Shown in pieces: positions 1 to 64,000 of a stretch of 64,000 nt of DNA. The notes beneath the pieces are model-generated. The model ran no database searches, was not told where the DNA came from, and saw nothing but the letters and a program-made list of their open reading frames with translations. The stretch's first letter is position 1, and the number at the start of each line of letters is the position of its first letter. Source of the DNA: Pseudoxanthomonas gei (GTDB taxonomy: Bacteria > Pseudomonadota > Gammaproteobacteria > Xanthomonadales > Xanthomonadaceae). The stretch lies in contig NZ_QOVG01000003.1 in the NCBI RefSeq assembly GCF_010119615.1, positions 124,001 to 188,000 of the forward strand. Reading direction: 5' to 3'. A program made the translations under genes and the position numbers.

Positions 1-1
1 C

Positions 2-118
2 CTGGCGATGCTGCCCGATACCGGCGAGCGCTATTTCTCCACGCCGTTGTTCGAAGGTGTCAACGAAGGCTCCGACGACGAGTGGCTGGCTTCGATAGGG
101 GCTGCGGCGATTCCGTAG
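2..118 (+). CDS. PLP-dependent cysteine synthase family protein, C-terminal end (partial)
   Basis: The frame is open from the left edge to the TAG at 116-118 and gives 38 residues. They include LAMLPDTGERYFSTPLF, a stretch typical of the C-terminus of O-acetylserine sulfhydrylase / cysteine synthase enzymes of fold type II. The catalytic lysine and most of the PLP domain lie outside the window, so the exact substrate cannot be assigned. It converges on the minus-strand gene that ends at 201. The 82 bases between the two genes hold nothing I can recognise. Confidence 0.7.
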   Translation: MAMLPDTGERYFSTPLFEGVNEGSDDEWLASIGAAAIP

Positions 119-200
119 GCGCATCGGCAGGCCCACCATGTCCTTCCCCGTTGCACCGCGATGGCATCCACCGAAACGGTGATGCCGCCGCGGCCTGCGT

Positions 201-860
201 TTACGCGACCCAGGAATAGCCGGCCGCGATAGCCGCCAGCAACGCCAGCGCCCATAACCAACCATGCTGGTTGGTTTCACGACTCACGGTGTGGGTGCCG
301 CGCACCGTGCCCAATGGCGTGGCGCCGGTGGGCACCGATCCAGGACTGGTGTGCCTGGCCTGGCGCAACGCGTTCATCGCAGCCTTCAGATCGCCACGCT
401 CCATCGCGACCATTGCCGCTTCGGGAAGCTTGAATCCATGCTTGCCGGCGATGCCTTCCAGCTTGGCGCGCATGGCTTCATCGAGTTCGGGACTTGCGTC
501 GCTGCGGTAGCGCTCGACCATGTCCTTGGCTTCCTTCAATCCCAGCCCGGTCATTTCGCGGACGATCTTGATCGCCTCGATCGGCTGTCCGCGCGAAAGC
601 GCGGTCATTGCTTCGACGGGAAGGCCATCTGGCGGCGCGCTCGCGCCCATCGAAGACGTTTGCGGCGCATGGCCGTGTCTGCCGGAAGCATGGGCATCAA
701 GCGCTTCCATCGCGCCACGCAGATCGACGCCATGGTTGGCTTCGCGCACCAGCCTGATCGCCTCGATGCGCAGTCCTCTGGCCAGCGCGGCCGCCGCTTC
801 GGCGGGAATGCGGATGTCACGGGACACAGGCGGCACCAGCAGCAAAGGTGCCGCCACCAT
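201..860 (-). CDS. membrane-tethered protein with tandem L7/L12 C-terminal-like repeats
   Basis: 219 residues. Three related segments are visible. One starts near residue 18 (IPAEAAAALARG...IEAIRLVRE), one near 80 (LPVEAMTALSRG...IKIVREMTGLGLKEAKDMVE) and a shortened one near 143 (LPEAAMVAMERGDLKAAMNAL). The second matches the ribosomal protein bL12 C-terminal fold, whose hallmark is VREITGLGLKEAKDLVE. The C-terminus is a single hydrophobic helix (about 200-218), so the repeats are probably held at the inner membrane, with most of the chain cytoplasmic. True bL12 has an N-terminal dimerisation domain and no membrane anchor, so this is not the ribosomal protein. Function unknown. The start is the first ATG in frame, 17 bases after the stop of the upstream VOC gene, so the two are probably co-transcribed. 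Confidence 0.75.
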   Translation of the reverse strand: MVAAPLLLVPPVSRDIRIPAEAAAALARGLRIEAIRLVREANHGVDLRGAMEALDAHASGRHGHAPQTSSMGASAPPDGLPVEAMTALSRGQPIEAIKIVREMTGLGLKEAKDMVERYRSDASPELDEAMRAKLEGIAGKHGFKLPEAAMVAMERGDLKAAMNALRQARHTSPGSVPTGATPLGTVRGTHTVSRETNQHGWLWALALLAAIAAGYSWVA

Positions 861-877
861 AGCGCATCGCAGGGCGG

Positions 878-1264
878 CTAGATCTCGTACAACTCCAGCG
901 GCAATCCGTCCGGGTCGGCGAAGAAGCTGAAGCGCTTTCCGGTGTATTCGTCCATGCGGACCGGCTCCACTTCGATGGAATGCCCACGCAGGTGCGCGAC
1001 GGCCTGTTCGATATCCGGCACTTCGAAAGCGAGATGCCGCAAGCCGCAGGCTTCAGGCCTGGAGACGCGCGGCGGCGGCGAGGGAAACGAGAACAGCTCG
1101 ATCTGCACGCCATCGCAAACGCGCATGTCGAGCTTCCAAGAATCGCGTTCACTCCGATAGGCCTCGGCAAGAATCTCAAGGCCCAGCACCTGGGCGTAGA
1201 AGGCTTTCGACCGGGCGTAGTCGGACGCGATGATGGCGACGTGGTGGATGCCTGATATCCGCAT
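878..1264 (-). CDS. VOC (glyoxalase/bleomycin resistance) family protein, GloA2-like
   Basis: 128 residues starting MRISGIHHVAIIASDYARSK, typical of the short VOC metalloenzymes annotated as GloA2/YwbC-like. His7 or His8 at the N-terminus, a glutamate in the QIELF segment, a second-module His (LRHLAFEV) and the C-terminal glutamate in PLELYEI fit the four metal ligands of glyoxalase I folds. The ORF runs further upstream, but the ATG at 1264 is preceded by AGGA at 1276-1273, and the longer reading begins with low-complexity Arg/Pro sequence. The substrate is unknown; lactoylglutathione lyase is only one possibility for this subfamily. It lies downstream of fba, beyond a terminator. Confidence 0.8.
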   Translation of the reverse strand: MRISGIHHVAIIASDYARSKAFYAQVLGLEILAEAYRSERDSWKLDMRVCDGVQIELFSFPSPPPRVSRPEACGLRHLAFEVPDIEQAVAHLRGHSIEVEPVRMDEYTGKRFSFFADPDGLPLELYEI

Positions 1265-1280
1265 CGTTGCGATCCTCATG

Positions 1281-1304
1281 AAAACGCCGGCGCGAGGCCG
1301 GCGT
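1281..1304 (-). terminator. rho-independent terminator after fba
   Basis: Perfect 8-bp stem (1284-1291 with 1297-1304) and 5-base loop, followed on the minus strand by TTTT. It lies 58 bases past the fba stop and just upstream of the VOC gene. Confidence 0.7.
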
Positions 1305-1361
1305 CTTGAACCTTCTCCCAACGGGAGAAGAGCCTGCCCCGTGGGGCTCAGTCGCGGCGGC

Positions 1362-2366
1362 TCAGCCTTCCCACTTGCCCAATGCGGCCAGGCCGTTGTC
1401 GCGGGCGCGGGCGTGGACAATGGACTGGGCCTTGGCGAAGTTGCCGACCAGGTCCTGCGACCACAGCTTCAGGGCCGCCGACTGCATGGCGCGGCCGTAG
1501 GAGAACGACAGCGGCCACGGCAGGTTGCCCAGGCGGTTCATCGCATCCAGGTGGGCGGTGGCGTCTTCGTCGTTCTGGCCGCCGGACAGGAACACGATGC
1601 CCGGCAGGATCGCCGGCACGGTGCTCTTCAGGCACATGACCGTGGCTTCGGCGACTTCATCGATGCTGGCCTGCTCTTCGCAGCCCTTGCCGGCGATGAC
1701 CATCGAGGCCTTGAGGATGGTGCCTTCCAGCATCACGTTCTGCTCGTACAGCGCGCCGAACAGCGCACGCAGCGTGGCTTCGGTGACTTCGTAGCAGGTC
1801 TCGATGTCGTGGTCGCCGTCCATCAGCACTTCGGGCTCCACCATCGGCACGATGCCGGCTTCCTGGCACAGCGCCGCATAACGGGCCAGCGCGTGTGCGT
1901 TGGCTTCGATGCAAGTGCCGGACGGGATGTCATCGCCGATGTTGATGACCGCGCGCCACTTGGCGAAACGCGCGCCCAGCGAGTAGTACTCCTTGAGGCG
2001 GTCGCGCAGGCCGTCGAGGCCTTCGGTGACCACTTCACCGGGGCAGCCGGCGAGCGGATGGGTGCCGCGGTCGACCTTGATGCCGGGGATGATGCCGTTG
2101 GCAGCCATGACCTTGGCGAACGGCACGCCGTCCTTGGTCGACTGGCGCAGGGTTTCGTCGTACAGGATGGCGCCGGAAATGTGGTCGCCCAGCTTCGGCG
2201 TGGTCAGCAGCATCTCGCGGTAGGCGCGGCGGTTTTCCTCGGTATTGGGAATGCCGACGCCTTCGAAACGCTTGGCGATGGTGGCGGTCGATTCGTCGAT
2301 CGCGATGATGCCCTTGCCGGCGGCCACCATGGCCTGGGCGGTTTCGGCAAGCTGTTCGATGCTCAT
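1362..2366 (-). CDS. fba: class I fructose-bisphosphate aldolase
   Basis: 334 residues, full length for a bacterial homologue of the eukaryote-type class I aldolase (Schiff-base enzyme, no metal). It cleaves fructose 1,6-bisphosphate to glyceraldehyde 3-phosphate and dihydroxyacetone phosphate in glycolysis, or the reverse in gluconeogenesis. Visible landmarks are GIIAIDESTATIAKRF near residue 19, VPMVEPEVLMDGDHD near 173 and the Schiff-base lysine at about residue 219 in LEGTILKASMV. It follows pyk and the TonB-domain gene on the same strand, completing a glycolytic block with pgk. A TATAAT box 33 bases upstream of the ATG suggests a promoter of its own. Confidence 0.95.
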   Translation of the reverse strand: MSIEQLAETAQAMVAAGKGIIAIDESTATIAKRFEGVGIPNTEENRRAYREMLLTTPKLGDHISGAILYDETLRQSTKDGVPFAKVMAANGIIPGIKVDRGTHPLAGCPGEVVTEGLDGLRDRLKEYYSLGARFAKWRAVINIGDDIPSGTCIEANAHALARYAALCQEAGIVPMVEPEVLMDGDHDIETCYEVTEATLRALFGALYEQNVMLEGTILKASMVIAGKGCEEQASIDEVAEATVMCLKSTVPAILPGIVFLSGGQNDEDATAHLDAMNRLGNLPWPLSFSYGRAMQSAALKLWSQDLVGNFAKAQSIVHARARDNGLAALGKWEG

Positions 2367-2398
2367 GAGGATCCTGTGCGGCGCGGGAAAGGGGCCGA

Positions 2399-2404
2399 AT
2401 TATA
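2399..2404 (-). promoter_or_regulatory. probable -10 box (TATAAT) of fba
   Basis: A perfect TATAAT on the minus strand, about 33 bases upstream of the fba ATG and inside the 110-base gap after the TonB-domain gene. No good -35 hexamer is seen at 16-18 bases, so it may depend on an activator or be coincidental. Confidence 0.45.
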
Positions 2405-2476
2405 GCCCGGACGGCCGTACAACTCCCCCGCACGGTCGAATGCAAGCGGTTTCACAAGGAGCTGCCTGCGCCGCTT

Positions 2477-3004
2477 TCAGTGCGGCAGCGGCTTATTGGC
2501 AGCGGCCTGCATGAAAGCCTTGAGATCGTCGATCTTGCATTGGCTGCCAGAATCGTTGCCGGTGTCGAGGGTGAAATCGGTGAAGACCGACGCGAATCCC
2601 CGCAACCGCCGGGGATTCTCCGGGCCAGGCTGGTAACGGAAAGTCTTGAGCATGTCGACGGTGGCCTGGGCGAACTGGCCGATGACTGCCGATTGCCGGC
2701 GCCCACCCGTAAATGAAGCCTTGCCAATCAGCAGTCGGTGCCCACTGGTAGAACCATCCGGCTGGATGACGAATCCGATGTTGACGCAACCGGTCAATCC
2801 AGCGATGAGCGCCGCACGCGGGTATTGGGGGGCCGGAGAGGAAGCCACGTTGAAGTCCCTGCTCCAGTAACGACCTCCCTCCTCTTCTTCCACGACCAGC
2901 ACTTCGTTTTCCGCGATGCCGGCATGCTCCTGCGCGGCGACCGGGACGATCGAACAAGCCAGCAGCAGGCCCGCCACTGCGGCCCACCGCCTGGCCTGTC
3001 CCAT
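2477..3004 (-). CDS. secreted TonB C-terminal-domain-like protein
   Basis: 175 residues. An N-terminal signal peptide (MGQARRWAAVAGLLLACSI, predicted cleavage after VAAQ) puts it in the periplasm. The middle, about residues 55-110, has the TonB C-terminal pattern YPRAALIAGLTGCVNIGF followed by QPDGSTSGHRLL. There is no N-terminal TM anchor or proline-rich spacer, so it is not a complete energy-transducing TonB; stand-alone domains like this are common in xanthomonads and have no agreed role. The ATG at 3004 lies 5 bases after the pyk stop, so it is probably translated from the pyk message. Confidence 0.75.
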   Translation of the reverse strand: MGQARRWAAVAGLLLACSIVPVAAQEHAGIAENEVLVVEEEEGGRYWSRDFNVASSPAPQYPRAALIAGLTGCVNIGFVIQPDGSTSGHRLLIGKASFTGGRRQSAVIGQFAQATVDMLKTFRYQPGPENPRRLRGFASVFTDFTLDTGNDSGSQCKIDDLKAFMQAAANKPLPH

Positions 3005-3009
3005 CCCTA

Positions 3010-4476
3010 TCAAAGCTCGCCCAGCCCCTCGGCCTTGCCGTCGGCGCCCAGCTGCAGCAGCCGCAGCGTGTTGGTCGCCCCGTGCTGTTCCATGTGGTCG
3101 CCGCTGGTGAAGATGACGCGGTCGCCCGGGACCAGCCGGTTGAGGTCGCGCAGGATGCGCAGCGAATCGCGCGCGGCCTCGCGCGGGGCCAGCCCGCGGC
3201 TGTCGAAGGCAATGGGGAACACGTCGCGGATCATCGCCATGCGCCGGCGCGCGCCATCGTGGCGCGAGAACGCGTAGATCGGGGCGCTGGAGCGGAAGCG
3301 CGACAGGAAGCGCGCGGTGCCGCCGGACTCGGTCATCGCCACGATCGCGCGCACGCCGATGTGTTCGGACAGGAACATGGTGGCCATGGCGATGGCCTGG
3401 TCGGCGCGCTCCAGGTTGCGCGGCGCCTTCTCGAAATCGGTGTCGGTCTCGAACTGTTTCTCGGCGCCCAGGCAGATGCGCGCCATTGCCTCGACTGCCT
3501 TGACCGGGTAGGCGCCGGCGGCGGTTTCGGCCGACAGCATCACCGCATCGGTGCCGTCGATGACCGAGTTGGCCACGTCCAGCACTTCGGCGCGGGTGGG
3601 AATGGGGCTTTCCACCATCGACTGCAGCATCTGCGTGGCGGTGATCACCACCTTGTTGCGGGCCAGCGACTCGCGGATGATCTTTTTCTGCAGGCCCGGC
3701 AGTTCGGCGTCGCCGATCTCCACGCCCAGGTCGCCGCGGGCCACCATCACCACGTCGCTGGCATCGATGATCTCGGCCAGGTTCTCGATCGCTTCGGTGC
3801 GCTCGATCTTCGACACCAGGGCCGCGTCGCAGCCATGCGACAGCGCAATGCGGCGCGCCTCGTTCATGTCCTCGGCATTGCGGCAGAACGAGACGGCGAT
3901 GAAGTCGACGCCGATTTTGGCGACGATGCCGATCAGCTCCTTGTCGCGCTCGGTCAGCGCGCCCAGCGACAGGCCGCCGCCCTGCTTGTTCAGGCCCTTG
4001 CGGTCGGACAGCATGCCGTCGTTGAGCACGGTGTTGACGATGCGCTCGCCTTCCACCGACTCCACGCGCAGCTGCATCAGGCCGTCGTCGAGCAGCAGCA
4101 CGTCGCCGGGCACCACGTCGGCGGGCAGGCCCAGATAACTGACGCCGACCTGGCTGGCGTCGCCGGGAGGGGCGTCCGCGCTGGCGACCAGGTCGAAGCG
4201 GTCGCCCGCCTTCAGCCGGACCTTGCCTTCGGCGAATTTCTCGATGCGGATCTTGGGGCCGGGAAGATCGGCCAGGATGCCGACCTCGGCACCGGCACGC
4301 TGGGCGGCCGCGCGCACGGCAGCGGCGCGCTTGGCCTGCGCCGAGGGATCGCCGTGCGAGAAATTCAGCCTCACCACGTTCACCCCGGCGCGGAACAACT
4401 CGTCGAGCACGCCGGGCGGGTCGGTGGCGGGACCCAGGGTGGCGAGGATCTTGGTACGGCGCTGGCGGTCGGTCAC
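3010..4476 (-). CDS. pyk: pyruvate kinase
   Basis: Transfers phosphate from phosphoenolpyruvate to ADP, the last step of glycolysis. About 488 residues, as usual for bacterial PykA/PykF. Landmarks: RRTKILATLGPATDPPGVL at the N-terminus, VVRLNFSHGD (substrate/K+ site), SKIERTEAIENL with the catalytic lysine, VMVARGDLGVE (metal/PEP site) and VVITATQMLQSM. I chose the GTG at 4476 because GGGAG sits 8 bases upstream. An in-frame ATG at 4491 overlaps that Shine-Dalgarno sequence, and a longer reading from 4518 adds nothing conserved. It stands between a TPR gene upstream and the TonB-domain gene downstream. Confidence 0.95.
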   Translation of the reverse strand: MTDRQRRTKILATLGPATDPPGVLDELFRAGVNVVRLNFSHGDPSAQAKRAAAVRAAAQRAGAEVGILADLPGPKIRIEKFAEGKVRLKAGDRFDLVASADAPPGDASQVGVSYLGLPADVVPGDVLLLDDGLMQLRVESVEGERIVNTVLNDGMLSDRKGLNKQGGGLSLGALTERDKELIGIVAKIGVDFIAVSFCRNAEDMNEARRIALSHGCDAALVSKIERTEAIENLAEIIDASDVVMVARGDLGVEIGDAELPGLQKKIIRESLARNKVVITATQMLQSMVESPIPTRAEVLDVANSVIDGTDAVMLSAETAAGAYPVKAVEAMARICLGAEKQFETDTDFEKAPRNLERADQAIAMATMFLSEHIGVRAIVAMTESGGTARFLSRFRSSAPIYAFSRHDGARRRMAMIRDVFPIAFDSRGLAPREAARDSLRILRDLNRLVPGDRVIFTSGDHMEQHGATNTLRLLQLGADGKAEGLGEL

Positions 4477-4544
4477 GCAGTTTTCTCCCATTCGATGCCC
4501 GGAAACTAGCACATCCATGGGACCACTTCGATGCCATTAGCGCC

Positions 4545-4571
4545 GGGTTTTATTGCATGGCAACAAAACCC
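4545..4571. promoter_or_regulatory. long hairpin/palindrome upstream of pyk
   Basis: An outer 7-bp stem (GGGTTTT with AAAACCC) encloses an inner 4-bp stem (TTGC with GCAA) around an ATG triloop, with one A-C mismatch between them. It lies in the 182-base gap between the TPR gene stop and the pyk start. No U-run follows on either strand, so an operator or mRNA-end structure is as likely as a terminator. The rest of the gap shows nothing clear. Confidence 0.35.
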
Positions 4572-4658
4572 CAGCTAATCATGACCTTAATTCCGTCAAA
4601 TGGTATTTAACTGGTCTTTGCATTGGGCACATTTGCGGGTCTGCGAGCACACCGCCTG

Positions 4659-6920
4659 TCAGTCGGCGGTTGCCGGGCTGTCGTCCAGATAGGGCTTGTT
4701 CTGCTGGTAAAGCCTGAGCCGGCGCAGGTATCCGTTCTGGTCGTGCTCCTCAGCCAGCGAGTCGAGGCTCCAGTAGCGGGTGAAGCGCGTGATGACAGCC
4801 TGCTGGCTGCGGGCCGCGCCCGCATGGTCTCCGCTCGCTGCCTGGCACGCGGCGACGGTATCCAGCCGTCCCCAGGCCAGGTCGGGCTGCTTGAGCATCT
4901 TTTCCGAGTACTTCATGCCCGCCGCCACGTTGCGCGCGGCCGGATCAACGGCGGTGCAGTAGGCCCACGCCATGTTGTTGAGCGCCCAGGATTCGTCGTC
5001 ATCCTGCGCCTCGGTCCACAGGCGCACGGCCAGCGCGCGATCCTCGACCCCGGTGCGGTTGCGATACAGCCAGTCGGCGTAGCCGACCTTGGGACCCAGT
5101 TCCTTGGCCGCCAGGATGCGGTCGATCCAGGGCTGCGCCTTTACGGCACCGTCTGGGCCGAGGTCTCCTTCCAGGTATCCGATGGCCAGCAGCAACTGCG
5201 ATGTGCCATCACCGGTCTCGGCATCCCGAAGCAACCACCGCTCGGCCCGTAGGGGGTCCTTGGCGATGCCCGTTCCCTTCATCGCCATGTACGCGGCGCG
5301 CCGGCGTGCTTCGCCCATCGCCGGGGCCTCGCCCAGCTCGACGTACCAGTCCATGGCTTGCCTGGCGCTCTGACCGAGGGCGGCGTGGTCTTTCGCGTAA
5401 AGAGCCGCGAGATCGAGCATGGCTTCGCTGTCTCCTGCCCGAACCGACGCCATCAACCAGCGTTCGGCAGCCTTCCACTCATGGAGCATCGCCGCGCGGT
5501 CGGACAGGTACTTCATCGCCGGCACTTCGCCGCCCAGTGCGGCCGAACGCATTCGATCCAGGACCAGCCCGGGCGCAGCCTCGGGACTGTCGGTCATCAG
5601 GTTGAAGGCCTGCATCTGCAGCGCGCCCGGATCGCCCGCCTCTGCCGCCAGGCGCAGCGACTCCAGTCGCAGGTCCTTCCGGTCCTTTTCCCGCCAATAC
5701 TGCGACAGCCACCAGTGTCCTACGCCGATGGCGTTGCTGGCCGGCGCGGCCAGTACCTGCAGGTCGCTTTCCTGCAGGTCGTGCTCGTCCCGCTGCAGTT
5801 TCCACGCCGCCAGCGCGGCCCGCACCGCAGGCCGCTCCATCGCGTCGGCGAGGGACTTGCGCCCAATGGCCTTGGGGCGGTCGGCAAGCGTGGCCAGCGA
5901 CATGTACTCAAGGGCGACTTCCTCGGCGCTGGCCCGGCGCAACGCGGCCGCCAGCAATCCGTCGGCGACTTCGTCATCGCGCCTGGCTACCAGGCCCTCG
6001 CCATGCAGGAAGGCGAGCATGACCATCGGAACGACATGCTTGGCCTCCGCCTGTTCCAGCAGTATGTCCTCCAGTCCCTCCCCACAGCCCGAGAATGGTC
6101 TGCGCGCGCACAACGTGATCCACAACCGCAGCGACTGGATGCCGCCGTAGCCTGAGCTGACGCGCAGCGCTTTGACCTTGGCCGCCGGCTCTGCCAGCTG
6201 CATGGCCGTCCGCACCGCCTTCAGGTCGACGGCAGCCAGCTCGTTGCCCTTCACTTGCGCCGCTTCGAAGAAATCCGCGAGCAGGTCCTTGTAGAACGGA
6301 TAGCCGGCGTATTCGTTGCTCCCCTTGAGGCGCGAAGTGACGTCCACGTAGTCGAACAGGTAGGTGGTTTCCTTGCCGGCTTCCGCGTCCCATGCCGCGA
6401 CCGCCAGAGGGAAGTAGCGCGCCGGCCTGGTCTGGACGAAATACTCGTAGCGCGCTTCGAGGCCGGCGACCTGCAGCAGCGCGTAGACATCACTGGGACC
6501 CAATACACGGATGGGCATCGGCCACGGCAACTGGCGTCCATCCTTCAGTGCTTCCCTGGAAAGCGACACCAGCGCACCTTCCAGCCTGGTTGCCCGCTCC
6601 GCCTGGCCAGTGGCTTCGGCGCACAGCAACGCGGTGCGCACGACCACGATGCTGACCGGGGCCTTCACCAACGCATCGTCAACCTCGGCCGCATGCAAGC
6701 GGCAGGCTTCGGCGTCGACGCCTTCGGCCGAGTATTCGACTTTGTCGAGCACCTCATAGGCCGAATAGGCGCGCTCGAATTCGGCCGACTGCATGAACTC
6801 CTGCCAGGCCTTGCCGGCGTCGGTGGCGACGGAGTCGATATCCACCACCGCTGCCATCGCGTGCAGCGGAAAGGACACCACCAGGCCCAGGCACAGACGC
6901 GCTGCCAGCCGTCTTCTCAT
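4659..6920 (-). CDS. periplasmic Sel1/TPR-repeat protein
   Basis: 753 residues with an N-terminal signal peptide (ending near LHAMAA). The C-terminal half, from about residue 410, is built of alpha-helical Sel1-like repeats with the A..W...A...G...A spacing, for example GDPGALQMQAFNLM, GDSEAMLDLAALY and GDGTSQLLLAIGYLEG. The N-terminal half is helical and unassigned. Such repeats bind partner proteins rather than catalyse reactions. Its ATG overlaps the stop of the DUF3857 gene by 4 bases (ATGA), so the two are translationally coupled and probably work together. No specific function can be given. Confidence 0.7.
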   Translation of the reverse strand: MRRRLAARLCLGLVVSFPLHAMAAVVDIDSVATDAGKAWQEFMQSAEFERAYSAYEVLDKVEYSAEGVDAEACRLHAAEVDDALVKAPVSIVVVRTALLCAEATGQAERATRLEGALVSLSREALKDGRQLPWPMPIRVLGPSDVYALLQVAGLEARYEYFVQTRPARYFPLAVAAWDAEAGKETTYLFDYVDVTSRLKGSNEYAGYPFYKDLLADFFEAAQVKGNELAAVDLKAVRTAMQLAEPAAKVKALRVSSGYGGIQSLRLWITLCARRPFSGCGEGLEDILLEQAEAKHVVPMVMLAFLHGEGLVARRDDEVADGLLAAALRRASAEEVALEYMSLATLADRPKAIGRKSLADAMERPAVRAALAAWKLQRDEHDLQESDLQVLAAPASNAIGVGHWWLSQYWREKDRKDLRLESLRLAAEAGDPGALQMQAFNLMTDSPEAAPGLVLDRMRSAALGGEVPAMKYLSDRAAMLHEWKAAERWLMASVRAGDSEAMLDLAALYAKDHAALGQSARQAMDWYVELGEAPAMGEARRRAAYMAMKGTGIAKDPLRAERWLLRDAETGDGTSQLLLAIGYLEGDLGPDGAVKAQPWIDRILAAKELGPKVGYADWLYRNRTGVEDRALAVRLWTEAQDDDESWALNNMAWAYCTAVDPAARNVAAGMKYSEKMLKQPDLAWGRLDTVAACQAASGDHAGAARSQQAVITRFTRYWSLDSLAEEHDQNGYLRRLRLYQQNKPYLDDSPATAD

Positions 6921-8947
6921 TTCGCGTCCTCCTGTTGCATGTCGCGCAGCAGCGCGCGGATGCGCTGCTCCCGTTCCTTGCCGGTGGTCGGAGCGACCAG
7001 CTGGAAGCCCAGATGCGCGGAGATGTCCTCGCGAACGCTACGCAACTGCTCGATGTGCGTAGTGGTCTCGCCGGCCGCGAGATAGCGCTGCTTCACCTTG
7101 AGGTCGTAGCGCAGGTCCACGAAATCCGGCTCGACGGTGACATTGCGCCTGTAATCGAAAGCGCTCGAGGCGTGCGCTGCCTCCTCTGCGACAAACCCCG
7201 GCTTCCAGTTGGCGGGATACGCCACCCTGATCCTGTGCGAATAGGTTCCCGGGTCTGCGAATTCGAGCGGACCCTTGCGCGAGATCGTCGATGGCAGGGT
7301 GGAAAGAGCCTGCAACGAGTCCGCATACAGATCCAGCGACCTGACCGTACCCTCGCTTTGGAACGGCGCCTTCAACACGTAGGTTTCGTTGACGCTGATG
7401 CGGTTGGCCTGGCGATCGTCGTGGAGGACCGCGGCAGCCACCACCGACAACTCACCGAAGCGCTTCCGGTAATGGTCGGAATAACGCCGGGTGAGTTCGT
7501 CGGAACGCTGCGACCCGACCGAACGGCGCGCATAGTCGGCGTCCTGGCCTTCGTAGACGGTGTCGACCGTCAGCTTCACGTCGTTGCCGCTCTTGCTGAC
7601 CTCGTAGCGCTCGTCGACCGTCGTAGCCCTGGCCAGGCTGGCGGGTGCCGCGACCTCCTGCAGGGCGGAGCCGCCCCTCACCAGCGGCAGCACCATGCCA
7701 TACCGGCTCAGGTCCACGGTCTCCGGATCGCCGCCCTGCTGGGAAATGGTTGGATCCATCCATACCGTCCTGCCATCCAGTTGCGCGCGCACGATGACAT
7801 GGTCGAAGTTGGAGGCCGAGGGCACGAAGTCGACGATGGCGCGCCCGCGATCGATGGACACGAGCGCGGGTACCGCGTCGATGCCCATGCGCTGCAACAG
7901 GGTCGCCAACAGGTAGGCCTTGTCCTTGCAGTCGCCGAAACGACGCTGCCAGGTTTCGGAAGGTGGTGCGGGACGATGCGTGTTCTCGCCCATTTCCACC
8001 CCGAAGTAGCGGACCTCGTCCTGCACCGCGCGCAGGGCGGCCGCAAGGCGCTCGCGATCGCTGGCCAGCGATCGCCAGGCCTGCAGTCTGGACTCCAGCC
8101 CGGCAGGCAACGCCTTTACTTCCGGATACAGCGGCAATCCCCACGCCACGACGTCCGCCCAGGTCTGGCCCACAGCCACCTGCGCCTGCGAATAGGGCTG
8201 GTACCAGGCTGGATAGCCGCCTTCGTCGACCACCGCGTCGATGCCTTTGCCGCGCATCGTCACCTCGACCGCATCGGGCAGCTGGCGAATGACCGCCTGC
8301 GGCGAGTCGTCCGTTCGATAGATGCCGGGCGAGGTCCGCGGCTCAAGCAGCACCCGGAAGCCGGCTTCGAGGGTGGGACTGGTCCATGCGAACCCCATCC
8401 AGTCTGACATCTGCCCGGCCATCACCGGATTGCTGCCGATCACCGAGTAGGAGATCCGCACCACGTCGCCGACACGCACGTCCTCGAGCACGATCAATGC
8501 AGTGACCAGTCCATCGGCGAGGTCGTTCTCGAAGCCCGCTTCGCGCCTGGCAAGCGACACCTTGTCCACCGCCAGGCGCGGACTCCACTTGCCGTCGCGG
8601 CGCAGGTCGGCGCGATGCAGGACCAGGCGCTGGTACTGCGGGTTGAACGAAATCTTGAACCGGCCCGCTTCGCTGACAAAGGTCTCGGACAGCGCTTCGA
8701 ATGCATAGTCGACGTAGCGCTGGTCGCGCCCGGCGCGCCGGTCCACCTGTACCTCGTTGCGCCAGAACCGCCAGCGCGCATCCGCGGCGCCAGGTGCCTT
8801 GGGATCCCACTGTTCGGCCATGGGCGTGCTGGACACGAACTCCGGCACGGGCCCGACTTCGAACTGGAAATCACCGCGCCGGTGGATTTCACCCGCGTGC
8901 GCGGACGCTGCCGCCCATAGCAGCGCCGCCATTACGATTGCCCGCAT
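6917..8947 (-). CDS. DUF3857 / transglutaminase-like domain protein, exported
   Basis: 676 residues: signal peptide (about 1-19), a DUF3857-type beta domain (about 50-230), then a transglutaminase-like cysteine-protease fold. A plausible catalytic triad is visible: Cys340 in RRFGDCKDKAYLL, His383 in NFDHVIVRAQL and Asp398 in VWMDPT. This arrangement is common in Bacteroidetes and xanthomonads, where the proteins are periplasmic and their substrates unknown. The C-terminal 250 residues are beta-rich with no clear motif. The gene begins 83 bases after the pgk stop and overlaps the downstream TPR gene by 4 bases. Confidence 0.8.
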   Translation of the reverse strand: MRAIVMAALLWAAASAHAGEIHRRGDFQFEVGPVPEFVSSTPMAEQWDPKAPGAADARWRFWRNEVQVDRRAGRDQRYVDYAFEALSETFVSEAGRFKISFNPQYQRLVLHRADLRRDGKWSPRLAVDKVSLARREAGFENDLADGLVTALIVLEDVRVGDVVRISYSVIGSNPVMAGQMSDWMGFAWTSPTLEAGFRVLLEPRTSPGIYRTDDSPQAVIRQLPDAVEVTMRGKGIDAVVDEGGYPAWYQPYSQAQVAVGQTWADVVAWGLPLYPEVKALPAGLESRLQAWRSLASDRERLAAALRAVQDEVRYFGVEMGENTHRPAPPSETWQRRFGDCKDKAYLLATLLQRMGIDAVPALVSIDRGRAIVDFVPSASNFDHVIVRAQLDGRTVWMDPTISQQGGDPETVDLSRYGMVLPLVRGGSALQEVAAPASLARATTVDERYEVSKSGNDVKLTVDTVYEGQDADYARRSVGSQRSDELTRRYSDHYRKRFGELSVVAAAVLHDDRQANRISVNETYVLKAPFQSEGTVRSLDLYADSLQALSTLPSTISRKGPLEFADPGTYSHRIRVAYPANWKPGFVAEEAAHASSAFDYRRNVTVEPDFVDLRYDLKVKQRYLAAGETTTHIEQLRSVREDISAHLGFQLVAPTTGKEREQRIRALLRDMQQEDAK

Positions 8948-9030
8948 CCCCTACTCCCCGTATGCCGTGATGTTCGACGTTCCCCGATGCTTCCCCAAGC
9001 ACCGTAACCAGGACCGCCGCCTCTATTAGA

Positions 9031-10221
9031 TCAGCTCCCGCGTGCCTGCAACGCGACCACCGCCGGCAGTTCCTTGCCTTCCAGGAATTCCAGGAAGGCC
9101 CCGCCGCCGGTGGAGATGTAGCCGATGTCGCCGGCAATGCCGTACTTGTCGACCGCGGCCAGGGTGTCGCCGCCACCGGCAATGGAGAAGGCCTTCGACG
9201 CGGCAATCGCGCGGGCCAGGGTCTCGGTGCCCTTGCCGAAGGCGTCGAATTCGAACACGCCCACCGGCCCGTTCCAGACCACCGTGCCGGCCGCTTCGAT
9301 AAGCCTTGCATAGCGCGCGGCGGTGTCCGGGCCGATGTCCAGGATCATGTCGTCGGCGCCCACCTCGGCCACCTGCTTCACCGTGGCCACGGCGTCGGCC
9401 TTGAATTCAGCTGCCACCACCACGTCGGTGGGCACCGGGATGTCGGCGCCCCGGGCGCGCGCGTCGGCGATGATCTGGCGCGCGGTGTCCAGCAGGTCCA
9501 TTTCCACCAGTGACTTGCCCACGCCGTGGCCTTCTGCGGCGATGAAGGTATTGGCGATGCCGCCGCCGACGATCAGCTGGTCGACTTTGTCGACCAGGCT
9601 GGACAACAGTTCCAGCTTGGTCGACACCTTGCTGCCGGCGACGATGGCCAGCAACGGGCGCGACGGCTGGTCCAGGGCCTTGGCCAGCGCGTCCAGCTCG
9701 CCCATCAGCAGCGGACCGCCCGCGGCCTGTTTCGCGAACCGGATGACGCCATGGGTGGAGGCCTGCGCGCGGTGCGCGGTGCCGAAGGCATCCATGACGA
9801 ACACGTCGCAGAGCGCTGCATATTTGCGGGCCAGGGCCTCGTCGTCCTTGCCCTCGCCCACGTTCATGCGGCAGTTTTCCAGCAGCACCACGCTGCCGGG
9901 GGCGACATCCACGCCGTCAACCCAATCCCTGACCAGCGGCACTTCCACGCCCAGCAGTTCGGACAGGCGCGCGGCGACCGGCGCCAGCGAATCGGCTTCG
10001 CTCCACACGCCTTCCTTCGGCCGGCCCAGGTGCGAGGTGACCATGACCGCGGCGCCTTTCTGCAGTGCCAGCTGCAACGTCGGCAGCGAGGCGGTGATGC
10101 GTTGCTCGGAAGTGATGCGCGCCGGCTGCCCGTCCGCGTGCTCGATCGGCACGTTGAGGTCCTGGCGGATCAGGACGCGCTTGCCGGCGAGGTCGAGATC
10201 GGTCATGCGGAGGATGGACAT
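9031..10221 (-). CDS. pgk: phosphoglycerate kinase
   Basis: 396 residues, standard length. It transfers phosphate from 1,3-bisphosphoglycerate to ADP. Signatures: [14 protein letters not shown] at the N-terminus (PGK signature), [10 protein letters not shown], a nucleotide-binding [18 protein letters not shown] region, and [11 protein letters not shown] near the C-terminus. I took the ATG at 10221 (GGAA 7-10 bases upstream) rather than the upstream in-frame start, because the extra 30 residues are not conserved-looking. It lies 89 bases downstream of rimI and upstream of the DUF3857-TPR pair. Confidence 0.95.
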
Positions 10222-10310
10222 GGCGTGTTCCGTGATGGGTCGGGCCGCCATTGTCCCGGCTCGCAACCGATGCGGCAAACCCGCAGCGACGCGCGCCGGC
10301 TTACGCTGCA

Positions 10311-10817
10311 CTACAGGTCGGGCATCCTGTCGATCTCGCCGCCGACCAGTTCCATGGCCATGACCAGCGCGTCCTCGCGGCCATCGCGCGCGGGGTAGTA
10401 GCGCGGACGGCGCCCGATTTCGTTGAAGCCTTCGTCGTGGTACAGGGCGATGGCGTTGGGATTGGAAGGGCGCACTTCCAGGAAAATGCGCGCCGCGCCC
10501 AGGTCCCGGGCCAGCTGGACCAGCGAACGCAGCAACTGGCGACCGTGGCCGCGTCCCTGTCGTTCGGGGGCTATGCAGATGTTGAGGATGTGGGCCTCGT
10601 CGGCGGCCACGCTGATCACCGCATAGCCGATGGCCAGGCCGCGCTCCTGCAGCACCCAGGCCGGGTAACCGGCCGCCAGGCAGTCGCGGAAAATGCCGCG
10701 CGTCCAGGGGAACGGATAGGCGCGCTGTTCGATTGCCAGGATCACCTCAAGGTCGGATTCGCGCATGGCGCGCATCGCGGCGCCCGCGTTTTCCTCGCCG
10801 ACCTTGACCGCGCTCAT
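10311..10817 (-). CDS. rimI: ribosomal-protein-alanine N-acetyltransferase RimI
   Basis: 168-residue GNAT acetyltransferase. RimI acetylates the N-terminal alanine of ribosomal protein bS18. The acetyl-CoA loop is seen as [14 protein letters not shown], and the family signature as [41 protein letters not shown] is the usual N-terminal substrate region. The ATG at 10817 overlaps the upstream holD-like stop (ATGA). The pair holD-rimI is a conserved arrangement in Gammaproteobacteria, which supports both calls. Confidence 0.9.
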
Positions 10818-11236
10818 CCCGGTTGCCGCCTGCGCAGCGCGCGCAGCTGCGGCCACAAGGCGCGCTTGGCCGCGGGATTGCCGCGCAGTTCGGACGAAGC
10901 CGGCCACAAGGCGATGGCGGCCGCGGCTTCAGGCGTATTGGGGTCGCAGCCCGAGGCACGGATCAGCGCGAAATGCAGCTTGTCCGGCAGCCGCGAGGCC
11001 GCGCGGCGTGGCGCCGAAGCCGTGCCGGCCGGGGCGCCGGCGTCGGCTTGCGGGGCAAGCTTGCGTGGCGCGGTTGGGGGGGGTGGCGCGGCCTGCGTCC
11101 GCGACGGCGCGCGGGTGGCTTCCTCCGGCGCTGGCCTGGCAGCCACAGCCGGCGCCTCCGCAGAACCGGGGACGTACACGGTGTGGCCCAGCGCGGTCAG
11201 CCATTCATGCTGCTGCGATGACCACAACTCGCTCAC
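10814..11236 (-). CDS. holD: DNA polymerase III psi subunit, HolD-like
   Basis: 140 residues starting at a GTG that overlaps the pssA stop (GTGA). Three things point to HolD: the position directly upstream of rimI, as in E. coli holD-rimI; an N-terminal QQHEWLTALGHTVY resembling the E. coli WQLQQLGITQW segment; and the C-terminal ELRGNPAAKRALWPQL, which parallels DLRANPTARAALWQQI of E. coli psi. In the clamp loader, psi links chi (HolC) to the DnaX complex. The middle (about 25-82) is an Ala/Pro-rich low-complexity linker, unlike the compact E. coli protein. Such divergent psi subunits are usually left as hypothetical proteins. The call rests on motif memory and gene order, not on a search. 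Confidence 0.65.
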   Translation of the reverse strand: MSELWSSQQHEWLTALGHTVYVPGSAEAPAVAARPAPEEATRAPSRTQAAPPPPTAPRKLAPQADAGAPAGTASAPRRAASRLPDKLHFALIRASGCDPNTPEAAAAIALWPASSELRGNPAAKRALWPQLRALRRRQPG

Positions 11237-12012
11237 GCCACGGCCTCCGGTGTCTTGCGCCAGCGCCGCCACAGCCAGTAACCCGGGCCCGAGAGGGCAT
11301 AGACCACGCCAATGGCCAGCAACGCGCGCGGCAGGTCCATGGCCAGCACCGCGATCACCACCGGCACCAGGAACAGTGCGTAGAAAGGAATGCGGTCAGC
11401 CTTGGCTCCGCCCTTGCCGGTGCCCTTGAAGCTCCAGAAACGGATGCGGCTGACCATCAGCAGGGCCGAAATCAGCGTGACACCCAGGGCCACGTAACGC
11501 AGTTGCTCACCGCTCCAGCCCAGGTCGCCGTCGGCGAAGGCCCAGACGAAGGACATCATCAGGCCCGCCGCCGCAGGACTGGCCAGGCCGATGAACCAGC
11601 GCTTGTCGACGCTGCCGACCTGGGTGTTGAAGCGGGCCAGCCGCAGCGCGGCGCAGGCTGCGTACAGAAACGCCACCGCCCAGCCGACCCGGCCCATCAC
11701 ATTGCCATCGAACTTCAGCGAAGACAGCGCCCAGTGGTACATCACCAGCGACGGCGCCATGCCGAAGCTCACCAGGTCGGCCAGCGAGTCGTATTGCACG
11801 CCGAAGTCGCTGCTGGTGCCGGTCAGGCGCGCCACCCGGCCATCGATCCCATCCATGATCGCGGCGATGAATACCGCGATCGAGGCATGCACGAACTCGC
11901 CGTTGGACGCGGCGATGATCGCGTAGAACCCCGAGAACAGGCCCGCCGTGGTGAACAGGTTGGGCAACAGGTAGATGCTGCGCGAGCGCGGTGCTTGCTT
12001 GTTTTCGTCCAT
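11233..12012 (-). CDS. pssA: CDP-diacylglycerol--serine O-phosphatidyltransferase
   Basis: 259-residue inner-membrane enzyme that makes phosphatidylserine, the precursor of phosphatidylethanolamine. The CDP-alcohol phosphotransferase motif is complete at residues 54-79 (DGIDGRVARLTGTSSDFGVQ followed by YDSLAD). About seven hydrophobic helices follow. I chose the ATG at 12012 because the reading further upstream is not conserved in character and runs into the divergent promoter region. It heads the pssA-holD-rimI operon, divergent from the DUF4124 genes. Confidence 0.92.
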   Translation of the reverse strand: MDENKQAPRSRSIYLLPNLFTTAGLFSGFYAIIAASNGEFVHASIAVFIAAIMDGIDGRVARLTGTSSDFGVQYDSLADLVSFGMAPSLVMYHWALSSLKFDGNVMGRVGWAVAFLYAACAALRLARFNTQVGSVDKRWFIGLASPAAAGLMMSFVWAFADGDLGWSGEQLRYVALGVTLISALLMVSRIRFWSFKGTGKGGAKADRIPFYALFLVPVVIAVLAMDLPRALLAIGVVYALSGPGYWLWRRWRKTPEAVA

Positions 12013-12106
12013 GCGTCCCAGTTTAGCCCACCCGGGCTGCTTGCCAGTCCGGCCCGGCAATGCTGCAATCAGGACCATTCCCCGCCTACCCACCCTGGAG
12101 GCCGCC

Positions 12107-12520
12107 ATGCGTGCCCTGTCCAAACCAACACTCCTGACCCCGGCCATTGCCTTGCTGCTGCTGGCCGGCGCCTGCGCACCCGCGTTCGCCCAGAAGGTGT
12201 ACCAGTGGAAGGACGCCCGCGGCGTCACCCACTATTCCGACAGCCCGCCCCCGGGGCAGACAGTGAAGGACCGCCGCATCGATAACCGTGGTGAGCCGGT
12301 GGCAGAAGTGGCGGCCGGCAAATCCGTGGAGAGCCCGCAATGCGCCACGGCCAGGCAAAACCTGAAGCTGTTGGCCGGTGCCGGCGCCGTGCAGCAGGAC
12401 ACCGATGGCGACGGCAAGCCGGACAAGGCATTGAGCGATGAGGATCGCCTCAACCAGCGCGAGCTGGCGACCGCCGCGGCCAAGGCCTACTGCACACCGG
12501 CCACTACCGCAGGCGGCTGA
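12107..12520 (+). CDS. DUF4124 domain-containing exported protein
   Basis: 137 residues: signal peptide ending near ACAPAFAQ, then the DUF4124 core KVYQWKDARGVTHYSDSPPPG (21 residues, W/Y pattern typical), followed by a Lys/Asp-rich acidic tail with DTDGDGKPDKALSDEDR. DUF4124 proteins are periplasmic and of unknown role. The ATG at 12107 has a strong GGAGG upstream. The stop is followed immediately by the GTG of a second DUF4124 gene. Confidence 0.8.
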   Translation: MRALSKPTLLTPAIALLLLAGACAPAFAQKVYQWKDARGVTHYSDSPPPGQTVKDRRIDNRGEPVAEVAAGKSVESPQCATARQNLKLLAGAGAVQQDTDGDGKPDKALSDEDRLNQRELATAAAKAYCTPATTAGG

Positions 12521-12799
12521 GTGCGTCCGTTCTGGGCGATCGTGGCCGGCCTGCTGCTGGGCGCCGGGGTCGCCTGGTGGCTGGCACGCGAGGCGCCCGA
12601 TAAGCGCCAGGCCAGGGAGCGGCGCGCCGAACGGGCCGCCGCGGCGAATGCACGTGACGCACGACCCTCGCTCTATCGCTGGCGCGACGACGCCGGCGTA
12701 CTGCAGATCAGCGACAAACCACCCGCTCACGGGCGCTACGAGCGCATCGATCGCGACCCCGACCGGGGCATCACGGTTAAAGGTGGGCGCTCCGACTGA
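12521..12799 (+). CDS. DUF4124 domain-containing membrane-anchored protein
   Basis: 92 residues from a GTG directly abutting the previous stop (TGAGTG). An N-terminal hydrophobic helix (about 4-22) serves as anchor or signal, followed by an Arg/Ala-rich linker and a short DUF4124 core LYRWRDDAGVLQISDKPPAHG. It is a small paralogue of its neighbour, and translation coupling is likely. Function unknown. Confidence 0.75.
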   Translation: MRPFWAIVAGLLLGAGVAWWLAREAPDKRQARERRAERAAAANARDARPSLYRWRDDAGVLQISDKPPAHGRYERIDRDPDRGITVKGGRSD

Positions 12800-12865
12800 G
12801 CGCAAAACCCGCAGGCCGGCGCCACAGCTGGCAAAATGCCCGGCCCCTCGCCGTGAATACCTCCG

Positions 12866-14560
12866 ATGCGCCTGTCGCGATTCCATCTCCGCACCACCAA
12901 GGAAACTCCCGCCGACGCCGAAATCGTCAGCCACCAGCTGATGCTGCGTGCCGGCATGGTCCGCAAGCTCGCGTCCGGCCTGTACACGTGGTCGCCGCTG
13001 GGCCTGCGCGTGCTGCGCAAGGTCGAGGCGGTGGTCCGCGAGGAAATGAACCGCGCCGGCGCCATCGAGTTGCTGATGCCCACCATCCAGCCGCGCGAGT
13101 TGTGGGAGGAAACCGGGCGCTGGCAGAAATTCGGCCCCCAGTTGCTGAAGATACGGGACCGCAAGGAAGCCGAGTTCTGCTACAGCCCCACGGCCGAGGA
13201 GGCGATCACCGACTTCGCCCGCCAGGAACTGGCCAGCTACAAGCAGTTGCCGGTCAACTTCTACCAGATCCAGACCAAGTTCCGCGACGAGATCCGTCCG
13301 CGCTTCGGAGTGATGCGCGCGCGCGAATTCCTGATGAAGGATGCGTACTCGTTCCACCTGGGCGATGAGGGCCTGGTCGCCGAATACAACAACATGCATG
13401 CCGCCTACACCCGCATCTTCACCCGCCTGGGCCTGGATTTCCGTGCGGTGCTGGCCGATTCGGGCGCCATCGGCGGCGACGCTTCGCAGGAGTTCCACGT
13501 GCTGGCCGATTCGGGCGAGGACGCCATCGCGTTCTCCACCGGCTCGGACTACGCAGCCAATCTGGAAACCGCGCAGGCCGCGCTGCCCGCCGCGCGCATT
13601 GCCGCCAGCGAGGCCATGCGCAAGGTCGATACGCCGACCCAGAAGACCTGCGAGGAAGTCGCGGCATTGCTCGGCATCGAACTGGCACGCACCGCCAAGT
13701 CGATCGCGGTGATGACCGGCGCCGGCTTCGTGCTGGCGCTGGTACGCGGCGACCACACGGTCAACGAGATCAAGCTGGGCAAGGTGGAAGGGCTGGCTGA
13801 CTACCGCATGGCCACTGAAGCCGAAATCCTGGAACACCTGGGCAGCGAGCCCGGTTTCCTGGGCCCGATCAACGCGAAGAAGACCATCCGCGTCGTGGCG
13901 GACCGTGAGGTGGCGGCGCTGGCCGACTTCGTGGTCGGCGCCAACGAAGCCGGCTTCCATATCGCCGGCGTCAACTGGGGCCGCGACCTGCCCGAACCGG
14001 AAACCGTTGCCGACCTCCGCAACGTGGTCGCCGGCGACCGCGCCCAGGACGGCGGCGAGCTGCGCATCGTGCGCGGCATCGAGGTCGGCCACGTGTTCCA
14101 GCTGGGCCGCAAGTACGCCGAGGCGATGGGCGCCACCGTGCTGGATGAAAACGGCAAGGCCACCGTGCTCAGCATGGGCTGCTACGGCATCGGCGTATCG
14201 CGGATCGTGGCCGCGGCGATCGAGCAGAACCACGACGCTGCCGGCATCATCTGGCCCGAGCCGATGGCGCCGTGGACGGTGGCCATCTGCACCATCAATC
14301 CCAAGGGCGACGCGGCGGTGAACGAGGCGGCGCAACAGCTGTTCGACACGCTGCAGGCGGCCGGCATCGACGCCGTGCTCGACGACCGTGGCCTGCGCCC
14401 GGGCCAGATGTTCGCCGACATCGAACTGATCGGCATCCCGCACCGCGTGGTGATCTCCGAACGCGGCCTGGCTGCGGGGACCTTCGAGTACCGCGCGCGG
14501 CGGGCGAGCGAGGCGGAGAATCTGGGGCGTGAGGAGTTGCTGGCGAAGTTGATCCGTTAG
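12866..14560 (+). CDS. proS: proline--tRNA ligase (bacterial type)
   Basis: 564 residues, class II aminoacyl-tRNA synthetase charging tRNA-Pro. It starts [20 protein letters not shown], as in bacterial-type ProRS. Motif 2 is around [20 protein letters not shown] and motif 3 around [15 protein letters not shown]. The INS editing domain that hydrolyses Ala-tRNA-Pro lies between about residues 220 and 410. The C-terminal anticodon-binding domain ends [12 protein letters not shown]. It lies 66 bases after the DUF4124 pair and is followed by an intrinsic terminator. Confidence 0.96.
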
Positions 14561-14585
14561 TTGACGAGAGCTCACCTCGACGCCC

Positions 14586-14616
14586 GAAACGCCGGCAATG
14601 CCGGCGTTTCTTCGTA
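14586..14616 (+). terminator. rho-independent terminator of proS
   Basis: 11-bp perfect stem (14586-14596 with 14600-14610), AAT loop, then a T-rich tail TTTCTT. It begins 26 bases past the proS stop. Confidence 0.85.
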
Positions 14617-14632
14617 TGGCCACGCGCCAATC

Positions 14633-14688
14633 AGCTCCTGGCTCTTAGCTCCTGGCTCTTAGCTCCTGGCTCTTAGCTTCTGGCTTTT
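14633..14688. repeat. 14-bp tandem repeat, four copies
   Basis: The unit AGCTCCTGGCTCTT occurs three times exactly (14633, 14647, 14661) and a fourth time with two changes (14675). It is non-coding, between the proS terminator and a palindromic repeat. This looks like a VNTR-type microsatellite. Confidence 0.9.
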
Positions 14689-14711
14689 GACTTCCGACCC
14701 CGTGAGGAGCG

Positions 14712-14810
14712 GCAAGCCGGTCGGGTCAACCCCGAAGGGGCGGCGCACATGGATGTGCGCCGTTTCCGTAGACACAGGATATGTCTTACGGAAATTCCCG
14801 ACCGGCTTGC
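14712..14810. repeat. cloverleaf-like palindromic intergenic repeat
   Basis: A perfect 14-bp inverted repeat closes the element (14712-14725 with 14797-14810). Inside are three hairpins: 14730-14740 (CCCC/GGGG, GAA loop), 14741-14762 (10-bp stem, 2-base loop) and 14764-14794 (TTCCGTA...TACGGAA with a bulge). Either strand could fold into a four-way junction. It resembles dispersed REP/BIME-type repeats of xanthomonads rather than any coding sequence. Confidence 0.75.
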
Positions 14811-14851
14811 GGACCCGGCAGCTTCATCGCCGGGCGCGCCGTCAGAGCCTG

Positions 14852-15008
14852 CCCCGTACTTGATACGGGGGCGGCTTTCTTTTGGTTACTTTTCTTTGCC
14901 GTTCAAAGAAAAGTGACTCGCGCAAAGCGCGGCTCTCAACAGCGAAGCTGGTCAACGCTTTTGCATCTCAAAGACAAGCTAAGTCCCTGGGTCCCCGCCT
15001 TCGCGGGG
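14852..15008. repeat. composite intergenic repeat with three hairpins
   Basis: Three perfect stem-loops: 14852-14870 (CCCCGTA/TACGGGG), 14888-14914 (11-bp ACTTTTCTTTG/CAAAGAAAAGT) and 14993-15008 (CCCCGC/GCGGGG). The second sits in a segment that reads FFWLLFFAVQRKVTRAKRG, a string often mis-annotated as a small protein in this family's genomes because the repeat is dispersed. No gene is supported in the 487 bases from 14561 to 15047. Confidence 0.6.
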
Positions 15009-15047
15009 ATGACGACTGAAAAAACACTCACCCCGACGCATCGAGGT

Positions 15048-16295
15048 TCAGAGATTCTTCCGCGCCGGCAACAGCAGGTTGCCGAACAGCAGCCCCGCTA
15101 CCAGCGCCATGACGATGTTCACCACCGCCATCAGCGCCGTGTTGCCCACCACCACGTCCTGCTGCTGCATCAGGCTGATCACCCCGCGCAGTGAATTGCT
15201 GCCGGGCACCAGCATGATGATGCCCGGCACCCGGATGATCGCGCCGGGCTTGTTGGCCCAGCGTGCGAACAGGTTGCCAGCCGCGGTGATCGCCAGCGCC
15301 GACAGGAAGATGCCGACCGGGCTGCCCCAGGCCTCGCCCGCGAAGCGCGAGATCAGGTAACCGCAGATCGCCGCCGCCATCACCCAGCCGTAATCGCGCC
15401 GGTGGGCCTTGAACAATACCGCGAACGCATAGGCTGCCAGCACCAGCGAAGTCCATTCCACCCAGTCCGGCTGCGGCCGCAGCGCGCGCACTTCCGGATA
15501 CAGCCCGCACAGCTGGGCCAGGGTCAGCGCGATCAGCGTTCCCACCGTCAGTTTGAGGATGGTGGCGATGGCGCCGGCGAATCGCGCCGTGCCTGAAACC
15601 AGATGCCCGCTGGTCAATTCGTTGACCGCATTGGTCAGGGTCATGCCGGGCAGCAGCACCACCAGCGAAGCGATGATCACGCTGTTGAGGTTGAGTGGCT
15701 GGATGAAGGTGGACACCAGCACCGCGACGATGCCGGCCACCAGCGCCGAGACCGCGTCGCTGGCTTCGCGCAGGCGCGGCCGGTGCTCGTTCAATACCGA
15801 CTGCACGCCGATCAGCAGGCCGATCACGGTGGCGGTGGCGATGTCGATCCACGGCAGGCGCCACAGCCCGGCCACGGCGCCGGAGGCCAGCGCGAACGCC
15901 AGCAACTGGGTCGCGCGCCAGCGCAGGCTGGGCTTGCTGTCCAGCGAGCGCAGCGCGGTGTGGCCCTGGGCGATGCTCATGGCGCCACCGGCCACGGCCT
16001 CGGCAATACGATCCGATTCGCCCAGCTTGTAGAGGTCGTTCTCGCCCGGCGCCAGGCGGATGACCCGGGTGGTGTCGCTGGCACCGAGCGGGCGCGAGGG
16101 ATCGCTGAAGCTGAGGATCAAGCCGGTGGGATTGGACCAGGGTTCGCAGTCAAGGCCGAGCCGGGTCGACAGCGCGACCACCGCGCCTTCCAGCCGTTGC
16201 GCGGTGGTGCCATAGGTGTGCAGGCGGCTGGCGGTTTCGCAGACGAAGGCGATCCGCTGTGCATAGGTGGCGGTAGGCGTGGTGGCGTGCGACAT
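15048..16295 (-). CDS. ThrE-family threonine/serine exporter-like membrane protein
   Basis: 415 residues with both halves of the ThrE (DUF1212/DUF3815) architecture in one chain. The N-terminal cytoplasmic part contains LHTYGTTAQRLEGAVVALS and MSIAQGHTALRSLD; about ten TM helices follow from residue 130. The family exports small neutral amino acids such as threonine by proton-driven transport, but the substrate here is inferred from the family only. The ATG at 16295 fits the conserved YAQRIAFVCETASRL start. It is divergent from mlaE. Confidence 0.82.
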   Translation of the reverse strand: MSHATTPTATYAQRIAFVCETASRLHTYGTTAQRLEGAVVALSTRLGLDCEPWSNPTGLILSFSDPSRPLGASDTTRVIRLAPGENDLYKLGESDRIAEAVAGGAMSIAQGHTALRSLDSKPSLRWRATQLLAFALASGAVAGLWRLPWIDIATATVIGLLIGVQSVLNEHRPRLREASDAVSALVAGIVAVLVSTFIQPLNLNSVIIASLVVLLPGMTLTNAVNELTSGHLVSGTARFAGAIATILKLTVGTLIALTLAQLCGLYPEVRALRPQPDWVEWTSLVLAAYAFAVLFKAHRRDYGWVMAAAICGYLISRFAGEAWGSPVGIFLSALAITAAGNLFARWANKPGAIIRVPGIIMLVPGSNSLRGVISLMQQQDVVVGNTALMAVVNIVMALVAGLLFGNLLLPARKNL

Positions 16296-16404
16296 GCAGG
16301 TAGTCTAGAGCTTGCCACGGCGTGGTGGACCGGGCGGCCTGCATGCGGATCGGTATGCTCACCCTGAGGCAACCGCCTGCCTGTATGCTCGCCCTCGCGC
16401 CAAT

Positions 16405-17520
16405 ATGACCCCGACCGACGCCCGCCCCCGCTTTGAAACAGACGACGCCGATCCCTCGCGGGTACGGCTCGCGGGGCAATGGACGCTGGCCACCGCACTG
16501 CAGGTCGCAGAGCGACTGCGCGAAATCCCGGCCGCTGCCAGGGTCATCGATGCGACCGGCATTTCCCGCATTGATTCGGCCGGCGTGCTGCAGTTGCTGC
16601 GGCATGCCGCGCGCAATGAGATCGCAATGGACGACCTGCAGTTCCGCGAGGAACACCAGGCCCTGGTGTCGACCATCGAAGACGTGGCCGACGACCGTCC
16701 GAAGAAAAAACGCGACTACGGCTTCATCGCCGCGCTGGGGCGCCTGGGCTACCAGGTGCAGGACAACGCCAAGGAAATGATGTCGCTGGTCAGCTTCACC
16801 GGCGAGAACCTGGTGAAGATGTTCCGCACCCTGAAGGAGCCGCGGCGCCTGCGCGTCACCGCCACCGTCTTCCACATGGAACAGGTGGGCCTGGACGCCG
16901 TGCCGCTGGTGATCCTGCTGTCCTACCTGGTCGGCGCGGTGATCGCCTTCCTCGGCTCGACCATCCTGCGCGACTTCGGTGCCGAGATCTACGTGGTCGA
17001 ACTGGTCAGCATCGCCTTCCTGCGGGAGTTCGCAGTGCTGCTGACTGCCATCGTGCTGGCCGGGCGCACCGCCAGCGCATTTACCGCGCAGATCGGCGCC
17101 ATGCAGAGCCGCGAGGAAATCGACGCGATCCGCACCCTGGGCCTGGACCCGATCGACCTGCTGGTGATCCCTCGCGTGCTGGCTCTGTTGATCACCCTGC
17201 CCCTGCTGACCTTCATCGCGATGATGGCGGGCCTGGCCGGCGGCATCACCGTCGGTGCGTTCGACCTCGGCATCCCGCCGCAGATGTACCTGGCGCGCAT
17301 GCACGAGACCCTGGAAGTACGGCATTTCTTCGTCGGCATGTCCAAGGCGCCGGTGTTCGCGCTGATCATCGGACTGATCGGCTGCCTGGAAGGACTGCAG
17401 GTGGAAGGCACCGCGCAATCGGTCGGCGAACGCACCACCTCCAGCGTGGTGCAGACCATTTCGCTGGTGATCATCCTCGATGCGCTGGCCGCGTTGTGGT
17501 TCATGAAGATGGATTGGTAG
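16405..17520 (+). CDS. mlaE: MlaE-family ABC transporter permease with N-terminal STAS domain
   Basis: 371 residues. Residues about 15-95 form a STAS domain (the MlaB-like fold) containing VIDATGISRIDSAGVLQLL. The rest is the MlaE permease with about five TM helices and the conserved VLLTAIVLAGRTASAFTAQIG and EIDAIRTLGLDPID stretches. MlaE is the inner-membrane permease of an ATP-driven MCE phospholipid transporter that maintains outer-membrane lipid asymmetry. The fused STAS replaces a separate MlaB. I chose the ATG at 16405, since upstream in-frame sequence is low-complexity. mlaF, mlaD and a PqiC-like lipoprotein follow. Confidence 0.9.
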   Translation: MTPTDARPRFETDDADPSRVRLAGQWTLATALQVAERLREIPAAARVIDATGISRIDSAGVLQLLRHAARNEIAMDDLQFREEHQALVSTIEDVADDRPKKKRDYGFIAALGRLGYQVQDNAKEMMSLVSFTGENLVKMFRTLKEPRRLRVTATVFHMEQVGLDAVPLVILLSYLVGAVIAFLGSTILRDFGAEIYVVELVSIAFLREFAVLLTAIVLAGRTASAFTAQIGAMQSREEIDAIRTLGLDPIDLLVIPRVLALLITLPLLTFIAMMAGLAGGITVGAFDLGIPPQMYLARMHETLEVRHFFVGMSKAPVFALIIGLIGCLEGLQVEGTAQSVGERTTSSVVQTISLVIILDALAALWFMKMDW

Positions 17521-17538
17521 CGAGGTGAAGAGTGAAGA

Positions 17539-17637
17539 GTAAAGTCGCCCGCCGCGCGCTCTGCCAATGGGAAAGTGAAAGCGCGCGGCTTTCGCTTTTC
17601 ATTGGCCATTCGCAGGCGGCGCAGCCGCCGACTTCAC
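17539..17637 (+). repeat. MITE-like inverted-end element, copy 1 (between mlaE and mlaF)
   Basis: Bounded by GTAAAGTCG (17539-17547) and CGACTTCAC (17629-17637), inverted ends with one mismatch. It shares order and sequence with the element at 59564-59640 read on the minus strand: GTAAAGTCGCCCGCC, then GGAAAGTG, then GGCGCAGCCG(C/T)CGACTT. A subterminal GGCGGC-GCA-GCCGCC hairpin is conserved in both. No ORF. It interrupts the 138-base mlaE-mlaF gap. Orientation is arbitrary. Confidence 0.65.
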
Positions 17638-17658
17638 CATTGACCGCCTTCGACCGAC

Positions 17659-18477
17659 ATGCCCGATAACGCATCCCCTTCCCCCATCATCTCGGTTCGC
17701 GGGCTGACCAATCGTTTCGGCGAGCAGGTCGTGCACGAAGGCCTGGACCTGGACGTGCAGCGGGGCGAAATCCTGGGCGTGGTCGGCGGCTCGGGCACCG
17801 GCAAGTCCGTGCTGATGCGCTCCATCCTGGGGCTGCGCATACCCGATGCAGGCGAAATGGAGGTGCTGGGCACCGATGCGCGTTCCTCCCGCCTGGAGCA
17901 TCGACAGCACATCCAGCGCAATACCGGCGTGCTGTTCCAGGATGGCGCGCTGTTTTCGTCACTGACGGTCGGCGAGAACGTGCAGGTGCCGCTGAAGGAG
18001 CACCATGGCGAGCTGCCGGACAGTTGGCGCTATGAGCTGGCCCTGCTGAAGGTGAAGCTGGCCGGACTGCCTGCCGATGCGCTCAACAAACTGCCTTCGC
18101 AGCTGTCCGGCGGCATGCGCAAGCGCGCCGGACTGGCACGGGCGCTGGCGCTGGATCCACCGCTGCTTTTCCTGGACGAGCCCACCGCAGGGCTGGATCC
18201 GATTGGCGCGGCCGCCTTCGACCGCCTGATCCGCACGCTGCAACAGGCGCTGGGGCTGACCGTGTTCCTCATCACCCACGACCTGGACACCCTGTACGCT
18301 ATCTGCGACCGCGTTGCGGTGCTGGCCGACCGCAAGGTGGTGGTCAATGCGCCGATAGCCGAGGTCGAGAAGCTTGACCACCCGTGGGTGCAGGAATATT
18401 TCCACGGCCCACGTGCGCGCGCCGCGCGCGACGGCCGCGATGCCTACCTAGAAAGAACCAGAGCAGAGGCGCCCTGA
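17659..18477 (+). CDS. mlaF: MlaF-family ABC transporter ATP-binding protein
   Basis: 272-residue ATPase that powers the MlaE/MlaD lipid transporter. Walker A GGSGTGKSV near residue 43, Q-loop VLFQDGALFSSLTV, signature LSGGMRKRAGLARAL, Walker B LLFLDEPTAGLDP and switch His in LITHDLDTL are all present. FQDGALFSSLTV is characteristic of the MlaF/MCE-ATPase branch. It starts 138 bases after mlaE, the gap being filled by a repeat element, and is followed 5 bases later by mlaD. Confidence 0.93.
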   Translation: MPDNASPSPIISVRGLTNRFGEQVVHEGLDLDVQRGEILGVVGGSGTGKSVLMRSILGLRIPDAGEMEVLGTDARSSRLEHRQHIQRNTGVLFQDGALFSSLTVGENVQVPLKEHHGELPDSWRYELALLKVKLAGLPADALNKLPSQLSGGMRKRAGLARALALDPPLLFLDEPTAGLDPIGAAAFDRLIRTLQQALGLTVFLITHDLDTLYAICDRVAVLADRKVVVNAPIAEVEKLDHPWVQEYFHGPRARAARDGRDAYLERTRAEAP

Positions 18478-18482
18478 GAACC

Positions 18483-19409
18483 ATGGAAACCAAAGCCAAT
18501 TACGTCCTCATAGGGGCGTTCACCATCATCATCGCCGCGGCACTGCTGCTGTTCGGGCTGTGGGCGGCGAAGTATTCGTCCGAGCGCAGCTGGCAGCAAT
18601 ACGACGTGGTGTTCCGCGAGGCCGTGACCGGGCTCTCGGTTGGCAGCCCGGTGCAGTACAACGGTATCGCCGTGGGTTCCATCACCAAGCTCTCGCTCGC
18701 GCCCAACGACCCGCGCCAGGTGATCGCGCGGATCCGCCTGGAAGCCAGCACTCCGGTCAAGACCGATACCCGCGCCAAGCTGGCCATCACCAGCCTCACC
18801 GGGCCGTCCATCATCCAGCTCAGTGGCGGCACCCCGCAGGCGCAGGCGTTGACCTCAGTGGACAAGCGCGAAGTGCCCGTCATACAGACGGCGCCTTCGG
18901 CCCTGCAGAACATCACCGACACCGCCAACCGCATCGTCGAACGCCTTGACCAGGTGCTGAGCGACCAGAACGTCGCGCGCATCGGGGCCACCCTGGCGAA
19001 CCTTGAAACCATCAGCGGCTCGCTGGCCAGCCGCGACGAAGGCCTGCAGTCGCTGATCGCCAGCGCGCGCGATGCGGCCACCAACCTGGACCGCACACTG
19101 GATACCACCAACGGCACCATCCAGCGGCTGGACCAGAACCTGGTCAAGCAGTTGCCGCCGATATTGAGCAAGCTGGAAAGCACGCTGTCCAAGCTGGACA
19201 AGGCGGCCGGCAATGCGGATGCGATCCTCGGCGAGAACCGCGCCGCCATCAACAGCTTCGCCAGCGACGGGCTGGGCCAGCTAGGCCCCACCCTGTCGGA
19301 ACTGCGCAGCCTGATCCGCGACCTGCGCCAGGTCAGCGACCGCCTGGAAGGCAACCCGACGCGCTACCTGCTGGGCCGCGACGCACCCAAGGAGTTCGAG
19401 CCGAAATGA
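18483..19409 (+). CDS. mlaD: MlaD/MCE-domain substrate-binding protein
   Basis: 308 residues: one N-terminal TM helix (about 8-28), a single MCE domain (about 38-115, with VTGLSVGSPVQYNGIAVG), then a long helical segment (about 140-290) with repeated Leu/Ile spacing such as LEKTL-type heptads. MCE proteins form hexameric rings that carry lipids across the periplasm; a helical tail suggests a tube-forming variant rather than the short E. coli MlaD. The ATG at 18483 fits METKANYVLIGAF, the usual MCE start. The stop overlaps the lipoprotein start by 4 bases. Confidence 0.9.
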   Translation: METKANYVLIGAFTIIIAAALLLFGLWAAKYSSERSWQQYDVVFREAVTGLSVGSPVQYNGIAVGSITKLSLAPNDPRQVIARIRLEASTPVKTDTRAKLAITSLTGPSIIQLSGGTPQAQALTSVDKREVPVIQTAPSALQNITDTANRIVERLDQVLSDQNVARIGATLANLETISGSLASRDEGLQSLIASARDAATNLDRTLDTTNGTIQRLDQNLVKQLPPILSKLESTLSKLDKAAGNADAILGENRAAINSFASDGLGQLGPTLSELRSLIRDLRQVSDRLEGNPTRYLLGRDAPKEFEPK

Positions 19410-20047
19410 AACCCATGCGATCCGCCACGCTGTTCCTAGCCGCGTCCCTTTCAGTGACGCTGCTCGCCGGCTGCTCGGTGCTGGGCAGCAAGCAACGTGA
19501 CCCGGTGACGATCTACGCGCCGGAAGTAAAGGTTGCCGCCGACCCGGCCTGGCCTTCGGTGGCCTGGCAGTTGTCGGTTTCCAAGCCCACTGCAGCGCGC
19601 ATCGTCGACAGTGCCCGTATTTCGGTGCGACCGGTACCCGGCGAGTTGCAGGTCTACAAGGGCGTGAGCTGGTCGCAACCTTCCACCGACCTGGTTGAAA
19701 CCACCGTACTGCGTGCGCTGGAGGATTCCGGGAAAATCCCCGCCGTCGCCCGCGCCGGCAGTGGCGTCCGTGCCGACTACAAACTGGTCATGGACCTGCG
19801 CCGCTATGAAGCCGATTACGCCGGCAACGCGGTTCCCGCGGCCACCATCGAACTGACGGCCAAGCTGCTGCACGCCACTGACCAGCGCATCGTGGCCTCA
19901 CGCACTTTCCTGCAGGCCGAGCCTGCCGCCGGCACCGAGGTCGTACAGGTTGCGGCCGCGTTCGACCGCGCCCTGGAGAAGGTGGGAAGCCAGCTTGTCG
20001 GCTGGGTGCTTACCACCGGCGAGGCCGACGCACGCGCAAAACGCTGA
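19406..20047 (+). CDS. ABC-type transport auxiliary lipoprotein (PqiC-like)
   Basis: 213 residues with a lipoprotein signal (LSVTLLAGCSVLG, predicted lipidated Cys at about 24). The domain resembles the auxiliary lipoprotein family that includes PqiC: it has the SARISVRPVPGELQVYKGVSW and DLVETTVLRALEDSG segments, 20 residues or fewer each. It probably forms the outer-membrane part of this MCE transporter. The start overlaps mlaD by ATGA. No MlaC-type periplasmic shuttle is seen here, so this system may follow the Pqi plan. Confidence 0.82.
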   Translation: MKPMRSATLFLAASLSVTLLAGCSVLGSKQRDPVTIYAPEVKVAADPAWPSVAWQLSVSKPTAARIVDSARISVRPVPGELQVYKGVSWSQPSTDLVETTVLRALEDSGKIPAVARAGSGVRADYKLVMDLRRYEADYAGNAVPAATIELTAKLLHATDQRIVASRTFLQAEPAAGTEVVQVAAAFDRALEKVGSQLVGWVLTTGEADARAKR

Positions 20048-20065
20048 CCCGCAGTCTGTCTGCTC

Positions 20066-20677
20066 CTAGCTGGCGATCCGGCGAAAGGTCAGGTTGATGC
20101 GTTCGCCGACCGCCCGGGTCGTGCGCGGCAGTGCATGCCGGCAGTTCTGCTGGGTGTCGCCACGCATCACCAGCAGGCTGCCGTGCGGCAAGGCCAGCTC
20201 CAGCTTGCGCAAAGGCTCTTGGCGATGCTTCAACACGAAGCGCCGCGTCCCACCCAGGCTCAACGAGGCGATGACCGGCCGCGTGCCCAGCTCGCGCTCG
20301 TTGTCGGCATGCCAGCCCATGCAGTCGGCGCCGTCGCGATAGAGATTGGCCAGCACGCTGTTGAATTCGCAACCCAGTTCCTCCGCCAGCCGCTGGCGGA
20401 GGTCCGCAAGCGCCGCAGGCCACGGATGCGGCTGGAAGCGCACGCCCGAATAGGTGTAGGCCGTGCCCGCATCGCCTATCCAGCTGCTGAGGCGCGGCGA
20501 GCCCACTTCACGGCCGAACAGGCGGATGCGATGGGTTTCCCATTCAATGGTGTCGCGCAATACCTTGAAAAGCGCATCGGCCGGCGCGGAAGGCAGCCAC
20601 TGGGCCGCATACCAGAGTTCCGAACCTGGCAGCGCCGGCTCGCCACCATTCGCGGTCAAGGGACGCAGTACGGTCAT
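20066..20677 (-). CDS. alkB: AlkB-family alpha-ketoglutarate-dependent dioxygenase
   Basis: 203 residues. AlkB proteins oxidatively remove alkyl groups from DNA or RNA bases using Fe(II) and 2-oxoglutarate. The iron ligands are His123 and Asp125 (GWHADNE) and His181 (CRHALPRT), and the 2OG-binding arginines sit in ERINLTFRR. The length and the WHADNE motif match the short ALKBH2/3-like bacterial branch. I took the ATG at 20677 because the ORF upstream runs into unrelated sequence. It converges with the Mla operon and is divergent from the ETF-QO gene. Confidence 0.85.
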   Translation of the reverse strand: MTVLRPLTANGGEPALPGSELWYAAQWLPSAPADALFKVLRDTIEWETHRIRLFGREVGSPRLSSWIGDAGTAYTYSGVRFQPHPWPAALADLRQRLAEELGCEFNSVLANLYRDGADCMGWHADNERELGTRPVIASLSLGGTRRFVLKHRQEPLRKLELALPHGSLLVMRGDTQQNCRHALPRTTRAVGERINLTFRRIAS

Positions 20678-20757
20678 GCCGACATGCTCGCGGATTTGCC
20701 CCTTCCGGCGCAAACACTGAAAATGACCACAGCCAAGAACCAGCCACGGAGCAAGTG

Positions 20758-22395
20758 ATGAGCGATGTCGAAGCCGGCGTGATCCCACCTGACGCGATCG
20801 AACGCGACGTGATGGAATACGACGTCGTGACCGTCGGCGCGGGTCCCGCAGGCCTGTCTTTCGCCATTCGGCTCAAGCAGCTCAATCCCGCCATCAGCGT
20901 CTGCGTCATCGAGAAAGCCAGCACCATCGGCGCCCACATCCTGTCAGGCGCGGTGATCGAGCCCGGCCCGCTGGACGCGTTGCTGCCCGGTTGGCGCGAT
21001 GCGCCGCCCCCCGTATGCGTGGCGGCGACGGAAGACGAGTTCTGGCACCTCGGCAAGACCGGCGGCCGCAAGTTCCCGTTCGTGCCGCCCGGCATGAACA
21101 ACCATGGCAACTTCATCGTCAGCCTCGGCGCGATGTGCGCGTGGCTGGCGCCGCAGGCCGAAGCACTGGGCGTGGAGATCTACCCCGGCTTCGCCGCCTC
21201 CGAAACGCTGCACGATGCGCAAGGGAAAGTCATCGGCGTGCGCATCGGTGACATGGGCGTGGCCCGCGATGGTTCGCACAAGCCTGGCTACACCGCCGGC
21301 ATCGATATCCATGCCAAGGTCACCGTGCTGGCCGAGGGCGCGCGCGGGCACCTCACCAAGCGCCTGGTCAAGCAGTTCGCACTGGACCAGGACAGCGACC
21401 CGCAGGCTTATTCGATCGGCATCAAGGAGCTGTGGCAGGTGCCGGAAGGCCGCGTATTGCCTGGCAAGATCGTGCATACGCTGGGCTGGCCCGCCGACAA
21501 TCGCACCTATGGCGGCAGCTTCCTCTACCACCTGGACAACAACCAGATCGCATTGGGTTATGTGAGCGGACTGGATTACAAGGATCCCCAGTACAAGCCG
21601 TGGGAAGCCTTCCAGCAATGGAAGAACCATCCACTGATCGCACCGCTGCTGGAAGGCGGCACGATCCTGTCGGCTGGCGCGCGTGCGATCGTCACCGGCG
21701 GCTGGCAGTCGCTGCCCAAGGTGGAGATGCCGGGCGCCTTGCTGATCGGCGACACCGCCGGCCTGCTCAACGTGCCCAAGATCAAGGGCACCCACCAGGC
21801 GATCCGCAGCGGCATGCTGGCTGCCGAACACCTGGCGCAGTCGATGGATCCGGCGGGTTTCGATGCGAAGCTGCGCGCCTCCGATGCGATGAAGGAACTG
21901 CACGAGGTTCGCAATATCAAGCCCGGTTTCAAGAAGGGCCTGTGGCTGGGCATGTTGAACGCGGGTTGGGAAACGATGACCCGCGGGCTGTCGCCGTGGA
22001 CGCTCAAGGTGAAGCCGGACTGGTCCTCGCTGGACAGGGTCGGCGCGCACGAGGAACCCAAACGCGACTACGTGCAACGCACCCTGGCCCCGCGCGATCG
22101 CCTGCAGGGTGTGTACTACGCAGCCACCGAGCACGACGAAGACCAGCCGGTGCACCTGAAGGTCGCCGACACCTCCATCTGCATCACCCGCTGCAGCGAG
22201 GAATACGACAACCCCTGCACCCGCTTCTGCCCGGCCAACGTCTACGAGATCGTCGAGGACGCCGCCGGCAAGCGCCTGCAGATCAACGCCGCCAACTGCG
22301 TGCACTGCAAGACCTGCGACATCAAGGACCCGTACGAAATCATCACCTGGGTCACGCCGGAAGGCGGATCGGGGCCGAACTACCAGAACCTGTGA
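20758..22395 (+). CDS. electron transfer flavoprotein-ubiquinone oxidoreductase
   Basis: 545 residues. It passes electrons from reduced ETF to ubiquinone in the inner membrane. FAD site VTVGAGPAGLSFAIRL near residue 23; ubiquinone/membrane-binding middle; C-terminal [4Fe-4S] domain with cysteines in NPCTRFCPANVYEI and CVHCKTCDIKDPYEII. The ATG at 20758 (GGAG 6 bases upstream) is preferred over the GTG three bases earlier. Its partner ETF subunits, etfB and etfA, lie 5 kb further on. Confidence 0.95.
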   Translation: MSDVEAGVIPPDAIERDVMEYDVVTVGAGPAGLSFAIRLKQLNPAISVCVIEKASTIGAHILSGAVIEPGPLDALLPGWRDAPPPVCVAATEDEFWHLGKTGGRKFPFVPPGMNNHGNFIVSLGAMCAWLAPQAEALGVEIYPGFAASETLHDAQGKVIGVRIGDMGVARDGSHKPGYTAGIDIHAKVTVLAEGARGHLTKRLVKQFALDQDSDPQAYSIGIKELWQVPEGRVLPGKIVHTLGWPADNRTYGGSFLYHLDNNQIALGYVSGLDYKDPQYKPWEAFQQWKNHPLIAPLLEGGTILSAGARAIVTGGWQSLPKVEMPGALLIGDTAGLLNVPKIKGTHQAIRSGMLAAEHLAQSMDPAGFDAKLRASDAMKELHEVRNIKPGFKKGLWLGMLNAGWETMTRGLSPWTLKVKPDWSSLDRVGAHEEPKRDYVQRTLAPRDRLQGVYYAATEHDEDQPVHLKVADTSICITRCSEEYDNPCTRFCPANVYEIVEDAAGKRLQINAANCVHCKTCDIKDPYEIITWVTPEGGSGPNYQNL

Positions 22396-22475
22396 GGTCA
22401 ATCCCCGCACCGCGTCCAGTCCAGGGCCGCGCGGGGTATTTGGTTGCGGCCTGGGTATCCAAGCTTCGCAGGCAG

Positions 22476-22508
22476 AACGGGCTTGTCTCTCCGCAAGCCC
22501 GTTTTCTT
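22476..22508 (+). terminator. rho-independent terminator after ETF-QO
   Basis: 10-bp perfect stem (22476-22485 with 22494-22503), 8-base loop, followed by TTTTCTT. It ends the ETF-QO transcript and faces the converging metalloprotease gene. Confidence 0.85.
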
Positions 22509-22574
22509 CAGGCGGCATGGCCAAGCCGCAGTTGACGGGGAGCGCAAGCGGAACCTGATGTCGGCTCCTGTTGC

Positions 22575-24926
22575 CTAGCGACGTATCGCGGTCCAGTCCA
22601 CCGGGTAGCCCTGCATGACGGCGCCGGAGAAAGTGCCGCCCTGGGAAATCCACATCTGCATCTGCTGCCCGTTGGTCCAGATGATGTCGACCCTGCCATC
22701 TCCCGTGAAGTCCGCCACCTGTACCGGCCTCCAGGCTGTGGATGCCGCAAACCCGCTGCCGGAAACACGATTGGCTCCCGACATGCGCCAGTATGCGATT
22801 TCACCTGTCGCCGGATATCTCCAGAGAAGGTCATCGAAGTTGTCACCATTCACATCGCCGATGCCGACCAGATTCCAGCCGGTGGGGTAGGCGGGCATCA
22901 TCGCTCCGGTAAAGCCGCCGGCTGATCCTGTCCACAACTGCATCGAGCTGTTGTCGGTCCACACGATGTCCAGGCGATTGTCACCGTTCATATCGCCACT
23001 GCCGACGACTCTCCAGGCGGGCGCGACGCTGTACGACGCGCTTCCGATCACCGAAGGGCCATTCATGAGCCAGGTGCCGACCATGCCCGCTGCATTCCTC
23101 CAGACCAGGTCATCCCTTCCATCTGCATTGAGGTCCCCAACGGCTACAACCTGGTAGTCACGCGGATAACCCTGCATCGCCAGGCCGGCGTAGCTGGTGC
23201 CTGATCCATCCCACAACTGCATGTTGGTGCCATCGGACCAGATCACATCCAGGCGGTCATCCCCACGGAAATCACCGGTAGCAACGATGTACCACCCGCT
23301 ACCCACGCCGTATCCATTACCGCCGAGTCTGTTGGGCCCATCCATGGTCCAGTAAACCCATTGCCCGCCGGCATCGAGATTCCACAGCAGATCGGACTTT
23401 CCATCGCCGTTTACGTCGTAGCTCCTTGAGTCATAGAGAGTGATCAAGGTAGTGGCCATCGGCACGACCACGGCGCGGAAACTGGCAACGATCGGGATCG
23501 TCTGGCTCAGGCTGAGCGCATTGTCGGCCTGGTTGGCCACGCCACACGGCAGGCCGCCGCAGATCGTGACGCGCGGATTGGAGAACAGGCGGTACAACTG
23601 CTGTTGTTTGTCGCCGTAAGCCATGACGGTATAGAAGTTGCCGGCTGTGGCGGCGGTCTTGTAACCATAGGAGTAGGGATAGCGGCCCTGGCCGCCTGCG
23701 TTGGCAACGTCGTGCGCGGAGCCCATGTTGTGGGCCAACTCGTGCACCAGGCTGACGTCCTCGCAGTAATAGGTGCTGCCTGACTGCGGATAATCTCCAT
23801 CGCTGACTACCGAATAGCCGAATCGCGCGTCACCGGCGGCGGTGATGTTCGCGCCATTCGAACCATTTTGCCAGGCGATCCCGCAGCCGCCGTTCTGCGG
23901 CTGGAAATCCCGGACCAGGGTCACGAGATCGGCGCCGTATTGATCTCGCGCCGTCCGCAAGGGCAGGAGCGATGGGGCAGGCGTGATCGCCCTGGTGCCG
24001 TCGTTGCCGGTCAACTGGTGGAGCGCATCGCCGTTTTCGGTTCCATCGGTGTAATCGACCTGCAACGCCTGGACCAGGCGAACACGTGCGTTGACGTTGC
24101 TGTTCAACAGCGCCTGGTTGGCAACGGCCACCAGGAAATTCACGCGCGTGAGAGCGACGCTGGGGCCGCCGTTGGCTGCAACGAAGCCGTTGGTGTAACC
24201 CAGCACAAGGTCCAGGGTATTGGTGGCGTCGAACGCGTTCGTCGATGCGCCTGCCGGTGCGAGCGCTGCTGCCCTCGCCTGCGCCATTCCCACCAGCGAG
24301 GCATCGGCCTGCTGCAGGTCGGCAGCCGAACGCGTGTGCGTCATGACATCGCTTCCTGTGCCGCCCCCTCTTATCAGCAGGGCCGGATCGGCCTGCATCA
24401 GGTAGACCTGTCCGCCTTGGGTACTCAGCCGCAAGGCCGGGCCGCCGGCTTGCGGAATCGAACCGAACACGGCCTCTTCGCCGAACGTGAAGATCGCCTC
24501 CTGGGCCGCATCACCGCCGATGACCCTGCCGATCCACGACCAGTTGCCGTCAGTACTTTCTTCATGCCGCTCGTAGCGGATCCTGATCTGGCTGCCGTCA
24601 GGGGCAGGCACGGTCATTACCCCCGCGGCCATCGCGCGGAAGGCGTGTTCTTCGCTCAGTCGCACCGGGCGCAGGGTGTAGGCGCCCTGGTGCTTGATGC
24701 CTGCCTGGCTGTCGAAGGTGAAAAGCGCGCCCTTGTCAGGCGCGTCCCCCAGCAGGCCCGGCTTGCTTCGCGCCAGCGGCGCCAGCCCGCCGGGATTCCT
24801 GACTGCGCCCGGGCTGTTCGCCGCCGGGCCCGTTTGCTGGGTGACGCCTGGTTTTGTGTCGCCGCCCTGTCCGGAGCATGCGGCCAACAAGGCCGCAATG
24901 GCCAGTGCGCCCAATCGGGTCTTCAT
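22575..24926 (-). CDS. lipoprotein zinc metalloprotease with C-terminal FG-GAP repeats
   Basis: 783 residues. The signal peptide ends in a lipobox (ALLAACSG, Cys at about 18). A reprolysin/metzincin-type catalytic domain is shown by HELAHNMGSAHD at about 395-406 and the downstream Met-turn YTVMAYGDK. From about residue 505 to the end there are six VCBS/FG-GAP-type repeats with Ca-binding-like loops: DVNGDGKSDLLW, DFRGDDRLDVIW, DLNADGRDDLVW, DMNGDNRLDIVW, DVNGDNFDDLLW and DFTGDGRVDIIW. The repeats probably form a beta-propeller for binding. It is likely secreted or surface-held; the substrate is unknown. The ATG is preceded by GGAAGG. No neighbouring gene is functionally related. Confidence 0.85.
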   Translation of the reverse strand: MKTRLGALAIAALLAACSGQGGDTKPGVTQQTGPAANSPGAVRNPGGLAPLARSKPGLLGDAPDKGALFTFDSQAGIKHQGAYTLRPVRLSEEHAFRAMAAGVMTVPAPDGSQIRIRYERHEESTDGNWSWIGRVIGGDAAQEAIFTFGEEAVFGSIPQAGGPALRLSTQGGQVYLMQADPALLIRGGGTGSDVMTHTRSAADLQQADASLVGMAQARAAALAPAGASTNAFDATNTLDLVLGYTNGFVAANGGPSVALTRVNFLVAVANQALLNSNVNARVRLVQALQVDYTDGTENGDALHQLTGNDGTRAITPAPSLLPLRTARDQYGADLVTLVRDFQPQNGGCGIAWQNGSNGANITAAGDARFGYSVVSDGDYPQSGSTYYCEDVSLVHELAHNMGSAHDVANAGGQGRYPYSYGYKTAATAGNFYTVMAYGDKQQQLYRLFSNPRVTICGGLPCGVANQADNALSLSQTIPIVASFRAVVVPMATTLITLYDSRSYDVNGDGKSDLLWNLDAGGQWVYWTMDGPNRLGGNGYGVGSGWYIVATGDFRGDDRLDVIWSDGTNMQLWDGSGTSYAGLAMQGYPRDYQVVAVGDLNADGRDDLVWRNAAGMVGTWLMNGPSVIGSASYSVAPAWRVVGSGDMNGDNRLDIVWTDNSSMQLWTGSAGGFTGAMMPAYPTGWNLVGIGDVNGDNFDDLLWRYPATGEIAYWRMSGANRVSGSGFAASTAWRPVQVADFTGDGRVDIIWTNGQQMQMWISQGGTFSGAVMQGYPVDWTAIRR

Positions 24927-25050
24927 TGCATACCTTCCAGAAACGGAAGTGGGGAGGAGGACACACGTTATCGCAGCTTGCCTTTACAAGCCCCAGACCC
25001 AGGCCACATTTCCCCCGTCCGCCCCTTTCTGCGTTCAGCCATTGCCCCTG

Positions 25051-25686
25051 TTAAGGCGAGGTCCTGAACGGTACCCCGGTCCGGGCCTGCAATTCCTCGT
25101 GCGATACGCCGGCCGCCGCTTCAAGCAACAGCAACCCCTCCGGGGTGACATCGAACACGGCCAGGTCGGTGATGATGCGGTTGACCACGCCCACGCCGGT
25201 CAGTGGCAGGTCGCATTGCGGCAGGATCTTGTGGCTTCCGTCCTTGGCCACGTGTTCCATCAGCACCACGATGCGCTTGACCCCGGCCACCAGATCCATC
25301 GCCCCGCCCATGCCCTTGACCATCTTGCCCGGGACCATCCAGTTGGCCAGGTCGCCCTGGTCGGTGACCTGCATGGCGCCCAGCACGGCCAGGTCGATAT
25401 GGCCGCCGCGGATCATGGCGAAGGAATCGTGGCTGCCGAAATAGCTGGCGCCCTTGCGGGCCGTGACGGTCTGCTTGCCGGCGTTGATCAGGTCCGGGTC
25501 CAGTTCCTCTTCGGTCGGGAACGGACCGATACCCAGCAGCCCGTTCTCGGACTGCAGCCACACATCCATGCCTTCGGGAATGTAGTTGGCCACCAGCGTA
25601 GGCAGGCCGATGCCCAGGTTCACATAGGCGCCATCGGTCAATTCCTGCGCGGCGCGCTGGGCCATTTCATCGCGGGTCCAGGCCAT
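25051..25686 (-). CDS. scoB: 3-oxoacid CoA-transferase subunit B
   Basis: 211 residues, the beta subunit of succinyl-CoA:3-ketoacid CoA-transferase. It contains [17 protein letters not shown] at the N-terminus and [14 protein letters not shown], with the conserved SENG glutamate that forms the CoA thioester intermediate, plus [13 protein letters not shown]. Its ATG overlaps the scoA stop by one base (TGATG), so the two are coupled. It activates acetoacetate at the expense of succinyl-CoA. Confidence 0.92.
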
Positions 25687-26432
25687 CAGCGGGCTCCTCC
25701 GGTCACGGTACGGTTTTCTATGCGTTTTTCAGGATGCGGGTTGTGCACCAGGCGGTCGACGTAGATGCCCGGCGTGTGGATGTGGTCGGGATCCAGTTCG
25801 CCTACCTCGACGATGATTTCCGCTTCGGCGATGCAGACCGCCCCGGCGGTGGCGGCGGCAGGATTGAAATTGCGCGCGGTCTTGCGGTAGACCAGGTTGC
25901 CGGCGGTGTCGGCCTTCCAGGCCTTGACCAGCGCCACGTCGGCCTTCAGCGCGGTCTCCATCACATAATGGTGGCCATCGAATTCGCGCGTTTCCTTGCC
26001 CTCGGCCACGATGGTGCCGTAGCCGGTGCGGGTGAAGAACGCGGGAATCCCCGCCCCGCCCGCGCGCAGGCGCTCGGCCAGGGTGCCCTGCGGATTGAAT
26101 TCGAGTTCCAGTTCGCCTGACAGGTACTGCCGCTCGAACTCCTTGTTTTCGCCGACATACGAGGAAATCATCTTGCGGATCTGGCGCGTGGACAGCAGCT
26201 GCCCCAGGCCGAAGCCATCGACGCCGGCATTGTTGGAAATGGCGGTCAGGCCCTTCACCCCGCTGTCGCGCAGTGCCAGGATCAGGGCCTCGGGAATGCC
26301 GCAGAGTCCGAAGCCGCCGACTGCAACCACCTGGTCGTCGGCGACCACGCCCTTCAATGCTGCATCGGCGCTGGGAAAGAGCTTGCTCCGGGCTCCGTTG
26401 CGCGCAGGCGGGGAGGCGATCGCTTCGGCCAT
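25686..26432 (-). CDS. scoA: 3-oxoacid CoA-transferase subunit A
   Basis: 248 residues, the alpha subunit partner of scoB. Signatures: [16 protein letters not shown] (CoA-transferase family I signature 1), LTAISNNAG and [19 protein letters not shown]. The N-terminal 17 residues before [13 protein letters not shown] are extra compared with typical homologues, so a slightly later start is possible, though no better RBS is seen. It is divergent from the ATP-grasp gene across a 113-base gap. Confidence 0.92.
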
Positions 26433-26545
26433 GACCTTTCATCCATCCGGAAATTGATCGTCATTTTAACCAGCTGCCCTGGGACCACACAGGTACTTTC
26501 GGCCAATAGCCCCGCCACGGCCGCCTGCCCCCTTAAACTCGGGCC

Positions 26546-27448
26546 ATGAAGACGATCGCCCTTGTCACTGCCGTTGCCGCGACCGGCCACGATGAAGACC
26601 TTGCACCGCTGCTGGCCGCCTGCAATGCCGCCGGACTCCGCGCCCGCATCGTGGCCTGGGACGATGCGACGATCAGCTGGGGCCGCTTCGACATGGCCTT
26701 GTTGCGCTCGCCCTGGGACTACACCGAGCGCCTGGCCGAATTCCTGGGCTGGTGCGGGCACGTGCAGCAAGTGACCCGGTTGTTGAATCCACTCGACATC
26801 GTGGGCTGGAATACCGACAAGCATTACCTGGCTGAACTGCGGGCGGCAGGCGTGCCCGTCGTCGCCACCGCATTCGTCGAGCCCGACGCCGAGCCGCTGG
26901 AAGCCCTGCAGGCGTTCCTGGGCAGCGAGGCGGCGGCGGAGTTCGTGGTCAAGCCGGCCGTCAGTGCCGGCGCCCGCGATACCCAGCGCTACTCGCGCGC
27001 GCAGGATTTTGCCGCTGGCAACCATATTGCCCGGCTGCTGGAACAGGGCCGCAGCGTGATGCTGCAGCCCTACCTGCGCTCGGTGGACAGCCTGGGCGAA
27101 GTGGCGCTGGTCTATTTCGACGGTCAGTTCAGCCACGCCATCAACAAGGGCGCACTGCTGCATCCCGACCAGCCCGCCACGGCCACGCCCCACGCCAGTG
27201 GCGACATCAGCCCGCGCCAGGCCGACCCAGCCGAGCGCCAGCTCGCTGAAACCGTACTGTCGGCATTGGCCAGCCTGCTGCAACTGCAGGCACCGCCCGC
27301 CTATGCGCGCATCGACCTGCTCCGCGACGACGCCGGCCAGCCGCGACTGCTGGAACTGGAATTGATCGAGCCTTCGCTGTTCTTCGCCCACGCTCCCGGC
27401 AGTGCCGAGCGATTCGTGGCCAACCTGGCCCGTCACGTGAATGCCTGA
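26546..27448 (+). CDS. ATP-grasp domain enzyme of unknown substrate
   Basis: 300 residues. The three ATP-grasp parts are visible: an N-terminal DMALLRSPWDYTERLAEFL, an ATP-binding EFVVKPAVSAGARDTQRY near residue 133, and the C-terminal metal site YARIDLLRD followed by LLELELIEPSLFF. This family includes the D-cycloserine ligase DcsG and many uncharacterised homologues that join a carboxylate to an amine. No dcs-like genes are nearby, so the DcsG name should not be transferred. Monocistronic. Confidence 0.75.
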   Translation: MKTIALVTAVAATGHDEDLAPLLAACNAAGLRARIVAWDDATISWGRFDMALLRSPWDYTERLAEFLGWCGHVQQVTRLLNPLDIVGWNTDKHYLAELRAAGVPVVATAFVEPDAEPLEALQAFLGSEAAAEFVVKPAVSAGARDTQRYSRAQDFAAGNHIARLLEQGRSVMLQPYLRSVDSLGEVALVYFDGQFSHAINKGALLHPDQPATATPHASGDISPRQADPAERQLAETVLSALASLLQLQAPPAYARIDLLRDDAGQPRLLELELIEPSLFFAHAPGSAERFVANLARHVNA

Positions 27449-27557
27449 TCCGTACGCACTCGCACGGCCTGCCCCTGGACGGTAAAATCCGCTCCTGCCC
27501 TCGGCCAGCTGCCTTCATGCCGGGGCCACTCCCTCCATTTCCAGGAATTCCCGCAGG

Positions 27558-28304
27558 ATGAAGATTCTCGTCGCCTACAAGCGCGTGGTGGACTACAACG
27601 TCCGCGTTCAGGTCAAACCGGATGGTTCCGGCGTGGTCACCGAAGGCGTCAAGCTTTCCGCCAACCCTTTCGACGAAATCGCCCTGGAAGAAGCCCTGCG
27701 CCTGCGCGACCAGGGCATCGCCACCGAAGTCATCGTGGCCACCATCGCTCCGGCCGATGCCCAGGCCCACCTGCGCAATGGCCTGGCCATGGGCGCCAAC
27801 CGCGCCATCCACGTGGTGGTCGACGGCCCCATCCAGCCGCTGACTGCGGCCCGCACCCTGCTCAAGCTGGTGGAAAAGGAACAACCCGACCTGGTGATCC
27901 TGGGCAAGCAGGCCATCGATGACGATTCCAGCCAGACCGGGCAGATGCTGGCCACGCTGTGGGGCCGCCCGCAGGCGACTTTCGCCAGCAAGGTCCAGAT
28001 TGCCGACGGCAAGGCCACAGTGACCCGCGAAGTGGACGCCGGCCTGGAAACCCTGGAAGTCGACCTGCCGGCGGTGGTCACCACCGACCTGCGCCTGAAC
28101 GAACCGCGTTTCATCAAGCTGCCCGACATCATGAAGGCCAAGAGCAAGCCGCTGGAAAGCATCGCCTTCGCCGATCTGGGCGTGGACAGCGGCGACACGT
28201 TGAAGACCACCCATTACGCAGCCCCAGCCAAGCGCGGCAAGGGCGTGATGGTCAAGGACGCGGCCGAACTGGTCGCCGCACTCAAGCAGAAGGGGTTGCT
28301 GTAA
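27558..28304 (+). CDS. etfB: electron transfer flavoprotein subunit beta
   Basis: 248 residues starting MKILVAYKRVVDYNVRVQVK, the standard EtfB N-terminus. It contains the AMP-binding region and the EtfB signature around VDLPAVVTTDLRLNEPRF. Together with EtfA it accepts electrons from acyl-CoA and other dehydrogenases and passes them to ETF-QO. The stop overlaps the etfA start (TAATG). Confidence 0.96.
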   Translation: MKILVAYKRVVDYNVRVQVKPDGSGVVTEGVKLSANPFDEIALEEALRLRDQGIATEVIVATIAPADAQAHLRNGLAMGANRAIHVVVDGPIQPLTAARTLLKLVEKEQPDLVILGKQAIDDDSSQTGQMLATLWGRPQATFASKVQIADGKATVTREVDAGLETLEVDLPAVVTTDLRLNEPRFIKLPDIMKAKSKPLESIAFADLGVDSGDTLKTTHYAAPAKRGKGVMVKDAAELVAALKQKGLL

Positions 28305-29245
28305 TGAGCAAGGTACTGGTCATCGCCGAACACCTGGACGGCAAGCTCAACGCCGCCACCGCCAAGGCCGTCAGCGCCGCATTGGCCCTCAAGCCCGATT
28401 CCATCGACATCACCGTGCTGGCGTCCGAGCCGGCCGCAGTCGCCGCCCAGGCCGCGCAGATTGCCGGCGTCGCCAGGGTGCTGACCGTTTCCAATGCAGC
28501 CAACGCCCATGCCATCGGCCAGGTGCTCGCGCCGCAGATCGCGAAGCTGGCGGCCGGCTACACGCACGTGTTCGGCCCCTCCACCACCTTCGGCAAGGAC
28601 CTGATGCCATGCGTGGCGGCCCTGCTTGGCACCGCCCAGGTGTCGGATGTGATGTCGGTGGAAGGCAGCCATACCTTCAAGCGTCCCATCTACGCCGGCA
28701 ACGCCATCATCACCGTGGAAGCGCCGGCCGATCACGTCGTGGTCGCCACGATTCGCAGCGCCTCGTGGCCGGAAGCCGCGCAAGGTGGCAGCGCGGCAAT
28801 CGAAGCCGTAGCGGTCGAAGCCACCCTGCCCAGCCATACCCGCTTCGTCAGCCTGGCCGCCGGCAAGTCCGACCGTCCCGACCTGCAGAGCGCCAGGCGC
28901 GTGGTCTCCGGTGGCCGCGGCGTGGGTTCGGAAGAGAACTTCCAGGTCATCTACGCCTTCGCCGACAAGCTCGGCGCCGCCGTGGGCGCTTCGCGTGCCG
29001 CGGTCGATGCGGGCTATTGCCCCAATGAAATGCAGGTCGGCCAGACCGGCAAGATCATCGCGCCCGAGCTCTATGTCGCCATCGGCATCAGCGGCGCCAT
29101 CCAGCACCTCACCGGCATCAAGGATGCCGGCACCATAGTGGCCATCAACAAGGATGCCGAAGCCCCGATCTTCGAGATCGCCGATATCGGCCTGGTCGGG
29201 GATCTGTTCAAGATCCTGCCCGAATTGCAGACCGAACTGGCCTGA
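28304..29245 (+). CDS. etfA: electron transfer flavoprotein subunit alpha
   Basis: 313 residues, beginning MSKVLVIAEHLDGKLNAAT. The FAD-binding C-terminal domain has RRVVSGGRGVGSEENFQ, the signature LYVAIGISGAIQHLTGIKDA and IVAINKDAEAPIFEIADIGL, all typical. It is one-base overlapped with etfB. In Xanthomonas the gene marks the left border of the O-antigen (LPS) gene cluster, and the same holds here: manC begins 1 kb downstream. Confidence 0.96.
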   Translation: MSKVLVIAEHLDGKLNAATAKAVSAALALKPDSIDITVLASEPAAVAAQAAQIAGVARVLTVSNAANAHAIGQVLAPQIAKLAAGYTHVFGPSTTFGKDLMPCVAALLGTAQVSDVMSVEGSHTFKRPIYAGNAIITVEAPADHVVVATIRSASWPEAAQGGSAAIEAVAVEATLPSHTRFVSLAAGKSDRPDLQSARRVVSGGRGVGSEENFQVIYAFADKLGAAVGASRAAVDAGYCPNEMQVGQTGKIIAPELYVAIGISGAIQHLTGIKDAGTIVAINKDAEAPIFEIADIGLVGDLFKILPELQTELA

Positions 29246-29290
29246 CTGGCCGCCACTTCCGCTCTTTTCCCTACGCACGAAGGAAACAAC

Positions 29291-29878
29291 ATGATCAAGC
29301 ACAGGAACTTATTCGTTGGCGGGCTGGTGCTGTCCGCACTGGCGCTGGCCGCATGCAAGCAACCGGCCACCACGCCCGCCGCTGGAGAGGAAGCCGCCCC
29401 GGCAGCGGTGCCCGCGTTCTCGGTCAATGCCCCCATCAGCAGCGATGCGATTGACCTGTCCTACACCGTCGTCAGTGGCCCGACCTACGACAAGGCAAAC
29501 GACGCCGCCAGCTACACCATCGAAGTCCAGAACAACGGCAAGGACACCCTGGCCAGTGCCGGCACGCACCCGGTCAATATCGGGCTGGTCATCCTGGGCA
29601 AGGACGGCACCATGAATACCCCACCGGCCGCGCTTGAATTCCAGCGCTACCCCCTGCCCGCCCCTCTTGCCAAGGGCGAGAAGGTGCAGCTCCCGATCAG
29701 CTTCCCGGTCGCTGCAACGCTGGGCGGTACCGCCCAGGTCGATGGCGTGCAGGAAGGCGTGGCCTGGTTCTCGAGCTATGGCCAACCTACCCTGCGCCTG
29801 GACACCTTTACCCGCTGTGGCGACAAGCAGGAGTCGCTTTGCGGCAACAACGGTGAAGCGGTTCCCGCAGCGCCTTGA
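29291..29878 (+). CDS. small lipoprotein of unknown function
   Basis: 195 residues with a lipobox (ALALAACKQ, Cys at about 23), a short Ala/Pro-rich linker and a beta-rich domain of about 140 residues (SYTIEVQNNGKDTLASAGTH). The folding pattern suggests an Ig-like or FxLYD-like sandwich, but no family is recognised. It is 45 bases after etfA and followed by a terminator, so it may be read with etfBA. It stands between etfA and the polysaccharide genes. Confidence 0.7.
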   Translation: MIKHRNLFVGGLVLSALALAACKQPATTPAAGEEAAPAAVPAFSVNAPISSDAIDLSYTVVSGPTYDKANDAASYTIEVQNNGKDTLASAGTHPVNIGLVILGKDGTMNTPPAALEFQRYPLPAPLAKGEKVQLPISFPVAATLGGTAQVDGVQEGVAWFSSYGQPTLRLDTFTRCGDKQESLCGNNGEAVPAAP

Positions 29879-29900
29879 CCTCGTCCCGGCCACGCGTCCT

Positions 29901-29935
29901 GCCGGACCCTTTCCAGGGTCCGGCACCCTTGTGTT
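29901..29935 (+). terminator. hairpin terminator after the lipoprotein gene
   Basis: Perfect 10-bp stem (29901-29910 with 29915-29924) and TTCC loop, followed by ACCCTTGTGTT, a moderate T tail. It separates the etf region from the manC operon. Confidence 0.7.
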
Positions 29936-30260
29936 GGCTTGACGGCAACCTGGCGGCCGCTGGCGGCAATCCAGTTCGTGCCAACCCGGATCTCAAGCCG
30001 GATCTGGGGGGCCGCGCAAACCGGCGAATGGCATTCCCGCTTGAGCTGCCTGTGCAGGCACGTGCGCAAAGACCCGACCCAGGAAGTGATGCACCTCCCG
30101 GGTCCGATCACACCGTTTCGCTTGTCGCCCCTGGCCGCCGGCCAGGGACTTCACCTGGCTCGAACGCCGCCTGCGCATGCAGGGTCCCCGCGTCGGGCCA
30201 GAATGCAATCAGTCCATCCATCTCCCACTGGCGCCTGAAGCGCGGACAAGGGTCATACGC
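29936..30260. other. 325-base intergenic region upstream of manC
   Basis: GC-rich and without a convincing ORF. The direct repeat CCGGATCT at about 29985-30005 is the only structure seen. A promoter for the manC operon presumably lies here, but no clean -10/-35 pair is visible, and no JUMPstart/ops-like element is found. Confidence 0.4.
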
Positions 30261-31670
30261 ATGAACGAAATTCTTCCAGTAATCCTCTCGGGCGGGTCCG
30301 GCACCCGTTTGTGGCCGCTGTCGCGTGAGGCCTATCCGAAGCAGTTCCTGCCCCTGGTCGGGGACGACACCATGCTGCAGGCGACCTGGCGGCGCGTTGC
30401 GCCGATCTCGGCGCGCAGCCCGATCATCGTGGCAAACCATGAGCACAGGTTCATGGTGGCCGAGCAGTTGCGTGAAATCGGCACTGAACCGGGCGCGGTG
30501 ATCCTGGAACCGGTCGGCCGCAATACCGCCCCGGCCATTGCCATCGCGGCATTGCAGGCCACCAGCAATGGCGTCGATGCCTTGCTCCTGGTGCTGCCTT
30601 CCGACCATGTCATCCGTGATGACAAGGCCTTCCATGCGGCGGTCAGGGAAGCCGCGATCGCAGCCGAGGCGGGCAAGCTGGTCACCTTCGGCATCGTGCC
30701 GGCCGGCCCCGAAACCGGCTATGGCTACATCAAGGCCGGGCCGGGCACCGGCGTGCGCGCGGTGGAACGCTTCGTGGAAAAACCCGATGCCGAAACGGCG
30801 CGCTCCTACGTGGCTTCCGGCGAATATTTCTGGAACAGCGGCATGTTCCTGTTCAAGGCCACGCGCTACCTGGACGAGCTGCGCAGCCTTAACCCGGCCA
30901 TGCTGGAGGCCTGCGAACAAGCGCTGGCCAAGGCAACGCGCGACAACGATTTCATCCGCCTGCACGCCGAATCGTTCGAGGCGTGTCCCAGCGATTCCAT
31001 CGACTACGCGGTGATGGAGAAAACGGCCGACTCCGTGGTGATACCCCTGGATGCCGGCTGGAGCGACGTCGGTTCGTGGAGCGCGTTGTGGGAAGTCTCG
31101 CCCCAGGACTCGAACGGCAACGCCCACCACGGCGACGTTATCGAGATCGACTGCAAGAACACCTATGCCCATGGCACGCGCCTGATCGCCATGGTCGGGC
31201 TGGAAGACGTGGTGGTCGTGGAAACCGATGACGCGGTGCTGGTGGGCAATCGCCACCGCATCCAGGAAGTGAAGGAAGTGGTGCGCCGGATCAAGCAGGA
31301 CGGCCGCAGCGAGGCCGCAGCGCATCGCAAGGTCTACCGGCCATGGGGCGCCTATGACTCCATCGACAACGGCGCGCGCTTCCAGGTCAAACGCATCACC
31401 GTGAAGCCAGGCGCAACGCTCAGCCTGCAGATGCACCATCACCGCGCCGAACACTGGATCGTGGTCAGCGGCACGGCGAAAGTGACGCGTGGCGAGGAAG
31501 TCATCCTGCTCACCGAGAACCAGAGCACCTATATCCCCCTCGGCGTCACGCACCGCCTTGAAAACCCGGGCAAGCTGCCGCTGGAGCTGATCGAAGTGCA
31601 GTCGGGCAGTTACCTGGGCGAAGACGACATCGTGCGCTTCGAGGATGTCTATGGCCGCGCCAGGCAATGA
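30261..31670 (+). CDS. manC: mannose-1-phosphate guanylyltransferase / mannose-6-phosphate isomerase
   Basis: 469 residues, a type II bifunctional PMI-GMP (XanB/AlgA/ManC family). The N-terminal nucleotidyltransferase has [20 protein letters not shown] and [10 protein letters not shown]; the C-terminal cupin isomerase domain (about 340-465) has [20 protein letters not shown]. It makes GDP-mannose, the precursor of GDP-D-rhamnose via gmd and rmd on the other strand. The ATG at 30261 has AAGGG upstream; the ORF reading further upstream is not conserved in character. The stop overlaps the NUDIX gene (ATGA). Confidence 0.94.
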
Positions 31671-32236
31671 ATGCAACGCCGCAATCGGTTGCGGAGCTTG
31701 ATGCAGGCTTTCCCCGCAGGCGCTGCTCGGCGGCGGGGATCATCCATGACCAGTACGGGCGCATCCTGGTGGTGAAGCCGTCCTATCGGCCCGGCTGGCT
31801 GCTGCCGGGCGGCCTGGTGGAAGCACTCGAAACCCCGGCCAGTGCGTTGCGCAGGGAAGTCATGGAGGAAACAGGCATCGCGACGGCCATCGTGCGCATG
31901 CTCTGCATGGACATGCTGCCGGCCCGGGACGGATTCAGCGAGTCGGTGCATTTCCTGTTCGAGTGCGCGCCCACGCATGCGGAAGGCGACCGTTCCCTTC
32001 CGGTGGATGGCATCGAAATCCTGGAAGCGCGGTTCCTGGAAGCCGGGCAGGCGATGGCACTGCTGGCCGCGCCGATCAGGCGCCGCCTGGAAACGGTGTT
32101 GAACGGCCGCACCGGTTATCTCGAGGACGGCCATTTCATCGTTCCGTTCGCTTGCGGGGAGGATGCTCCCCACGTCACGACACCCAGGTCCGCGCCATTG
32201 CAGGCGCAACCGCTGCAAGAGGAATACAGGCCATGA
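31667..32236 (+). CDS. NUDIX hydrolase
   Basis: 189 residues. The NUDIX box is intact: [23 protein letters not shown] (23 residues; key residues Gly, REVMEE), with the PGGLVE start and the metal-binding RE..EE core. It hydrolyses a nucleoside diphosphate derivative; given the operon, a sugar nucleotide such as GDP-mannose is a plausible substrate, but this is inference. Overlaps manC by 4 bases and the methyltransferase by 4 bases. Confidence 0.82.
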
Positions 32237-32913
32237 GCGAGAAAGTGGATTTCGACAAGTACACCGACAACTACAACGAGCTCCTGCGCGAGGGAACCGG
32301 GTTTTTTTCCTCCAGCGAGGAATACTTCGCCAGGTACAAGGTCGAGCTGGTGCGCGAGGCGCTTGGCTCGCAGCCGGTGAACCGCATACTCGAGTACGGT
32401 TGCGGGATCGGCCGCAACATCCCCTACCTGCAGGCTGCGTTCCCCGCAGCGGAAATCATCGGCACCGATATTTCCGAGGCCAGCCTTGCCACGGCCGCTA
32501 CCGAGAACAAGGGCGTGCGCTTCGAGGTCGAGGCGCCGGGACTGGATCTTGGCAAGTTCGACCTGATCTTCGTTGCCGGCGTCTATCACCACATACCGCG
32601 GGCCGAACGCCTGCCCGCCACCGAGCTGCTGGCCACGCGCCTGCAGAGCCAGGGCTCGGCCTGCGTGTTCGAACACAACCCTTTCAATCCCGTGACCCGG
32701 CGGATCGTGGATACCTGTCCCTACGATGCGGACGCGGTGCTGCTGAAGCCGTCGGAGCTGCGCGGACTGTTCGGCCAGGCAGGGCTCGCGGTCAGGAGCT
32801 CGGCGTACTGCCTGTTCGTGCCGCCGCGCCTTTCCTGGCTCTCACCGGTCGAGAAGCACCTGGGCTGGCTGCCCCTGGGCGGGCAATACTGGGTGCGCGC
32901 CGGACTTTCCTGA
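32233..32913 (+). CDS. class I SAM-dependent methyltransferase
   Basis: 226 residues. SAM-binding motif I is ILEYGCGIGRNIPYL, motif II IIGTDISEASL and the DLIFVAGVYHHIP segment is motif IV-like. The acceptor is unknown; in LPS islands such enzymes usually methylate a sugar of the O-chain, often capping it. Overlaps both neighbours in a four-gene operon (manC, NUDIX, this gene, GtrA). Confidence 0.82.
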   Translation: MSEKVDFDKYTDNYNELLREGTGFFSSSEEYFARYKVELVREALGSQPVNRILEYGCGIGRNIPYLQAAFPAAEIIGTDISEASLATAATENKGVRFEVEAPGLDLGKFDLIFVAGVYHHIPRAERLPATELLATRLQSQGSACVFEHNPFNPVTRRIVDTCPYDADAVLLKPSELRGLFGQAGLAVRSSAYCLFVPPRLSWLSPVEKHLGWLPLGGQYWVRAGLS

Positions 32914-33287
32914 TGGCCCAACTCTTCCGTTACCTGCTGGTCGGGCTGTTCAACACCGCCCTGGGGTTCGCCATCATCTTCAGCTGCATGTACCTGCTGG
33001 ACATGAGCCCGTTGGCCAGCAATATCACCGGCTATCTGTGCGGGCTGGTGGTGTCGTATTTCCTCAACAAGTTCTTTACCTTCAAGACCACGGCCCGCTC
33101 GCACTCGGAGATGCTGCGCTTCCTGGTGGTGTTCGCCGCTGCCTACCTGGCCAACGTCGGCATGCTCCTGCTGTGCATCGACGTATTGCACCTGCATGAG
33201 GGGCTGTCGCAACTGGTGGCAGGCGCGATCTACGTGGGCGCCTCCTATTTCCTGAACAAGTATTACGTGTTCAGGCATCCGGTCTAG
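32913..33287 (+). CDS. GtrA-family membrane protein
   Basis: 124 residues, four TM helices, starting QLFRYLLVGLFNTALGFAI and containing SYFLNKFFTFK and SYFLNKYYVFRHP, the family hallmarks. GtrA-like proteins are thought to flip polyprenyl-phosphate sugars across the inner membrane. A GT2 with C-terminal TM helices (34549-35538) could be its GtrB partner. The ATG overlaps the methyltransferase stop by one base. Converges on the minus-strand operon ending at 33327. Confidence 0.85.
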   Translation: MAQLFRYLLVGLFNTALGFAIIFSCMYLLDMSPLASNITGYLCGLVVSYFLNKFFTFKTTARSHSEMLRFLVVFAAAYLANVGMLLLCIDVLHLHEGLSQLVAGAIYVGASYFLNKYYVFRHPV

Positions 33288-33326
33288 CGGCGATGCGCGG
33301 CCTGGAGTCCAGGCCCGCCGCCCGCC

Positions 33327-34556
33327 TCAGAGACGGTCGTCCAGGGACTTTCCGGTTTCCCGGTGGGTGAAACCCGGGATCACGCGCTGGATCGCATCCA
33401 CGATGCCCTGCTTGTCCACCGCACCATCCACGCGGCTGACTGCATCTTCCAGCATCGCCAGCACGTCATCGGTGAGCGCCTGGGTGGCCACGTGCTTCAC
33501 CGCGTCCAGGGTATGCAGCCCGCTTTCGGTCCTTGCTTCGCCGGCACCCACGAATTCCTCGTAGGGTTTCTCGCCACTCGTATCCAGGGCGGTAAGCAGC
33601 AAAGGCCATCGGCCTTCGCGCGCCAGCGCGGCCACCGCCTCGCGTGCCTCGCGCTCGTCGTCGAACAGCACGGCCTGGAAACCCGCCGCATCGAGGACGC
33701 GGACCGCGATGTCCTCGAGCAACTGCAACTCGCTGACCGGATCGAGCCTGGGAAACAGCACGCTTCCGGCCCGGCCCAGCAAGGCCGACAGCAGGCATAT
33801 TTCGCCTGATTCCCGCTGCGAGACGAAGTAGCGCCGGGTGTCGCGCGGGGCGGCCAGCGGCTGTCCCTTGGCAAGCCGCATCAGGAATCCCTGCAGCAGG
33901 CTGCCATTTGAAAATGCCACGTTGGCGAACCTGGCGGTCGTGTCGATCCCGCTGGTGGAAAGGTCGGAGGCGAAGACCACGTCTTCCATCAGCCGCTTGC
34001 TCGCGCCCATCAGGCTGGTCGGATTGGCCGCCTTGTCCGTGGATACGGCGAAGTAGCGGCGCCCGTGTCCACCTGCCTTGAGCCAACGCCGGAAGCGCAC
34101 ATGGCGAACCACGTTGGTGTCGATCATCTGCAGCAGGGAATAGATGTCCTTCTCGGAGCGGACATGCTTGAGCGCGGCGAAGTTGAGGACCAGGTCGTAG
34201 GGGGCGGCCTCGCCCAGGAAGCGCCCCATGACGGGCGAGCCGTAGTCGATCGGCAGGGTCCTGAAATCGGACACGTCCAGGCCGCCGGGGCGGCCACGCA
34301 GGTCACGCACGAGTTCGGCGAGATAGTTCTCGCTTTGATCCACCACGTGCAGGCAGCCGGGCCGCAGGTCGGCCAGCAACATCGTCGTCGCCGATCCAAT
34401 CGATCCGCCGCCGCCCACGACCAGCACCCGCTTGGCCCCGACCGCGGCGCGCAACGCCTCATCCTGCTCAAGCAGGTCGCGGGTGAAATGGGAGTAATTG
34501 CGGCCCAGTACCGCCGCATCGATCTTCTGCTGGTCGTAGCTCACTGCGTCAATCAT
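33327..34556 (-). CDS. CapD-like NAD-dependent sugar-nucleotide dehydratase/epimerase
   Basis: 409 residues of the Polysacc_synt_2 (CapD/FlaA1) branch of short-chain dehydrogenases. NAD site VLVVGGGGSIGSATTMLLADL near residue 43 (key glycines), FAALKHVRSEKDI, and STDKAANPTSLMGASKRLME with the catalytic Tyr-position replaced by Met in the usual YxxxK context (MGASK). Typical members are UDP-GlcNAc 4,6-dehydratases or 5-inverting epimerases. The substrate is not known. The start overlaps the GT2 stop by 8 bases. Confidence 0.82.
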   Translation of the reverse strand: MIDAVSYDQQKIDAAVLGRNYSHFTRDLLEQDEALRAAVGAKRVLVVGGGGSIGSATTMLLADLRPGCLHVVDQSENYLAELVRDLRGRPGGLDVSDFRTLPIDYGSPVMGRFLGEAAPYDLVLNFAALKHVRSEKDIYSLLQMIDTNVVRHVRFRRWLKAGGHGRRYFAVSTDKAANPTSLMGASKRLMEDVVFASDLSTSGIDTTARFANVAFSNGSLLQGFLMRLAKGQPLAAPRDTRRYFVSQRESGEICLLSALLGRAGSVLFPRLDPVSELQLLEDIAVRVLDAAGFQAVLFDDEREAREAVAALAREGRWPLLLTALDTSGEKPYEEFVGAGEARTESGLHTLDAVKHVATQALTDDVLAMLEDAVSRVDGAVDKQGIVDAIQRVIPGFTHRETGKSLDDRL

Positions 34557-35538
34557 TGGAAGAAACCCGTCCAGGCACAGCGTTGATCGGAATATTCGCC
34601 GCTCCGGACCCGTAGCGCTTCGCCACCAGGTAGCGCGGGCGTCCCTTCACTTCATCGAATACCTGCCCGAGGTACTCACCGATGATGCCCATGAAGAACA
34701 ACTGCATGCCACCCAGCAGTGATATGAAGGCAATCAGCGACGCCCAGCCCGGCATGGCCGTGTTGCCGAGGAAATAGGCGATAACCATCAGCACGCCGGC
34801 GATTACGCTGAGTACGGAAAGCAGCAGGCCCGCCATGGTGCACATGCGCAGCGGCGTTTTCGAGAACGAACTCACGCCCTGCAGCGCGAAATTGAAAAGG
34901 ATGGAAGGACGGTACTTGGACGCACCATGCAGCCGGCGCAGCGGCTCGAACTCGACGAAGGTGATGTTGAATCCCATCCAGGCCACCAGCCCCCGCAGGA
35001 ATACGTTCCTCTCCTTCAGCTCGTCGCGCAGGACGTCGATGACCTTCCTGTCGAGGAGACGGTAATCGGCGGCGCCGCCGCGCAGTTCTATCGACCCGAT
35101 CCGGGAAAGCAGCCGGTAGAACATCGCCGAAGAGGTTCGCTTCAGCAGGCCGGTCTCGTTGCCATCCTTGCGCAGGGTCTGCACGATCTGCGCGCCGCCC
35201 TCCCAGCGCTCCACCAGCGACGGGATCAGTTCCGGCGGGTGCTGGCCATCGCTGTCCAGCATGACGATCGCATCGGCGCGGCAGGCATCGATGCCCGCGA
35301 TCAGCGCGGCCTGGTGGCCGAATCGACGCGACATGACCATCACCTCGACCTCGGGATCGGCGGCGGCCAGCTGCTGGAGGATGCTTTCGGTCAGGTCCGG
35401 CGAAGGATCCATCACGTACAGGAAGGAAACCGTATAGCGGGCGCGCAACGGAATGACCGCCTCGCGCAGCCGTTCGTGGAAGGAAAGAATCACCTCTTCC
35501 TCGCGGAACACGGGGCAAACGATCTGGATGCTCTTCAA
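34549..35538 (-). CDS. GT2 glycosyltransferase, GtrB/DPM1-like, membrane-bound
   Basis: 329 residues. GT-A fold with DxD at 95-97 (MLDSDGQHPPEL) and SRRFGHQAALIAG; two TM helices at the C-terminus (about 232-290) typical of polyprenyl-phosphate glycosyltransferases such as GtrB/ArnC. It would load a sugar on undecaprenyl phosphate at the cytoplasmic face. The only start is a TTG overlapping the epimerase stop (TTGA). With the GtrA protein on the other strand it suggests a Gtr-type modification system. Confidence 0.85.
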   Translation of the reverse strand: MKSIQIVCPVFREEEVILSFHERLREAVIPLRARYTVSFLYVMDPSPDLTESILQQLAAADPEVEVMVMSRRFGHQAALIAGIDACRADAIVMLDSDGQHPPELIPSLVERWEGGAQIVQTLRKDGNETGLLKRTSSAMFYRLLSRIGSIELRGGAADYRLLDRKVIDVLRDELKERNVFLRGLVAWMGFNITFVEFEPLRRLHGASKYRPSILFNFALQGVSSFSKTPLRMCTMAGLLLSVLSVIAGVLMVIAYFLGNTAMPGWASLIAFISLLGGMQLFFMGIIGEYLGQVFDEVKGRPRYLVAKRYGSGAANIPINAVPGRVSSND

Positions 35539-36407
35539 TGCAGTGCCTCCCTGACCATCTCGCCCACGCCTGCGGCGAGCGTGTACCTGGGACTCCAGCC
35601 GCAGTCAGTGAAAATCCTGGTGCAGTCGGCCCGGACATCCGGGATCTCATTGCGCCGCGGTTCGTTGGCGTCGATCACGGGCTTGCTGGAGCCGGCCGCC
35701 GCAAGGACCACCTCGACCACCTCGCCGACGCTGTGCGAAACCCCGCTGCCCACGTTGTAGAGGCGGTATCCGCCAGGCGATCGCGACGACAGCAGGGCGT
35801 CGATCGCATCGTCGACGTACAGATAATCGCGCCTGGGCGATATATCCATCAGCTTGATCGAAGCCACCGCCGGGTCCAGGGCCTGGGCGACGAGGCTCGA
35901 CACCAGGAAGCGATCGCTCTGTCCCGGTCCGTATACGTTGAACAGGCGTACCGCGGTCACCGGAAGCGCGTAGGTTCCTGCGAACCACTCGCATGCCTGC
36001 TCGCCCATCCATTTCGAAAACGCGTACGGATTGTTCGGATCAAGCGGATGCTCCTCCGATATGGGCAATGACTGCGGGATGCCGTAGATATAGGCGCCCA
36101 CGTAGGTGACGCTGCATCCGGCCCTGCGGCACTGGTCGAGCACGCGCACTGTTCCATGCGCATTGACCAGGTGAAAGCGCGCCGGGTCTTCCCAGGAGGC
36201 GGGAACCCCGGTCTCGGCGGCCAGGTGGAATACATGGTCGATTCCGGAAAGCGGCATTTCATCATTCAGCAGGTCGAAACCCGAGGCGCGGCCCAGCTCC
36301 ACTACTTCGCATCCCAGGCCGTGCAGCCTGGCCACCAGGCGCTTACCCAGAAACCCGCCCGCACCCGTGACCACCACCCGCTGACCACGGAAATCGTCGG
36401 CACTCAT
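35535..36407 (-). CDS. NAD-dependent epimerase/dehydratase (extended SDR)
   Basis: 290 residues. NAD-binding VVVTGAGGFLGKRLVARL and catalytic YAFSKWMGE (YxxxK) are clear; FHLAAETGVPASWEDP fits nucleoside-diphosphate-sugar epimerases. Product not known. It overlaps both neighbours by 4 bases (nucleotidyltransferase upstream, GT2 downstream), so the group is one tightly coupled operon. Confidence 0.85.
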   Translation of the reverse strand: MSADDFRGQRVVVTGAGGFLGKRLVARLHGLGCEVVELGRASGFDLLNDEMPLSGIDHVFHLAAETGVPASWEDPARFHLVNAHGTVRVLDQCRRAGCSVTYVGAYIYGIPQSLPISEEHPLDPNNPYAFSKWMGEQACEWFAGTYALPVTAVRLFNVYGPGQSDRFLVSSLVAQALDPAVASIKLMDISPRRDYLYVDDAIDALLSSRSPGGYRLYNVGSGVSHSVGEVVEVVLAAAGSSKPVIDANEPRRNEIPDVRADCTRIFTDCGWSPRYTLAAGVGEMVREALH

Positions 36408-37114
36408 CCCAGCGCCAGCCTCTTGGACAATTCCGGCCAGTCATCGATGGCGCGCTCGTAGTCGTCCGGGCGCCCTATGTCGAGCCAGTAACCATCATGG
36501 GGAACGGCCGTGACACTTTTTCCGTCGGCCAGGAAACCCAGCACCAGGTCGTCGAAACCGAATGCCTGGTCGGCGGGGATGACGTCAAGAACCCGGCGGG
36601 ATACCGCGTACACACCCATGCTCACCAGGAACGGGATGCTGGGTTTTTCCTCGAATCCGCACAGCGTGTTGGAGTCGGTGGTCTTCAGCACGCCATAGTC
36701 GATGCGCTGGTTGCGGGCAGCGGCCGAGATGGTGAACAGACGATCCTCGGCGATATGCGCATCGAGGAACGCGCCATAGTGCACGTCGGTGAGGATGTCG
36801 CCATTCATGACCAGGAAATGCTCGGGCAGATCGGCGATCAGCTTCAGCGGGCCCATGGTGCTGAGCGGCTTGCTTTCCAGCGAGTAGTCGATCTTCAGGT
36901 CCCACTTGCTTCCATCGCCGAAGAAGGCGCGAAACAGGTCGGCCTGATGGTTGACCGCAAGGGTGATCCATTCGAATCCTTCCTTGCGCAACTGGCGAAC
37001 GATGACCTCGAGGATCGGATATTCGCCTATCGGCATCAAGGGCTTGGGCAGGGTCACGGTATAGGGACGAAGGCGCGTTCCCTTGCCCCCTGCAAGCACG
37101 ACTGCTCGTTTCAT
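36404..37114 (-). CDS. sugar-1-phosphate nucleotidyltransferase
   Basis: 236 residues of the NTP_transferase family: VVLAGGKGTRLRPYTVTLPK at the N-terminus, VMNGDILTD (metal site), FEEKPSIPF and YWLDIGRPDDYERA. It activates a sugar 1-phosphate, but the base and sugar are not certain; its companions are an epimerase and a dehydratase. I used the ATG at 37114, which overlaps the stop of the large membrane protein; the longer reading has no conserved part. Confidence 0.85.
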   Translation of the reverse strand: MKRAVVLAGGKGTRLRPYTVTLPKPLMPIGEYPILEVIVRQLRKEGFEWITLAVNHQADLFRAFFGDGSKWDLKIDYSLESKPLSTMGPLKLIADLPEHFLVMNGDILTDVHYGAFLDAHIAEDRLFTISAAARNQRIDYGVLKTTDSNTLCGFEEKPSIPFLVSMGVYAVSRRVLDVIPADQAFGFDDLVLGFLADGKSVTAVPHDGYWLDIGRPDDYERAIDDWPELSKRLALG

Positions 37115-39930
37115 TCTCTGGATCCTTTCTGTCCTGCAGGATGGCCCGGCTGGAAGGTGCGGAGCACGCCTTTCCACAACAGGATGACGGTGGCGATTAT
37201 AGCCAGGCCCGCAAGGAGCAACGTCCACAACAGCGAGCGCGGCAGGAAATGCAGCTCGACTTCATGCTCGCCCGCGGCAACCGGGATGCCCACGACCACT
37301 CCGTATGCAGGCAATACCTTCGCCGCGACGCCATCCACCAGTGCATTCCAGCCAGGATTGAAGCTGGTGCTGACGATGAGCATGCCCGCGCCATCGGAAC
37401 GGGTGCGGAGTTTCCAGTAGCCCGGCCGTCGCTCCATGACGGATACAGGTGCAGGCGACTTGCAGGCCAGCGATGCACCTGGCGATTTTTCTTCAAGCAA
37501 TACCGTGCTGCGGGCATCCATCCTGGCACTGGCCCGGCTTGCGCGCAGGATGGCGCCCTGCTGTTCCAGTGGCACTACCCTTGCCGTGCACGCAACCCAT
37601 GCCATGCCCCGATAACCGAGACGCTCGCTGACCGGAACCCCCTGCACATCGGTCGACGGCGAATTCAACGGGGCGGCGTTTTCCGACAACGGGCCGAACT
37701 CCAGGGGAACCCAGGCGCCGGTCCGCGAATCCTTTGCTTCTATCGAACGGGTCATGACCGGCGCGCCCGCGTCCTGGCGCATTGCCAGGGTCACCGACCC
37801 GCCGTCCGCGGTAGCCGGCTGGATGGCCCAGGTCGCGTCGAACCAGAGGCCATTGAAGCCACCGGCGTCGAAGCTCTCGAATACATGCGGTCGCGCATGG
37901 GCAACGGTGGGCCGCACATCGGCGCGGTCATAGGCCCATTCGGCGGTATTGACGCCCGCCTCGACGACAAACGATCCGACCGGCTTGCCCGATCCGTCAA
38001 TGACGGTAGCGTCTGCAATGTCATGGCTGGTGGCGAGCTCCGTCGAACAGCTCAGGTGGCTCACGATGCGAATGGCGTCGGGCTTGAGTCCAGGCGGCAC
38101 CTTGGCCTGCAGCCTGGTTATTCCGCTGTCGGCGCCGCATCCGCTGCCGATCAGCACGGGGTTGACGCCGGTGGACTTGCCCGCGACCCAACGTATACCC
38201 AGCACATCCAGCAGTGGTGCATCCGGGGGCAGGATTGGAAACCCGCCCAACGTATCGGCGCCGGTCACGGTTGCATAGCGTGACGACAGCAACGGGCCAT
38301 AGCCCACCACCACCGGAATTCCGTAGGTCATGTTCGTATTGGGCCGCATGGGGCCAGCGGGCCAGTGTGGCGCGCCGATCGGCATCACCCGGCCATTGCC
38401 GAGCGCGAGCTTGCTCAGCAATGCGTCGCTGCGCGCTTGCTTGGGCGCTGCCGGCGCCTGCGGCCCGACATATTTCCAGTCGTGGAACCAGCCGAAGCTC
38501 CCCAGGTCGACGACCAGCAGTACCAGCAGCATCGCTGCGGCGGGACGGCCGGGCTTGAGGAGCAGCAACCCGACCAGCAGGAACGCGACCACCATGAACA
38601 CCAGGGGCACCAGCACCGCGGGATGCAGAACCCATTCCGGTCCCTGCGCCAGCACGTTGCCAGGCGGGGCCAATGCAACCGAGGCCAGCATCGTCCCGGC
38701 CAGCACCAGACCCATGCAAAGCGCGGCCAGAGCCTGGCGGCGCGAGACCGCATTGCGAAGCGCCGCCGATAAACCGTATGCCGTGAGCACACCCATGCAC
38801 AGGGTCAGGATCCAGCCGAATCGCGCCTGCGCCCTGAACTTGCCGAGCAGCGGGATCCTGTAGACCAGCTCACCCAGCGGGGTGGCTGCGCCCAGGCACA
38901 GGAGCAGTGACACCACCGCGGCGGCCGCCCAGAAAATCGCATCGGGATCCTGCTTCCACCGCACCACCGCCAGCATGCACAGCAGCCACGGCGCGATGCC
39001 CACGTAGATCGTCAATTCGGTGAGGTTGAACGGACCGCCATAGGCGCCATAGGGACCGGGCGGAGCGCCACCGTAGAGATTGGGGAACGCGACCATCCGC
39101 AACGAGGCCACATCGTGGCTGAAGGAATTGAAATCGGTCAGTGACCACGCCGAGCGGACACTGGAGCTGGCCGCGCTCAGCACGCTGTCCAGCGCGGGGC
39201 TGGCAATCAGCAGCCCCAGCAGGAACATGGCAACGACCTTCGCCAGCATCCGGGCGCCGGCGCGCCAGCCCGACCGGGCGGCCTCCAGGCAGATTTCGCT
39301 CAGCGCATAAGTGCCTGCGAAAAGCATCCCGATCACCGACAGTTGCGGGTGGCCGCCGTAAATGCACATCGCCACGGCCAACGCGCCCGCTGCGACGGGC
39401 AGGCTTCCCTCACTGGTCCGGAAACGCGACAGCGCCCACAGGATGCCCGGGACCCAGGCAGCGGCGTGGACAATGCTCAGATGGCCCAGATGCGCCAGCA
39501 TGAAGCCGCTACCCGACACGACAAGCGCCGCGGCCAACGCCGCGATGCGCGAGCCGGTCAGTGACAATGCAAGTCCGAACGAGCCGACTGCCGCAACCAC
39601 GTACGCCGAGATCACCAGACTGTTGTAGGTCGGGCTGAGCCACCGCAGCGGATACAGGGTCTGTGCCTGGATATCCGACAATGCCGAGTATCCGGAGAGC
39701 AGCAGGTCGTTCCACAGGTCGGTGGCCGGCAACCCGAACGTCGGCCAGTAGTAGATGGTGCCATCGCCGGGCGCAAGCAATCCGTTCTGGATAAGCACCG
39801 GCGAAAAATAAAGCGCGTAGAAACCGGCGAACAGAAGCGCAAGGACCAACCAGCCCATGACGGATGGATTTGCAGGCCGGGTCCGCGCCTGGTCACGCGT
39901 GGAAATACGCTCTTTTCCAATGGGTTCCAT
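37111..39930 (-). CDS. large polytopic membrane protein, YfhO-like
   Basis: 939 residues. About eleven to thirteen TM helices in the first 540 residues, a soluble periplasmic-looking beta-rich C-terminal half (about 540-910) and a final TM helix. The N-terminal part has a loop after TM1 with LAPGDGTIYYWP, resembling bacterial YfhO/GT-C-like glycosyltransferases, which use polyprenyl-phosphate sugars. It could be the acceptor-specific GT of a Gtr-like set or the polymerase of this locus. The ATG at 39930 is preferred over a GTG four codons upstream. 201 bases separate it from the tandem GT gene. Confidence 0.65.
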   Translation of the reverse strand: MEPIGKERISTRDQARTRPANPSVMGWLVLALLFAGFYALYFSPVLIQNGLLAPGDGTIYYWPTFGLPATDLWNDLLLSGYSALSDIQAQTLYPLRWLSPTYNSLVISAYVVAAVGSFGLALSLTGSRIAALAAALVVSGSGFMLAHLGHLSIVHAAAWVPGILWALSRFRTSEGSLPVAAGALAVAMCIYGGHPQLSVIGMLFAGTYALSEICLEAARSGWRAGARMLAKVVAMFLLGLLIASPALDSVLSAASSSVRSAWSLTDFNSFSHDVASLRMVAFPNLYGGAPPGPYGAYGGPFNLTELTIYVGIAPWLLCMLAVVRWKQDPDAIFWAAAAVVSLLLCLGAATPLGELVYRIPLLGKFRAQARFGWILTLCMGVLTAYGLSAALRNAVSRRQALAALCMGLVLAGTMLASVALAPPGNVLAQGPEWVLHPAVLVPLVFMVVAFLLVGLLLLKPGRPAAAMLLVLLVVDLGSFGWFHDWKYVGPQAPAAPKQARSDALLSKLALGNGRVMPIGAPHWPAGPMRPNTNMTYGIPVVVGYGPLLSSRYATVTGADTLGGFPILPPDAPLLDVLGIRWVAGKSTGVNPVLIGSGCGADSGITRLQAKVPPGLKPDAIRIVSHLSCSTELATSHDIADATVIDGSGKPVGSFVVEAGVNTAEWAYDRADVRPTVAHARPHVFESFDAGGFNGLWFDATWAIQPATADGGSVTLAMRQDAGAPVMTRSIEAKDSRTGAWVPLEFGPLSENAAPLNSPSTDVQGVPVSERLGYRGMAWVACTARVVPLEQQGAILRASRASARMDARSTVLLEEKSPGASLACKSPAPVSVMERRPGYWKLRTRSDGAGMLIVSTSFNPGWNALVDGVAAKVLPAYGVVVGIPVAAGEHEVELHFLPRSLLWTLLLAGLAIIATVILLWKGVLRTFQPGHPAGQKGSRE

Positions 39931-40131
39931 CAAATCATGCACTCTTCATGGCAGGGCGCATGATCACATAGGGCAGGACCCCGAAACCAGCCGCGCGAAC
40001 CGGCATGGTCCGCCTGCGCTGCCTTGTAATTGGCGTCAACGCTGATCGGACGATGCAGTGCCACGATCGGCGGACCCATTGATTCACGCCGACGGTGCTG
40101 CATCGACTCCGGCACACGGGAACAGCCAGTG

Positions 40132-42570
40132 TCAATCACTCGCTGTTTCGGCCGTGTAGTCCCAACCCCCATCCTGCAGCAGGCCAAGCAGCTGGAGCGA
40201 ACATTGCTCCCAACTGATGGAGGACAGGGCGCCGGCCGTCCCTCTGTGTTCCTGTCGCAGGCAGGCCAGCAGGGATTCGACGCTTCCGCCGGTGAAATAG
40301 GACGCGGCATTTCCCGCGATCTCCCTGAAGACCGCAATATCGGACAGCAGCAGTGGCTTGTCGTAGCGCGCGGCCTCCACGATGGGAAGGCCGAAGCCTT
40401 CCGCATCGGAAGCCTGCAACAACGCCGAACAATGCCGGTAGGCGTGGTCGAGGTCGGCATTGGATGCGCTTTCAAACCAGAACAGGTCGTGGCCCAGCTG
40501 GGCGTGCCGCCTCAGGCGCCCGGCCAGTTCCTCCACATGCCATCCCTGCTTGCCGATGATCACCAGCCTGCTGGTTTCCCCGGCCTGCCAGCGTTGCTCG
40601 AACGCGGCAAGCGCCAGGTCATGGCGTTTGCGTGGCTCGACCGTACCCACCATCAGGACCGCGTTGTCGCCTTGCATCGCCTGCTGCATTGCATCCGACA
40701 CCGTGCCGGTCATTCCACCCTCGCCGATGTCCGATCCCAGCAGCACATGGCCTATGTGCAGCGCGGGCGAGGTGGCGGCGCCGGTTTCGCCGATCCATGC
40801 CCGCAGGTCATCGGCGACCGCACGCGAAATGCAGACGATGTAATCGCAGTGCAGGATCACGAAGCGCAGCCACTTCTCGAACACGGCCTGCATGAAGTCC
40901 ACGCAGTAATGCGGGAAGCGCAGCGGGATCAGGTCGTAGAGCACCGCGCCCACCTTGGCGCCCGCCAGGTGCATGGACTCGATCGTGCCGGCAAACCTCT
41001 CGGGATGTTCCCAGGCCGAATCCAGCAACAGCAGATGGTCGCTGCTGTTGAACCCGAGATGCTCGGCATGCGACGGGGGCGCCATGCCGAGCTGCTGGAC
41101 TGCATAGTCCCATGCCTCGCTGAATCGCCCGTCCGGGGCATGCGCCACCGGAACGCAATCCCAGCCATGGCCGGCACCACCGCTGAGCAGGGAGCGGGTC
41201 AGGTTGCGCACCACCCGGTGGATACCGGTGCCATGGTCGACCCGGACCACCTCGCTGAGATCGACCATCAGTCGTCGCAACGCGGCGACTGGCGTGCTGA
41301 CCGCGTTGGCAAGGCCTGGGCCGTGCCCAGTACTGGTAGCCACTTCATTCCTGCGGGCGAATTCGCGTACCGCGTCCGCGTACGCCGCGGCAACATGCTG
41401 CGCCAGATGCACGGTGGCCATATGGTGCTTGGCCGACATGCCCAGCACTGCCCTCTTCAATGGATCGGTGCGCAGCGACAACAGCGCCTGCGCCAGCTCT
41501 GCCGGGGTGGGATCGGCCGCGATCCTGAGCACGGTTTCGGCGGGCAGTTCATGGAATGACCCATAGTCGTTGACCACCATAGGCAGGCCATGGGACATGC
41601 AATCGTGGACTGCCTTGGAGGTTTCACCCCTGCTCCGGGTCCGCAGTTGCACGGCGCAATCAGCCGCTACCAGGTAATCACGGTAAGCCTCGCCGGAAAC
41701 GAATCCGGTGATCGAGATGCGTGCGTTGTCGGGTATGTCCGCGATCTTGCGGGTAAGCATGAGGCCGTATTCGGCCCCGTCGTTCTGGCCCACGAATACC
41801 ACGTGCAGCAACGGGTCAGCGGACAGGTGCGGCTCGGACAATGCTTCCAGCAACACGTGGTTCAACTTGGTGTCGGCCATGAATCCGAGCGAGATCACCA
41901 CGAAGTCTTCCGCCGAGAAACCTAGCCTGCTCCTGATCGCCTGCCTTTCCTCCGGGCTGATGTTGCCCACCGCGGGCTGTGGCATGGGGACGGTTTGCCA
42001 GTTCCTTTGTTGCAGGTCCTGGTAGAACGCATCCCGCAGGTCTGCCGCGTGCTCGGAATGCACCAGCACGCCGGTGGCACGCTCGATGATGCGGCGCGAT
42101 GCGGGGTAATGCCTGGCTGCTTCCCAGTGCCCTTTCAGCAACAGCTCGTCGTGCGCTTCATCGCCGTGCGAGCGGACCAGTTCCTGGCCGAACAGACCCG
42201 GATGGTCCTCGTGCAGGTCCATGTGCGCCAGCATCGAGCTGAGATAGAAGTCGTGCAGGACCACGATGCCCGGCACCCGGTCCAGCAAATCGACCATGTG
42301 GCTATGGAATGGCGAATTCCCGAACTGGTAGATGACTTCGTCGTATCGATCGCGGTTGGCTTCGAGTTCGCTGAAATGATGGACGCCGTAGCGCGCCTTC
42401 AGCGAATCCAGGTCGCCCAGGTCGGCGCTCGTATAGAGGTCGATGTCGAAATGCCGTGCCAGTGCCGGCAGCAGGATGGCAACGTACTCCGCGATCCCGG
42501 TCATTTCCGGCGGCAGCGGGGTCACCATGGCGATGCGCGGCTTGTTCGGCCTGTTCGGTTCGTTGGCCAT
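40132..42570 (-). CDS. two-domain GT4 glycosyltransferase fusion
   Basis: 812 residues. The N-terminal half (about 1-400) is a GT-B glycosyltransferase (RIAMVTPLPPEMTGIAEY at the start, VVLHDFYLSSML, VISLGFMADTKLNHVLLEAL). A second module begins near residue 430 with LMVDLSEVVRVDHGTGIHRV, then VGTVEPRKRHDLALAAFE and the donor-site SDAEGFGLPIVEAARYDKPL. Two glycosyl transfers in one polypeptide are implied. The second module is closely related to those of the next gene and of the GT at 48066-49580. The ATG at 42570 is used because upstream in-frame sequence lies inside the neighbouring gene in another frame. Confidence 0.85.
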   Translation of the reverse strand: MANEPNRPNKPRIAMVTPLPPEMTGIAEYVAILLPALARHFDIDLYTSADLGDLDSLKARYGVHHFSELEANRDRYDEVIYQFGNSPFHSHMVDLLDRVPGIVVLHDFYLSSMLAHMDLHEDHPGLFGQELVRSHGDEAHDELLLKGHWEAARHYPASRRIIERATGVLVHSEHAADLRDAFYQDLQQRNWQTVPMPQPAVGNISPEERQAIRSRLGFSAEDFVVISLGFMADTKLNHVLLEALSEPHLSADPLLHVVFVGQNDGAEYGLMLTRKIADIPDNARISITGFVSGEAYRDYLVAADCAVQLRTRSRGETSKAVHDCMSHGLPMVVNDYGSFHELPAETVLRIAADPTPAELAQALLSLRTDPLKRAVLGMSAKHHMATVHLAQHVAAAYADAVREFARRNEVATSTGHGPGLANAVSTPVAALRRLMVDLSEVVRVDHGTGIHRVVRNLTRSLLSGGAGHGWDCVPVAHAPDGRFSEAWDYAVQQLGMAPPSHAEHLGFNSSDHLLLLDSAWEHPERFAGTIESMHLAGAKVGAVLYDLIPLRFPHYCVDFMQAVFEKWLRFVILHCDYIVCISRAVADDLRAWIGETGAATSPALHIGHVLLGSDIGEGGMTGTVSDAMQQAMQGDNAVLMVGTVEPRKRHDLALAAFEQRWQAGETSRLVIIGKQGWHVEELAGRLRRHAQLGHDLFWFESASNADLDHAYRHCSALLQASDAEGFGLPIVEAARYDKPLLLSDIAVFREIAGNAASYFTGGSVESLLACLRQEHRGTAGALSSISWEQCSLQLLGLLQDGGWDYTAETASD

Positions 42571-42596
42571 TGGATTCAGGCCGGCGCCTTCGAGGC

Positions 42597-45086
42597 TCAA
42601 GCCAGCAACCGTGCGACGAGGTCGATGCTCACTTCGCGCCAGGTCCTGGTGACGATGCTGCCCTGCCCGGGGCGGAGAAACCCGTCCTTGAGTCCATCGC
42701 GTATCAGCCCGGCCAGCGCCTGGTGATCGCCGACGGGGAAATACGATGCCGCGTCGCCCGCGATTTCCCTGAAAACGGCAATGTCGCTGAGCAGCAGGGG
42801 CACGCCCTTGGAACCGGCCTCGACGATCGGCAGGCCATAACCTTCGGAAATGGAAGCCTGGACCAGCGCGGCGGCGTGCTGCAGCAGGTGGTCGATGTCG
42901 CCATCTTCCAGTCCCTCCAGCCAGAACAGCCGGCGTCCGGCTTGCGGATGCTGGCGCAGGCGCACAGCCAGTGCATCGACGTTCCAGCCCTGTTTGCCGA
43001 CTATGACCAGCGCGCAGTCGATGCCAGCCTTCCACAGCTGCTCGAACGACGCCAGCACCGATGCGTAATCCTTGCGGGGTTCCATGGTGCCTATGCAAAG
43101 CAGCGTGGGAACGCCCGCCAGTGATTGGGTAATCCGGACCGTGTCCTCGGCAGCTGCGCCGACCTGCCCGGATTCCAGGTCGCTGCCCAGGTGCACGCTG
43201 CGGGTCCATGGCCGCCGCTCGAAGCCCCCGTGGCGGTCCATGAACGCTTCCAGGTCCGCGCGGGTGGCCTCGGAGATGCAGACGAAGCCGTCCGCGCTGG
43301 CGATCGCGTGCGCCAACCAATGCGCGTACGAGGGCGGCATCCCGGGATGACAGGTCTCCGGAAACAGCATCGGGATCAGGTCATACACCATCCACACCAC
43401 CTCGCCGCCCTGCCTGTGGACGTCGGCGTGGAGCGCATCGAATCGCTCCGGGCTCCACCACGAAGAATCCAGCATGAAGACCAGGTCGTTGGCCTGGGCG
43501 ACGACCGGCGCATCGCCTGATGCGCGCTCCGGCAATCCCAGGCGCGCGTGCGCAAAGGCATCGGCATGGTGGATGCCGCCGCCTTCGCTCCAGCAGAACG
43601 GGTGCAGTTCGAAATCCTGCTCCGCGGCAAGCGCCTGCAGGCCGGTGCAGAAGTTGCGGACTACGCGCTGGATGCCGCTGCGTGCATCCATGCGGATGAC
43701 CTCGCTGATATCCACCAGGATGCGCCGCCGGCCCTTGGCGGCGGAGGTGCGAAGACTGGATTCAAGGGCACCCAGGTCCGCAGGCGACGCCCATAGCAGA
43801 TCAGACCAGGTGTCGATGTCCGTCTGCGTGACTGGAAGCTTTTGCGGACCGCACGCGACTGGCGTTGTGGTCGCCGATCCGGCAAGGTCGGACAACGCAT
43901 CGAATGCCTCACCGGCGCAGCGGTCCCAGGTGAACGTGCGTGCATGCTCAATCGCGCCATGGGTCAGTACCTCACGGAACGCGGGCTGGTCCAGGGATGC
44001 GGCAAGGATCGCAACGGTGGCTTCTTCATCGCGCGGATCGAAAAGGCAGCGGGGATCGTGAACGACCTCCGGCAGGCTTCCCAGGTTCGACGAAATCACC
44101 GGGGCGCCGAACGCCATCGCTTCGAGTACCGGCAGGCCGAAGCCTTCGTACAGCGATGGAAAGAAGAAGACCGCGCACCGGTGATACAGGGTGGCCAGCG
44201 TGTCGTCGTCGACCTTGCCCAGGATGCGTACACGGGTGGCGATGTGACGCAAGCGGCCGGCCAGTGCCTGATTGACATCATCGCCCACCTGGGTCAGCAC
44301 GAGGAGATGGTGGTCGCGCAGGTGCCGTGGCAGGGCGGCAAAGGCCTCCAGCGTGCCGAGGGTATTTTTCCGCCAGTCTCCGTTTCCCACCATCAGCACG
44401 AAGGGCTCCCTGATCTCCAGCCGCGCCAGGATCTCGTAATGGAAGCGCACGCCGCTGACCGAGGCGGCCAGCAACGATTCGTCTAGCCCTGCGCCGATGA
44501 CATGGATGCGCTCGGAGGGAATATCCAGGTAATGCATCAGGTCGTCACGCGTTGCCTGGGAGATGGCCAGGAACAGGTCGAACTTGCGGAAGGAGTCGCA
44601 CTTGCGCGGATACCACTGGCTGACAAAACTTCCCGCCGGCATATAGCGCTCGGGAAATACCAGCGGTATCAGGTCATAGGCGATGACTGCGGAGGGCATC
44701 GCCGAAGGCCGGCTCCAGCGCAGGTCGGTCGCATAGTTGGTGCCGGCTTCGAAATGCGTCGTCTGCACCACCACGTCGGGGCCAAGCGCCTCAAAAAAGC
44801 GTCCACGCAGCGTGGCCGCCGCCGCCACCCGTGCAGGCTCCAGATCGGTGACCGCCGAGCTCGGATACGTGTAGACCACGGTGGGCGCTGCAATCCGTTG
44901 GCGGCGCAGACGGCTACGCGCATCCTGCAGACGCGAGGGATCGGTGCCGTCCAGCGCGATCTGCGATTCGCTGCCACGGCTGCCTGCCATCCGCACCATG
45001 GCACCGACCAGGTTCTCAGAATAACGGCCGATCCCGCGATCGCGCGAATCGGTCATGCAAGCCTGCAGGTCGTAGGCGATGCGCAT
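42597..45086 (-). CDS. two-domain GT4 glycosyltransferase fusion
   Basis: 829 residues. The first module (about 1-400) starts MRIAYDLQACMTDSRDRGIG and has VLMVGNGDWRKNTLGTLEAF and SLYEGFGLPVLEAMAFGAPV. The second (about 455-829) starts ILVDISEVIRMDARSGIQRV and has GTMEPRKDYASVLASFEQLW and SISEGYGLPIVEAGSKGVPL. The C-terminal module is paralogous to that of the neighbouring 812-residue protein. Both modules keep the E-x7-E donor motif. It begins 36 bases after gmd. D-rhamnosyl transfer from GDP-D-rhamnose is a reasonable guess from the neighbours. Confidence 0.87.
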   Translation of the reverse strand: MRIAYDLQACMTDSRDRGIGRYSENLVGAMVRMAGSRGSESQIALDGTDPSRLQDARSRLRRQRIAAPTVVYTYPSSAVTDLEPARVAAAATLRGRFFEALGPDVVVQTTHFEAGTNYATDLRWSRPSAMPSAVIAYDLIPLVFPERYMPAGSFVSQWYPRKCDSFRKFDLFLAISQATRDDLMHYLDIPSERIHVIGAGLDESLLAASVSGVRFHYEILARLEIREPFVLMVGNGDWRKNTLGTLEAFAALPRHLRDHHLLVLTQVGDDVNQALAGRLRHIATRVRILGKVDDDTLATLYHRCAVFFFPSLYEGFGLPVLEAMAFGAPVISSNLGSLPEVVHDPRCLFDPRDEEATVAILAASLDQPAFREVLTHGAIEHARTFTWDRCAGEAFDALSDLAGSATTTPVACGPQKLPVTQTDIDTWSDLLWASPADLGALESSLRTSAAKGRRRILVDISEVIRMDARSGIQRVVRNFCTGLQALAAEQDFELHPFCWSEGGGIHHADAFAHARLGLPERASGDAPVVAQANDLVFMLDSSWWSPERFDALHADVHRQGGEVVWMVYDLIPMLFPETCHPGMPPSYAHWLAHAIASADGFVCISEATRADLEAFMDRHGGFERRPWTRSVHLGSDLESGQVGAAAEDTVRITQSLAGVPTLLCIGTMEPRKDYASVLASFEQLWKAGIDCALVIVGKQGWNVDALAVRLRQHPQAGRRLFWLEGLEDGDIDHLLQHAAALVQASISEGYGLPIVEAGSKGVPLLLSDIAVFREIAGDAASYFPVGDHQALAGLIRDGLKDGFLRPGQGSIVTRTWREVSIDLVARLLA

Positions 45087-45122
45087 AGTGTCGTTCCTCG
45101 CCGATTGCCGGTGTTCGCCAGC

Positions 45123-47025
<1,903 letters not shown>

Positions 47026-47029
<4 letters not shown>

Positions 47030-48063
47030 GACACCTTCCGGGCCGCGACGGCGCTTTTTTCGCTGGGAACCTGGGAGTTCTCGCTCACACGCCCGCCGAG
47101 GCTGGCACCCTGTCCGGACAGCCGCTCCAGGCGCTCGGCGAGCAGGCGGATCACCGGGACCACATCCGGCGCCGCTTCGACCCGCGCGGCCAACGCGTCG
47201 AGGTCGTGACCCAGCGCTTCCACCTGCGGCCGGACGGCGCTCAGGTCGTCTAGGCGCGCAGACAGCGCCATCAACTGCTTGGTGAACACGCCGGAAATTT
47301 CGTCCAGCCTGGCCCGGGCCTGGGCCAGTGCCATTTCCTGGGCGGAAGCCTGGGTACGCAATTGCTGCAACTGGGATGCAAGTGCCTCTGCGGCAGCGTG
47401 CGACCGCTCGCGCTCGGCCTGCAAGGAAACATCATGCGTGGCCAGGGTCGCTTCCAACCTCGCAAACCGCTGCTCCAGTTGTTGCGCCTGCAGATTGACG
47501 ACACGACCGAGCTCGTGGGTCTCACGGGCCTGGGCGGCATCAAGGATGGATTGCCGGTCCGAAACGCGCGCAAGCCTCGCCAGGGAATGAACCCAGCCCA
47601 GTACCGGTCCCAGCAAGGGTTTGCGGCGCCATTTCTGCAACAGGAAGGGCGCCAGCAGGCCATCGACATGGACGCCTTCCTTTTCCCCCTCCGGCGACCA
47701 GCGCAAGGCCGCCAGCACTTCCACCTTGCTCAGGCGGCCATCGCGCAAACGCTCAAGGTAATGAACAACCCCGGTGTCGTCAGGAGCGCGCCTCAGCACT
47801 GCCCGATAGGCGTTCTCGATGAAATCCCGGTCTGAAAAAGACAACAGCTCGGGAAGTGCGTACTCGCGCTTCATGGCAATGCGCGGCGCCGATGGCTGCC
47901 AGCGGGCCAGGCCCGCCGCGTGCGCTTGTGGCGCCGCAGCCGCCACAGCTTCCGGAAGCGATCCACCCCGCCGGATCACCTCGCCACGGACTTGCGCCAT
48001 GATCTCATCCACGCTGAGCGCCTGGACGGGGGCGGCGGGATTGACTTGCGGGGGAGGTGACAT
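47026..48063 (-). CDS. DUF4214 domain protein with coiled coil
   Basis: 345 residues. A DUF4214 helical domain lies at about 75-135 (SDRDFIENAYRAVLRRAPDD, then a GR-SKVEVLAALRWSPEG pattern). From about 170 to 330 there are long helices rich in Ala/Gln/Arg/Glu suggesting a coiled coil. No signal peptide or TM helix. DUF4214 domains occur beside or inside glycosyltransferases in surface-polysaccharide loci; a role in chain-length sensing or in scaffolding the GTs is possible but unproven. The ATG at 48063 follows the GT stop by 2 bases. Confidence 0.75.
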
Positions 48064-48065
48064 GC

Positions 48066-49580
48066 TCAAGTCTCAGCTGGGGGAATGGGGTCCGATCCGG
48101 CAACCGTGACGCGTTGAACAGGCTGGGCGTCGGCCTCGCTGACCCATTGAATTGTCTCATTTTTCAGGCTGAACGCGCTGTGTTGCCAGCTCAGCCAGTC
48201 GCGTGCGTTGGGATCCGGCCGTGTTCCGTATGCCGCAATCCAGCGCGTGATCGCATCGGCAAGCGATGCCCCGTCGTTGCCATCGAAATAACTTGCCGAG
48301 GCGCCGGCGACTTCGCGGAAGACCGGAATATCCCTGAGCAACAGCTCGCAACCAAGCAGCGCGGCCTCGCCTATGGGCAAGCCATAGCCTTCTCCCGCCG
48401 ACGCCATCACCAGCAGCTCCGATTGCCGGTAGGCGGCCTGCAGCGTGGCATCGTCGGCATCGTCCAGCCAGTGCAGGTTGGGCTTGCTCGACGCGAGGCG
48501 CCTGATCCGTGCGAGCAGGGCCGCGGTTTCCCAACCCGGGCGGCCGACGATGAGCAAGTCGACCGCTACCCCGCGCCGTTCCAGCAGTTCGAATGCATCC
48601 AGCGCCTGCGCGTAGCGCTTGCGGGGTTCGATGGTGCCGACCATCAGCAGGCGCAGGGCGCCAGGCTGTCTGGCCGGAAGCGGAACCGGCGCGCCCGCGG
48701 CCAGGTCCGCACCCATGGGCAATACCACGATCCGCGGACAGCAGCCTTCCGGCAGCCGCTTGCGCAGGACCTCGGCCACGTCCCTGGAAATGCACAGAAC
48801 CGTGTCAGCCCGGCGCGCGCAGACCTGCAGCCAGGAGGCAAAGGCCGGGGCGATGGATGGAGGAAACCAGTCCGGATGCTGGGCAGGCAACATGTCGGGG
48901 AGTACCAGTGCGATCGGAACCCGGGCCTGTTGCAGCCGATCCAGGGCAAGATCCAGCGCCGCCGCGCGATCACGGCAGAAGTCCAGTCCCAGCAGGTAGT
49001 CCCCAAGGACCGGTTCAAGTTCCGTGTCGGCTCCCAGCGCTCCGGGGGCAAGCCCAAGCAATTCGGCCAGGAACTGGCGTGCCAGCACATAGCCGCCCCG
49101 CTCGCCAAGGCGCACCGGCTCGATGGCATATCCTGCCGGTGCCACCAGCAATTCGTTCAGCCAGCGCCGGGTCAGCCGCTGCACACCGGCACCCAGATCC
49201 TCTGCAGCAAGCTCGGTCACGTCGACCAGACAACGGGGCGCGCCCGCAACGCCGCCCAAGCCTGCCGGCAGGCCCGCGCTTCGGGTGGTTTCCTCGAACA
49301 CTTCCTGCCAAGCCGGCGCATGCGTCTTGGAGCCGCTGTCGGCCAGTCCGGCAGACCCGTCTTCGGGCCGGACTGATGCAGGTCCGCGGAAGCGGCCCGC
49401 CAGGGCGCGCAAGGGCGCGGTAATTCGCCAGCTCCTGCTTTGCTCCATCTGCGCCAGCCTGGCCTCAAGCGAGCGGCACCTGGCTTCCTTCGCGGCCATC
49501 TGCAGCCAGAGGCGATGGAGGGCGGCCGTTTCGCCCGGGCCGGGATCCATTGCCGGGTTACCCGTCATCGCCGCAGCCAT
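48066..49580 (-). CDS. GT4 family glycosyltransferase
   Basis: 504 residues. A short helical N-terminus (about 28-60, EARCRSLEARLAQMEQSRSW) precedes the GT module, which starts CLVDVTELAAEDLGAGVQRL and continues VGTIEPRKRYAQALDAFELL and SAGEGYGLPIGEAALLGCEL. It is the third copy of the same module found at the C-termini of the two fusion proteins downstream. It lies only 12 bases after the metB-like stop, so it is the first gene of the minus-strand island. The exact start is uncertain (ATGs at 49580, 49568 and 49550; none has a strong RBS). Confidence 0.85.
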   Translation of the reverse strand: MAAAMTGNPAMDPGPGETAALHRLWLQMAAKEARCRSLEARLAQMEQSRSWRITAPLRALAGRFRGPASVRPEDGSAGLADSGSKTHAPAWQEVFEETTRSAGLPAGLGGVAGAPRCLVDVTELAAEDLGAGVQRLTRRWLNELLVAPAGYAIEPVRLGERGGYVLARQFLAELLGLAPGALGADTELEPVLGDYLLGLDFCRDRAAALDLALDRLQQARVPIALVLPDMLPAQHPDWFPPSIAPAFASWLQVCARRADTVLCISRDVAEVLRKRLPEGCCPRIVVLPMGADLAAGAPVPLPARQPGALRLLMVGTIEPRKRYAQALDAFELLERRGVAVDLLIVGRPGWETAALLARIRRLASSKPNLHWLDDADDATLQAAYRQSELLVMASAGEGYGLPIGEAALLGCELLLRDIPVFREVAGASASYFDGNDGASLADAITRWIAAYGTRPDPNARDWLSWQHSAFSLKNETIQWVSEADAQPVQRVTVAGSDPIPPAET

Positions 49581-49592
49581 GCGCAGCGGAAC

Positions 49593-50780
49593 TCAGGCCG
49601 CAAGCGCGGCGGCAAGGTCACTTTGCAGATCGGCCAGGTCTTCGATGCCGACGCTGAGCCTGACCAGTCCATCGCTGATGCCCAGGGCTTCACGACGGTC
49701 CAATGGAATCGAGGCGTGCGTCATCACCGCCGGATGATTGACCAGGCTTTCGACGCCGCCCAGCGACTCGGCCAGCGTGAACAGGCGCGTGGTCTCGCAG
49801 AACCGGGTCGCCGCGGCCAGCCCGCCCTTCACCACCACCGAGATGATGCCGCCGAAGCCTTGCATCTGCCGGGCGGCGAGTGCGTGCTGCGGATGCGATG
49901 GCAGGCCGGGATAGATGACGCGTTCCACCGCCGCATGCGTGTCCAGCCACTGCGCCAGCGCCAGCGCATTGCTGCAATGCGCGTGCATGCGCAGTGGCAG
50001 GGTCTTGAGGCCGCGCAAGGCCAGGAAGCTGTCGAACGGCCCCTGCACCGCGCCCGTGGAGTTCTGCAGGAACGCCATCTGCTCGGCAAGTTCTTCATCG
50101 GCGCCGACCACCACCATGCCACCGACCATGTCGGAATGGCCGTTGAGGTACTTGGTCGCCGAATGCATGACGATGTCGGCGCCAAGCTCCAGCGGCCGCT
50201 GCAGGACCGGCGAGGCAAAGGTGTTGTCCACCACCACGCGCGCGCCATGCCTGCGCGCGACCGCGACGGCCGCGCGGATATCGACGATCTTGAGCATGGG
50301 GTTGGTGGGGGTTTCGATCCACACCAGTTTTGTCTGGGGCTTCATCGCGGCCTCCAGCGCCGCGATGTCGGTCATGTCGACGTAGCTGAAGTCCAGGGCC
50401 GCGGTGCGCCGGCGCACGCGCTCGAACAGACGGTAGCTGCCACCATAGAGGTCATCCATCGCCACCACGTGGGAACCGCTGTCCAGCAGCTCCAGGATGG
50501 TGGAACTGGCGGCCATGCCGGAGGCGAAGGCGAAGCCCCGGGTTCCGCCTTCCAGCGCAGCCACGCAGCGCTCGTAGGCAAAGCGGGTCGGGTTGTGGGT
50601 TCGCGAGTACTCAAAGCCCTGATGCACGCCGGGACTGGCCTGCGCATAAGTGCTGGTGGCGTAGATAGGCGGCATTACCGCCCCGGTGCTGGGATCCGGC
50701 GACTGGCCGCCGTGGATGGCGAGCGTGGCCATTGCGAACCCTTGCGATCCCGTCAATCCGGTGTGCTCTGCATCACCCAT
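49593..50780 (-). CDS. metB: cystathionine gamma-synthase/lyase family PLP enzyme
   Basis: 395 residues of the Cys/Met metabolism PLP family. The PLP lysine is at about 210 in DIVMHSATKYLNGHSDMVGG, with YSRTHNPTRFAYERCVAALE and VDNTFASPVLQRPLELGAD also visible. It could act as cystathionine gamma-synthase (MetB) or gamma-lyase; adjacency to cbs favours reverse trans-sulfuration, while the Xanthomonas orthologue at this locus is usually called metB. I chose the ATG at 50780 (GGAA upstream); two in-frame starts lie 4 and 14 codons earlier. In Xanthomonas this gene marks the right border of the LPS locus. Confidence 0.88.
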   Translation of the reverse strand: MGDAEHTGLTGSQGFAMATLAIHGGQSPDPSTGAVMPPIYATSTYAQASPGVHQGFEYSRTHNPTRFAYERCVAALEGGTRGFAFASGMAASSTILELLDSGSHVVAMDDLYGGSYRLFERVRRRTAALDFSYVDMTDIAALEAAMKPQTKLVWIETPTNPMLKIVDIRAAVAVARRHGARVVVDNTFASPVLQRPLELGADIVMHSATKYLNGHSDMVGGMVVVGADEELAEQMAFLQNSTGAVQGPFDSFLALRGLKTLPLRMHAHCSNALALAQWLDTHAAVERVIYPGLPSHPQHALAARQMQGFGGIISVVVKGGLAAATRFCETTRLFTLAESLGGVESLVNHPAVMTHASIPLDRREALGISDGLVRLSVGIEDLADLQSDLAAALAA

Positions 50781-50840
50781 GTCGTATTCCATACCGTTTG
50801 AACCAGTATTCGATTCTATCATCCGGCCTGCAGTGGCAAG

Positions 50841-50862
50841 GCCATCGCTGACTGGCGATGGC
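50841..50862. terminator. hairpin downstream of the methyltransferase gene
   Basis: Perfect 8-bp stem (50841-50848 with 50855-50862) and 6-base loop in the 89 bases between the methyltransferase stop and the metB-like start. No U-run follows, so if it terminates at all it is weak; it may only be an mRNA-end structure. Confidence 0.35.
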
Positions 50863-50869
50863 TGCGAGC

Positions 50870-51772
50870 CTAGGCCATCCGGTCTTCAGAATAACTGCGG
50901 TACAACCAGCGCGGCAGCTTTGCATTGCCCGCCGGCGTGTTTCGCCAACGCGTGAAGAGATACTGGCCCAAGTCATGCTCACGCGACTTCTGGGCTTGGA
51001 TGGCTGCGTTGACTATCCTCGCTGACGCCTGCGCCGACCCGATGTCGTCGTGGACATTGCCGGTGTAGCTGACCTCTATCCTGAAGCCAGCATGCTCCAT
51101 GAGCTGGTGCAACTCATGACGGGTGTATTCACGGTTATGGCGGCCATGCGGTCCGTAGGCCGAATACGGGTCGTAGATGTTGCGGCCTTCGATAAACGCG
51201 ATGACGTTCTCCAGTCGCACCGCATTGGGAGTCGTCAGCACCATGCAACCGTCTGGCTTGAGGACGCGCTTGAGTTCCATCACCGCGCGCAGCGGATCGA
51301 TTGTGAGGTGTTCCAGCACTTCGCAAAAAATTATGTGGTCGAAGTGGTCGTCAGGATACGGAAGGGCGTCGGCTTCGATGTTCAAGTTGAGAAAATCGAA
51401 GGTGGTCCGCTCTTCAACGCCTTCGAAATTTCGGAACACCACTTCCTGCGCCCTGTCGACAGCCTCCGGGCCGAAGAAGTTGACCAGGTCCAGCGCAAGG
51501 GCTGGCCTGAAACGACGCATCAGCAACGTGGTGAAGTATGGATTGGCGCCGATCTCGAGCATGCGGCCTTCCGCGTCCTGGGGCACCAGGTCGAGCGTAT
51601 GCAGGAAGCGCTCGCAGTCCGCGGTGGCGTAGTCCCTCAATTCGCCGGTGGCACTGCCACTTATCGAAACCGACACCAGCGAGTCGAGGATGCCGGCCTT
51701 GCTGTAGCCCTTCGGCACCGGCAAGGACGGCTGGTAACTGCGGGGGTTGATCAGCTTCCTGCTCTGGAACAT
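50870..51772 (-). CDS. class I SAM-dependent methyltransferase
   Basis: 300 residues. Motif I is RMLEIGANPYFTTLLM, followed by DFDHIIFCEVLEHL-like acidic motif (DHFDHIIFCEVLEHLTIDPL) and LKRVLKPDGCMVLTTPNAVR. The EVLEHL string is common in polysaccharide-locus methyltransferases. It has the same orientation as cbs and metB and lies 31 bases after the cbs stop. I chose the ATG at 51772 over a TTG eight codons upstream. The acceptor is unknown; a role in the nearby polysaccharide locus is more likely than in sulfur metabolism. Confidence 0.8.
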   Translation of the reverse strand: MFQSRKLINPRSYQPSLPVPKGYSKAGILDSLVSVSISGSATGELRDYATADCERFLHTLDLVPQDAEGRMLEIGANPYFTTLLMRRFRPALALDLVNFFGPEAVDRAQEVVFRNFEGVEERTTFDFLNLNIEADALPYPDDHFDHIIFCEVLEHLTIDPLRAVMELKRVLKPDGCMVLTTPNAVRLENVIAFIEGRNIYDPYSAYGPHGRHNREYTRHELHQLMEHAGFRIEVSYTGNVHDDIGSAQASARIVNAAIQAQKSREHDLGQYLFTRWRNTPAGNAKLPRWLYRSYSEDRMA

Positions 51773-51803
51773 TCGGCACGTCCCGGACGGCGGCAACCGG
51801 CCC

Positions 51804-53174
51804 CTACTGTACCCGGCGGCGCAGGTAGTTGAGCAAATCGATCCGCGTGATCAGTCCCAGGAAAGCATCGCCGTCGGTGATGATTGCAACCTGGCCCCGG
51901 TCGAAGACCGGCAGCAAGGCCTCGATCGGCGACTTGACGTCCAAGCGGTCCAGCTTGCTCACCATCGCGGTGGAGACGGGATCGCGGAAACGGTCCTCGT
52001 CGCCATACACATGCAGCAGCACGTCGCTTTCATCGACGATGCCGACCAGCTTCTCGCCTTCCATCACCGGCAGTTGCGAGACGTCGTACAGCTTCATGCG
52101 CTGGTAGGCGGTGGTCAGCAGGTCGGTCGGGCTGACCACCACGGTGTCCTTCTGGCTGTAGGGCCGCAGGATCAGGTCGCGCAGGTCGCCATGCTGGGCC
52201 CGTTCGATGAAGCCGTTGTCCAGCATCCAGTAGTCGTTGTACATCTTCGACAGGTACTTGTTGCCGGTATCACAGACGAACACCAGCACCTTCTTCGGCG
52301 TGGTCTGTTCCTTGCAGTATTTCAGCGCCGCCGCCAGCAGGGTGCCGGTGGAGGAACCGCCCAGGATGCCCTCCTTGGCCAGCAGCTCGCGCGCGGTCAG
52401 GAAGCTTTCCTTGTCGCTGATCGCGTAGGCTTTCTTGACCCGGGTGAAGTCGGAGATCTGCGGCAGGAAATCCTCGCCGATGCCTTCCACCATCCAGCTG
52501 CCGGACTTTTCGCTCAACGTGCCTTCGTTGATGTACTCGGTGAGGATCGAGCCGACCGGATCAGCCAGGATCAGTTCCACCTGCGGCGCATGCTGGGCGA
52601 AGGAGCGCGACAGGCCGGTCATGGTGCCGGAACTGCCGCATCCGAACACGATGGCATCCAGCTGGCCGTCCATCTGCCGCAGGATCTCCGGGCCGGTGCC
52701 GAACTCGTGCGCAGCGGGATTGTCCGGGTTGCCGAACTGGTTGATGAAGAACGCACCCGGTGTTTCGCTGGCGACGCGTGCGGCCAGGTCCTGGTAATAC
52801 TCCGGATGGCCCTTGGCCACGTCCGAACGGGTCAGGATGACCTCGGCGCCCATGGCCTTGAGGTTGAAGATCTTTTCCCGGCTCATCTTGTCCGGCACCA
52901 CCAGCACCAGCTTGTAGCCCTTCTGTTGCGCCACCAGGGCCAGGCCTATGCCGGTGTTGCCGGCAGTGCCTTCCACCAGCGTCGCGCCGGGCTTCAGGTC
53001 GCCGCGCTGTTCCGCCGCTTCGATCATCGACATGCCGATGCGGTCCTTGATGGAGCCGCCCGGGTTGGCACTTTCCAGCTTCAGGTAGACCTCGCACAGG
53101 CCGGTATCGAGGTGCTGGGCCCTGACGATGGGCGTTTCGCCGATGAGTTCGAGGACGGAAGAATGGATGGCCAT
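51804..53174 (-). CDS. cbs: cystathionine beta-synthase with C-terminal CBS pair
   Basis: 456 residues. Fold-type II PLP enzyme joining serine and homocysteine. The PLP lysine is Lys43 in NPGGSIKDRIGMSM; GTAGNTGIGLALVA and the glycine-rich GCGSSGTMTGLSRSF loop bind PLP phosphate. Residues about 335-456 are two CBS (Bateman) domains (VVSPTDLLTTAYQRMKLYDV; FDRGQVAIITDGDAFLGLIT). There is no haem-binding N-terminal extension. With the metB-like gene it makes a trans-sulfuration pair, here separated by a methyltransferase gene. Confidence 0.92.
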   Translation of the reverse strand: MAIHSSVLELIGETPIVRAQHLDTGLCEVYLKLESANPGGSIKDRIGMSMIEAAEQRGDLKPGATLVEGTAGNTGIGLALVAQQKGYKLVLVVPDKMSREKIFNLKAMGAEVILTRSDVAKGHPEYYQDLAARVASETPGAFFINQFGNPDNPAAHEFGTGPEILRQMDGQLDAIVFGCGSSGTMTGLSRSFAQHAPQVELILADPVGSILTEYINEGTLSEKSGSWMVEGIGEDFLPQISDFTRVKKAYAISDKESFLTARELLAKEGILGGSSTGTLLAAALKYCKEQTTPKKVLVFVCDTGNKYLSKMYNDYWMLDNGFIERAQHGDLRDLILRPYSQKDTVVVSPTDLLTTAYQRMKLYDVSQLPVMEGEKLVGIVDESDVLLHVYGDEDRFRDPVSTAMVSKLDRLDVKSPIEALLPVFDRGQVAIITDGDAFLGLITRIDLLNYLRRRVQ

Positions 53175-53250
53175 GCCGGAGGTGCGCTCGCGTGCAGCTT
53201 GTGGGTCCGGGATTATCGCATCGCCGGCGTGCCGCGACTTGCCGGGCGCC

Positions 53251-53278
53251 GAAAAGCAGAAACCCGCCGAAGCGGGCC
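53251..53278 (-). terminator. terminator after the DUF465 gene
   Basis: On the minus strand CCCGC-TTCG-GCGGG (53276-53263) is followed by TTTCTGCTTTT. A tetraloop hairpin of this type is a standard terminator in this family. Confidence 0.65.
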
Positions 53279-53301
53279 TTGCGATTGTGAGTGACGCGGA
53301 C

Positions 53302-53329
53302 GGCGACAGCCGACGAGGAGGCTGTCGCC
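53302..53329. repeat. 10-bp perfect hairpin
   Basis: GGCGACAGCC (53302-53311) pairs with GGCTGTCGCC (53320-53329) around an 8-base loop, just downstream of the DUF465 gene. No U-run. It may protect the mRNA end. Confidence 0.5.
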
Positions 53330-53357
53330 GCCCGCGACAATGGAACGCGGGGCGACG

Positions 53358-53576
53358 TCAGTGGGGTTTGGCGTCGTAGATTCGTATGAGCCGTTCTTTC
53401 GCTGCGAGCTTCTCGCGCTTCATCTGGCCCAGGGTGGTGTCGTCTATCGGAAGGACACCGAGTTCGGCATCGGTGACTTTCTTGTTGAGTTCGCGGTGTC
53501 GCTGGTAGAGCTGCTTGAACTCCGGGTCGGCTTTCATCAATGCGTCTATTTCGGTTTGCGGCTGTCCTTCGAACAT
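53358..53576 (-). CDS. YdcH family (DUF465) small protein
   Basis: 72 residues, MFEGQPQTEIDALMKADPEF, then FKQLYQRHRELNKKVTDAE and TLGQMKREKLAAKERL: the two-helix hairpin of the YdcH/DUF465 family, unknown function. A strong AGGAGG lies 9 bases before the ATG at 53576. The reading further upstream lacks family features. Confidence 0.88.
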   Translation of the reverse strand: MFEGQPQTEIDALMKADPEFKQLYQRHRELNKKVTDAELGVLPIDDTTLGQMKREKLAAKERLIRIYDAKPH

Positions 53577-53929
53577 GGCGTGAACCTCCTTCAGCAGAAA
53601 TACGAACGCCCCGGCCTTTGCAGGCACAGGGCGTTGGCTTGGGAGCGGAACGTCGGGCATTGACGGGTGCATTCCCCAAAATCACCCGCATTGGCCCGAT
53701 GGCCGACTGCGGTGTCCTCTGGTTGGTGCTTGGGCGTCATCGGCTCGAATCTCCGGTGAGCCAGGCGACGGGGGCCACCTGGGGTTATGACCCTACTCCC
53801 TGATTTCCACCCCGGCAACCCTGCTTGCAAGTGATTGATTGGATTGGGAAATACAGCCTCACCGGCCATTCCCGTAAACCCACCCAGATCAAGGGTATAC
53901 GGTACAAGTATTTGTTTTCCAAGCAAAAA
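53577..53929. other. 353-base region with lower GC and no confident gene
   Basis: Minus-strand sequence here is open from a TTG at 53926 to 53591 (111 residues, including RRLAHRRFEPMTPKHQPEDT), but it lacks an RBS or recognised domain. The stretch near 53820-53935 is more AT-rich than its surroundings. It may be a decayed mobile-element gene or only the leader of the DUF465 gene. Confidence 0.35.
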
Positions 53930-54805
53930 CTATTGCGCAACCACCACGTCCACCGCCCGCGCCCTGGTTCCCTCGCCCTTCGCGGCGGACTGCAGACGGG
54001 CCTTGGGAATTCCGGCCGCCACCAGCGCGTCACGGACCGCGTCGGCCTTGCGCTGGCCGGGCGTCTGCTTGTCGCCGAAGCCCTCGATCCGGGCCTTGGC
54101 CTTCGGGTTGGCCTGCAGGTAGGCGGCAAGTGCCGAAACGCTGGCCGAACCGGCAGCGGACAGCTTGGCCTGGCCGCTGCCGAAGGCTGCCGCGCCCAGG
54201 GTGAAGACTTCGCCCCGGTCCTCGAAGCGCGAGGCGGGCAGCTTGCTGCCCGACATCAGTTCGGCCTCCTGCCGCGCCAGCTGGGCTTCCTTCTGGCGTG
54301 CGGCGCCGAGTTTGGCGGTCTGCTGGCCGGCCACCGAGGTCAGCATGTCCTCGGCGTCCTGCCGGGCCAGGGTCTCGGCTTCGGCGGCGACCCGCAAGCG
54401 CTCGGCCTCCTCGGTCTGGATCTGGGCCTGGATGCGCAGGCGCTCGTTTTCCTGGCGGGCGCGGGCCGCTTCGCGGCGGCTGGCTTCCACCAGCAGTTCG
54501 CTGCGGGTGCGCTCCAGCCGGTCCGCTTCGCGGCGCGCCGCTTCAGCGCGGGCGGCGGTTTCTGCGATTTCGACGCGGCGGTCGGCAATGTAAAGCGCAC
54601 TGTCGCGCTGCTTGCCACGCGCCTTGGCCAGGGCAGCCACGGCCTGTTGCGCCTGCAAGCGCTCGAACGCGGCGAGCTCTGCCCGCTCCGGATCCGACTG
54701 CAGCATGACCAGGCGCTGGTTCAGGGCGACCACCTCGGGCCGCTCGGCCGACAGTGCCGGCAGCGCGGCCAGCAACAAGGCGCAGGCCAACAGGGGAGCC
54801 CTCAT
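53930..54805 (-). CDS. OmpA-family exported protein with central coiled coil
   Basis: 291 residues: signal peptide (to about 20), a long Ala/Glu/Arg-rich coiled coil (about 25-185), then an OmpA-like peptidoglycan-binding domain (about 200-291; FTLGAAAFGSGQAKLSAAGS, YLQANPKAKARIEGFGDKQT, QRKADAVRDALVAAGIP). It would span from another envelope component to peptidoglycan. ATGA overlap with the upstream DUF4398 gene implies joint function. Confidence 0.82.
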   Translation of the reverse strand: MRAPLLACALLLAALPALSAERPEVVALNQRLVMLQSDPERAELAAFERLQAQQAVAALAKARGKQRDSALYIADRRVEIAETAARAEAARREADRLERTRSELLVEASRREAARARQENERLRIQAQIQTEEAERLRVAAEAETLARQDAEDMLTSVAGQQTAKLGAARQKEAQLARQEAELMSGSKLPASRFEDRGEVFTLGAAAFGSGQAKLSAAGSASVSALAAYLQANPKAKARIEGFGDKQTPGQRKADAVRDALVAAGIPKARLQSAAKGEGTRARAVDVVVAQ

Positions 54806-55200
54806 CGGGCCGGCTCCAGGTCGAGGGTCCGCTGCAGTTCGCTGATTTCCTGGCGACGCTGCTGCACCTGGGCCTGGGCGATCGCTTCATTGCTGCGGGC
54901 CCGCGCGAGTTCCGCATCCACCGTCGCACGCAGGGCCAATTCGGGAGCCTGCCTGCGCTCGCGGCGGTCGGCGGCGGCCGCCTGCGCCTGGGCCAGCGCG
55001 CTGCGGGCCGAGGCCAGCAGGTCGGGCGCGTACTGGTCGGCGTCGGCCTGGTCGGCGCGGTTCACTGCCTGCTGCGCAACCGCCAGTTCCGGCACCGCTG
55101 CAACCTGGGAGTAGGCAGGCGCCGACAACGCGGCTCCCAATGCCATTGCGCCAACCATCACACACAGGGATCGGCGGAATTGTGCGAAGCTACGATTCAT
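54802..55200 (-). CDS. DUF4398 domain-containing exported protein
   Basis: 132 residues: signal peptide to about residue 31 (ALSAPAYSQ), then the DUF4398 helical segment (VAAVPELAVAQQAVNRADQA; YAPDLLASARSALAQAQAAA). DUF4398 proteins are periplasmic and commonly paired with an OmpA-like protein, as here. I chose the ATG at 55200; an in-frame ATG 12 codons earlier is possible. Divergent from pilU. Confidence 0.78.
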   Translation of the reverse strand: MNRSFAQFRRSLCVMVGAMALGAALSAPAYSQVAAVPELAVAQQAVNRADQADADQYAPDLLASARSALAQAQAAAADRRERRQAPELALRATVDAELARARSNEAIAQAQVQQRRQEISELQRTLDLEPAR

Positions 55201-55295
55201 TGGGAGTGCCGTGGCGTTAGGGGAATGCGCGGCCATTGTCGGAAGCCTGCGTCGCACATGCAACGGTGCGATGCCAATGTTGGGGAACATCGCAC

Positions 55296-56438
55296 ATGGA
55301 TATCGGCTACTTCCTGAAGCTGATGACGGAAAAGAACGCCTCGGACATGTTCCTGACCACCGGGGCACCCGTTTACATCAAGATCGAAGGCAAGCTCTAT
55401 CCGCTGGGCAACACCGGCCTGCCTGCCGGCATGGTCAAGAAGATCGCCTATTCGCTGATGGACGAAGGCCAGGTGCCGCAGTTCGAACGCGACCTGGAAC
55501 TCAACATGGCCCTGGCCGTGCAGGACGCAGGCCGCTTCCGCATCAACGTGTTCAAGCAGCGCGGTGAAGTGGGCATGGTTATCCGCGCGATCCGCAGCGT
55601 GATCCCCAGCATCGAGGAGCTGAGCCTGCCCGAAGTGCTGAAGGACATCATCATGACCCCGCGCGGGCTGGTGCTGCTGGTCGGCTCCACTGGCTCGGGC
55701 AAGTCCACCTCGCTGGCCTCGATGATCGACCACCGCAACAGCACCACCACCGGTCATATCCTCACCATCGAGGATCCGATCGAGTACCTGCACAAGCACA
55801 AGCAGTCCATCGTCAACCAGCGCGAAGTCGGCCTGGATACGCACGCTTTCCACAACGCGTTGAAGAACGCGATGCGCGAGGCGCCGGACGTGATCCTGAT
55901 CGGCGAGATCCTGGACGCCACGACCATGGAAGCGGCGATCGCCTTCGCCGAAACCGGCCACCTTTGCCTGGCCACGCTGCATTCCAACAACGCCGACCAG
56001 ACCATCGAGCGCATCCTCAACTTCTTCCCCGAGACTGCGCACAAGAACGTGCTGATGAACCTGGCGCTGAACCTGCGCGCCGTGGTGTCGCAGCGCCTGG
56101 TCAAGGGCAAGGACGGCCGCCGCATGCCCGCGGCCGAGGTCCTGATCAACACGCCGATGATCCGCGACCTGCTGCGCCGCGGCCAGGTGCACGAGATCAA
56201 GGCCGCCATGGAGGCTTCGCTGGAAGACGGCATGGAATCCTTCGACCAGTGCCTGTTCCGCATGGTCAAGGAAGGCCGCATCGAGCAGGAGGAGGCGCTG
56301 CGCGCCGCCGACTCACGCGATGGCCTGGCCCTGAAGTTCCGCCTGTCCGAAGGCAGCAGCGGCGAACACGACCCGTATGCCGATTACGACACCAGCGCTT
56401 CGTCGGGCCCGCCGCGCATCACCCAGGGATTTGGCTGA
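55296..56438 (+). CDS. pilU: PilU, PilT-dependent type IV pilus retraction ATPase
   Basis: 380 residues, starting MDIGYFLKLMTEKNASDMFL. Hexameric ATPase of the PilT/PilU family acting at the inner-membrane base of the type IV pilus. Walker A GSTGSGKSTSLASM near residue 130, Asp box ILTIEDPIEYLHKHKQS with the catalytic glutamate, His box CLATLHSNNADQTIERIL. The Walker-B segment reads VILIGEILDATTMEAA where PilT has GEMRDLET and many PilU have GEIR-RETME. pilT is not in the window. Confidence 0.92.
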   Translation: MDIGYFLKLMTEKNASDMFLTTGAPVYIKIEGKLYPLGNTGLPAGMVKKIAYSLMDEGQVPQFERDLELNMALAVQDAGRFRINVFKQRGEVGMVIRAIRSVIPSIEELSLPEVLKDIIMTPRGLVLLVGSTGSGKSTSLASMIDHRNSTTTGHILTIEDPIEYLHKHKQSIVNQREVGLDTHAFHNALKNAMREAPDVILIGEILDATTMEAAIAFAETGHLCLATLHSNNADQTIERILNFFPETAHKNVLMNLALNLRAVVSQRLVKGKDGRRMPAAEVLINTPMIRDLLRRGQVHEIKAAMEASLEDGMESFDQCLFRMVKEGRIEQEEALRAADSRDGLALKFRLSEGSSGEHDPYADYDTSASSGPPRITQGFG

Positions 56439-56474
56439 TCACGGGTAGCGCGCCTGCCCGAATCGCATGCAAGG

Positions 56475-56520
56475 TCCCGGTCACTTCCGCCATTGCGGAA
56501 GTGACCGGGAACCGCAATCT
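56475..56520 (+). terminator. strong hairpin after pilU
   Basis: A perfect 16-bp stem (56475-56490 with 56495-56510) with a CATT loop, 37 bases past the pilU stop. The following ACCGCAATCTTTC is only partly U-rich. It probably terminates pilU and, being symmetric, may serve the converging maiA as well. Confidence 0.75.
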
Positions 56521-56547
56521 TTCAAACACCTGGCCTAACCGCGGCCG

Positions 56548-57213
56548 CTACGCCAGCTGCTGCGCATCCGGCTGCTTGTCCGGCATGGCCTCGATGAACG
56601 CGGGCAATTCCAGGCAGGCCTGCTCGATCCGCCGGATGGTGGGAAACGCCGCCAGGTCCACGCCGAAACGGCGGGCGTTGAACACCTGCGGAATCAGGCA
56701 GCAATCGGCCAGTCCCGGCACTTGTCCATGGCAGAAGGCGCCCGTCGCCGGGTCGCTTTCCAGCAAGGCTTCCATGGCCTCGAAGCCTTCCACGATCCAG
56801 TGCTTGATCCACTCGTCGCGCTCGGCCTGGGGTACCCGCCAGGTCTGTTCGAAGTAGCGCAGCACGCGCAGGTTGTTGAGGGGATGGATGTCGCTGGCAA
56901 CCAGTTGCGCCAGGCCGCGCACCCGGGCGCGGTCACGCGCCGTCATCGGCAGCAGGCGCGGCGAAGGCCAGGCCTCGTCCAGGTATTCCAGGATGGCCAC
57001 CGACTGCCGGATCACGCGCACGCCGTGCATCAGCGTGGGCACCATGTGTTGCGGGTTCACGGCCACGTAGCCGGGCTGGTGCTGTTCGCCCCCGTCGCGG
57101 ACCAGGTGCACCGGCAGGGTCTCGTAGGCAAGCCCCTTGAGGTTCAGGCCGATGCGCACGCGATAGGCCGCACTGGAGCGCCAGTAGGAGTAAAGGCGTA
57201 GTTGCTCACTCAT
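56548..57213 (-). CDS. maiA: maleylacetoacetate isomerase
   Basis: 221 residues, zeta-class glutathione S-transferase fold. It isomerises maleylacetoacetate to fumarylacetoacetate in tyrosine breakdown. The active-site motif LYSYWRSSAAYRVRIGLNLK (SSxxYRVRI) is intact, and GLADCCLIPQVFNARRFGVD is typical of the C-terminal domain. AGGA sits 9 bases before the ATG. It follows fah by 97 bases on the same strand. Confidence 0.93.
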   Translation of the reverse strand: MSEQLRLYSYWRSSAAYRVRIGLNLKGLAYETLPVHLVRDGGEQHQPGYVAVNPQHMVPTLMHGVRVIRQSVAILEYLDEAWPSPRLLPMTARDRARVRGLAQLVASDIHPLNNLRVLRYFEQTWRVPQAERDEWIKHWIVEGFEAMEALLESDPATGAFCHGQVPGLADCCLIPQVFNARRFGVDLAAFPTIRRIEQACLELPAFIEAMPDKQPDAQQLA

Positions 57214-57310
57214 CGGCGATCCTGGCCTGTGGAAAACTGGCGGATGACGCTGTGGTGCATGGAATCAGGCCTGCGCATCACCGTTCTCGCATTTGCGCCC
57301 ATGCAGTGGT

Positions 57311-58300
57311 TCAGGGCAAGGGCTGGATCTCGATCCGTTGTTCGATCGCGCCAAAAATGGAAGTGCCATCACTATTTACCATCTCGATGCGCACCGTGTC
57401 GCCAAATTTCATGAAAGGCGTCGTTGGCTTGCCGTCGCGCAGGGTTTCCACCGTGCGCTTTTCGGCGAAACACGACGCGCCTTTCGAGGTGTCCACGTTG
57501 GCGATGGTCCCGGAGCCGACGATCGTGCCGGCAGACAGCGGCCGGGTCCTGGCGGCATGGGCCACCAGTTGCGAGAAGTCGAACTGCATGTCCACGCCGG
57601 CTTCCGGCGCGCCGAACCACTCCCCATTGACATGGGTGAGCAGCGGCAGGTGCAGCTTGTTGTCGCGCCAATGTTCGCCCAGCTCATCGGGTGTGACGAA
57701 GACCGGCGACAACGCCGATCGCGGCTTGGATTGCAGGAAGCCGAAGCCCTTGTTCAATTCACCCGGGATCAGGTTGCGCAGCGATACGTCGTTGACCAGG
57801 CCGATCAGCTGGATGTGCGCGGCAGCCTGGGCCGGCGTCACCGCCATGGGCACGTCATCGGTGATGACCACGATCTCGGCTTCCAGGTCGATGCCGTAGT
57901 CCTCGCTGACCACGCGCACTGCGTCACGCGGGCCATGGAAGCCGGCGCTGGTGGCCTGGTACATCAGGGGGTCGGTGTAGAAGCTCTCCGGCACTTCGGC
58001 GCCGCGCGCACGGCGCACGCGTTCGACGTGGGGAAGATAGGCGCTGCCATCGACGAACTCGTAAGCGCGCGGCAGCGGTGCGGCCAACGCCTGGAAATCA
58101 AGGGCGAAGATTCCATCGGAATCGCCACGGTCCAGCGATTCGGACAGGGCATTCAAGCGGGGGGCCAGGTTGGACCAGTCTTCCAGCGCGACCTGCAGGG
58201 TCGGCGCGATGCCGGTGGCCCGCACCGCGCGGGTGAGGTCTCGCGAGACGACGATGAGGGTGCCGTCGCGGCCGCCTTCCTTCAGTGAACCCAGTTTCAT
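57311..58300 (-). CDS. fumarylacetoacetate hydrolase family protein
   Basis: 329 residues. FAH fold with the metal-binding GIDLEAEIVVITDDVPMAVT and catalytic-type SAGTIVGSGTIANVDTSKG segments. Next to maiA, the probable reaction is fumarylacetoacetate to fumarate and acetoacetate, the last step of tyrosine catabolism. It is shorter than the eukaryotic FAH and belongs to the bacterial branch. It is the first gene of the pair. Confidence 0.88.
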   Translation of the reverse strand: MKLGSLKEGGRDGTLIVVSRDLTRAVRATGIAPTLQVALEDWSNLAPRLNALSESLDRGDSDGIFALDFQALAAPLPRAYEFVDGSAYLPHVERVRRARGAEVPESFYTDPLMYQATSAGFHGPRDAVRVVSEDYGIDLEAEIVVITDDVPMAVTPAQAAAHIQLIGLVNDVSLRNLIPGELNKGFGFLQSKPRSALSPVFVTPDELGEHWRDNKLHLPLLTHVNGEWFGAPEAGVDMQFDFSQLVAHAARTRPLSAGTIVGSGTIANVDTSKGASCFAEKRTVETLRDGKPTTPFMKFGDTVRIEMVNSDGTSIFGAIEQRIEIQPLP

Positions 58301-58328
58301 CCGAATCTCCGTTGGCTGCGTAGCGGCC

Positions 58329-58350
58329 TATTGTTTCAATTGTAACTAGC
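58329..58350 (-). promoter_or_regulatory. AT-rich candidate operator/promoter of fah-maiA
   Basis: TATTGTTTCAATTGTAACTA stands out as AT-rich in GC-rich sequence, 29-50 bases before the fah ATG. It contains the palindrome CAATTG and looks like a MarR-type site overlapping a promoter. No regulator gene is adjacent. Confidence 0.3.
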
Positions 58351-58446
58351 TAGCCCGCCGAGAGCACCTTGCCGAGCCGGACCGGCTGCCCAGCCCTTCT
58401 CGTCAAGGAGCAGCCGGGCAGGCCCCACAAGCAAATGGACACAGGG

Positions 58447-59184
58447 TCATTCGTCGCCCTGGAAGTTGCCCGCCCGGTAGGTCAGCACCAGCGTATCGCG
58501 GTAGCCGTAGTCCGCGGTCGGCTGGATAGGCGTGGATTCGTGAATCATCCGCGCATCGTCCAGCAGCATCAGGCTCCAGGGCTCGGTCAGGGTAAAGCGC
58601 TGGCCGTCGGGACCGTTGGCATCGAACACCCGCGTCTCGCCGCCACTGATGCCATGCCGCCCTACCAGCAGCACGGCGACCACGTCGACGCCATCGCGAT
58701 GGGCGCCTTCGGGCGTGGGCCTGCCAATGCCATCGGCGGTATCGATGCGGAACTGGTGTGCTTCCAGGTACCAGGCCTGCTGGCCCTTCAGCACATCGCA
58801 GATCCGGGCTATGGCCTTGAGCAGCGCATCCCACGCCGGCTGCACGAGCGTGCCGGGCCCGATCGGCTCGAACCAGCGGCGCATGCCGCCATGCAAGGCG
58901 TTGTATTCCTCCGACTGCCAATGGGCCCGATGCGGCGCGAGGGTCAGGGCGTCCTGATCGACCACGAAACACGAATGCCGACGCTTGCGGTAACTTCCCC
59001 CGTCCTTGAGGTAATGGTCCGGTTGCAGGTCGTCCCAGGCGGGGGTCAATGCCTCCAGCGCCTGCAGCTCAACACCACACAGCTGGGCTACGTCGGCGGG
59101 AGCCAGGACGGCATAGCCACGTTCGCGCAGGCACGCGGTGAGCTCGGTGATGCCGACGAAAGGAGGTGGAAAGCTGGTGACCAT
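58447..59184 (-). CDS. 2OG-Fe(II) dioxygenase family protein
   Basis: 245 residues resembling the PF10014 family, which includes the isoleucine 4-hydroxylase IDO. Iron ligands are suggested by GAHRDGVDVVAVLL (HxD) and ARMIHESTPI (distal His), and the 2OG arginine by RDTLVLTYRAGNF. It probably hydroxylates an amino acid, but the substrate is unknown. The ATG at 59184 fits the start; the upstream reading is unrelated. Monocistronic. Confidence 0.8.
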   Translation of the reverse strand: MVTSFPPPFVGITELTACLRERGYAVLAPADVAQLCGVELQALEALTPAWDDLQPDHYLKDGGSYRKRRHSCFVVDQDALTLAPHRAHWQSEEYNALHGGMRRWFEPIGPGTLVQPAWDALLKAIARICDVLKGQQAWYLEAHQFRIDTADGIGRPTPEGAHRDGVDVVAVLLVGRHGISGGETRVFDANGPDGQRFTLTEPWSLMLLDDARMIHESTPIQPTADYGYRDTLVLTYRAGNFQGDE

Positions 59185-59396
59185 GGAAGCCCCGATGCAA
59201 GTTTGAGCAGGTCTGGCGAAATCGAAGCCGTGAGTGGCGAGCCGCTCGAACCACGCAATTGCCAGGAACTGCAAAGATGCAGATTGTCGCCTGCTTTGCC
59301 TTCGACACGGCAAGGCATCGATTCAAACGGGATCGGCGGCGGCTCCGGGATGAAGCCCTGCGCAACTGCTCAGCCCTGCCCGCCCGCGCCTGAAAC

Positions 59397-59421
59397 GCAA
59401 AAACCCGCACAAGGCGGGTTT
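59397..59421 (-). terminator. rho-independent terminator of tRNA-Gln
   Basis: 8-bp stem (59401-59408 with 59414-59421) and 5-base loop; on the minus strand a run of five T starts inside the 3' arm. It lies 51 bases past the tRNA 3' end. Confidence 0.8.
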
Positions 59422-59471
59422 CTGCTGCGGGGGCGTGGCGCCTGCCCCTGCGATGGTACGTACGACTTGTA

Positions 59472-59546
59472 TGGCAGCCCCGGATGGATTCGAACCACCG
59501 AATGTCTGCGTCAGAGGCAGATGCCTTACCGCTTGGCGACGGGGCT
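59472..59546 (-). tRNA. tRNA-Gln (anticodon CTG)
   Basis: 75 bases including encoded CCA. Acceptor AGCCCCG/CGGGGCT, D-arm with GCCAAGCGGTAAGGC, anticodon stem TCTGC/GCAGA with loop CTCTGAC (anticodon CTG), T-arm GGTGG-TTCGAAT-CCATC and discriminator G. It decodes CAG. All arms pair, with one G-T in the T stem. Confidence 0.95.
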
Positions 59547-59562
59547 GTGTTGACTGGTTGAT

Positions 59563-59592
59563 AGTAAAGTCGACGGCTGCGCCGTCTGTCAA
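59563..59592 (-). promoter_or_regulatory. possible tRNA-Gln promoter
   Basis: A perfect TTGACA (59592-59587) is followed after 18 bases by TTTACT (59568-59563), 16 bases from the tRNA 5' end. The -35 box lies inside the small inverted-end element and the -10 spans its edge. The spacing and -10 are not ideal. Confidence 0.4.
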
Positions 59593-59640
59593 TGGTGGAT
59601 GCAAAAACCACTTTCCAGCCCGCTTGGCGGGCGACTTTAC
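59564..59640 (-). repeat. MITE-like inverted-end element, copy 2 (between tRNA-Gln and rpsI)
   Basis: Perfect 9-bp inverted ends (GTAAAGTCG at 59564-59572, CGACTTTAC at 59632-59640). Subterminal hairpins GACGGC-TGC-GCCGTC and GCCCGC-TTG-GCGGGC. Read on the minus strand it aligns with the copy at 17539-17637 (GTAAAGTCGCCCGCC, GGAAAGTG, GGCGCAGCCG, CGACTT). It is 22 bases shorter in the middle. No ORF. Confidence 0.7.
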
Positions 59641-59658
59641 CGTTTACTGCTTTACCGA

Positions 59659-60051
59659 TTAACGCTTCGAGAACTGGGTGGCGCGGCGAGCCTTGTGCAG
59701 GCCGACCTTCTTGCGCTCGACTTCGCGGGCGTCGCGGGTCATGAAACCGGCCTTGCGCAGTTCGGTCTTCAGGGTTTCGTCGTATTCCACCAGCGCGCGG
59801 GCGATGCCCAGACGGATGGCGCCGGCCTGGCCGGTGGTGCCGCCGCCGGAAGTGGTGGCCATGATGTCGAACGACTCGGTGTTCTTGGTCAGCTCAAGCG
59901 GCTGGCGCACGATCATGCGGGCGGTTTCGCGCCCGAAGAATTCGTCGAGCGGACGGCCGTTGACGCTGATGGCGCCGGTACCCTTGCGCAGGAACACGCG
60001 GGCGATGGAGGACTTGCGACGGCCGGTGCCGTAATTCTGGGTAATTGCCAT
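59659..60051 (-). CDS. rpsI: 30S ribosomal protein uS9
   Basis: 130 residues, ending with the typical RRATQFSKR basic tail that reaches the P site. [20 protein letters not shown] at the start and [20 protein letters not shown] are uS9 hallmarks. It follows rplM by 2 bases and shares its promoter. Confidence 0.98.
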
Positions 60052-60053
60052 GA

Positions 60054-60482
60054 TCAGATATCCAGGACTTGCGGCTGCTGGGCGGCATGCGGGTGATTGG
60101 GGCCTGCGTAGACCTTGAGCTTGCGGTACATCGCACGGCCCAGGGTGTTCTTCGGCAGCATGCCCTTGACGGCGATCTCGATGACGCGCTCGGGGTGGCG
60201 CTCCAGCGCCTGGCCCAGGGTTTCGCTCTTGAGGTTGCCGATGTAACCGGTGAACCGGTAATACATCTTGTCGGCCAGCTTGTTGCCGGTCACGTGGATC
60301 TTCTCGGCATTGATCACCACCAGGTAATCGCCGGTATCGACGTGCGGGGTATAGACCGGCTTGTGCTTGCCGCGGAGGCGGCGGGCCAGCTCGGTGGACA
60401 GGCGACCGAGGGTCTTGCCTGCTGCGTCGACGACGTACCAGTCACGCTGGACGGTCTCGGACTTGGCGCTAAACGTATTCAT
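60054..60482 (-). CDS. rplM: 50S ribosomal protein uL13
   Basis: 142 residues: [20 protein letters not shown], then [20 protein letters not shown] and [20 protein letters not shown], all typical of uL13. First gene of rplM-rpsI. AAGGAG-like RBS directly before the ATG. A good sigma-70 promoter lies about 100 bases upstream. Confidence 0.98.
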
Positions 60483-60519
60483 GAAGGAGCTCGATGTTGT
60501 TTGGTCGGGCGGATTGCGC

Positions 60520-60535
60520 CGGGTGGAAACACCCG
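60520..60535 (-). promoter_or_regulatory. hairpin in the rplM mRNA leader
   Basis: CGGGTG-TTTC-CACCCG, a 6-bp perfect hairpin in the roughly 90-base 5' leader. Flanking GGCGG and CCGCC could form an alternative stem. Leaders of rplM are targets of L13 autoregulation in other Gammaproteobacteria; whether this one matches is not known. Confidence 0.35.
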
Positions 60536-60581
60536 CCGGAACTTTGCCACGCGTTGTAAGGGTGGAACGAAAGAGGCCGGA

Positions 60582-60610
60582 TTGTACGTATCGTCGTGCT
60601 GCATTGCAAG
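60582..60610 (-). promoter_or_regulatory. sigma-70-type promoter of rplM-rpsI
   Basis: TTGCAA (60610-60605), a 17-base spacer and TACAAT (60587-60582) on the minus strand. Transcription would begin near 60575, giving a leader of about 90 bases before the rplM ATG. Confidence 0.75.
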
Positions 60611-60674
60611 CAAACCAGGCCCCTCGAGCCCGTTACCGGGCCGAACGGAGACCTCACGGCCGGGACCCGGCACA

Positions 60675-61325
60675 ATGGCAGCCATGACTGCCCGAGCCCT
60701 TTCCGCCCTCGACCGCCTGCTGGTGGATGCCCAGAACGCACTGGATACCGTGGCCGGGAAACCCCTCGCCCGACGCCCCAATCCAGCCGCAGACACGGCC
60801 GATGTGGAGCTGGACGAGGCCGAACGCCGCCACGCCGCCGGCCTGATGCGGATAAACCACGTGGGCGAGGTCTGCGCCCAGGGCCTGTACGTTGGTCAGG
60901 CCGCGGTGGCGCGCGACCCGCAGACCCGCGAGCACCTGCTGGAAGCGGCCCAGGAAGAGACCGACCACCTGGCCTGGTGCGGCGACCGCCTGGCCGAGCT
61001 GGGCAGCCGCCCCAGCCTGTTCAACCCGCTCTGGTACGCCGGCAGTTACGCGCTGGGAGCGCTGGCCGGCCTGCGCGGCGACGGCTGGAACCTGGGCTTC
61101 GTGGTGGAAACCGAACACCAGGTCGAGGCCCACCTCGACGAACACCTGCAGACGCTGCCTGAAGCCGACCTGCGCAGTCGGGAAATCATCAAGGTGATGA
61201 AGGCCGACGAGGCCCGCCATGCCGACCATGCCGAAAAAGCAGGTGCGCGCATCCTGCCGCAGCCGATTCCGGCGTTGATGACGGCCGCTTCGAATCTCAT
61301 GAAAGCCGTGGCCTACCGGCTCTGA
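60675..61325 (+). CDS. coq7: 2-polyprenyl-3-methyl-6-methoxy-1,4-benzoquinone monooxygenase
   Basis: 216 residues, di-iron hydroxylase of ubiquinone biosynthesis. Ligands are seen in [19 protein letters not shown] (Glu), [10 protein letters not shown] (E..H), [10 protein letters not shown] and [10 protein letters not shown] (E..H). It hydroxylates demethoxyubiquinone. Starts at 60675 (GGGA 9 bases upstream) and 60684 are both possible, three codons apart. Divergent from rplM. Confidence 0.93.
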
Positions 61326-61366
61326 AAGCCGCACGACTGCAGGAGCGACGACCCACTACGCCCGGG

Positions 61367-61684
61367 CTAAGCCGAGGTGAGCTTCAGGCCGATCGCGCCG
61401 CTGACGATCAGGGCGATACACAGCAGTCGCGCCGGCGAGGCGCTTTCCGAAAACAGCACCAGTCCCAGGGTGGCCACGCCGACCGCACCGATGCCGGTCC
61501 AGATCGCGTAGGCGGTGCCCACCGGAATGGTGCGCAACGCCTGGGTCAGCAACCACAGGCTGATCGCCGCTGCGGCCACGGTGCCGATGCTGGGCCACAG
61601 GCGGGTGAACCCTTCGGTGTACTTCAGGCCGATTGCGAAGCCGATCTCGAAGATTCCGGCCAGCAGCAGATAGATCCAGGGCAT
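61367..61684 (-). CDS. gdx: Gdx (SugE-type) guanidinium exporter, SMR family
   Basis: 105 residues, four TM helices, [20 protein letters not shown] with the essential membrane Glu13 of SMR antiporters. The GFTRLWP segment after TM1 fits the Gdx/SugE branch rather than EmrE. It exports guanidinium in exchange for protons. The assignment is strengthened by the guanidine-II riboswitch directly upstream. The start at 61684 is preceded by GAGGAAAA. Converges with coq7. Confidence 0.92.
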
Positions 61685-61711
61685 TGGTGTTTTCCTCGAA
61701 AGCAGTTGCAT

Positions 61712-61747
61712 GAAACGAAAACGGCCCGGGGCTTTCGCCACGGACCG
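61712..61747 (-). terminator. attenuator terminator of the gdx riboswitch
   Basis: On the minus strand CGGTCC (61747-61742) can pair with GGGCCG (61727-61722) around an inner GGC-GAAA-GCC hairpin, followed at once by TTTTCGTTTC. The 5' arm covers the entire 3' arm of riboswitch hairpin 2, so the two structures exclude each other. This predicts termination without guanidine and read-through with it. Confidence 0.7.
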
Positions 61748-61795
61748 CCGTCGGTCTTGGTAGCGCAGGCGATGCCTGCGCGCGGGTCGTCCCGC
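61743..61795 (-). promoter_or_regulatory. guanidine-II (mini-ykkC) riboswitch upstream of gdx
   Basis: Two short hairpins with ACGR tetraloops, the defining feature of the class: GCGGG-ACGA-CCCGC (61795-61782) and GACCG-ACGG-CGGTC (61756-61743). Between them a GCGCAGGC-ATC-GCCTGCGC hairpin stacks directly on the first. The second loop ends 58 bases before the gdx ATG. Guanidine binding joins the two loops. The adjacent gene is the standard target of this class. Confidence 0.88.
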
Positions 61796-61862
61796 TTGTT
61801 TCTTGCTGGTCACACGATAACGGACGTTTGCCCAAGCCTGGGTAACCCCGGCCGATGGCCGA

Positions 61863-62657
61863 TTATTCGACCAGGTTGCGCCCGTGGAAAAGCTCCTCGA
61901 TCTCGCGCTTCAACAGCGCTTCGATCTTCATGCGCTCCTTGAACGAAAGATTCTTGGCCTTTTCCTCGAACAGGTACTGGTCCAGGTCGAAGTCCTTCAG
62001 ATGCAGCTTGGTGTGGAAGATGTTTTCCTGGTAGACGTTGACGTCGAACATCTCGTAGCGGGACTTGATGTTCTTGGCCAGGAAGTCCTGGATCGAGTTG
62101 ATCTTGTGGTCGATGTAGTGCTTCTTGCCTTTCACGTCGCGGGTGAAGCCACGCACGCGGTAATCGGCCACCACGATGTCCGACTCGAAGCTCTCGATCA
62201 GGTAGTTCAACGCCTTCAGCGGCGAAATCACCCCGCAGGTGGCCACGTCGATGTCGGCGCGGAAGGTAGCGATGCCATGCTGCGGATGGGTTTCGGGATA
62301 GGTGTGGACGGTGATGTGGCTCTTGTCCAGGTGCGCGACCACGGCATCGGAAATGATCTCCTTGCCGGCCATCTTCTTGTCGATCACCGGCTCTTCGGAG
62401 ATCAGGATGGTCACCGAGGCGCCCTGCGGATCGTAGTCCTGGCGGGCGACATTGAGGATGTTGGCGCCGATGATCTGGGCCACATCGGTCAGGATCTGGG
62501 TCAGCCGGTCGGCGTTGTATTCCTCGTCGATGTAGGCGATGTAGCGCTGGCGCTCTTCTTCCGAAACGGCGTAGCAGACGTCGTAGATGTTGAAGCTCAG
62601 CGCCTTGGTGAGGTTGTTGAAACCCTGGAGCCTGAGACGCGGAAGCGGTTTGACCAC
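61863..62657 (-). CDS. speD: S-adenosylmethionine decarboxylase proenzyme (class 1)
   Basis: 264 residues, E. coli-type SpeD. It self-cleaves at Ser113 in [14 protein letters not shown] to form the pyruvoyl cofactor and supplies aminopropyl groups for spermidine. Also seen are [20 protein letters not shown] near the start and [20 protein letters not shown]. It has its own gap on both sides; gdx is downstream with separate control. Confidence 0.96.
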
Positions 62658-62818
62658 GGCGGTAATCCCTCTGGGGGAGACGACAAGGGGCGGGATTATG
62701 GGGCAAACGGGGTGACAGCGGAATGTCGGTGCGCTCCGGGCCCTGCGCTACCGGTATGGGTTTGCCGTCGCGCCCGTATTCAGACTAAGCTTGCTTAACC
62801 GTAGCTTGATATCCCCCG

Positions 62819-63505
62819 ATGAGCCTAGGTACCCCGATTTCAAATCCTGCCCGCATTGCGCCCAGCCCGCTGACGCCCGATGCCGCCACCATCGAACGCT
62901 TCCTGGCCCATTGCCACCGTCGCCGCTATCCGGCGCGCGCCGACGTATTCCGCCCCGGCGATCCGGCCGGCACCATGTATTACGTGGTCAGTGGTTCGGT
63001 GAGCATCATCACCGAGGAAGAGGATGACCGCGAGCTGGTGCTGGGTTATTTCGGCACCGGCGAGTTCGTCGGCGAGATGGGACTGTTCATCGAATCCGAC
63101 CGCCGCGAAGTGATCCTGCGCACCCGCACCCAGTGCGAACTGGCCGAGATCGGCTATGAGCGCCTGCACCAGCTGTTCACAGGGACGCTGGTCGCCGACG
63201 CGCCACGCCTGCTGTACTCGATTGGCTCGCAGCTCTCACGCCGGCTGCTGGACACCAGCAGGAAAGCCAGCCGCCTGGCCTTCCTGGACGTGACCGACCG
63301 CATCGTCCGCACCCTGCACGACCTGGCTCGCGAGCCGGAGGCCATGAGCCACCCGCAGGGCACGCAGTTGCGTGTGTCGCGGCAGGAGCTGGCACGCCTG
63401 GTCGGCTGTTCGCGCGAAATGGCCGGCCGCGTGCTCAAGAAGCAGCAGGCCGATGGCGTGCTGCACGCCCGCGGCAAGACCGTCGTGCTGTACGGCACGC
63501 GCTGA
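62819..63505 (+). CDS. clp: CRP-like global regulator Clp
   Basis: 228 residues. N-terminal cyclic-nucleotide-binding domain (about 25-135; FRPGDPAGTMYYVVSGSVSI, GEFVGEMGLF) and C-terminal winged HTH (about 165-225; SRQELARLVGCSREMAGRVL). In Xanthomonas, Clp controls virulence and exopolysaccharide genes and is inhibited by cyclic di-GMP. The N-terminus and GEFVGEMGLF are close to that type. Divergent from speD. Followed by a strong terminator. Confidence 0.93.
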   Translation: MSLGTPISNPARIAPSPLTPDAATIERFLAHCHRRRYPARADVFRPGDPAGTMYYVVSGSVSIITEEEDDRELVLGYFGTGEFVGEMGLFIESDRREVILRTRTQCELAEIGYERLHQLFTGTLVADAPRLLYSIGSQLSRRLLDTSRKASRLAFLDVTDRIVRTLHDLAREPEAMSHPQGTQLRVSRQELARLVGCSREMAGRVLKKQQADGVLHARGKTVVLYGTR

Positions 63506-63525
63506 ACGCACCGGTTTGGGGATCG

Positions 63526-63556
63526 AAGAAGGCGGGCTTCGGCCCGCCTTCTTCTT
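63526..63556 (+). terminator. bidirectional terminator after clp
   Basis: 12-bp perfect stem (63526-63537 with 63542-63553), TTCG tetraloop, then CTT. The A/T-rich lower stem gives U-runs on both strands, so it can serve clp and the converging HAD gene. Confidence 0.88.
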
Positions 63557-63634
63557 GCCTGTGATTTCGTTGGCAGGCGCCTCGATGATTGCCCATGCGG
63601 GCTGCGGGATGGCAATGGTGGGTCGGGCCCCACC

Positions 63635-64000
63635 CTATGCCACGGCCTGGCCTGCGCGGTCCTTGCAGCCCCAGTTGAGGATCGGCGTTCCGGCCGGCAA
63701 CACCTTGCGGAACATCTCCACCCGCTTGGCCTTGGGGTTCACCACCACCGGCGCGTGCGCGGCGTGCAGTAGCGGCAGGTCGGCGCTGCTGTCGGAATAG
63801 GCGACGGCGATTTCGCCGTAGCCACGTTCTTCCAGCATGCGCACCTTCTCTTCGTTGTGGCAGTGCCGCCGTGCGCCCATCGCGCCGAAGCGCGGCCCTA
63901 CCGCGGTGCCGATGACCGGCACGTCCTGGTGGGTCACGAACGCAAGGATGGCGCGCGCCAGCTCGGGCGGTGCGCCCGTGGCAATGACCACGCGGTCGCC
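63635..64000 (-). CDS. HAD-family phosphatase, C-terminal part (partial at window edge)
   Basis: 122 residues open at the right edge. HAD motif II VVIATGAP, the motif III lysine in NEEKVRMLEERGYGE and motif IV YSDSSADLPLL are present; motif I lies outside the window. It resembles the HAD-IB (SerB-like) group. Residues ending ILNWGCKDRAGQAVA give a full C-terminus. Substrate unknown. Confidence 0.82.
   Translation of the reverse strand, partial: GDRVVIATGAPPELARAILAFVTHQDVPVIGTAVGPRFGAMGARRHCHNEEKVRMLEERGYGEIAVAYSDSSADLPLLHAAHAPVVVNPKAKRVEMFRKVLPAGTPILNWGCKDRAGQAVA

Follow-up and report, generated by a model that had tools for sequence, protein, structure and literature searches.

The described systems closest to the locus reported here are the guanidine-II (mini-ykkC, RF01068), guanidine-I (ykkC) and guanidine-IV riboswitches, of which guanidine-I has a different and larger aptamer than guanidine-II. 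In the portions available to us of a series of studies, guanidine-II RNAs are presented as regulators of translation, in some cases as a proposal (PMC5486947, PMC7544219, PMC9094411, PMC9300104, PMC12186494, PMC10907184, PMC9561414), and one of these terms the class "exclusively translational" (PMC9561414). The same text, as far as it was accessible, describes a translational member from Pseudomonas aeruginosa that responds at about 2.2 mM and works apart from transcription, like a known thermodynamic switch; the design described below would have to work differently. For the two other classes, the available parts of the literature describe control of termination: guanidine binding removes part of the terminator stem in guanidine-I, giving an ON switch by attenuation (PMC5486947), and a guanidine-dependent loop interaction prevents the terminator in guanidine-IV, an exporter ON switch (PMC12186494, PMC7736828) in which one of the two loops lies inside the terminator stem (PMC12186494). 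The accessible literature on guanidine-II and mini-ykkC, including guanidine riboswitches in Lysobacter and ykkC in Xanthomonas, yielded no terminator-type guanidine-II, and neither did the available portions of PMC2864571, PMC7266159, PMC12335538, PMC9481103, PMC7736828 and PMC3766115; an earlier mention in the primary papers of the class is possible.

Here, we analyse a leader upstream of gdx in a 64,000-nucleotide stretch of Pseudoxanthomonas gei DNA (the window), which we interpret, with a probability of roughly 0.83, as a guanidine-II type riboswitch with a transcription-attenuation expression platform, where binding, termination and read-through are assigned by analogy with the known classes. 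Like guanidine-II, the leader carries two ACGR-loop hairpins (P1 and P2), each closed by a G-C pair, upstream of gdx/sugE and is predicted to act as an ON switch; the 25-nt linker between them (61781-61757) falls inside the 7-40 nt given in the available text of PMC7544219. It differs from RF01068 in its P2 stem, which is CCG-ACGR-CGG rather than GGG-ACGR-CCC, in having a conserved hairpin as its linker, and in its predicted platform, an overlapping intrinsic terminator, with P2 well away from the gene, in place of an anti-Shine-Dalgarno. The leader departs from guanidine-IV in its ACGR loops and in the overlap of an entire aptamer hairpin with the 5' arm of the terminator. At the Rfam gathering scores, a tRNA was the sole match in the window, so that neither guanidine-I nor guanidine-IV was listed. 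The riboswitch class is already known; what would be new is the proposed expression platform, a terminator, together with the linker hairpin.

Organization of the gdx leader

Direct reading of the minus strand of the speD–gdx gap revealed P1, a linker hairpin, P2 and a U-tailed hairpin, in that order (Table 1), and all the parts named in the original prediction, namely ACGA and ACGG hairpins, a linker hairpin and an overlapping terminator before gdx, are present there. The downstream gene had been taken for a Gdx-type SMR exporter and, judged by its sequence, it is a SugE/Gdx-type SMR protein, scoring 130.5 bits against NCBIfam NF008512 SugE (cut-off 126).

Table 1. Features of the speD–gdx region, in positions of the window
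Feature	Position	Strand	Basis or remark
speD, adenosylmethionine decarboxylase, upstream gene	61863..62657	-	TIGR03331, 462.4 bits
-10-like hexamer TATCGT, 18 nt upstream of P1	61814..61819	-	candidate own promoter
P1, first aptamer hairpin, GCGGG-ACGA-CCCGC, perfect	61782..61795	-	direct reading
Linker hairpin GCGCAGGC-ATC-GCCTGCGC, abuts P1	61763..61781	-	direct reading
P2, second aptamer hairpin, GACCG-ACGG-CGGTC, perfect	61743..61756	-	direct reading
Intrinsic terminator-like hairpin CGGTCCGTGGC-GAAA-GCCCCGGGCCG	61722..61747	-	direct reading; relatives
U-rich tail TTTTCGTTT of the terminator	61713..61721	-	direct reading
Shine-Dalgarno-like AGGA of gdx, outside aptamer and terminator	61693..61696	-	direct reading
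gdx/sugE, SMR-family exporter, 105 aa, predicted controlled gene	61367..61684	-	NCBIfam NF008512, Pfam PF00893

Six bases separate the linker hairpin from P2, the entire 3' arm of which (61747-61743) forms the outer part of the terminator 5' arm. Because the terminator uses the whole of this arm, P2 and the terminator hairpin are mutually exclusive. The 96-nt stretch from 61800 to 61705 folds at -50.5 kcal/mol, compared with -34.6 (sd 3.29) for dinucleotide shuffles (z -4.83), none of 200 shuffles being as good. The terminator-like stem has 10 of 11 pairs formed, with a single U/C mismatch, presumably the reason why a simple terminator scan of the window did not list the minus-strand hairpin; the evidence for a terminator here comes from the fold and from conservation in relatives. 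The mismatch and the interrupted U tract of the window terminator count against the attenuation reading. Read on the plus strand, P1 (61782-61795) also resembles a terminator hairpin, followed by TTGTTTCTTG, and the nearest gene placed so that it would read into it, a coq7-like gene, ends at 61325, some 450 bases off.

Conservation and paired changes among relatives

We then searched 150 related genomes for the exporter protein, which was present in 91; from the 72 best places we examined what lies upstream of the gene in 70, including that of the window itself. The terminator-type architecture, identified by a motif in which an ACGN hairpin comes before the P2 core CCGACGRCGGYC, was found upstream of gdx in 45 of these 70 loci (again counting the window's own); on reading, 17 others appeared classical, with two G-rich ACGR hairpins near the start codon, and eight showed neither arrangement. 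At the protein level, the window shows 85% likeness to Luteimonas mephitis (L071).

The 45 loci were aligned (alignment A1). They were chosen by an intact P2 core, so that the P2 loop counts hold partly by selection, and the pair counts come from related sequences, whose relatedness is left in place by the shuffles. Across P1, the linker hairpin and P2, 92.8% of the cells are paired (87.9% in shuffles) and eight pairs are changed on both sides (3.5 in shuffles), with 35 such cells against 5.8; sliding the partners by one to three columns lowers pairing to 36-52%. The number of further pair types over these same helices did not rise above the shuffles (16 vs 14.1; 75 of 500 as high). P1 is 97.8% paired with three pairs changed on both sides, and its loop is ACGR in 44 of 45 loci and ACGT in one. 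The P2 loop is ACGR in all 45 (partly by selection), and the closing pairs of both loops (columns 8/13 and 56/61) are G-C in every locus.

Within P2, the three inner pairs are invariant, and of the two outermost pairs one is formed in just 20 of the 45 loci and the other in 34. Columns 53/64 within this hairpin are A-U in 34 loci and G-C in 11, and column 83, with which column 64 pairs in the terminator, holds a G in every one of the 45. Since G pairs with both U and C, the double-duty base in column 64 can follow its P2 partner while the terminator is kept. Judged from these sequences, this is the most telling column of the alignment, and the case for P2 is made by conservation together with this one pair.

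The terminator helix is 98.6% paired, with five pairs changed on both sides (a count reached by 2 of 500 shuffles) and 46 cells so changed against 8.8 in shuffles (reached by none of 500). Pairing falls to 22-52% when its partners are slid, and all measures exceed nearly every shuffle. At least four T among the first eight bases after the hairpin are present in 42 of the 45 loci. The RNAalifold consensus contains P1, the linker hairpin and the terminator, P2 being able to appear only as an alternative fold. Chance is a very unlikely explanation, given that tens of genomes share the two ACGR loops, the hairpin in the linker and a terminator overlapping P2 upstream of gdx. The transcription-attenuation reading of the original prediction is accordingly the best supported one, through the exclusive pairing, the paired changes and the 45 of 70 loci, with the guanidine response assigned by analogy.

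A GGCYCGG motif follows the U tract in 18 of the 45 loci (L034, L039-L043, L045, L047-L051, L053, L055, L057, L059, L060, L062). From its sequence, this motif could pair with the 3' arm of the terminator (CCGGGCC) in read-through RNA, locking the ON state.

The linker hairpin as a regular part of the element

A hairpin of at least 4 bp was found in all 40 distinct linkers, with a mean of -11.7 kcal/mol compared with -6.2 for letter shuffles, and in 30 of them no more than 10 of 200 shuffles folded equally well. Three of the five outer pairs of the hairpin in A1 show changes on both sides. Its presence in every distinct linker makes it a standard part of the terminator-type branch, contrary to the earlier supposition that it was not one. 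The hairpin may act as a spacer or serve for coaxial stacking.

A GTAG adjoining the hairpin on the plus strand had suggested that it might be a dispersed GTAG/REP-like repeat. This was not supported, as the pattern occurs in the own genome once exactly and once with one mismatch; the varied sequence of the hairpin across all 40 distinct linkers also speaks against an inserted repeat. With up to two mismatches, the pattern has 50 places in the own genome and a reversed control pattern 11, an excess of two-mismatch places that we take for GC-rich palindromes. A longer pattern of the hairpin has one occurrence in the window.

Detection by covariance models and distribution in the family

The original prediction had looked to the Rfam Guanidine-II model for a match, which it did not give: RF01068 scored 16.3 bits on the element in a narrow scan, below its gathering score of 32, in a weak alignment that took P1 for the second hairpin of the model, and at gathering it had no match in the window or in the own genome. 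When run on 20 chosen loci, RF01068 found none of 13 terminator-type loci (the window's own included) and six of seven classical ones. It likely misses the element because P2 is CCG-ACGR-CGG and not GGG-ACGR-CCC, and because the linker is a hairpin. Scores for BjrC68 (18.9 bits), P17 (10.6), snoR66 (17.3) and IRES_EBNA (10.1) at the element are far below the respective cut-offs; BjrC68 aligned over the terminator hairpin and P17 over the linker hairpin, which we take as chance likeness.

We therefore built a covariance model (R1) from the 45 loci of A1, which scores P2 by sequence; it gives the window, itself within the training set, 81.1 bits (E 3.4e-12). R1 matched 104 of 297 genomes of the host's family, about five of these matches probably being false, in 17 of 54 genera. 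It also matched 4 of 369 genomes of the host's class, all in the host's family and the window's own among them; surveys spanning over 40 genomes, with R1 as with RF01068, ran under more stringent filters, which lose weak matches. None of six classical loci was matched by R1 at E up to 0.01, and four additional weak matches (24.8 to 27.0 bits) fall on the strand opposite true elements. Among the carriers with a name are Luteimonas mephitis (L071) and Xanthomonas chitinilytica (L072), joined, on the basis of the motif, by a Lysobacter MAG (L089). The contigs of L235 (G192:C6) and L001 (G000:C33), which belong to different genomes, are both listed at 378888 bases, probably by coincidence.

By script, 78 of the 104 R1 matches keep the P1 ACGR loop, the P2 ACGR loop, the terminator and the overlap; these counts are fairer than the motif-based ones of A1, though R1 was trained on A1. 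The remaining 26 are, by script, without at least one feature; among them are eight Stenotrophomonas-type loci, loci with ACGT or ACGC in P1, some with decayed parts, the five weak matches named below, and L193 and L213, where the scripted search gave no terminator yet the hairpin is intact by reading. A gdx-like start lies downstream in 71 of 78 further R1 matches that were read; the start pattern failed in L185 and L222, whose elements are intact by reading. The five others (L242, L244-L247) are weak matches (E 2e-5 to 4e-4) without a gdx-like start, kept in the count of 104 and probably plain terminators; four of their five genomes have a classical RF01068 match elsewhere.

RF01068 matched 69 of the same 297 genomes, 68 of them over the cut-off. 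Its list shares six genomes with that of R1, four of which come from the five doubtful matches, and the terminator-type and classical architectures are thus nearly exclusive across the genomes of the family. Two genomes have both types on one contig: G065 C8 (L013, L275), whose classical match scores 30.2 bits, below the cut-off, and precedes a second SMR gene, and G336 C1 (L176), whose classical match scores 34.4 bits and lies about 5.6 kb from the terminator-type element.

Eight Stenotrophomonas-type loci (L227-L232, L234, L235) keep P1 with its ACGA loop, the terminator and, between them, a linker hairpin that is long, and have a P2 loop of ACCCA, ACCTA or GCCCA; the same changed-loop pattern occurs in L073-L075, as read, and in L076-L077, by hairpin list. 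In two relatives, L221 and L224, the P2 loop is still ACGA. From these sequences, it looks like sensing has been lost or altered, with the terminator left standing. The expectation that ACGR loops and terminator pairing persist in relatives thus holds for many loci, with 78 of 104 complete, and fails for the P2 loop of the Stenotrophomonas-type ones.

Separately, 44 of the 104 R1 matches have ACGG in both loops, a combination described as low in abundance, with ACGG loops less active, in the available part of PMC9300104. This counts against the preferred reading and would fit a terminator switch of the same layout that senses some other guanidino compound, or a protein, through its ACGR loops, as would the P2 stem unlike the Rfam consensus and a ligand that is here assigned by analogy. 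The ACG core kept in the loops is, however, tied to guanidinium in what is accessible of PMC7736828 and PMC9561414, the closing pairs are G-C throughout A1, and the gene encodes a SugE/Gdx-type exporter, so that we consider a different ligand quite improbable and retain guanidine as the expected one.

The speD gene and the source of the transcript

The C-terminus of speD is encoded upstream of the element in 44 of the 45 aligned loci, 7-73 nt ahead of P1, and the sole exception (L008) is on a contig that ends near there. A TANNNT hexamer is present 4-32 nt upstream of P1 in 29 of the 44 terminator-type loci with enough upstream sequence, compared with 12% of letter-shuffled stretches. No convincing -35 was found alongside these hexamers, and a consensus promoter scan gave a single sigma-70-like site, at the 3' end of speD. 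From these sequences, an own promoter, with an RNA starting just before P1, is possible. In four of 44 measured loci, P1 is only 7-19 nt past the speD stop, which leaves little room for a separate promoter and makes read-through from speD the likelier source. Where gdx is fed from speD, one hairpin might serve both as the speD terminator and as the gdx switch.

This arrangement raises the question of whether the U-tailed hairpin is an ordinary speD terminator, with gdx regulated on its own and the ACGR hairpins incidental. The short distance to the speD stop in nearly all loci, the four that hardly leave room for another promoter and the survival of the hairpin in Stenotrophomonas-type loci despite their altered P2 loop are all consistent with such a terminator. 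A plain terminator, however, needs none of the ACGR loops, P1, linker hairpin and P2 that are kept here with paired changes, and classical guanidine-II hairpins precede gdx in other lineages. We therefore regard this explanation as very unlikely by itself; ending the speD transcript may instead be a second job of the same hairpin.

Contrast with classical loci

For comparison, we fetched 30 classical loci using RF01068 and located the hairpin pair in 25 (L277 being doubtful). A mismatch-free scan, stricter than that applied to the R1 matches, found no terminator between P2 and the gene in any of the 25 assessable loci; three scan matches begin 41-58 nt past the P2 loop, inside the coding region by reading. 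Among 103 gdx rows, speD lies upstream in 46 of 48 terminator-type loci and in none of 44 classical ones, the two exceptions being L008, cut by the contig end, and L072, with a longer spacer. Linkage to speD goes with ancestry and so does not count as separate evidence. Resolution of the gdx tree is poor (104 columns, 103 rows, a quick method); the architecture label needs four changes on the free tree, and a constraint placing the 48 terminator-type rows and two Stenotrophomonas rows in one clade was not rejected (p-AU 0.741) and gave the higher-scoring tree. On these sequences, the gdx proteins of terminator-type loci are compatible with one clade; we do not claim a single origin.

Pairing of the linker with the Shine-Dalgarno sequence in the 45 terminator-type loci comes to 4.5 bp compared with 4.4 for shuffled linkers, in a crude test that gave little signal for 15 classical loci as well (5.5 vs 5.3). 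We also consider it very unlikely that guanidine frees the Shine-Dalgarno sequence, as in a translational guanidine-II riboswitch, with the terminator-like hairpin a by-product: known members are described as translational in the accessible parts of PMC9094411, PMC12186494 and PMC9561414, and they share the kind of gene and the loops, but P2 here is 49-104 nt from the start codon (45 loci), the Shine-Dalgarno sequence is outside the element, and the hairpin is U-tailed with paired changes in its stem.

Proposed mechanism

The preferred reading, a guanidine-II type aptamer coupled to a terminator, suggests the following order of events. RNA polymerase would make P1, then the linker hairpin, then P2. 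In the presence of guanidine, the two ACGR loops would form a kissing contact around two guanidinium ions that keeps P2 closed, so that the 5' arm of the terminator is occupied and transcription continues into the exporter gene. In its absence, the 3' arm of the terminator would invade P2 by strand displacement, P2 would open and transcription would stop at the U tract. Guanidine bound across the loops of P1 and P2 would slow this invasion for long enough that the polymerase passes the U tract. The predicted outcome is an ON switch, which is what an exporter gene would be expected to have.

By predicted energy, the terminator state is the more stable one in 44 of the 45 loci, with a median difference of 7.6 kcal/mol; in the window the difference is 9.2 kcal/mol, a gap large enough that a purely equilibrium switch would hardly work. 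As the predicted equilibrium default is the terminator, the choice should be kinetic. When growing transcripts of the window were folded in 2-nt steps from an assumed start at 61810, P2 was part of the minimum-energy structure between nt 68 and nt 86, with the terminator taking its place at nt 88. The modelled decision interval, between completion of P2 and emergence of the terminator 3' arm, would thus be about 20 nt. Guanidine binding, loop kissing, termination and read-through in the cell are what we infer from the described classes. Our firmer claim is that the element acts in the manner of a terminator-coupled guanidine-II riboswitch, because the curated model does not recognise it and its place in the class by ligand is inferred; that it is one is likely.

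Implications for the family

Taken together, these data lead us to lean towards the view that the element represents a separate branch of guanidine-II placed before speD-linked gdx in one family. In such a branch, P2 itself would be the antiterminator, a structural hairpin would replace the anti-Shine-Dalgarno linker and the decision would be kinetic. Transcripts of speD would end at this terminator too, so that speD read-through could feed gdx, and the second loop would since have been lost in Stenotrophomonas, leaving a terminator without a full sensor. The element also marks a blind spot, in that about a third of the sampled genomes of the family carry it and the standard RNA model missed all 13 tested loci. 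It offers a small natural system for testing how an aptamer with two kissing loops governs strand displacement while the RNA is being made. If our reading is true, the smallest guanidine riboswitch can drive two outputs, namely translation in previously described members and termination of transcription in the present one, and both outputs occur with related exporters within one bacterial family.
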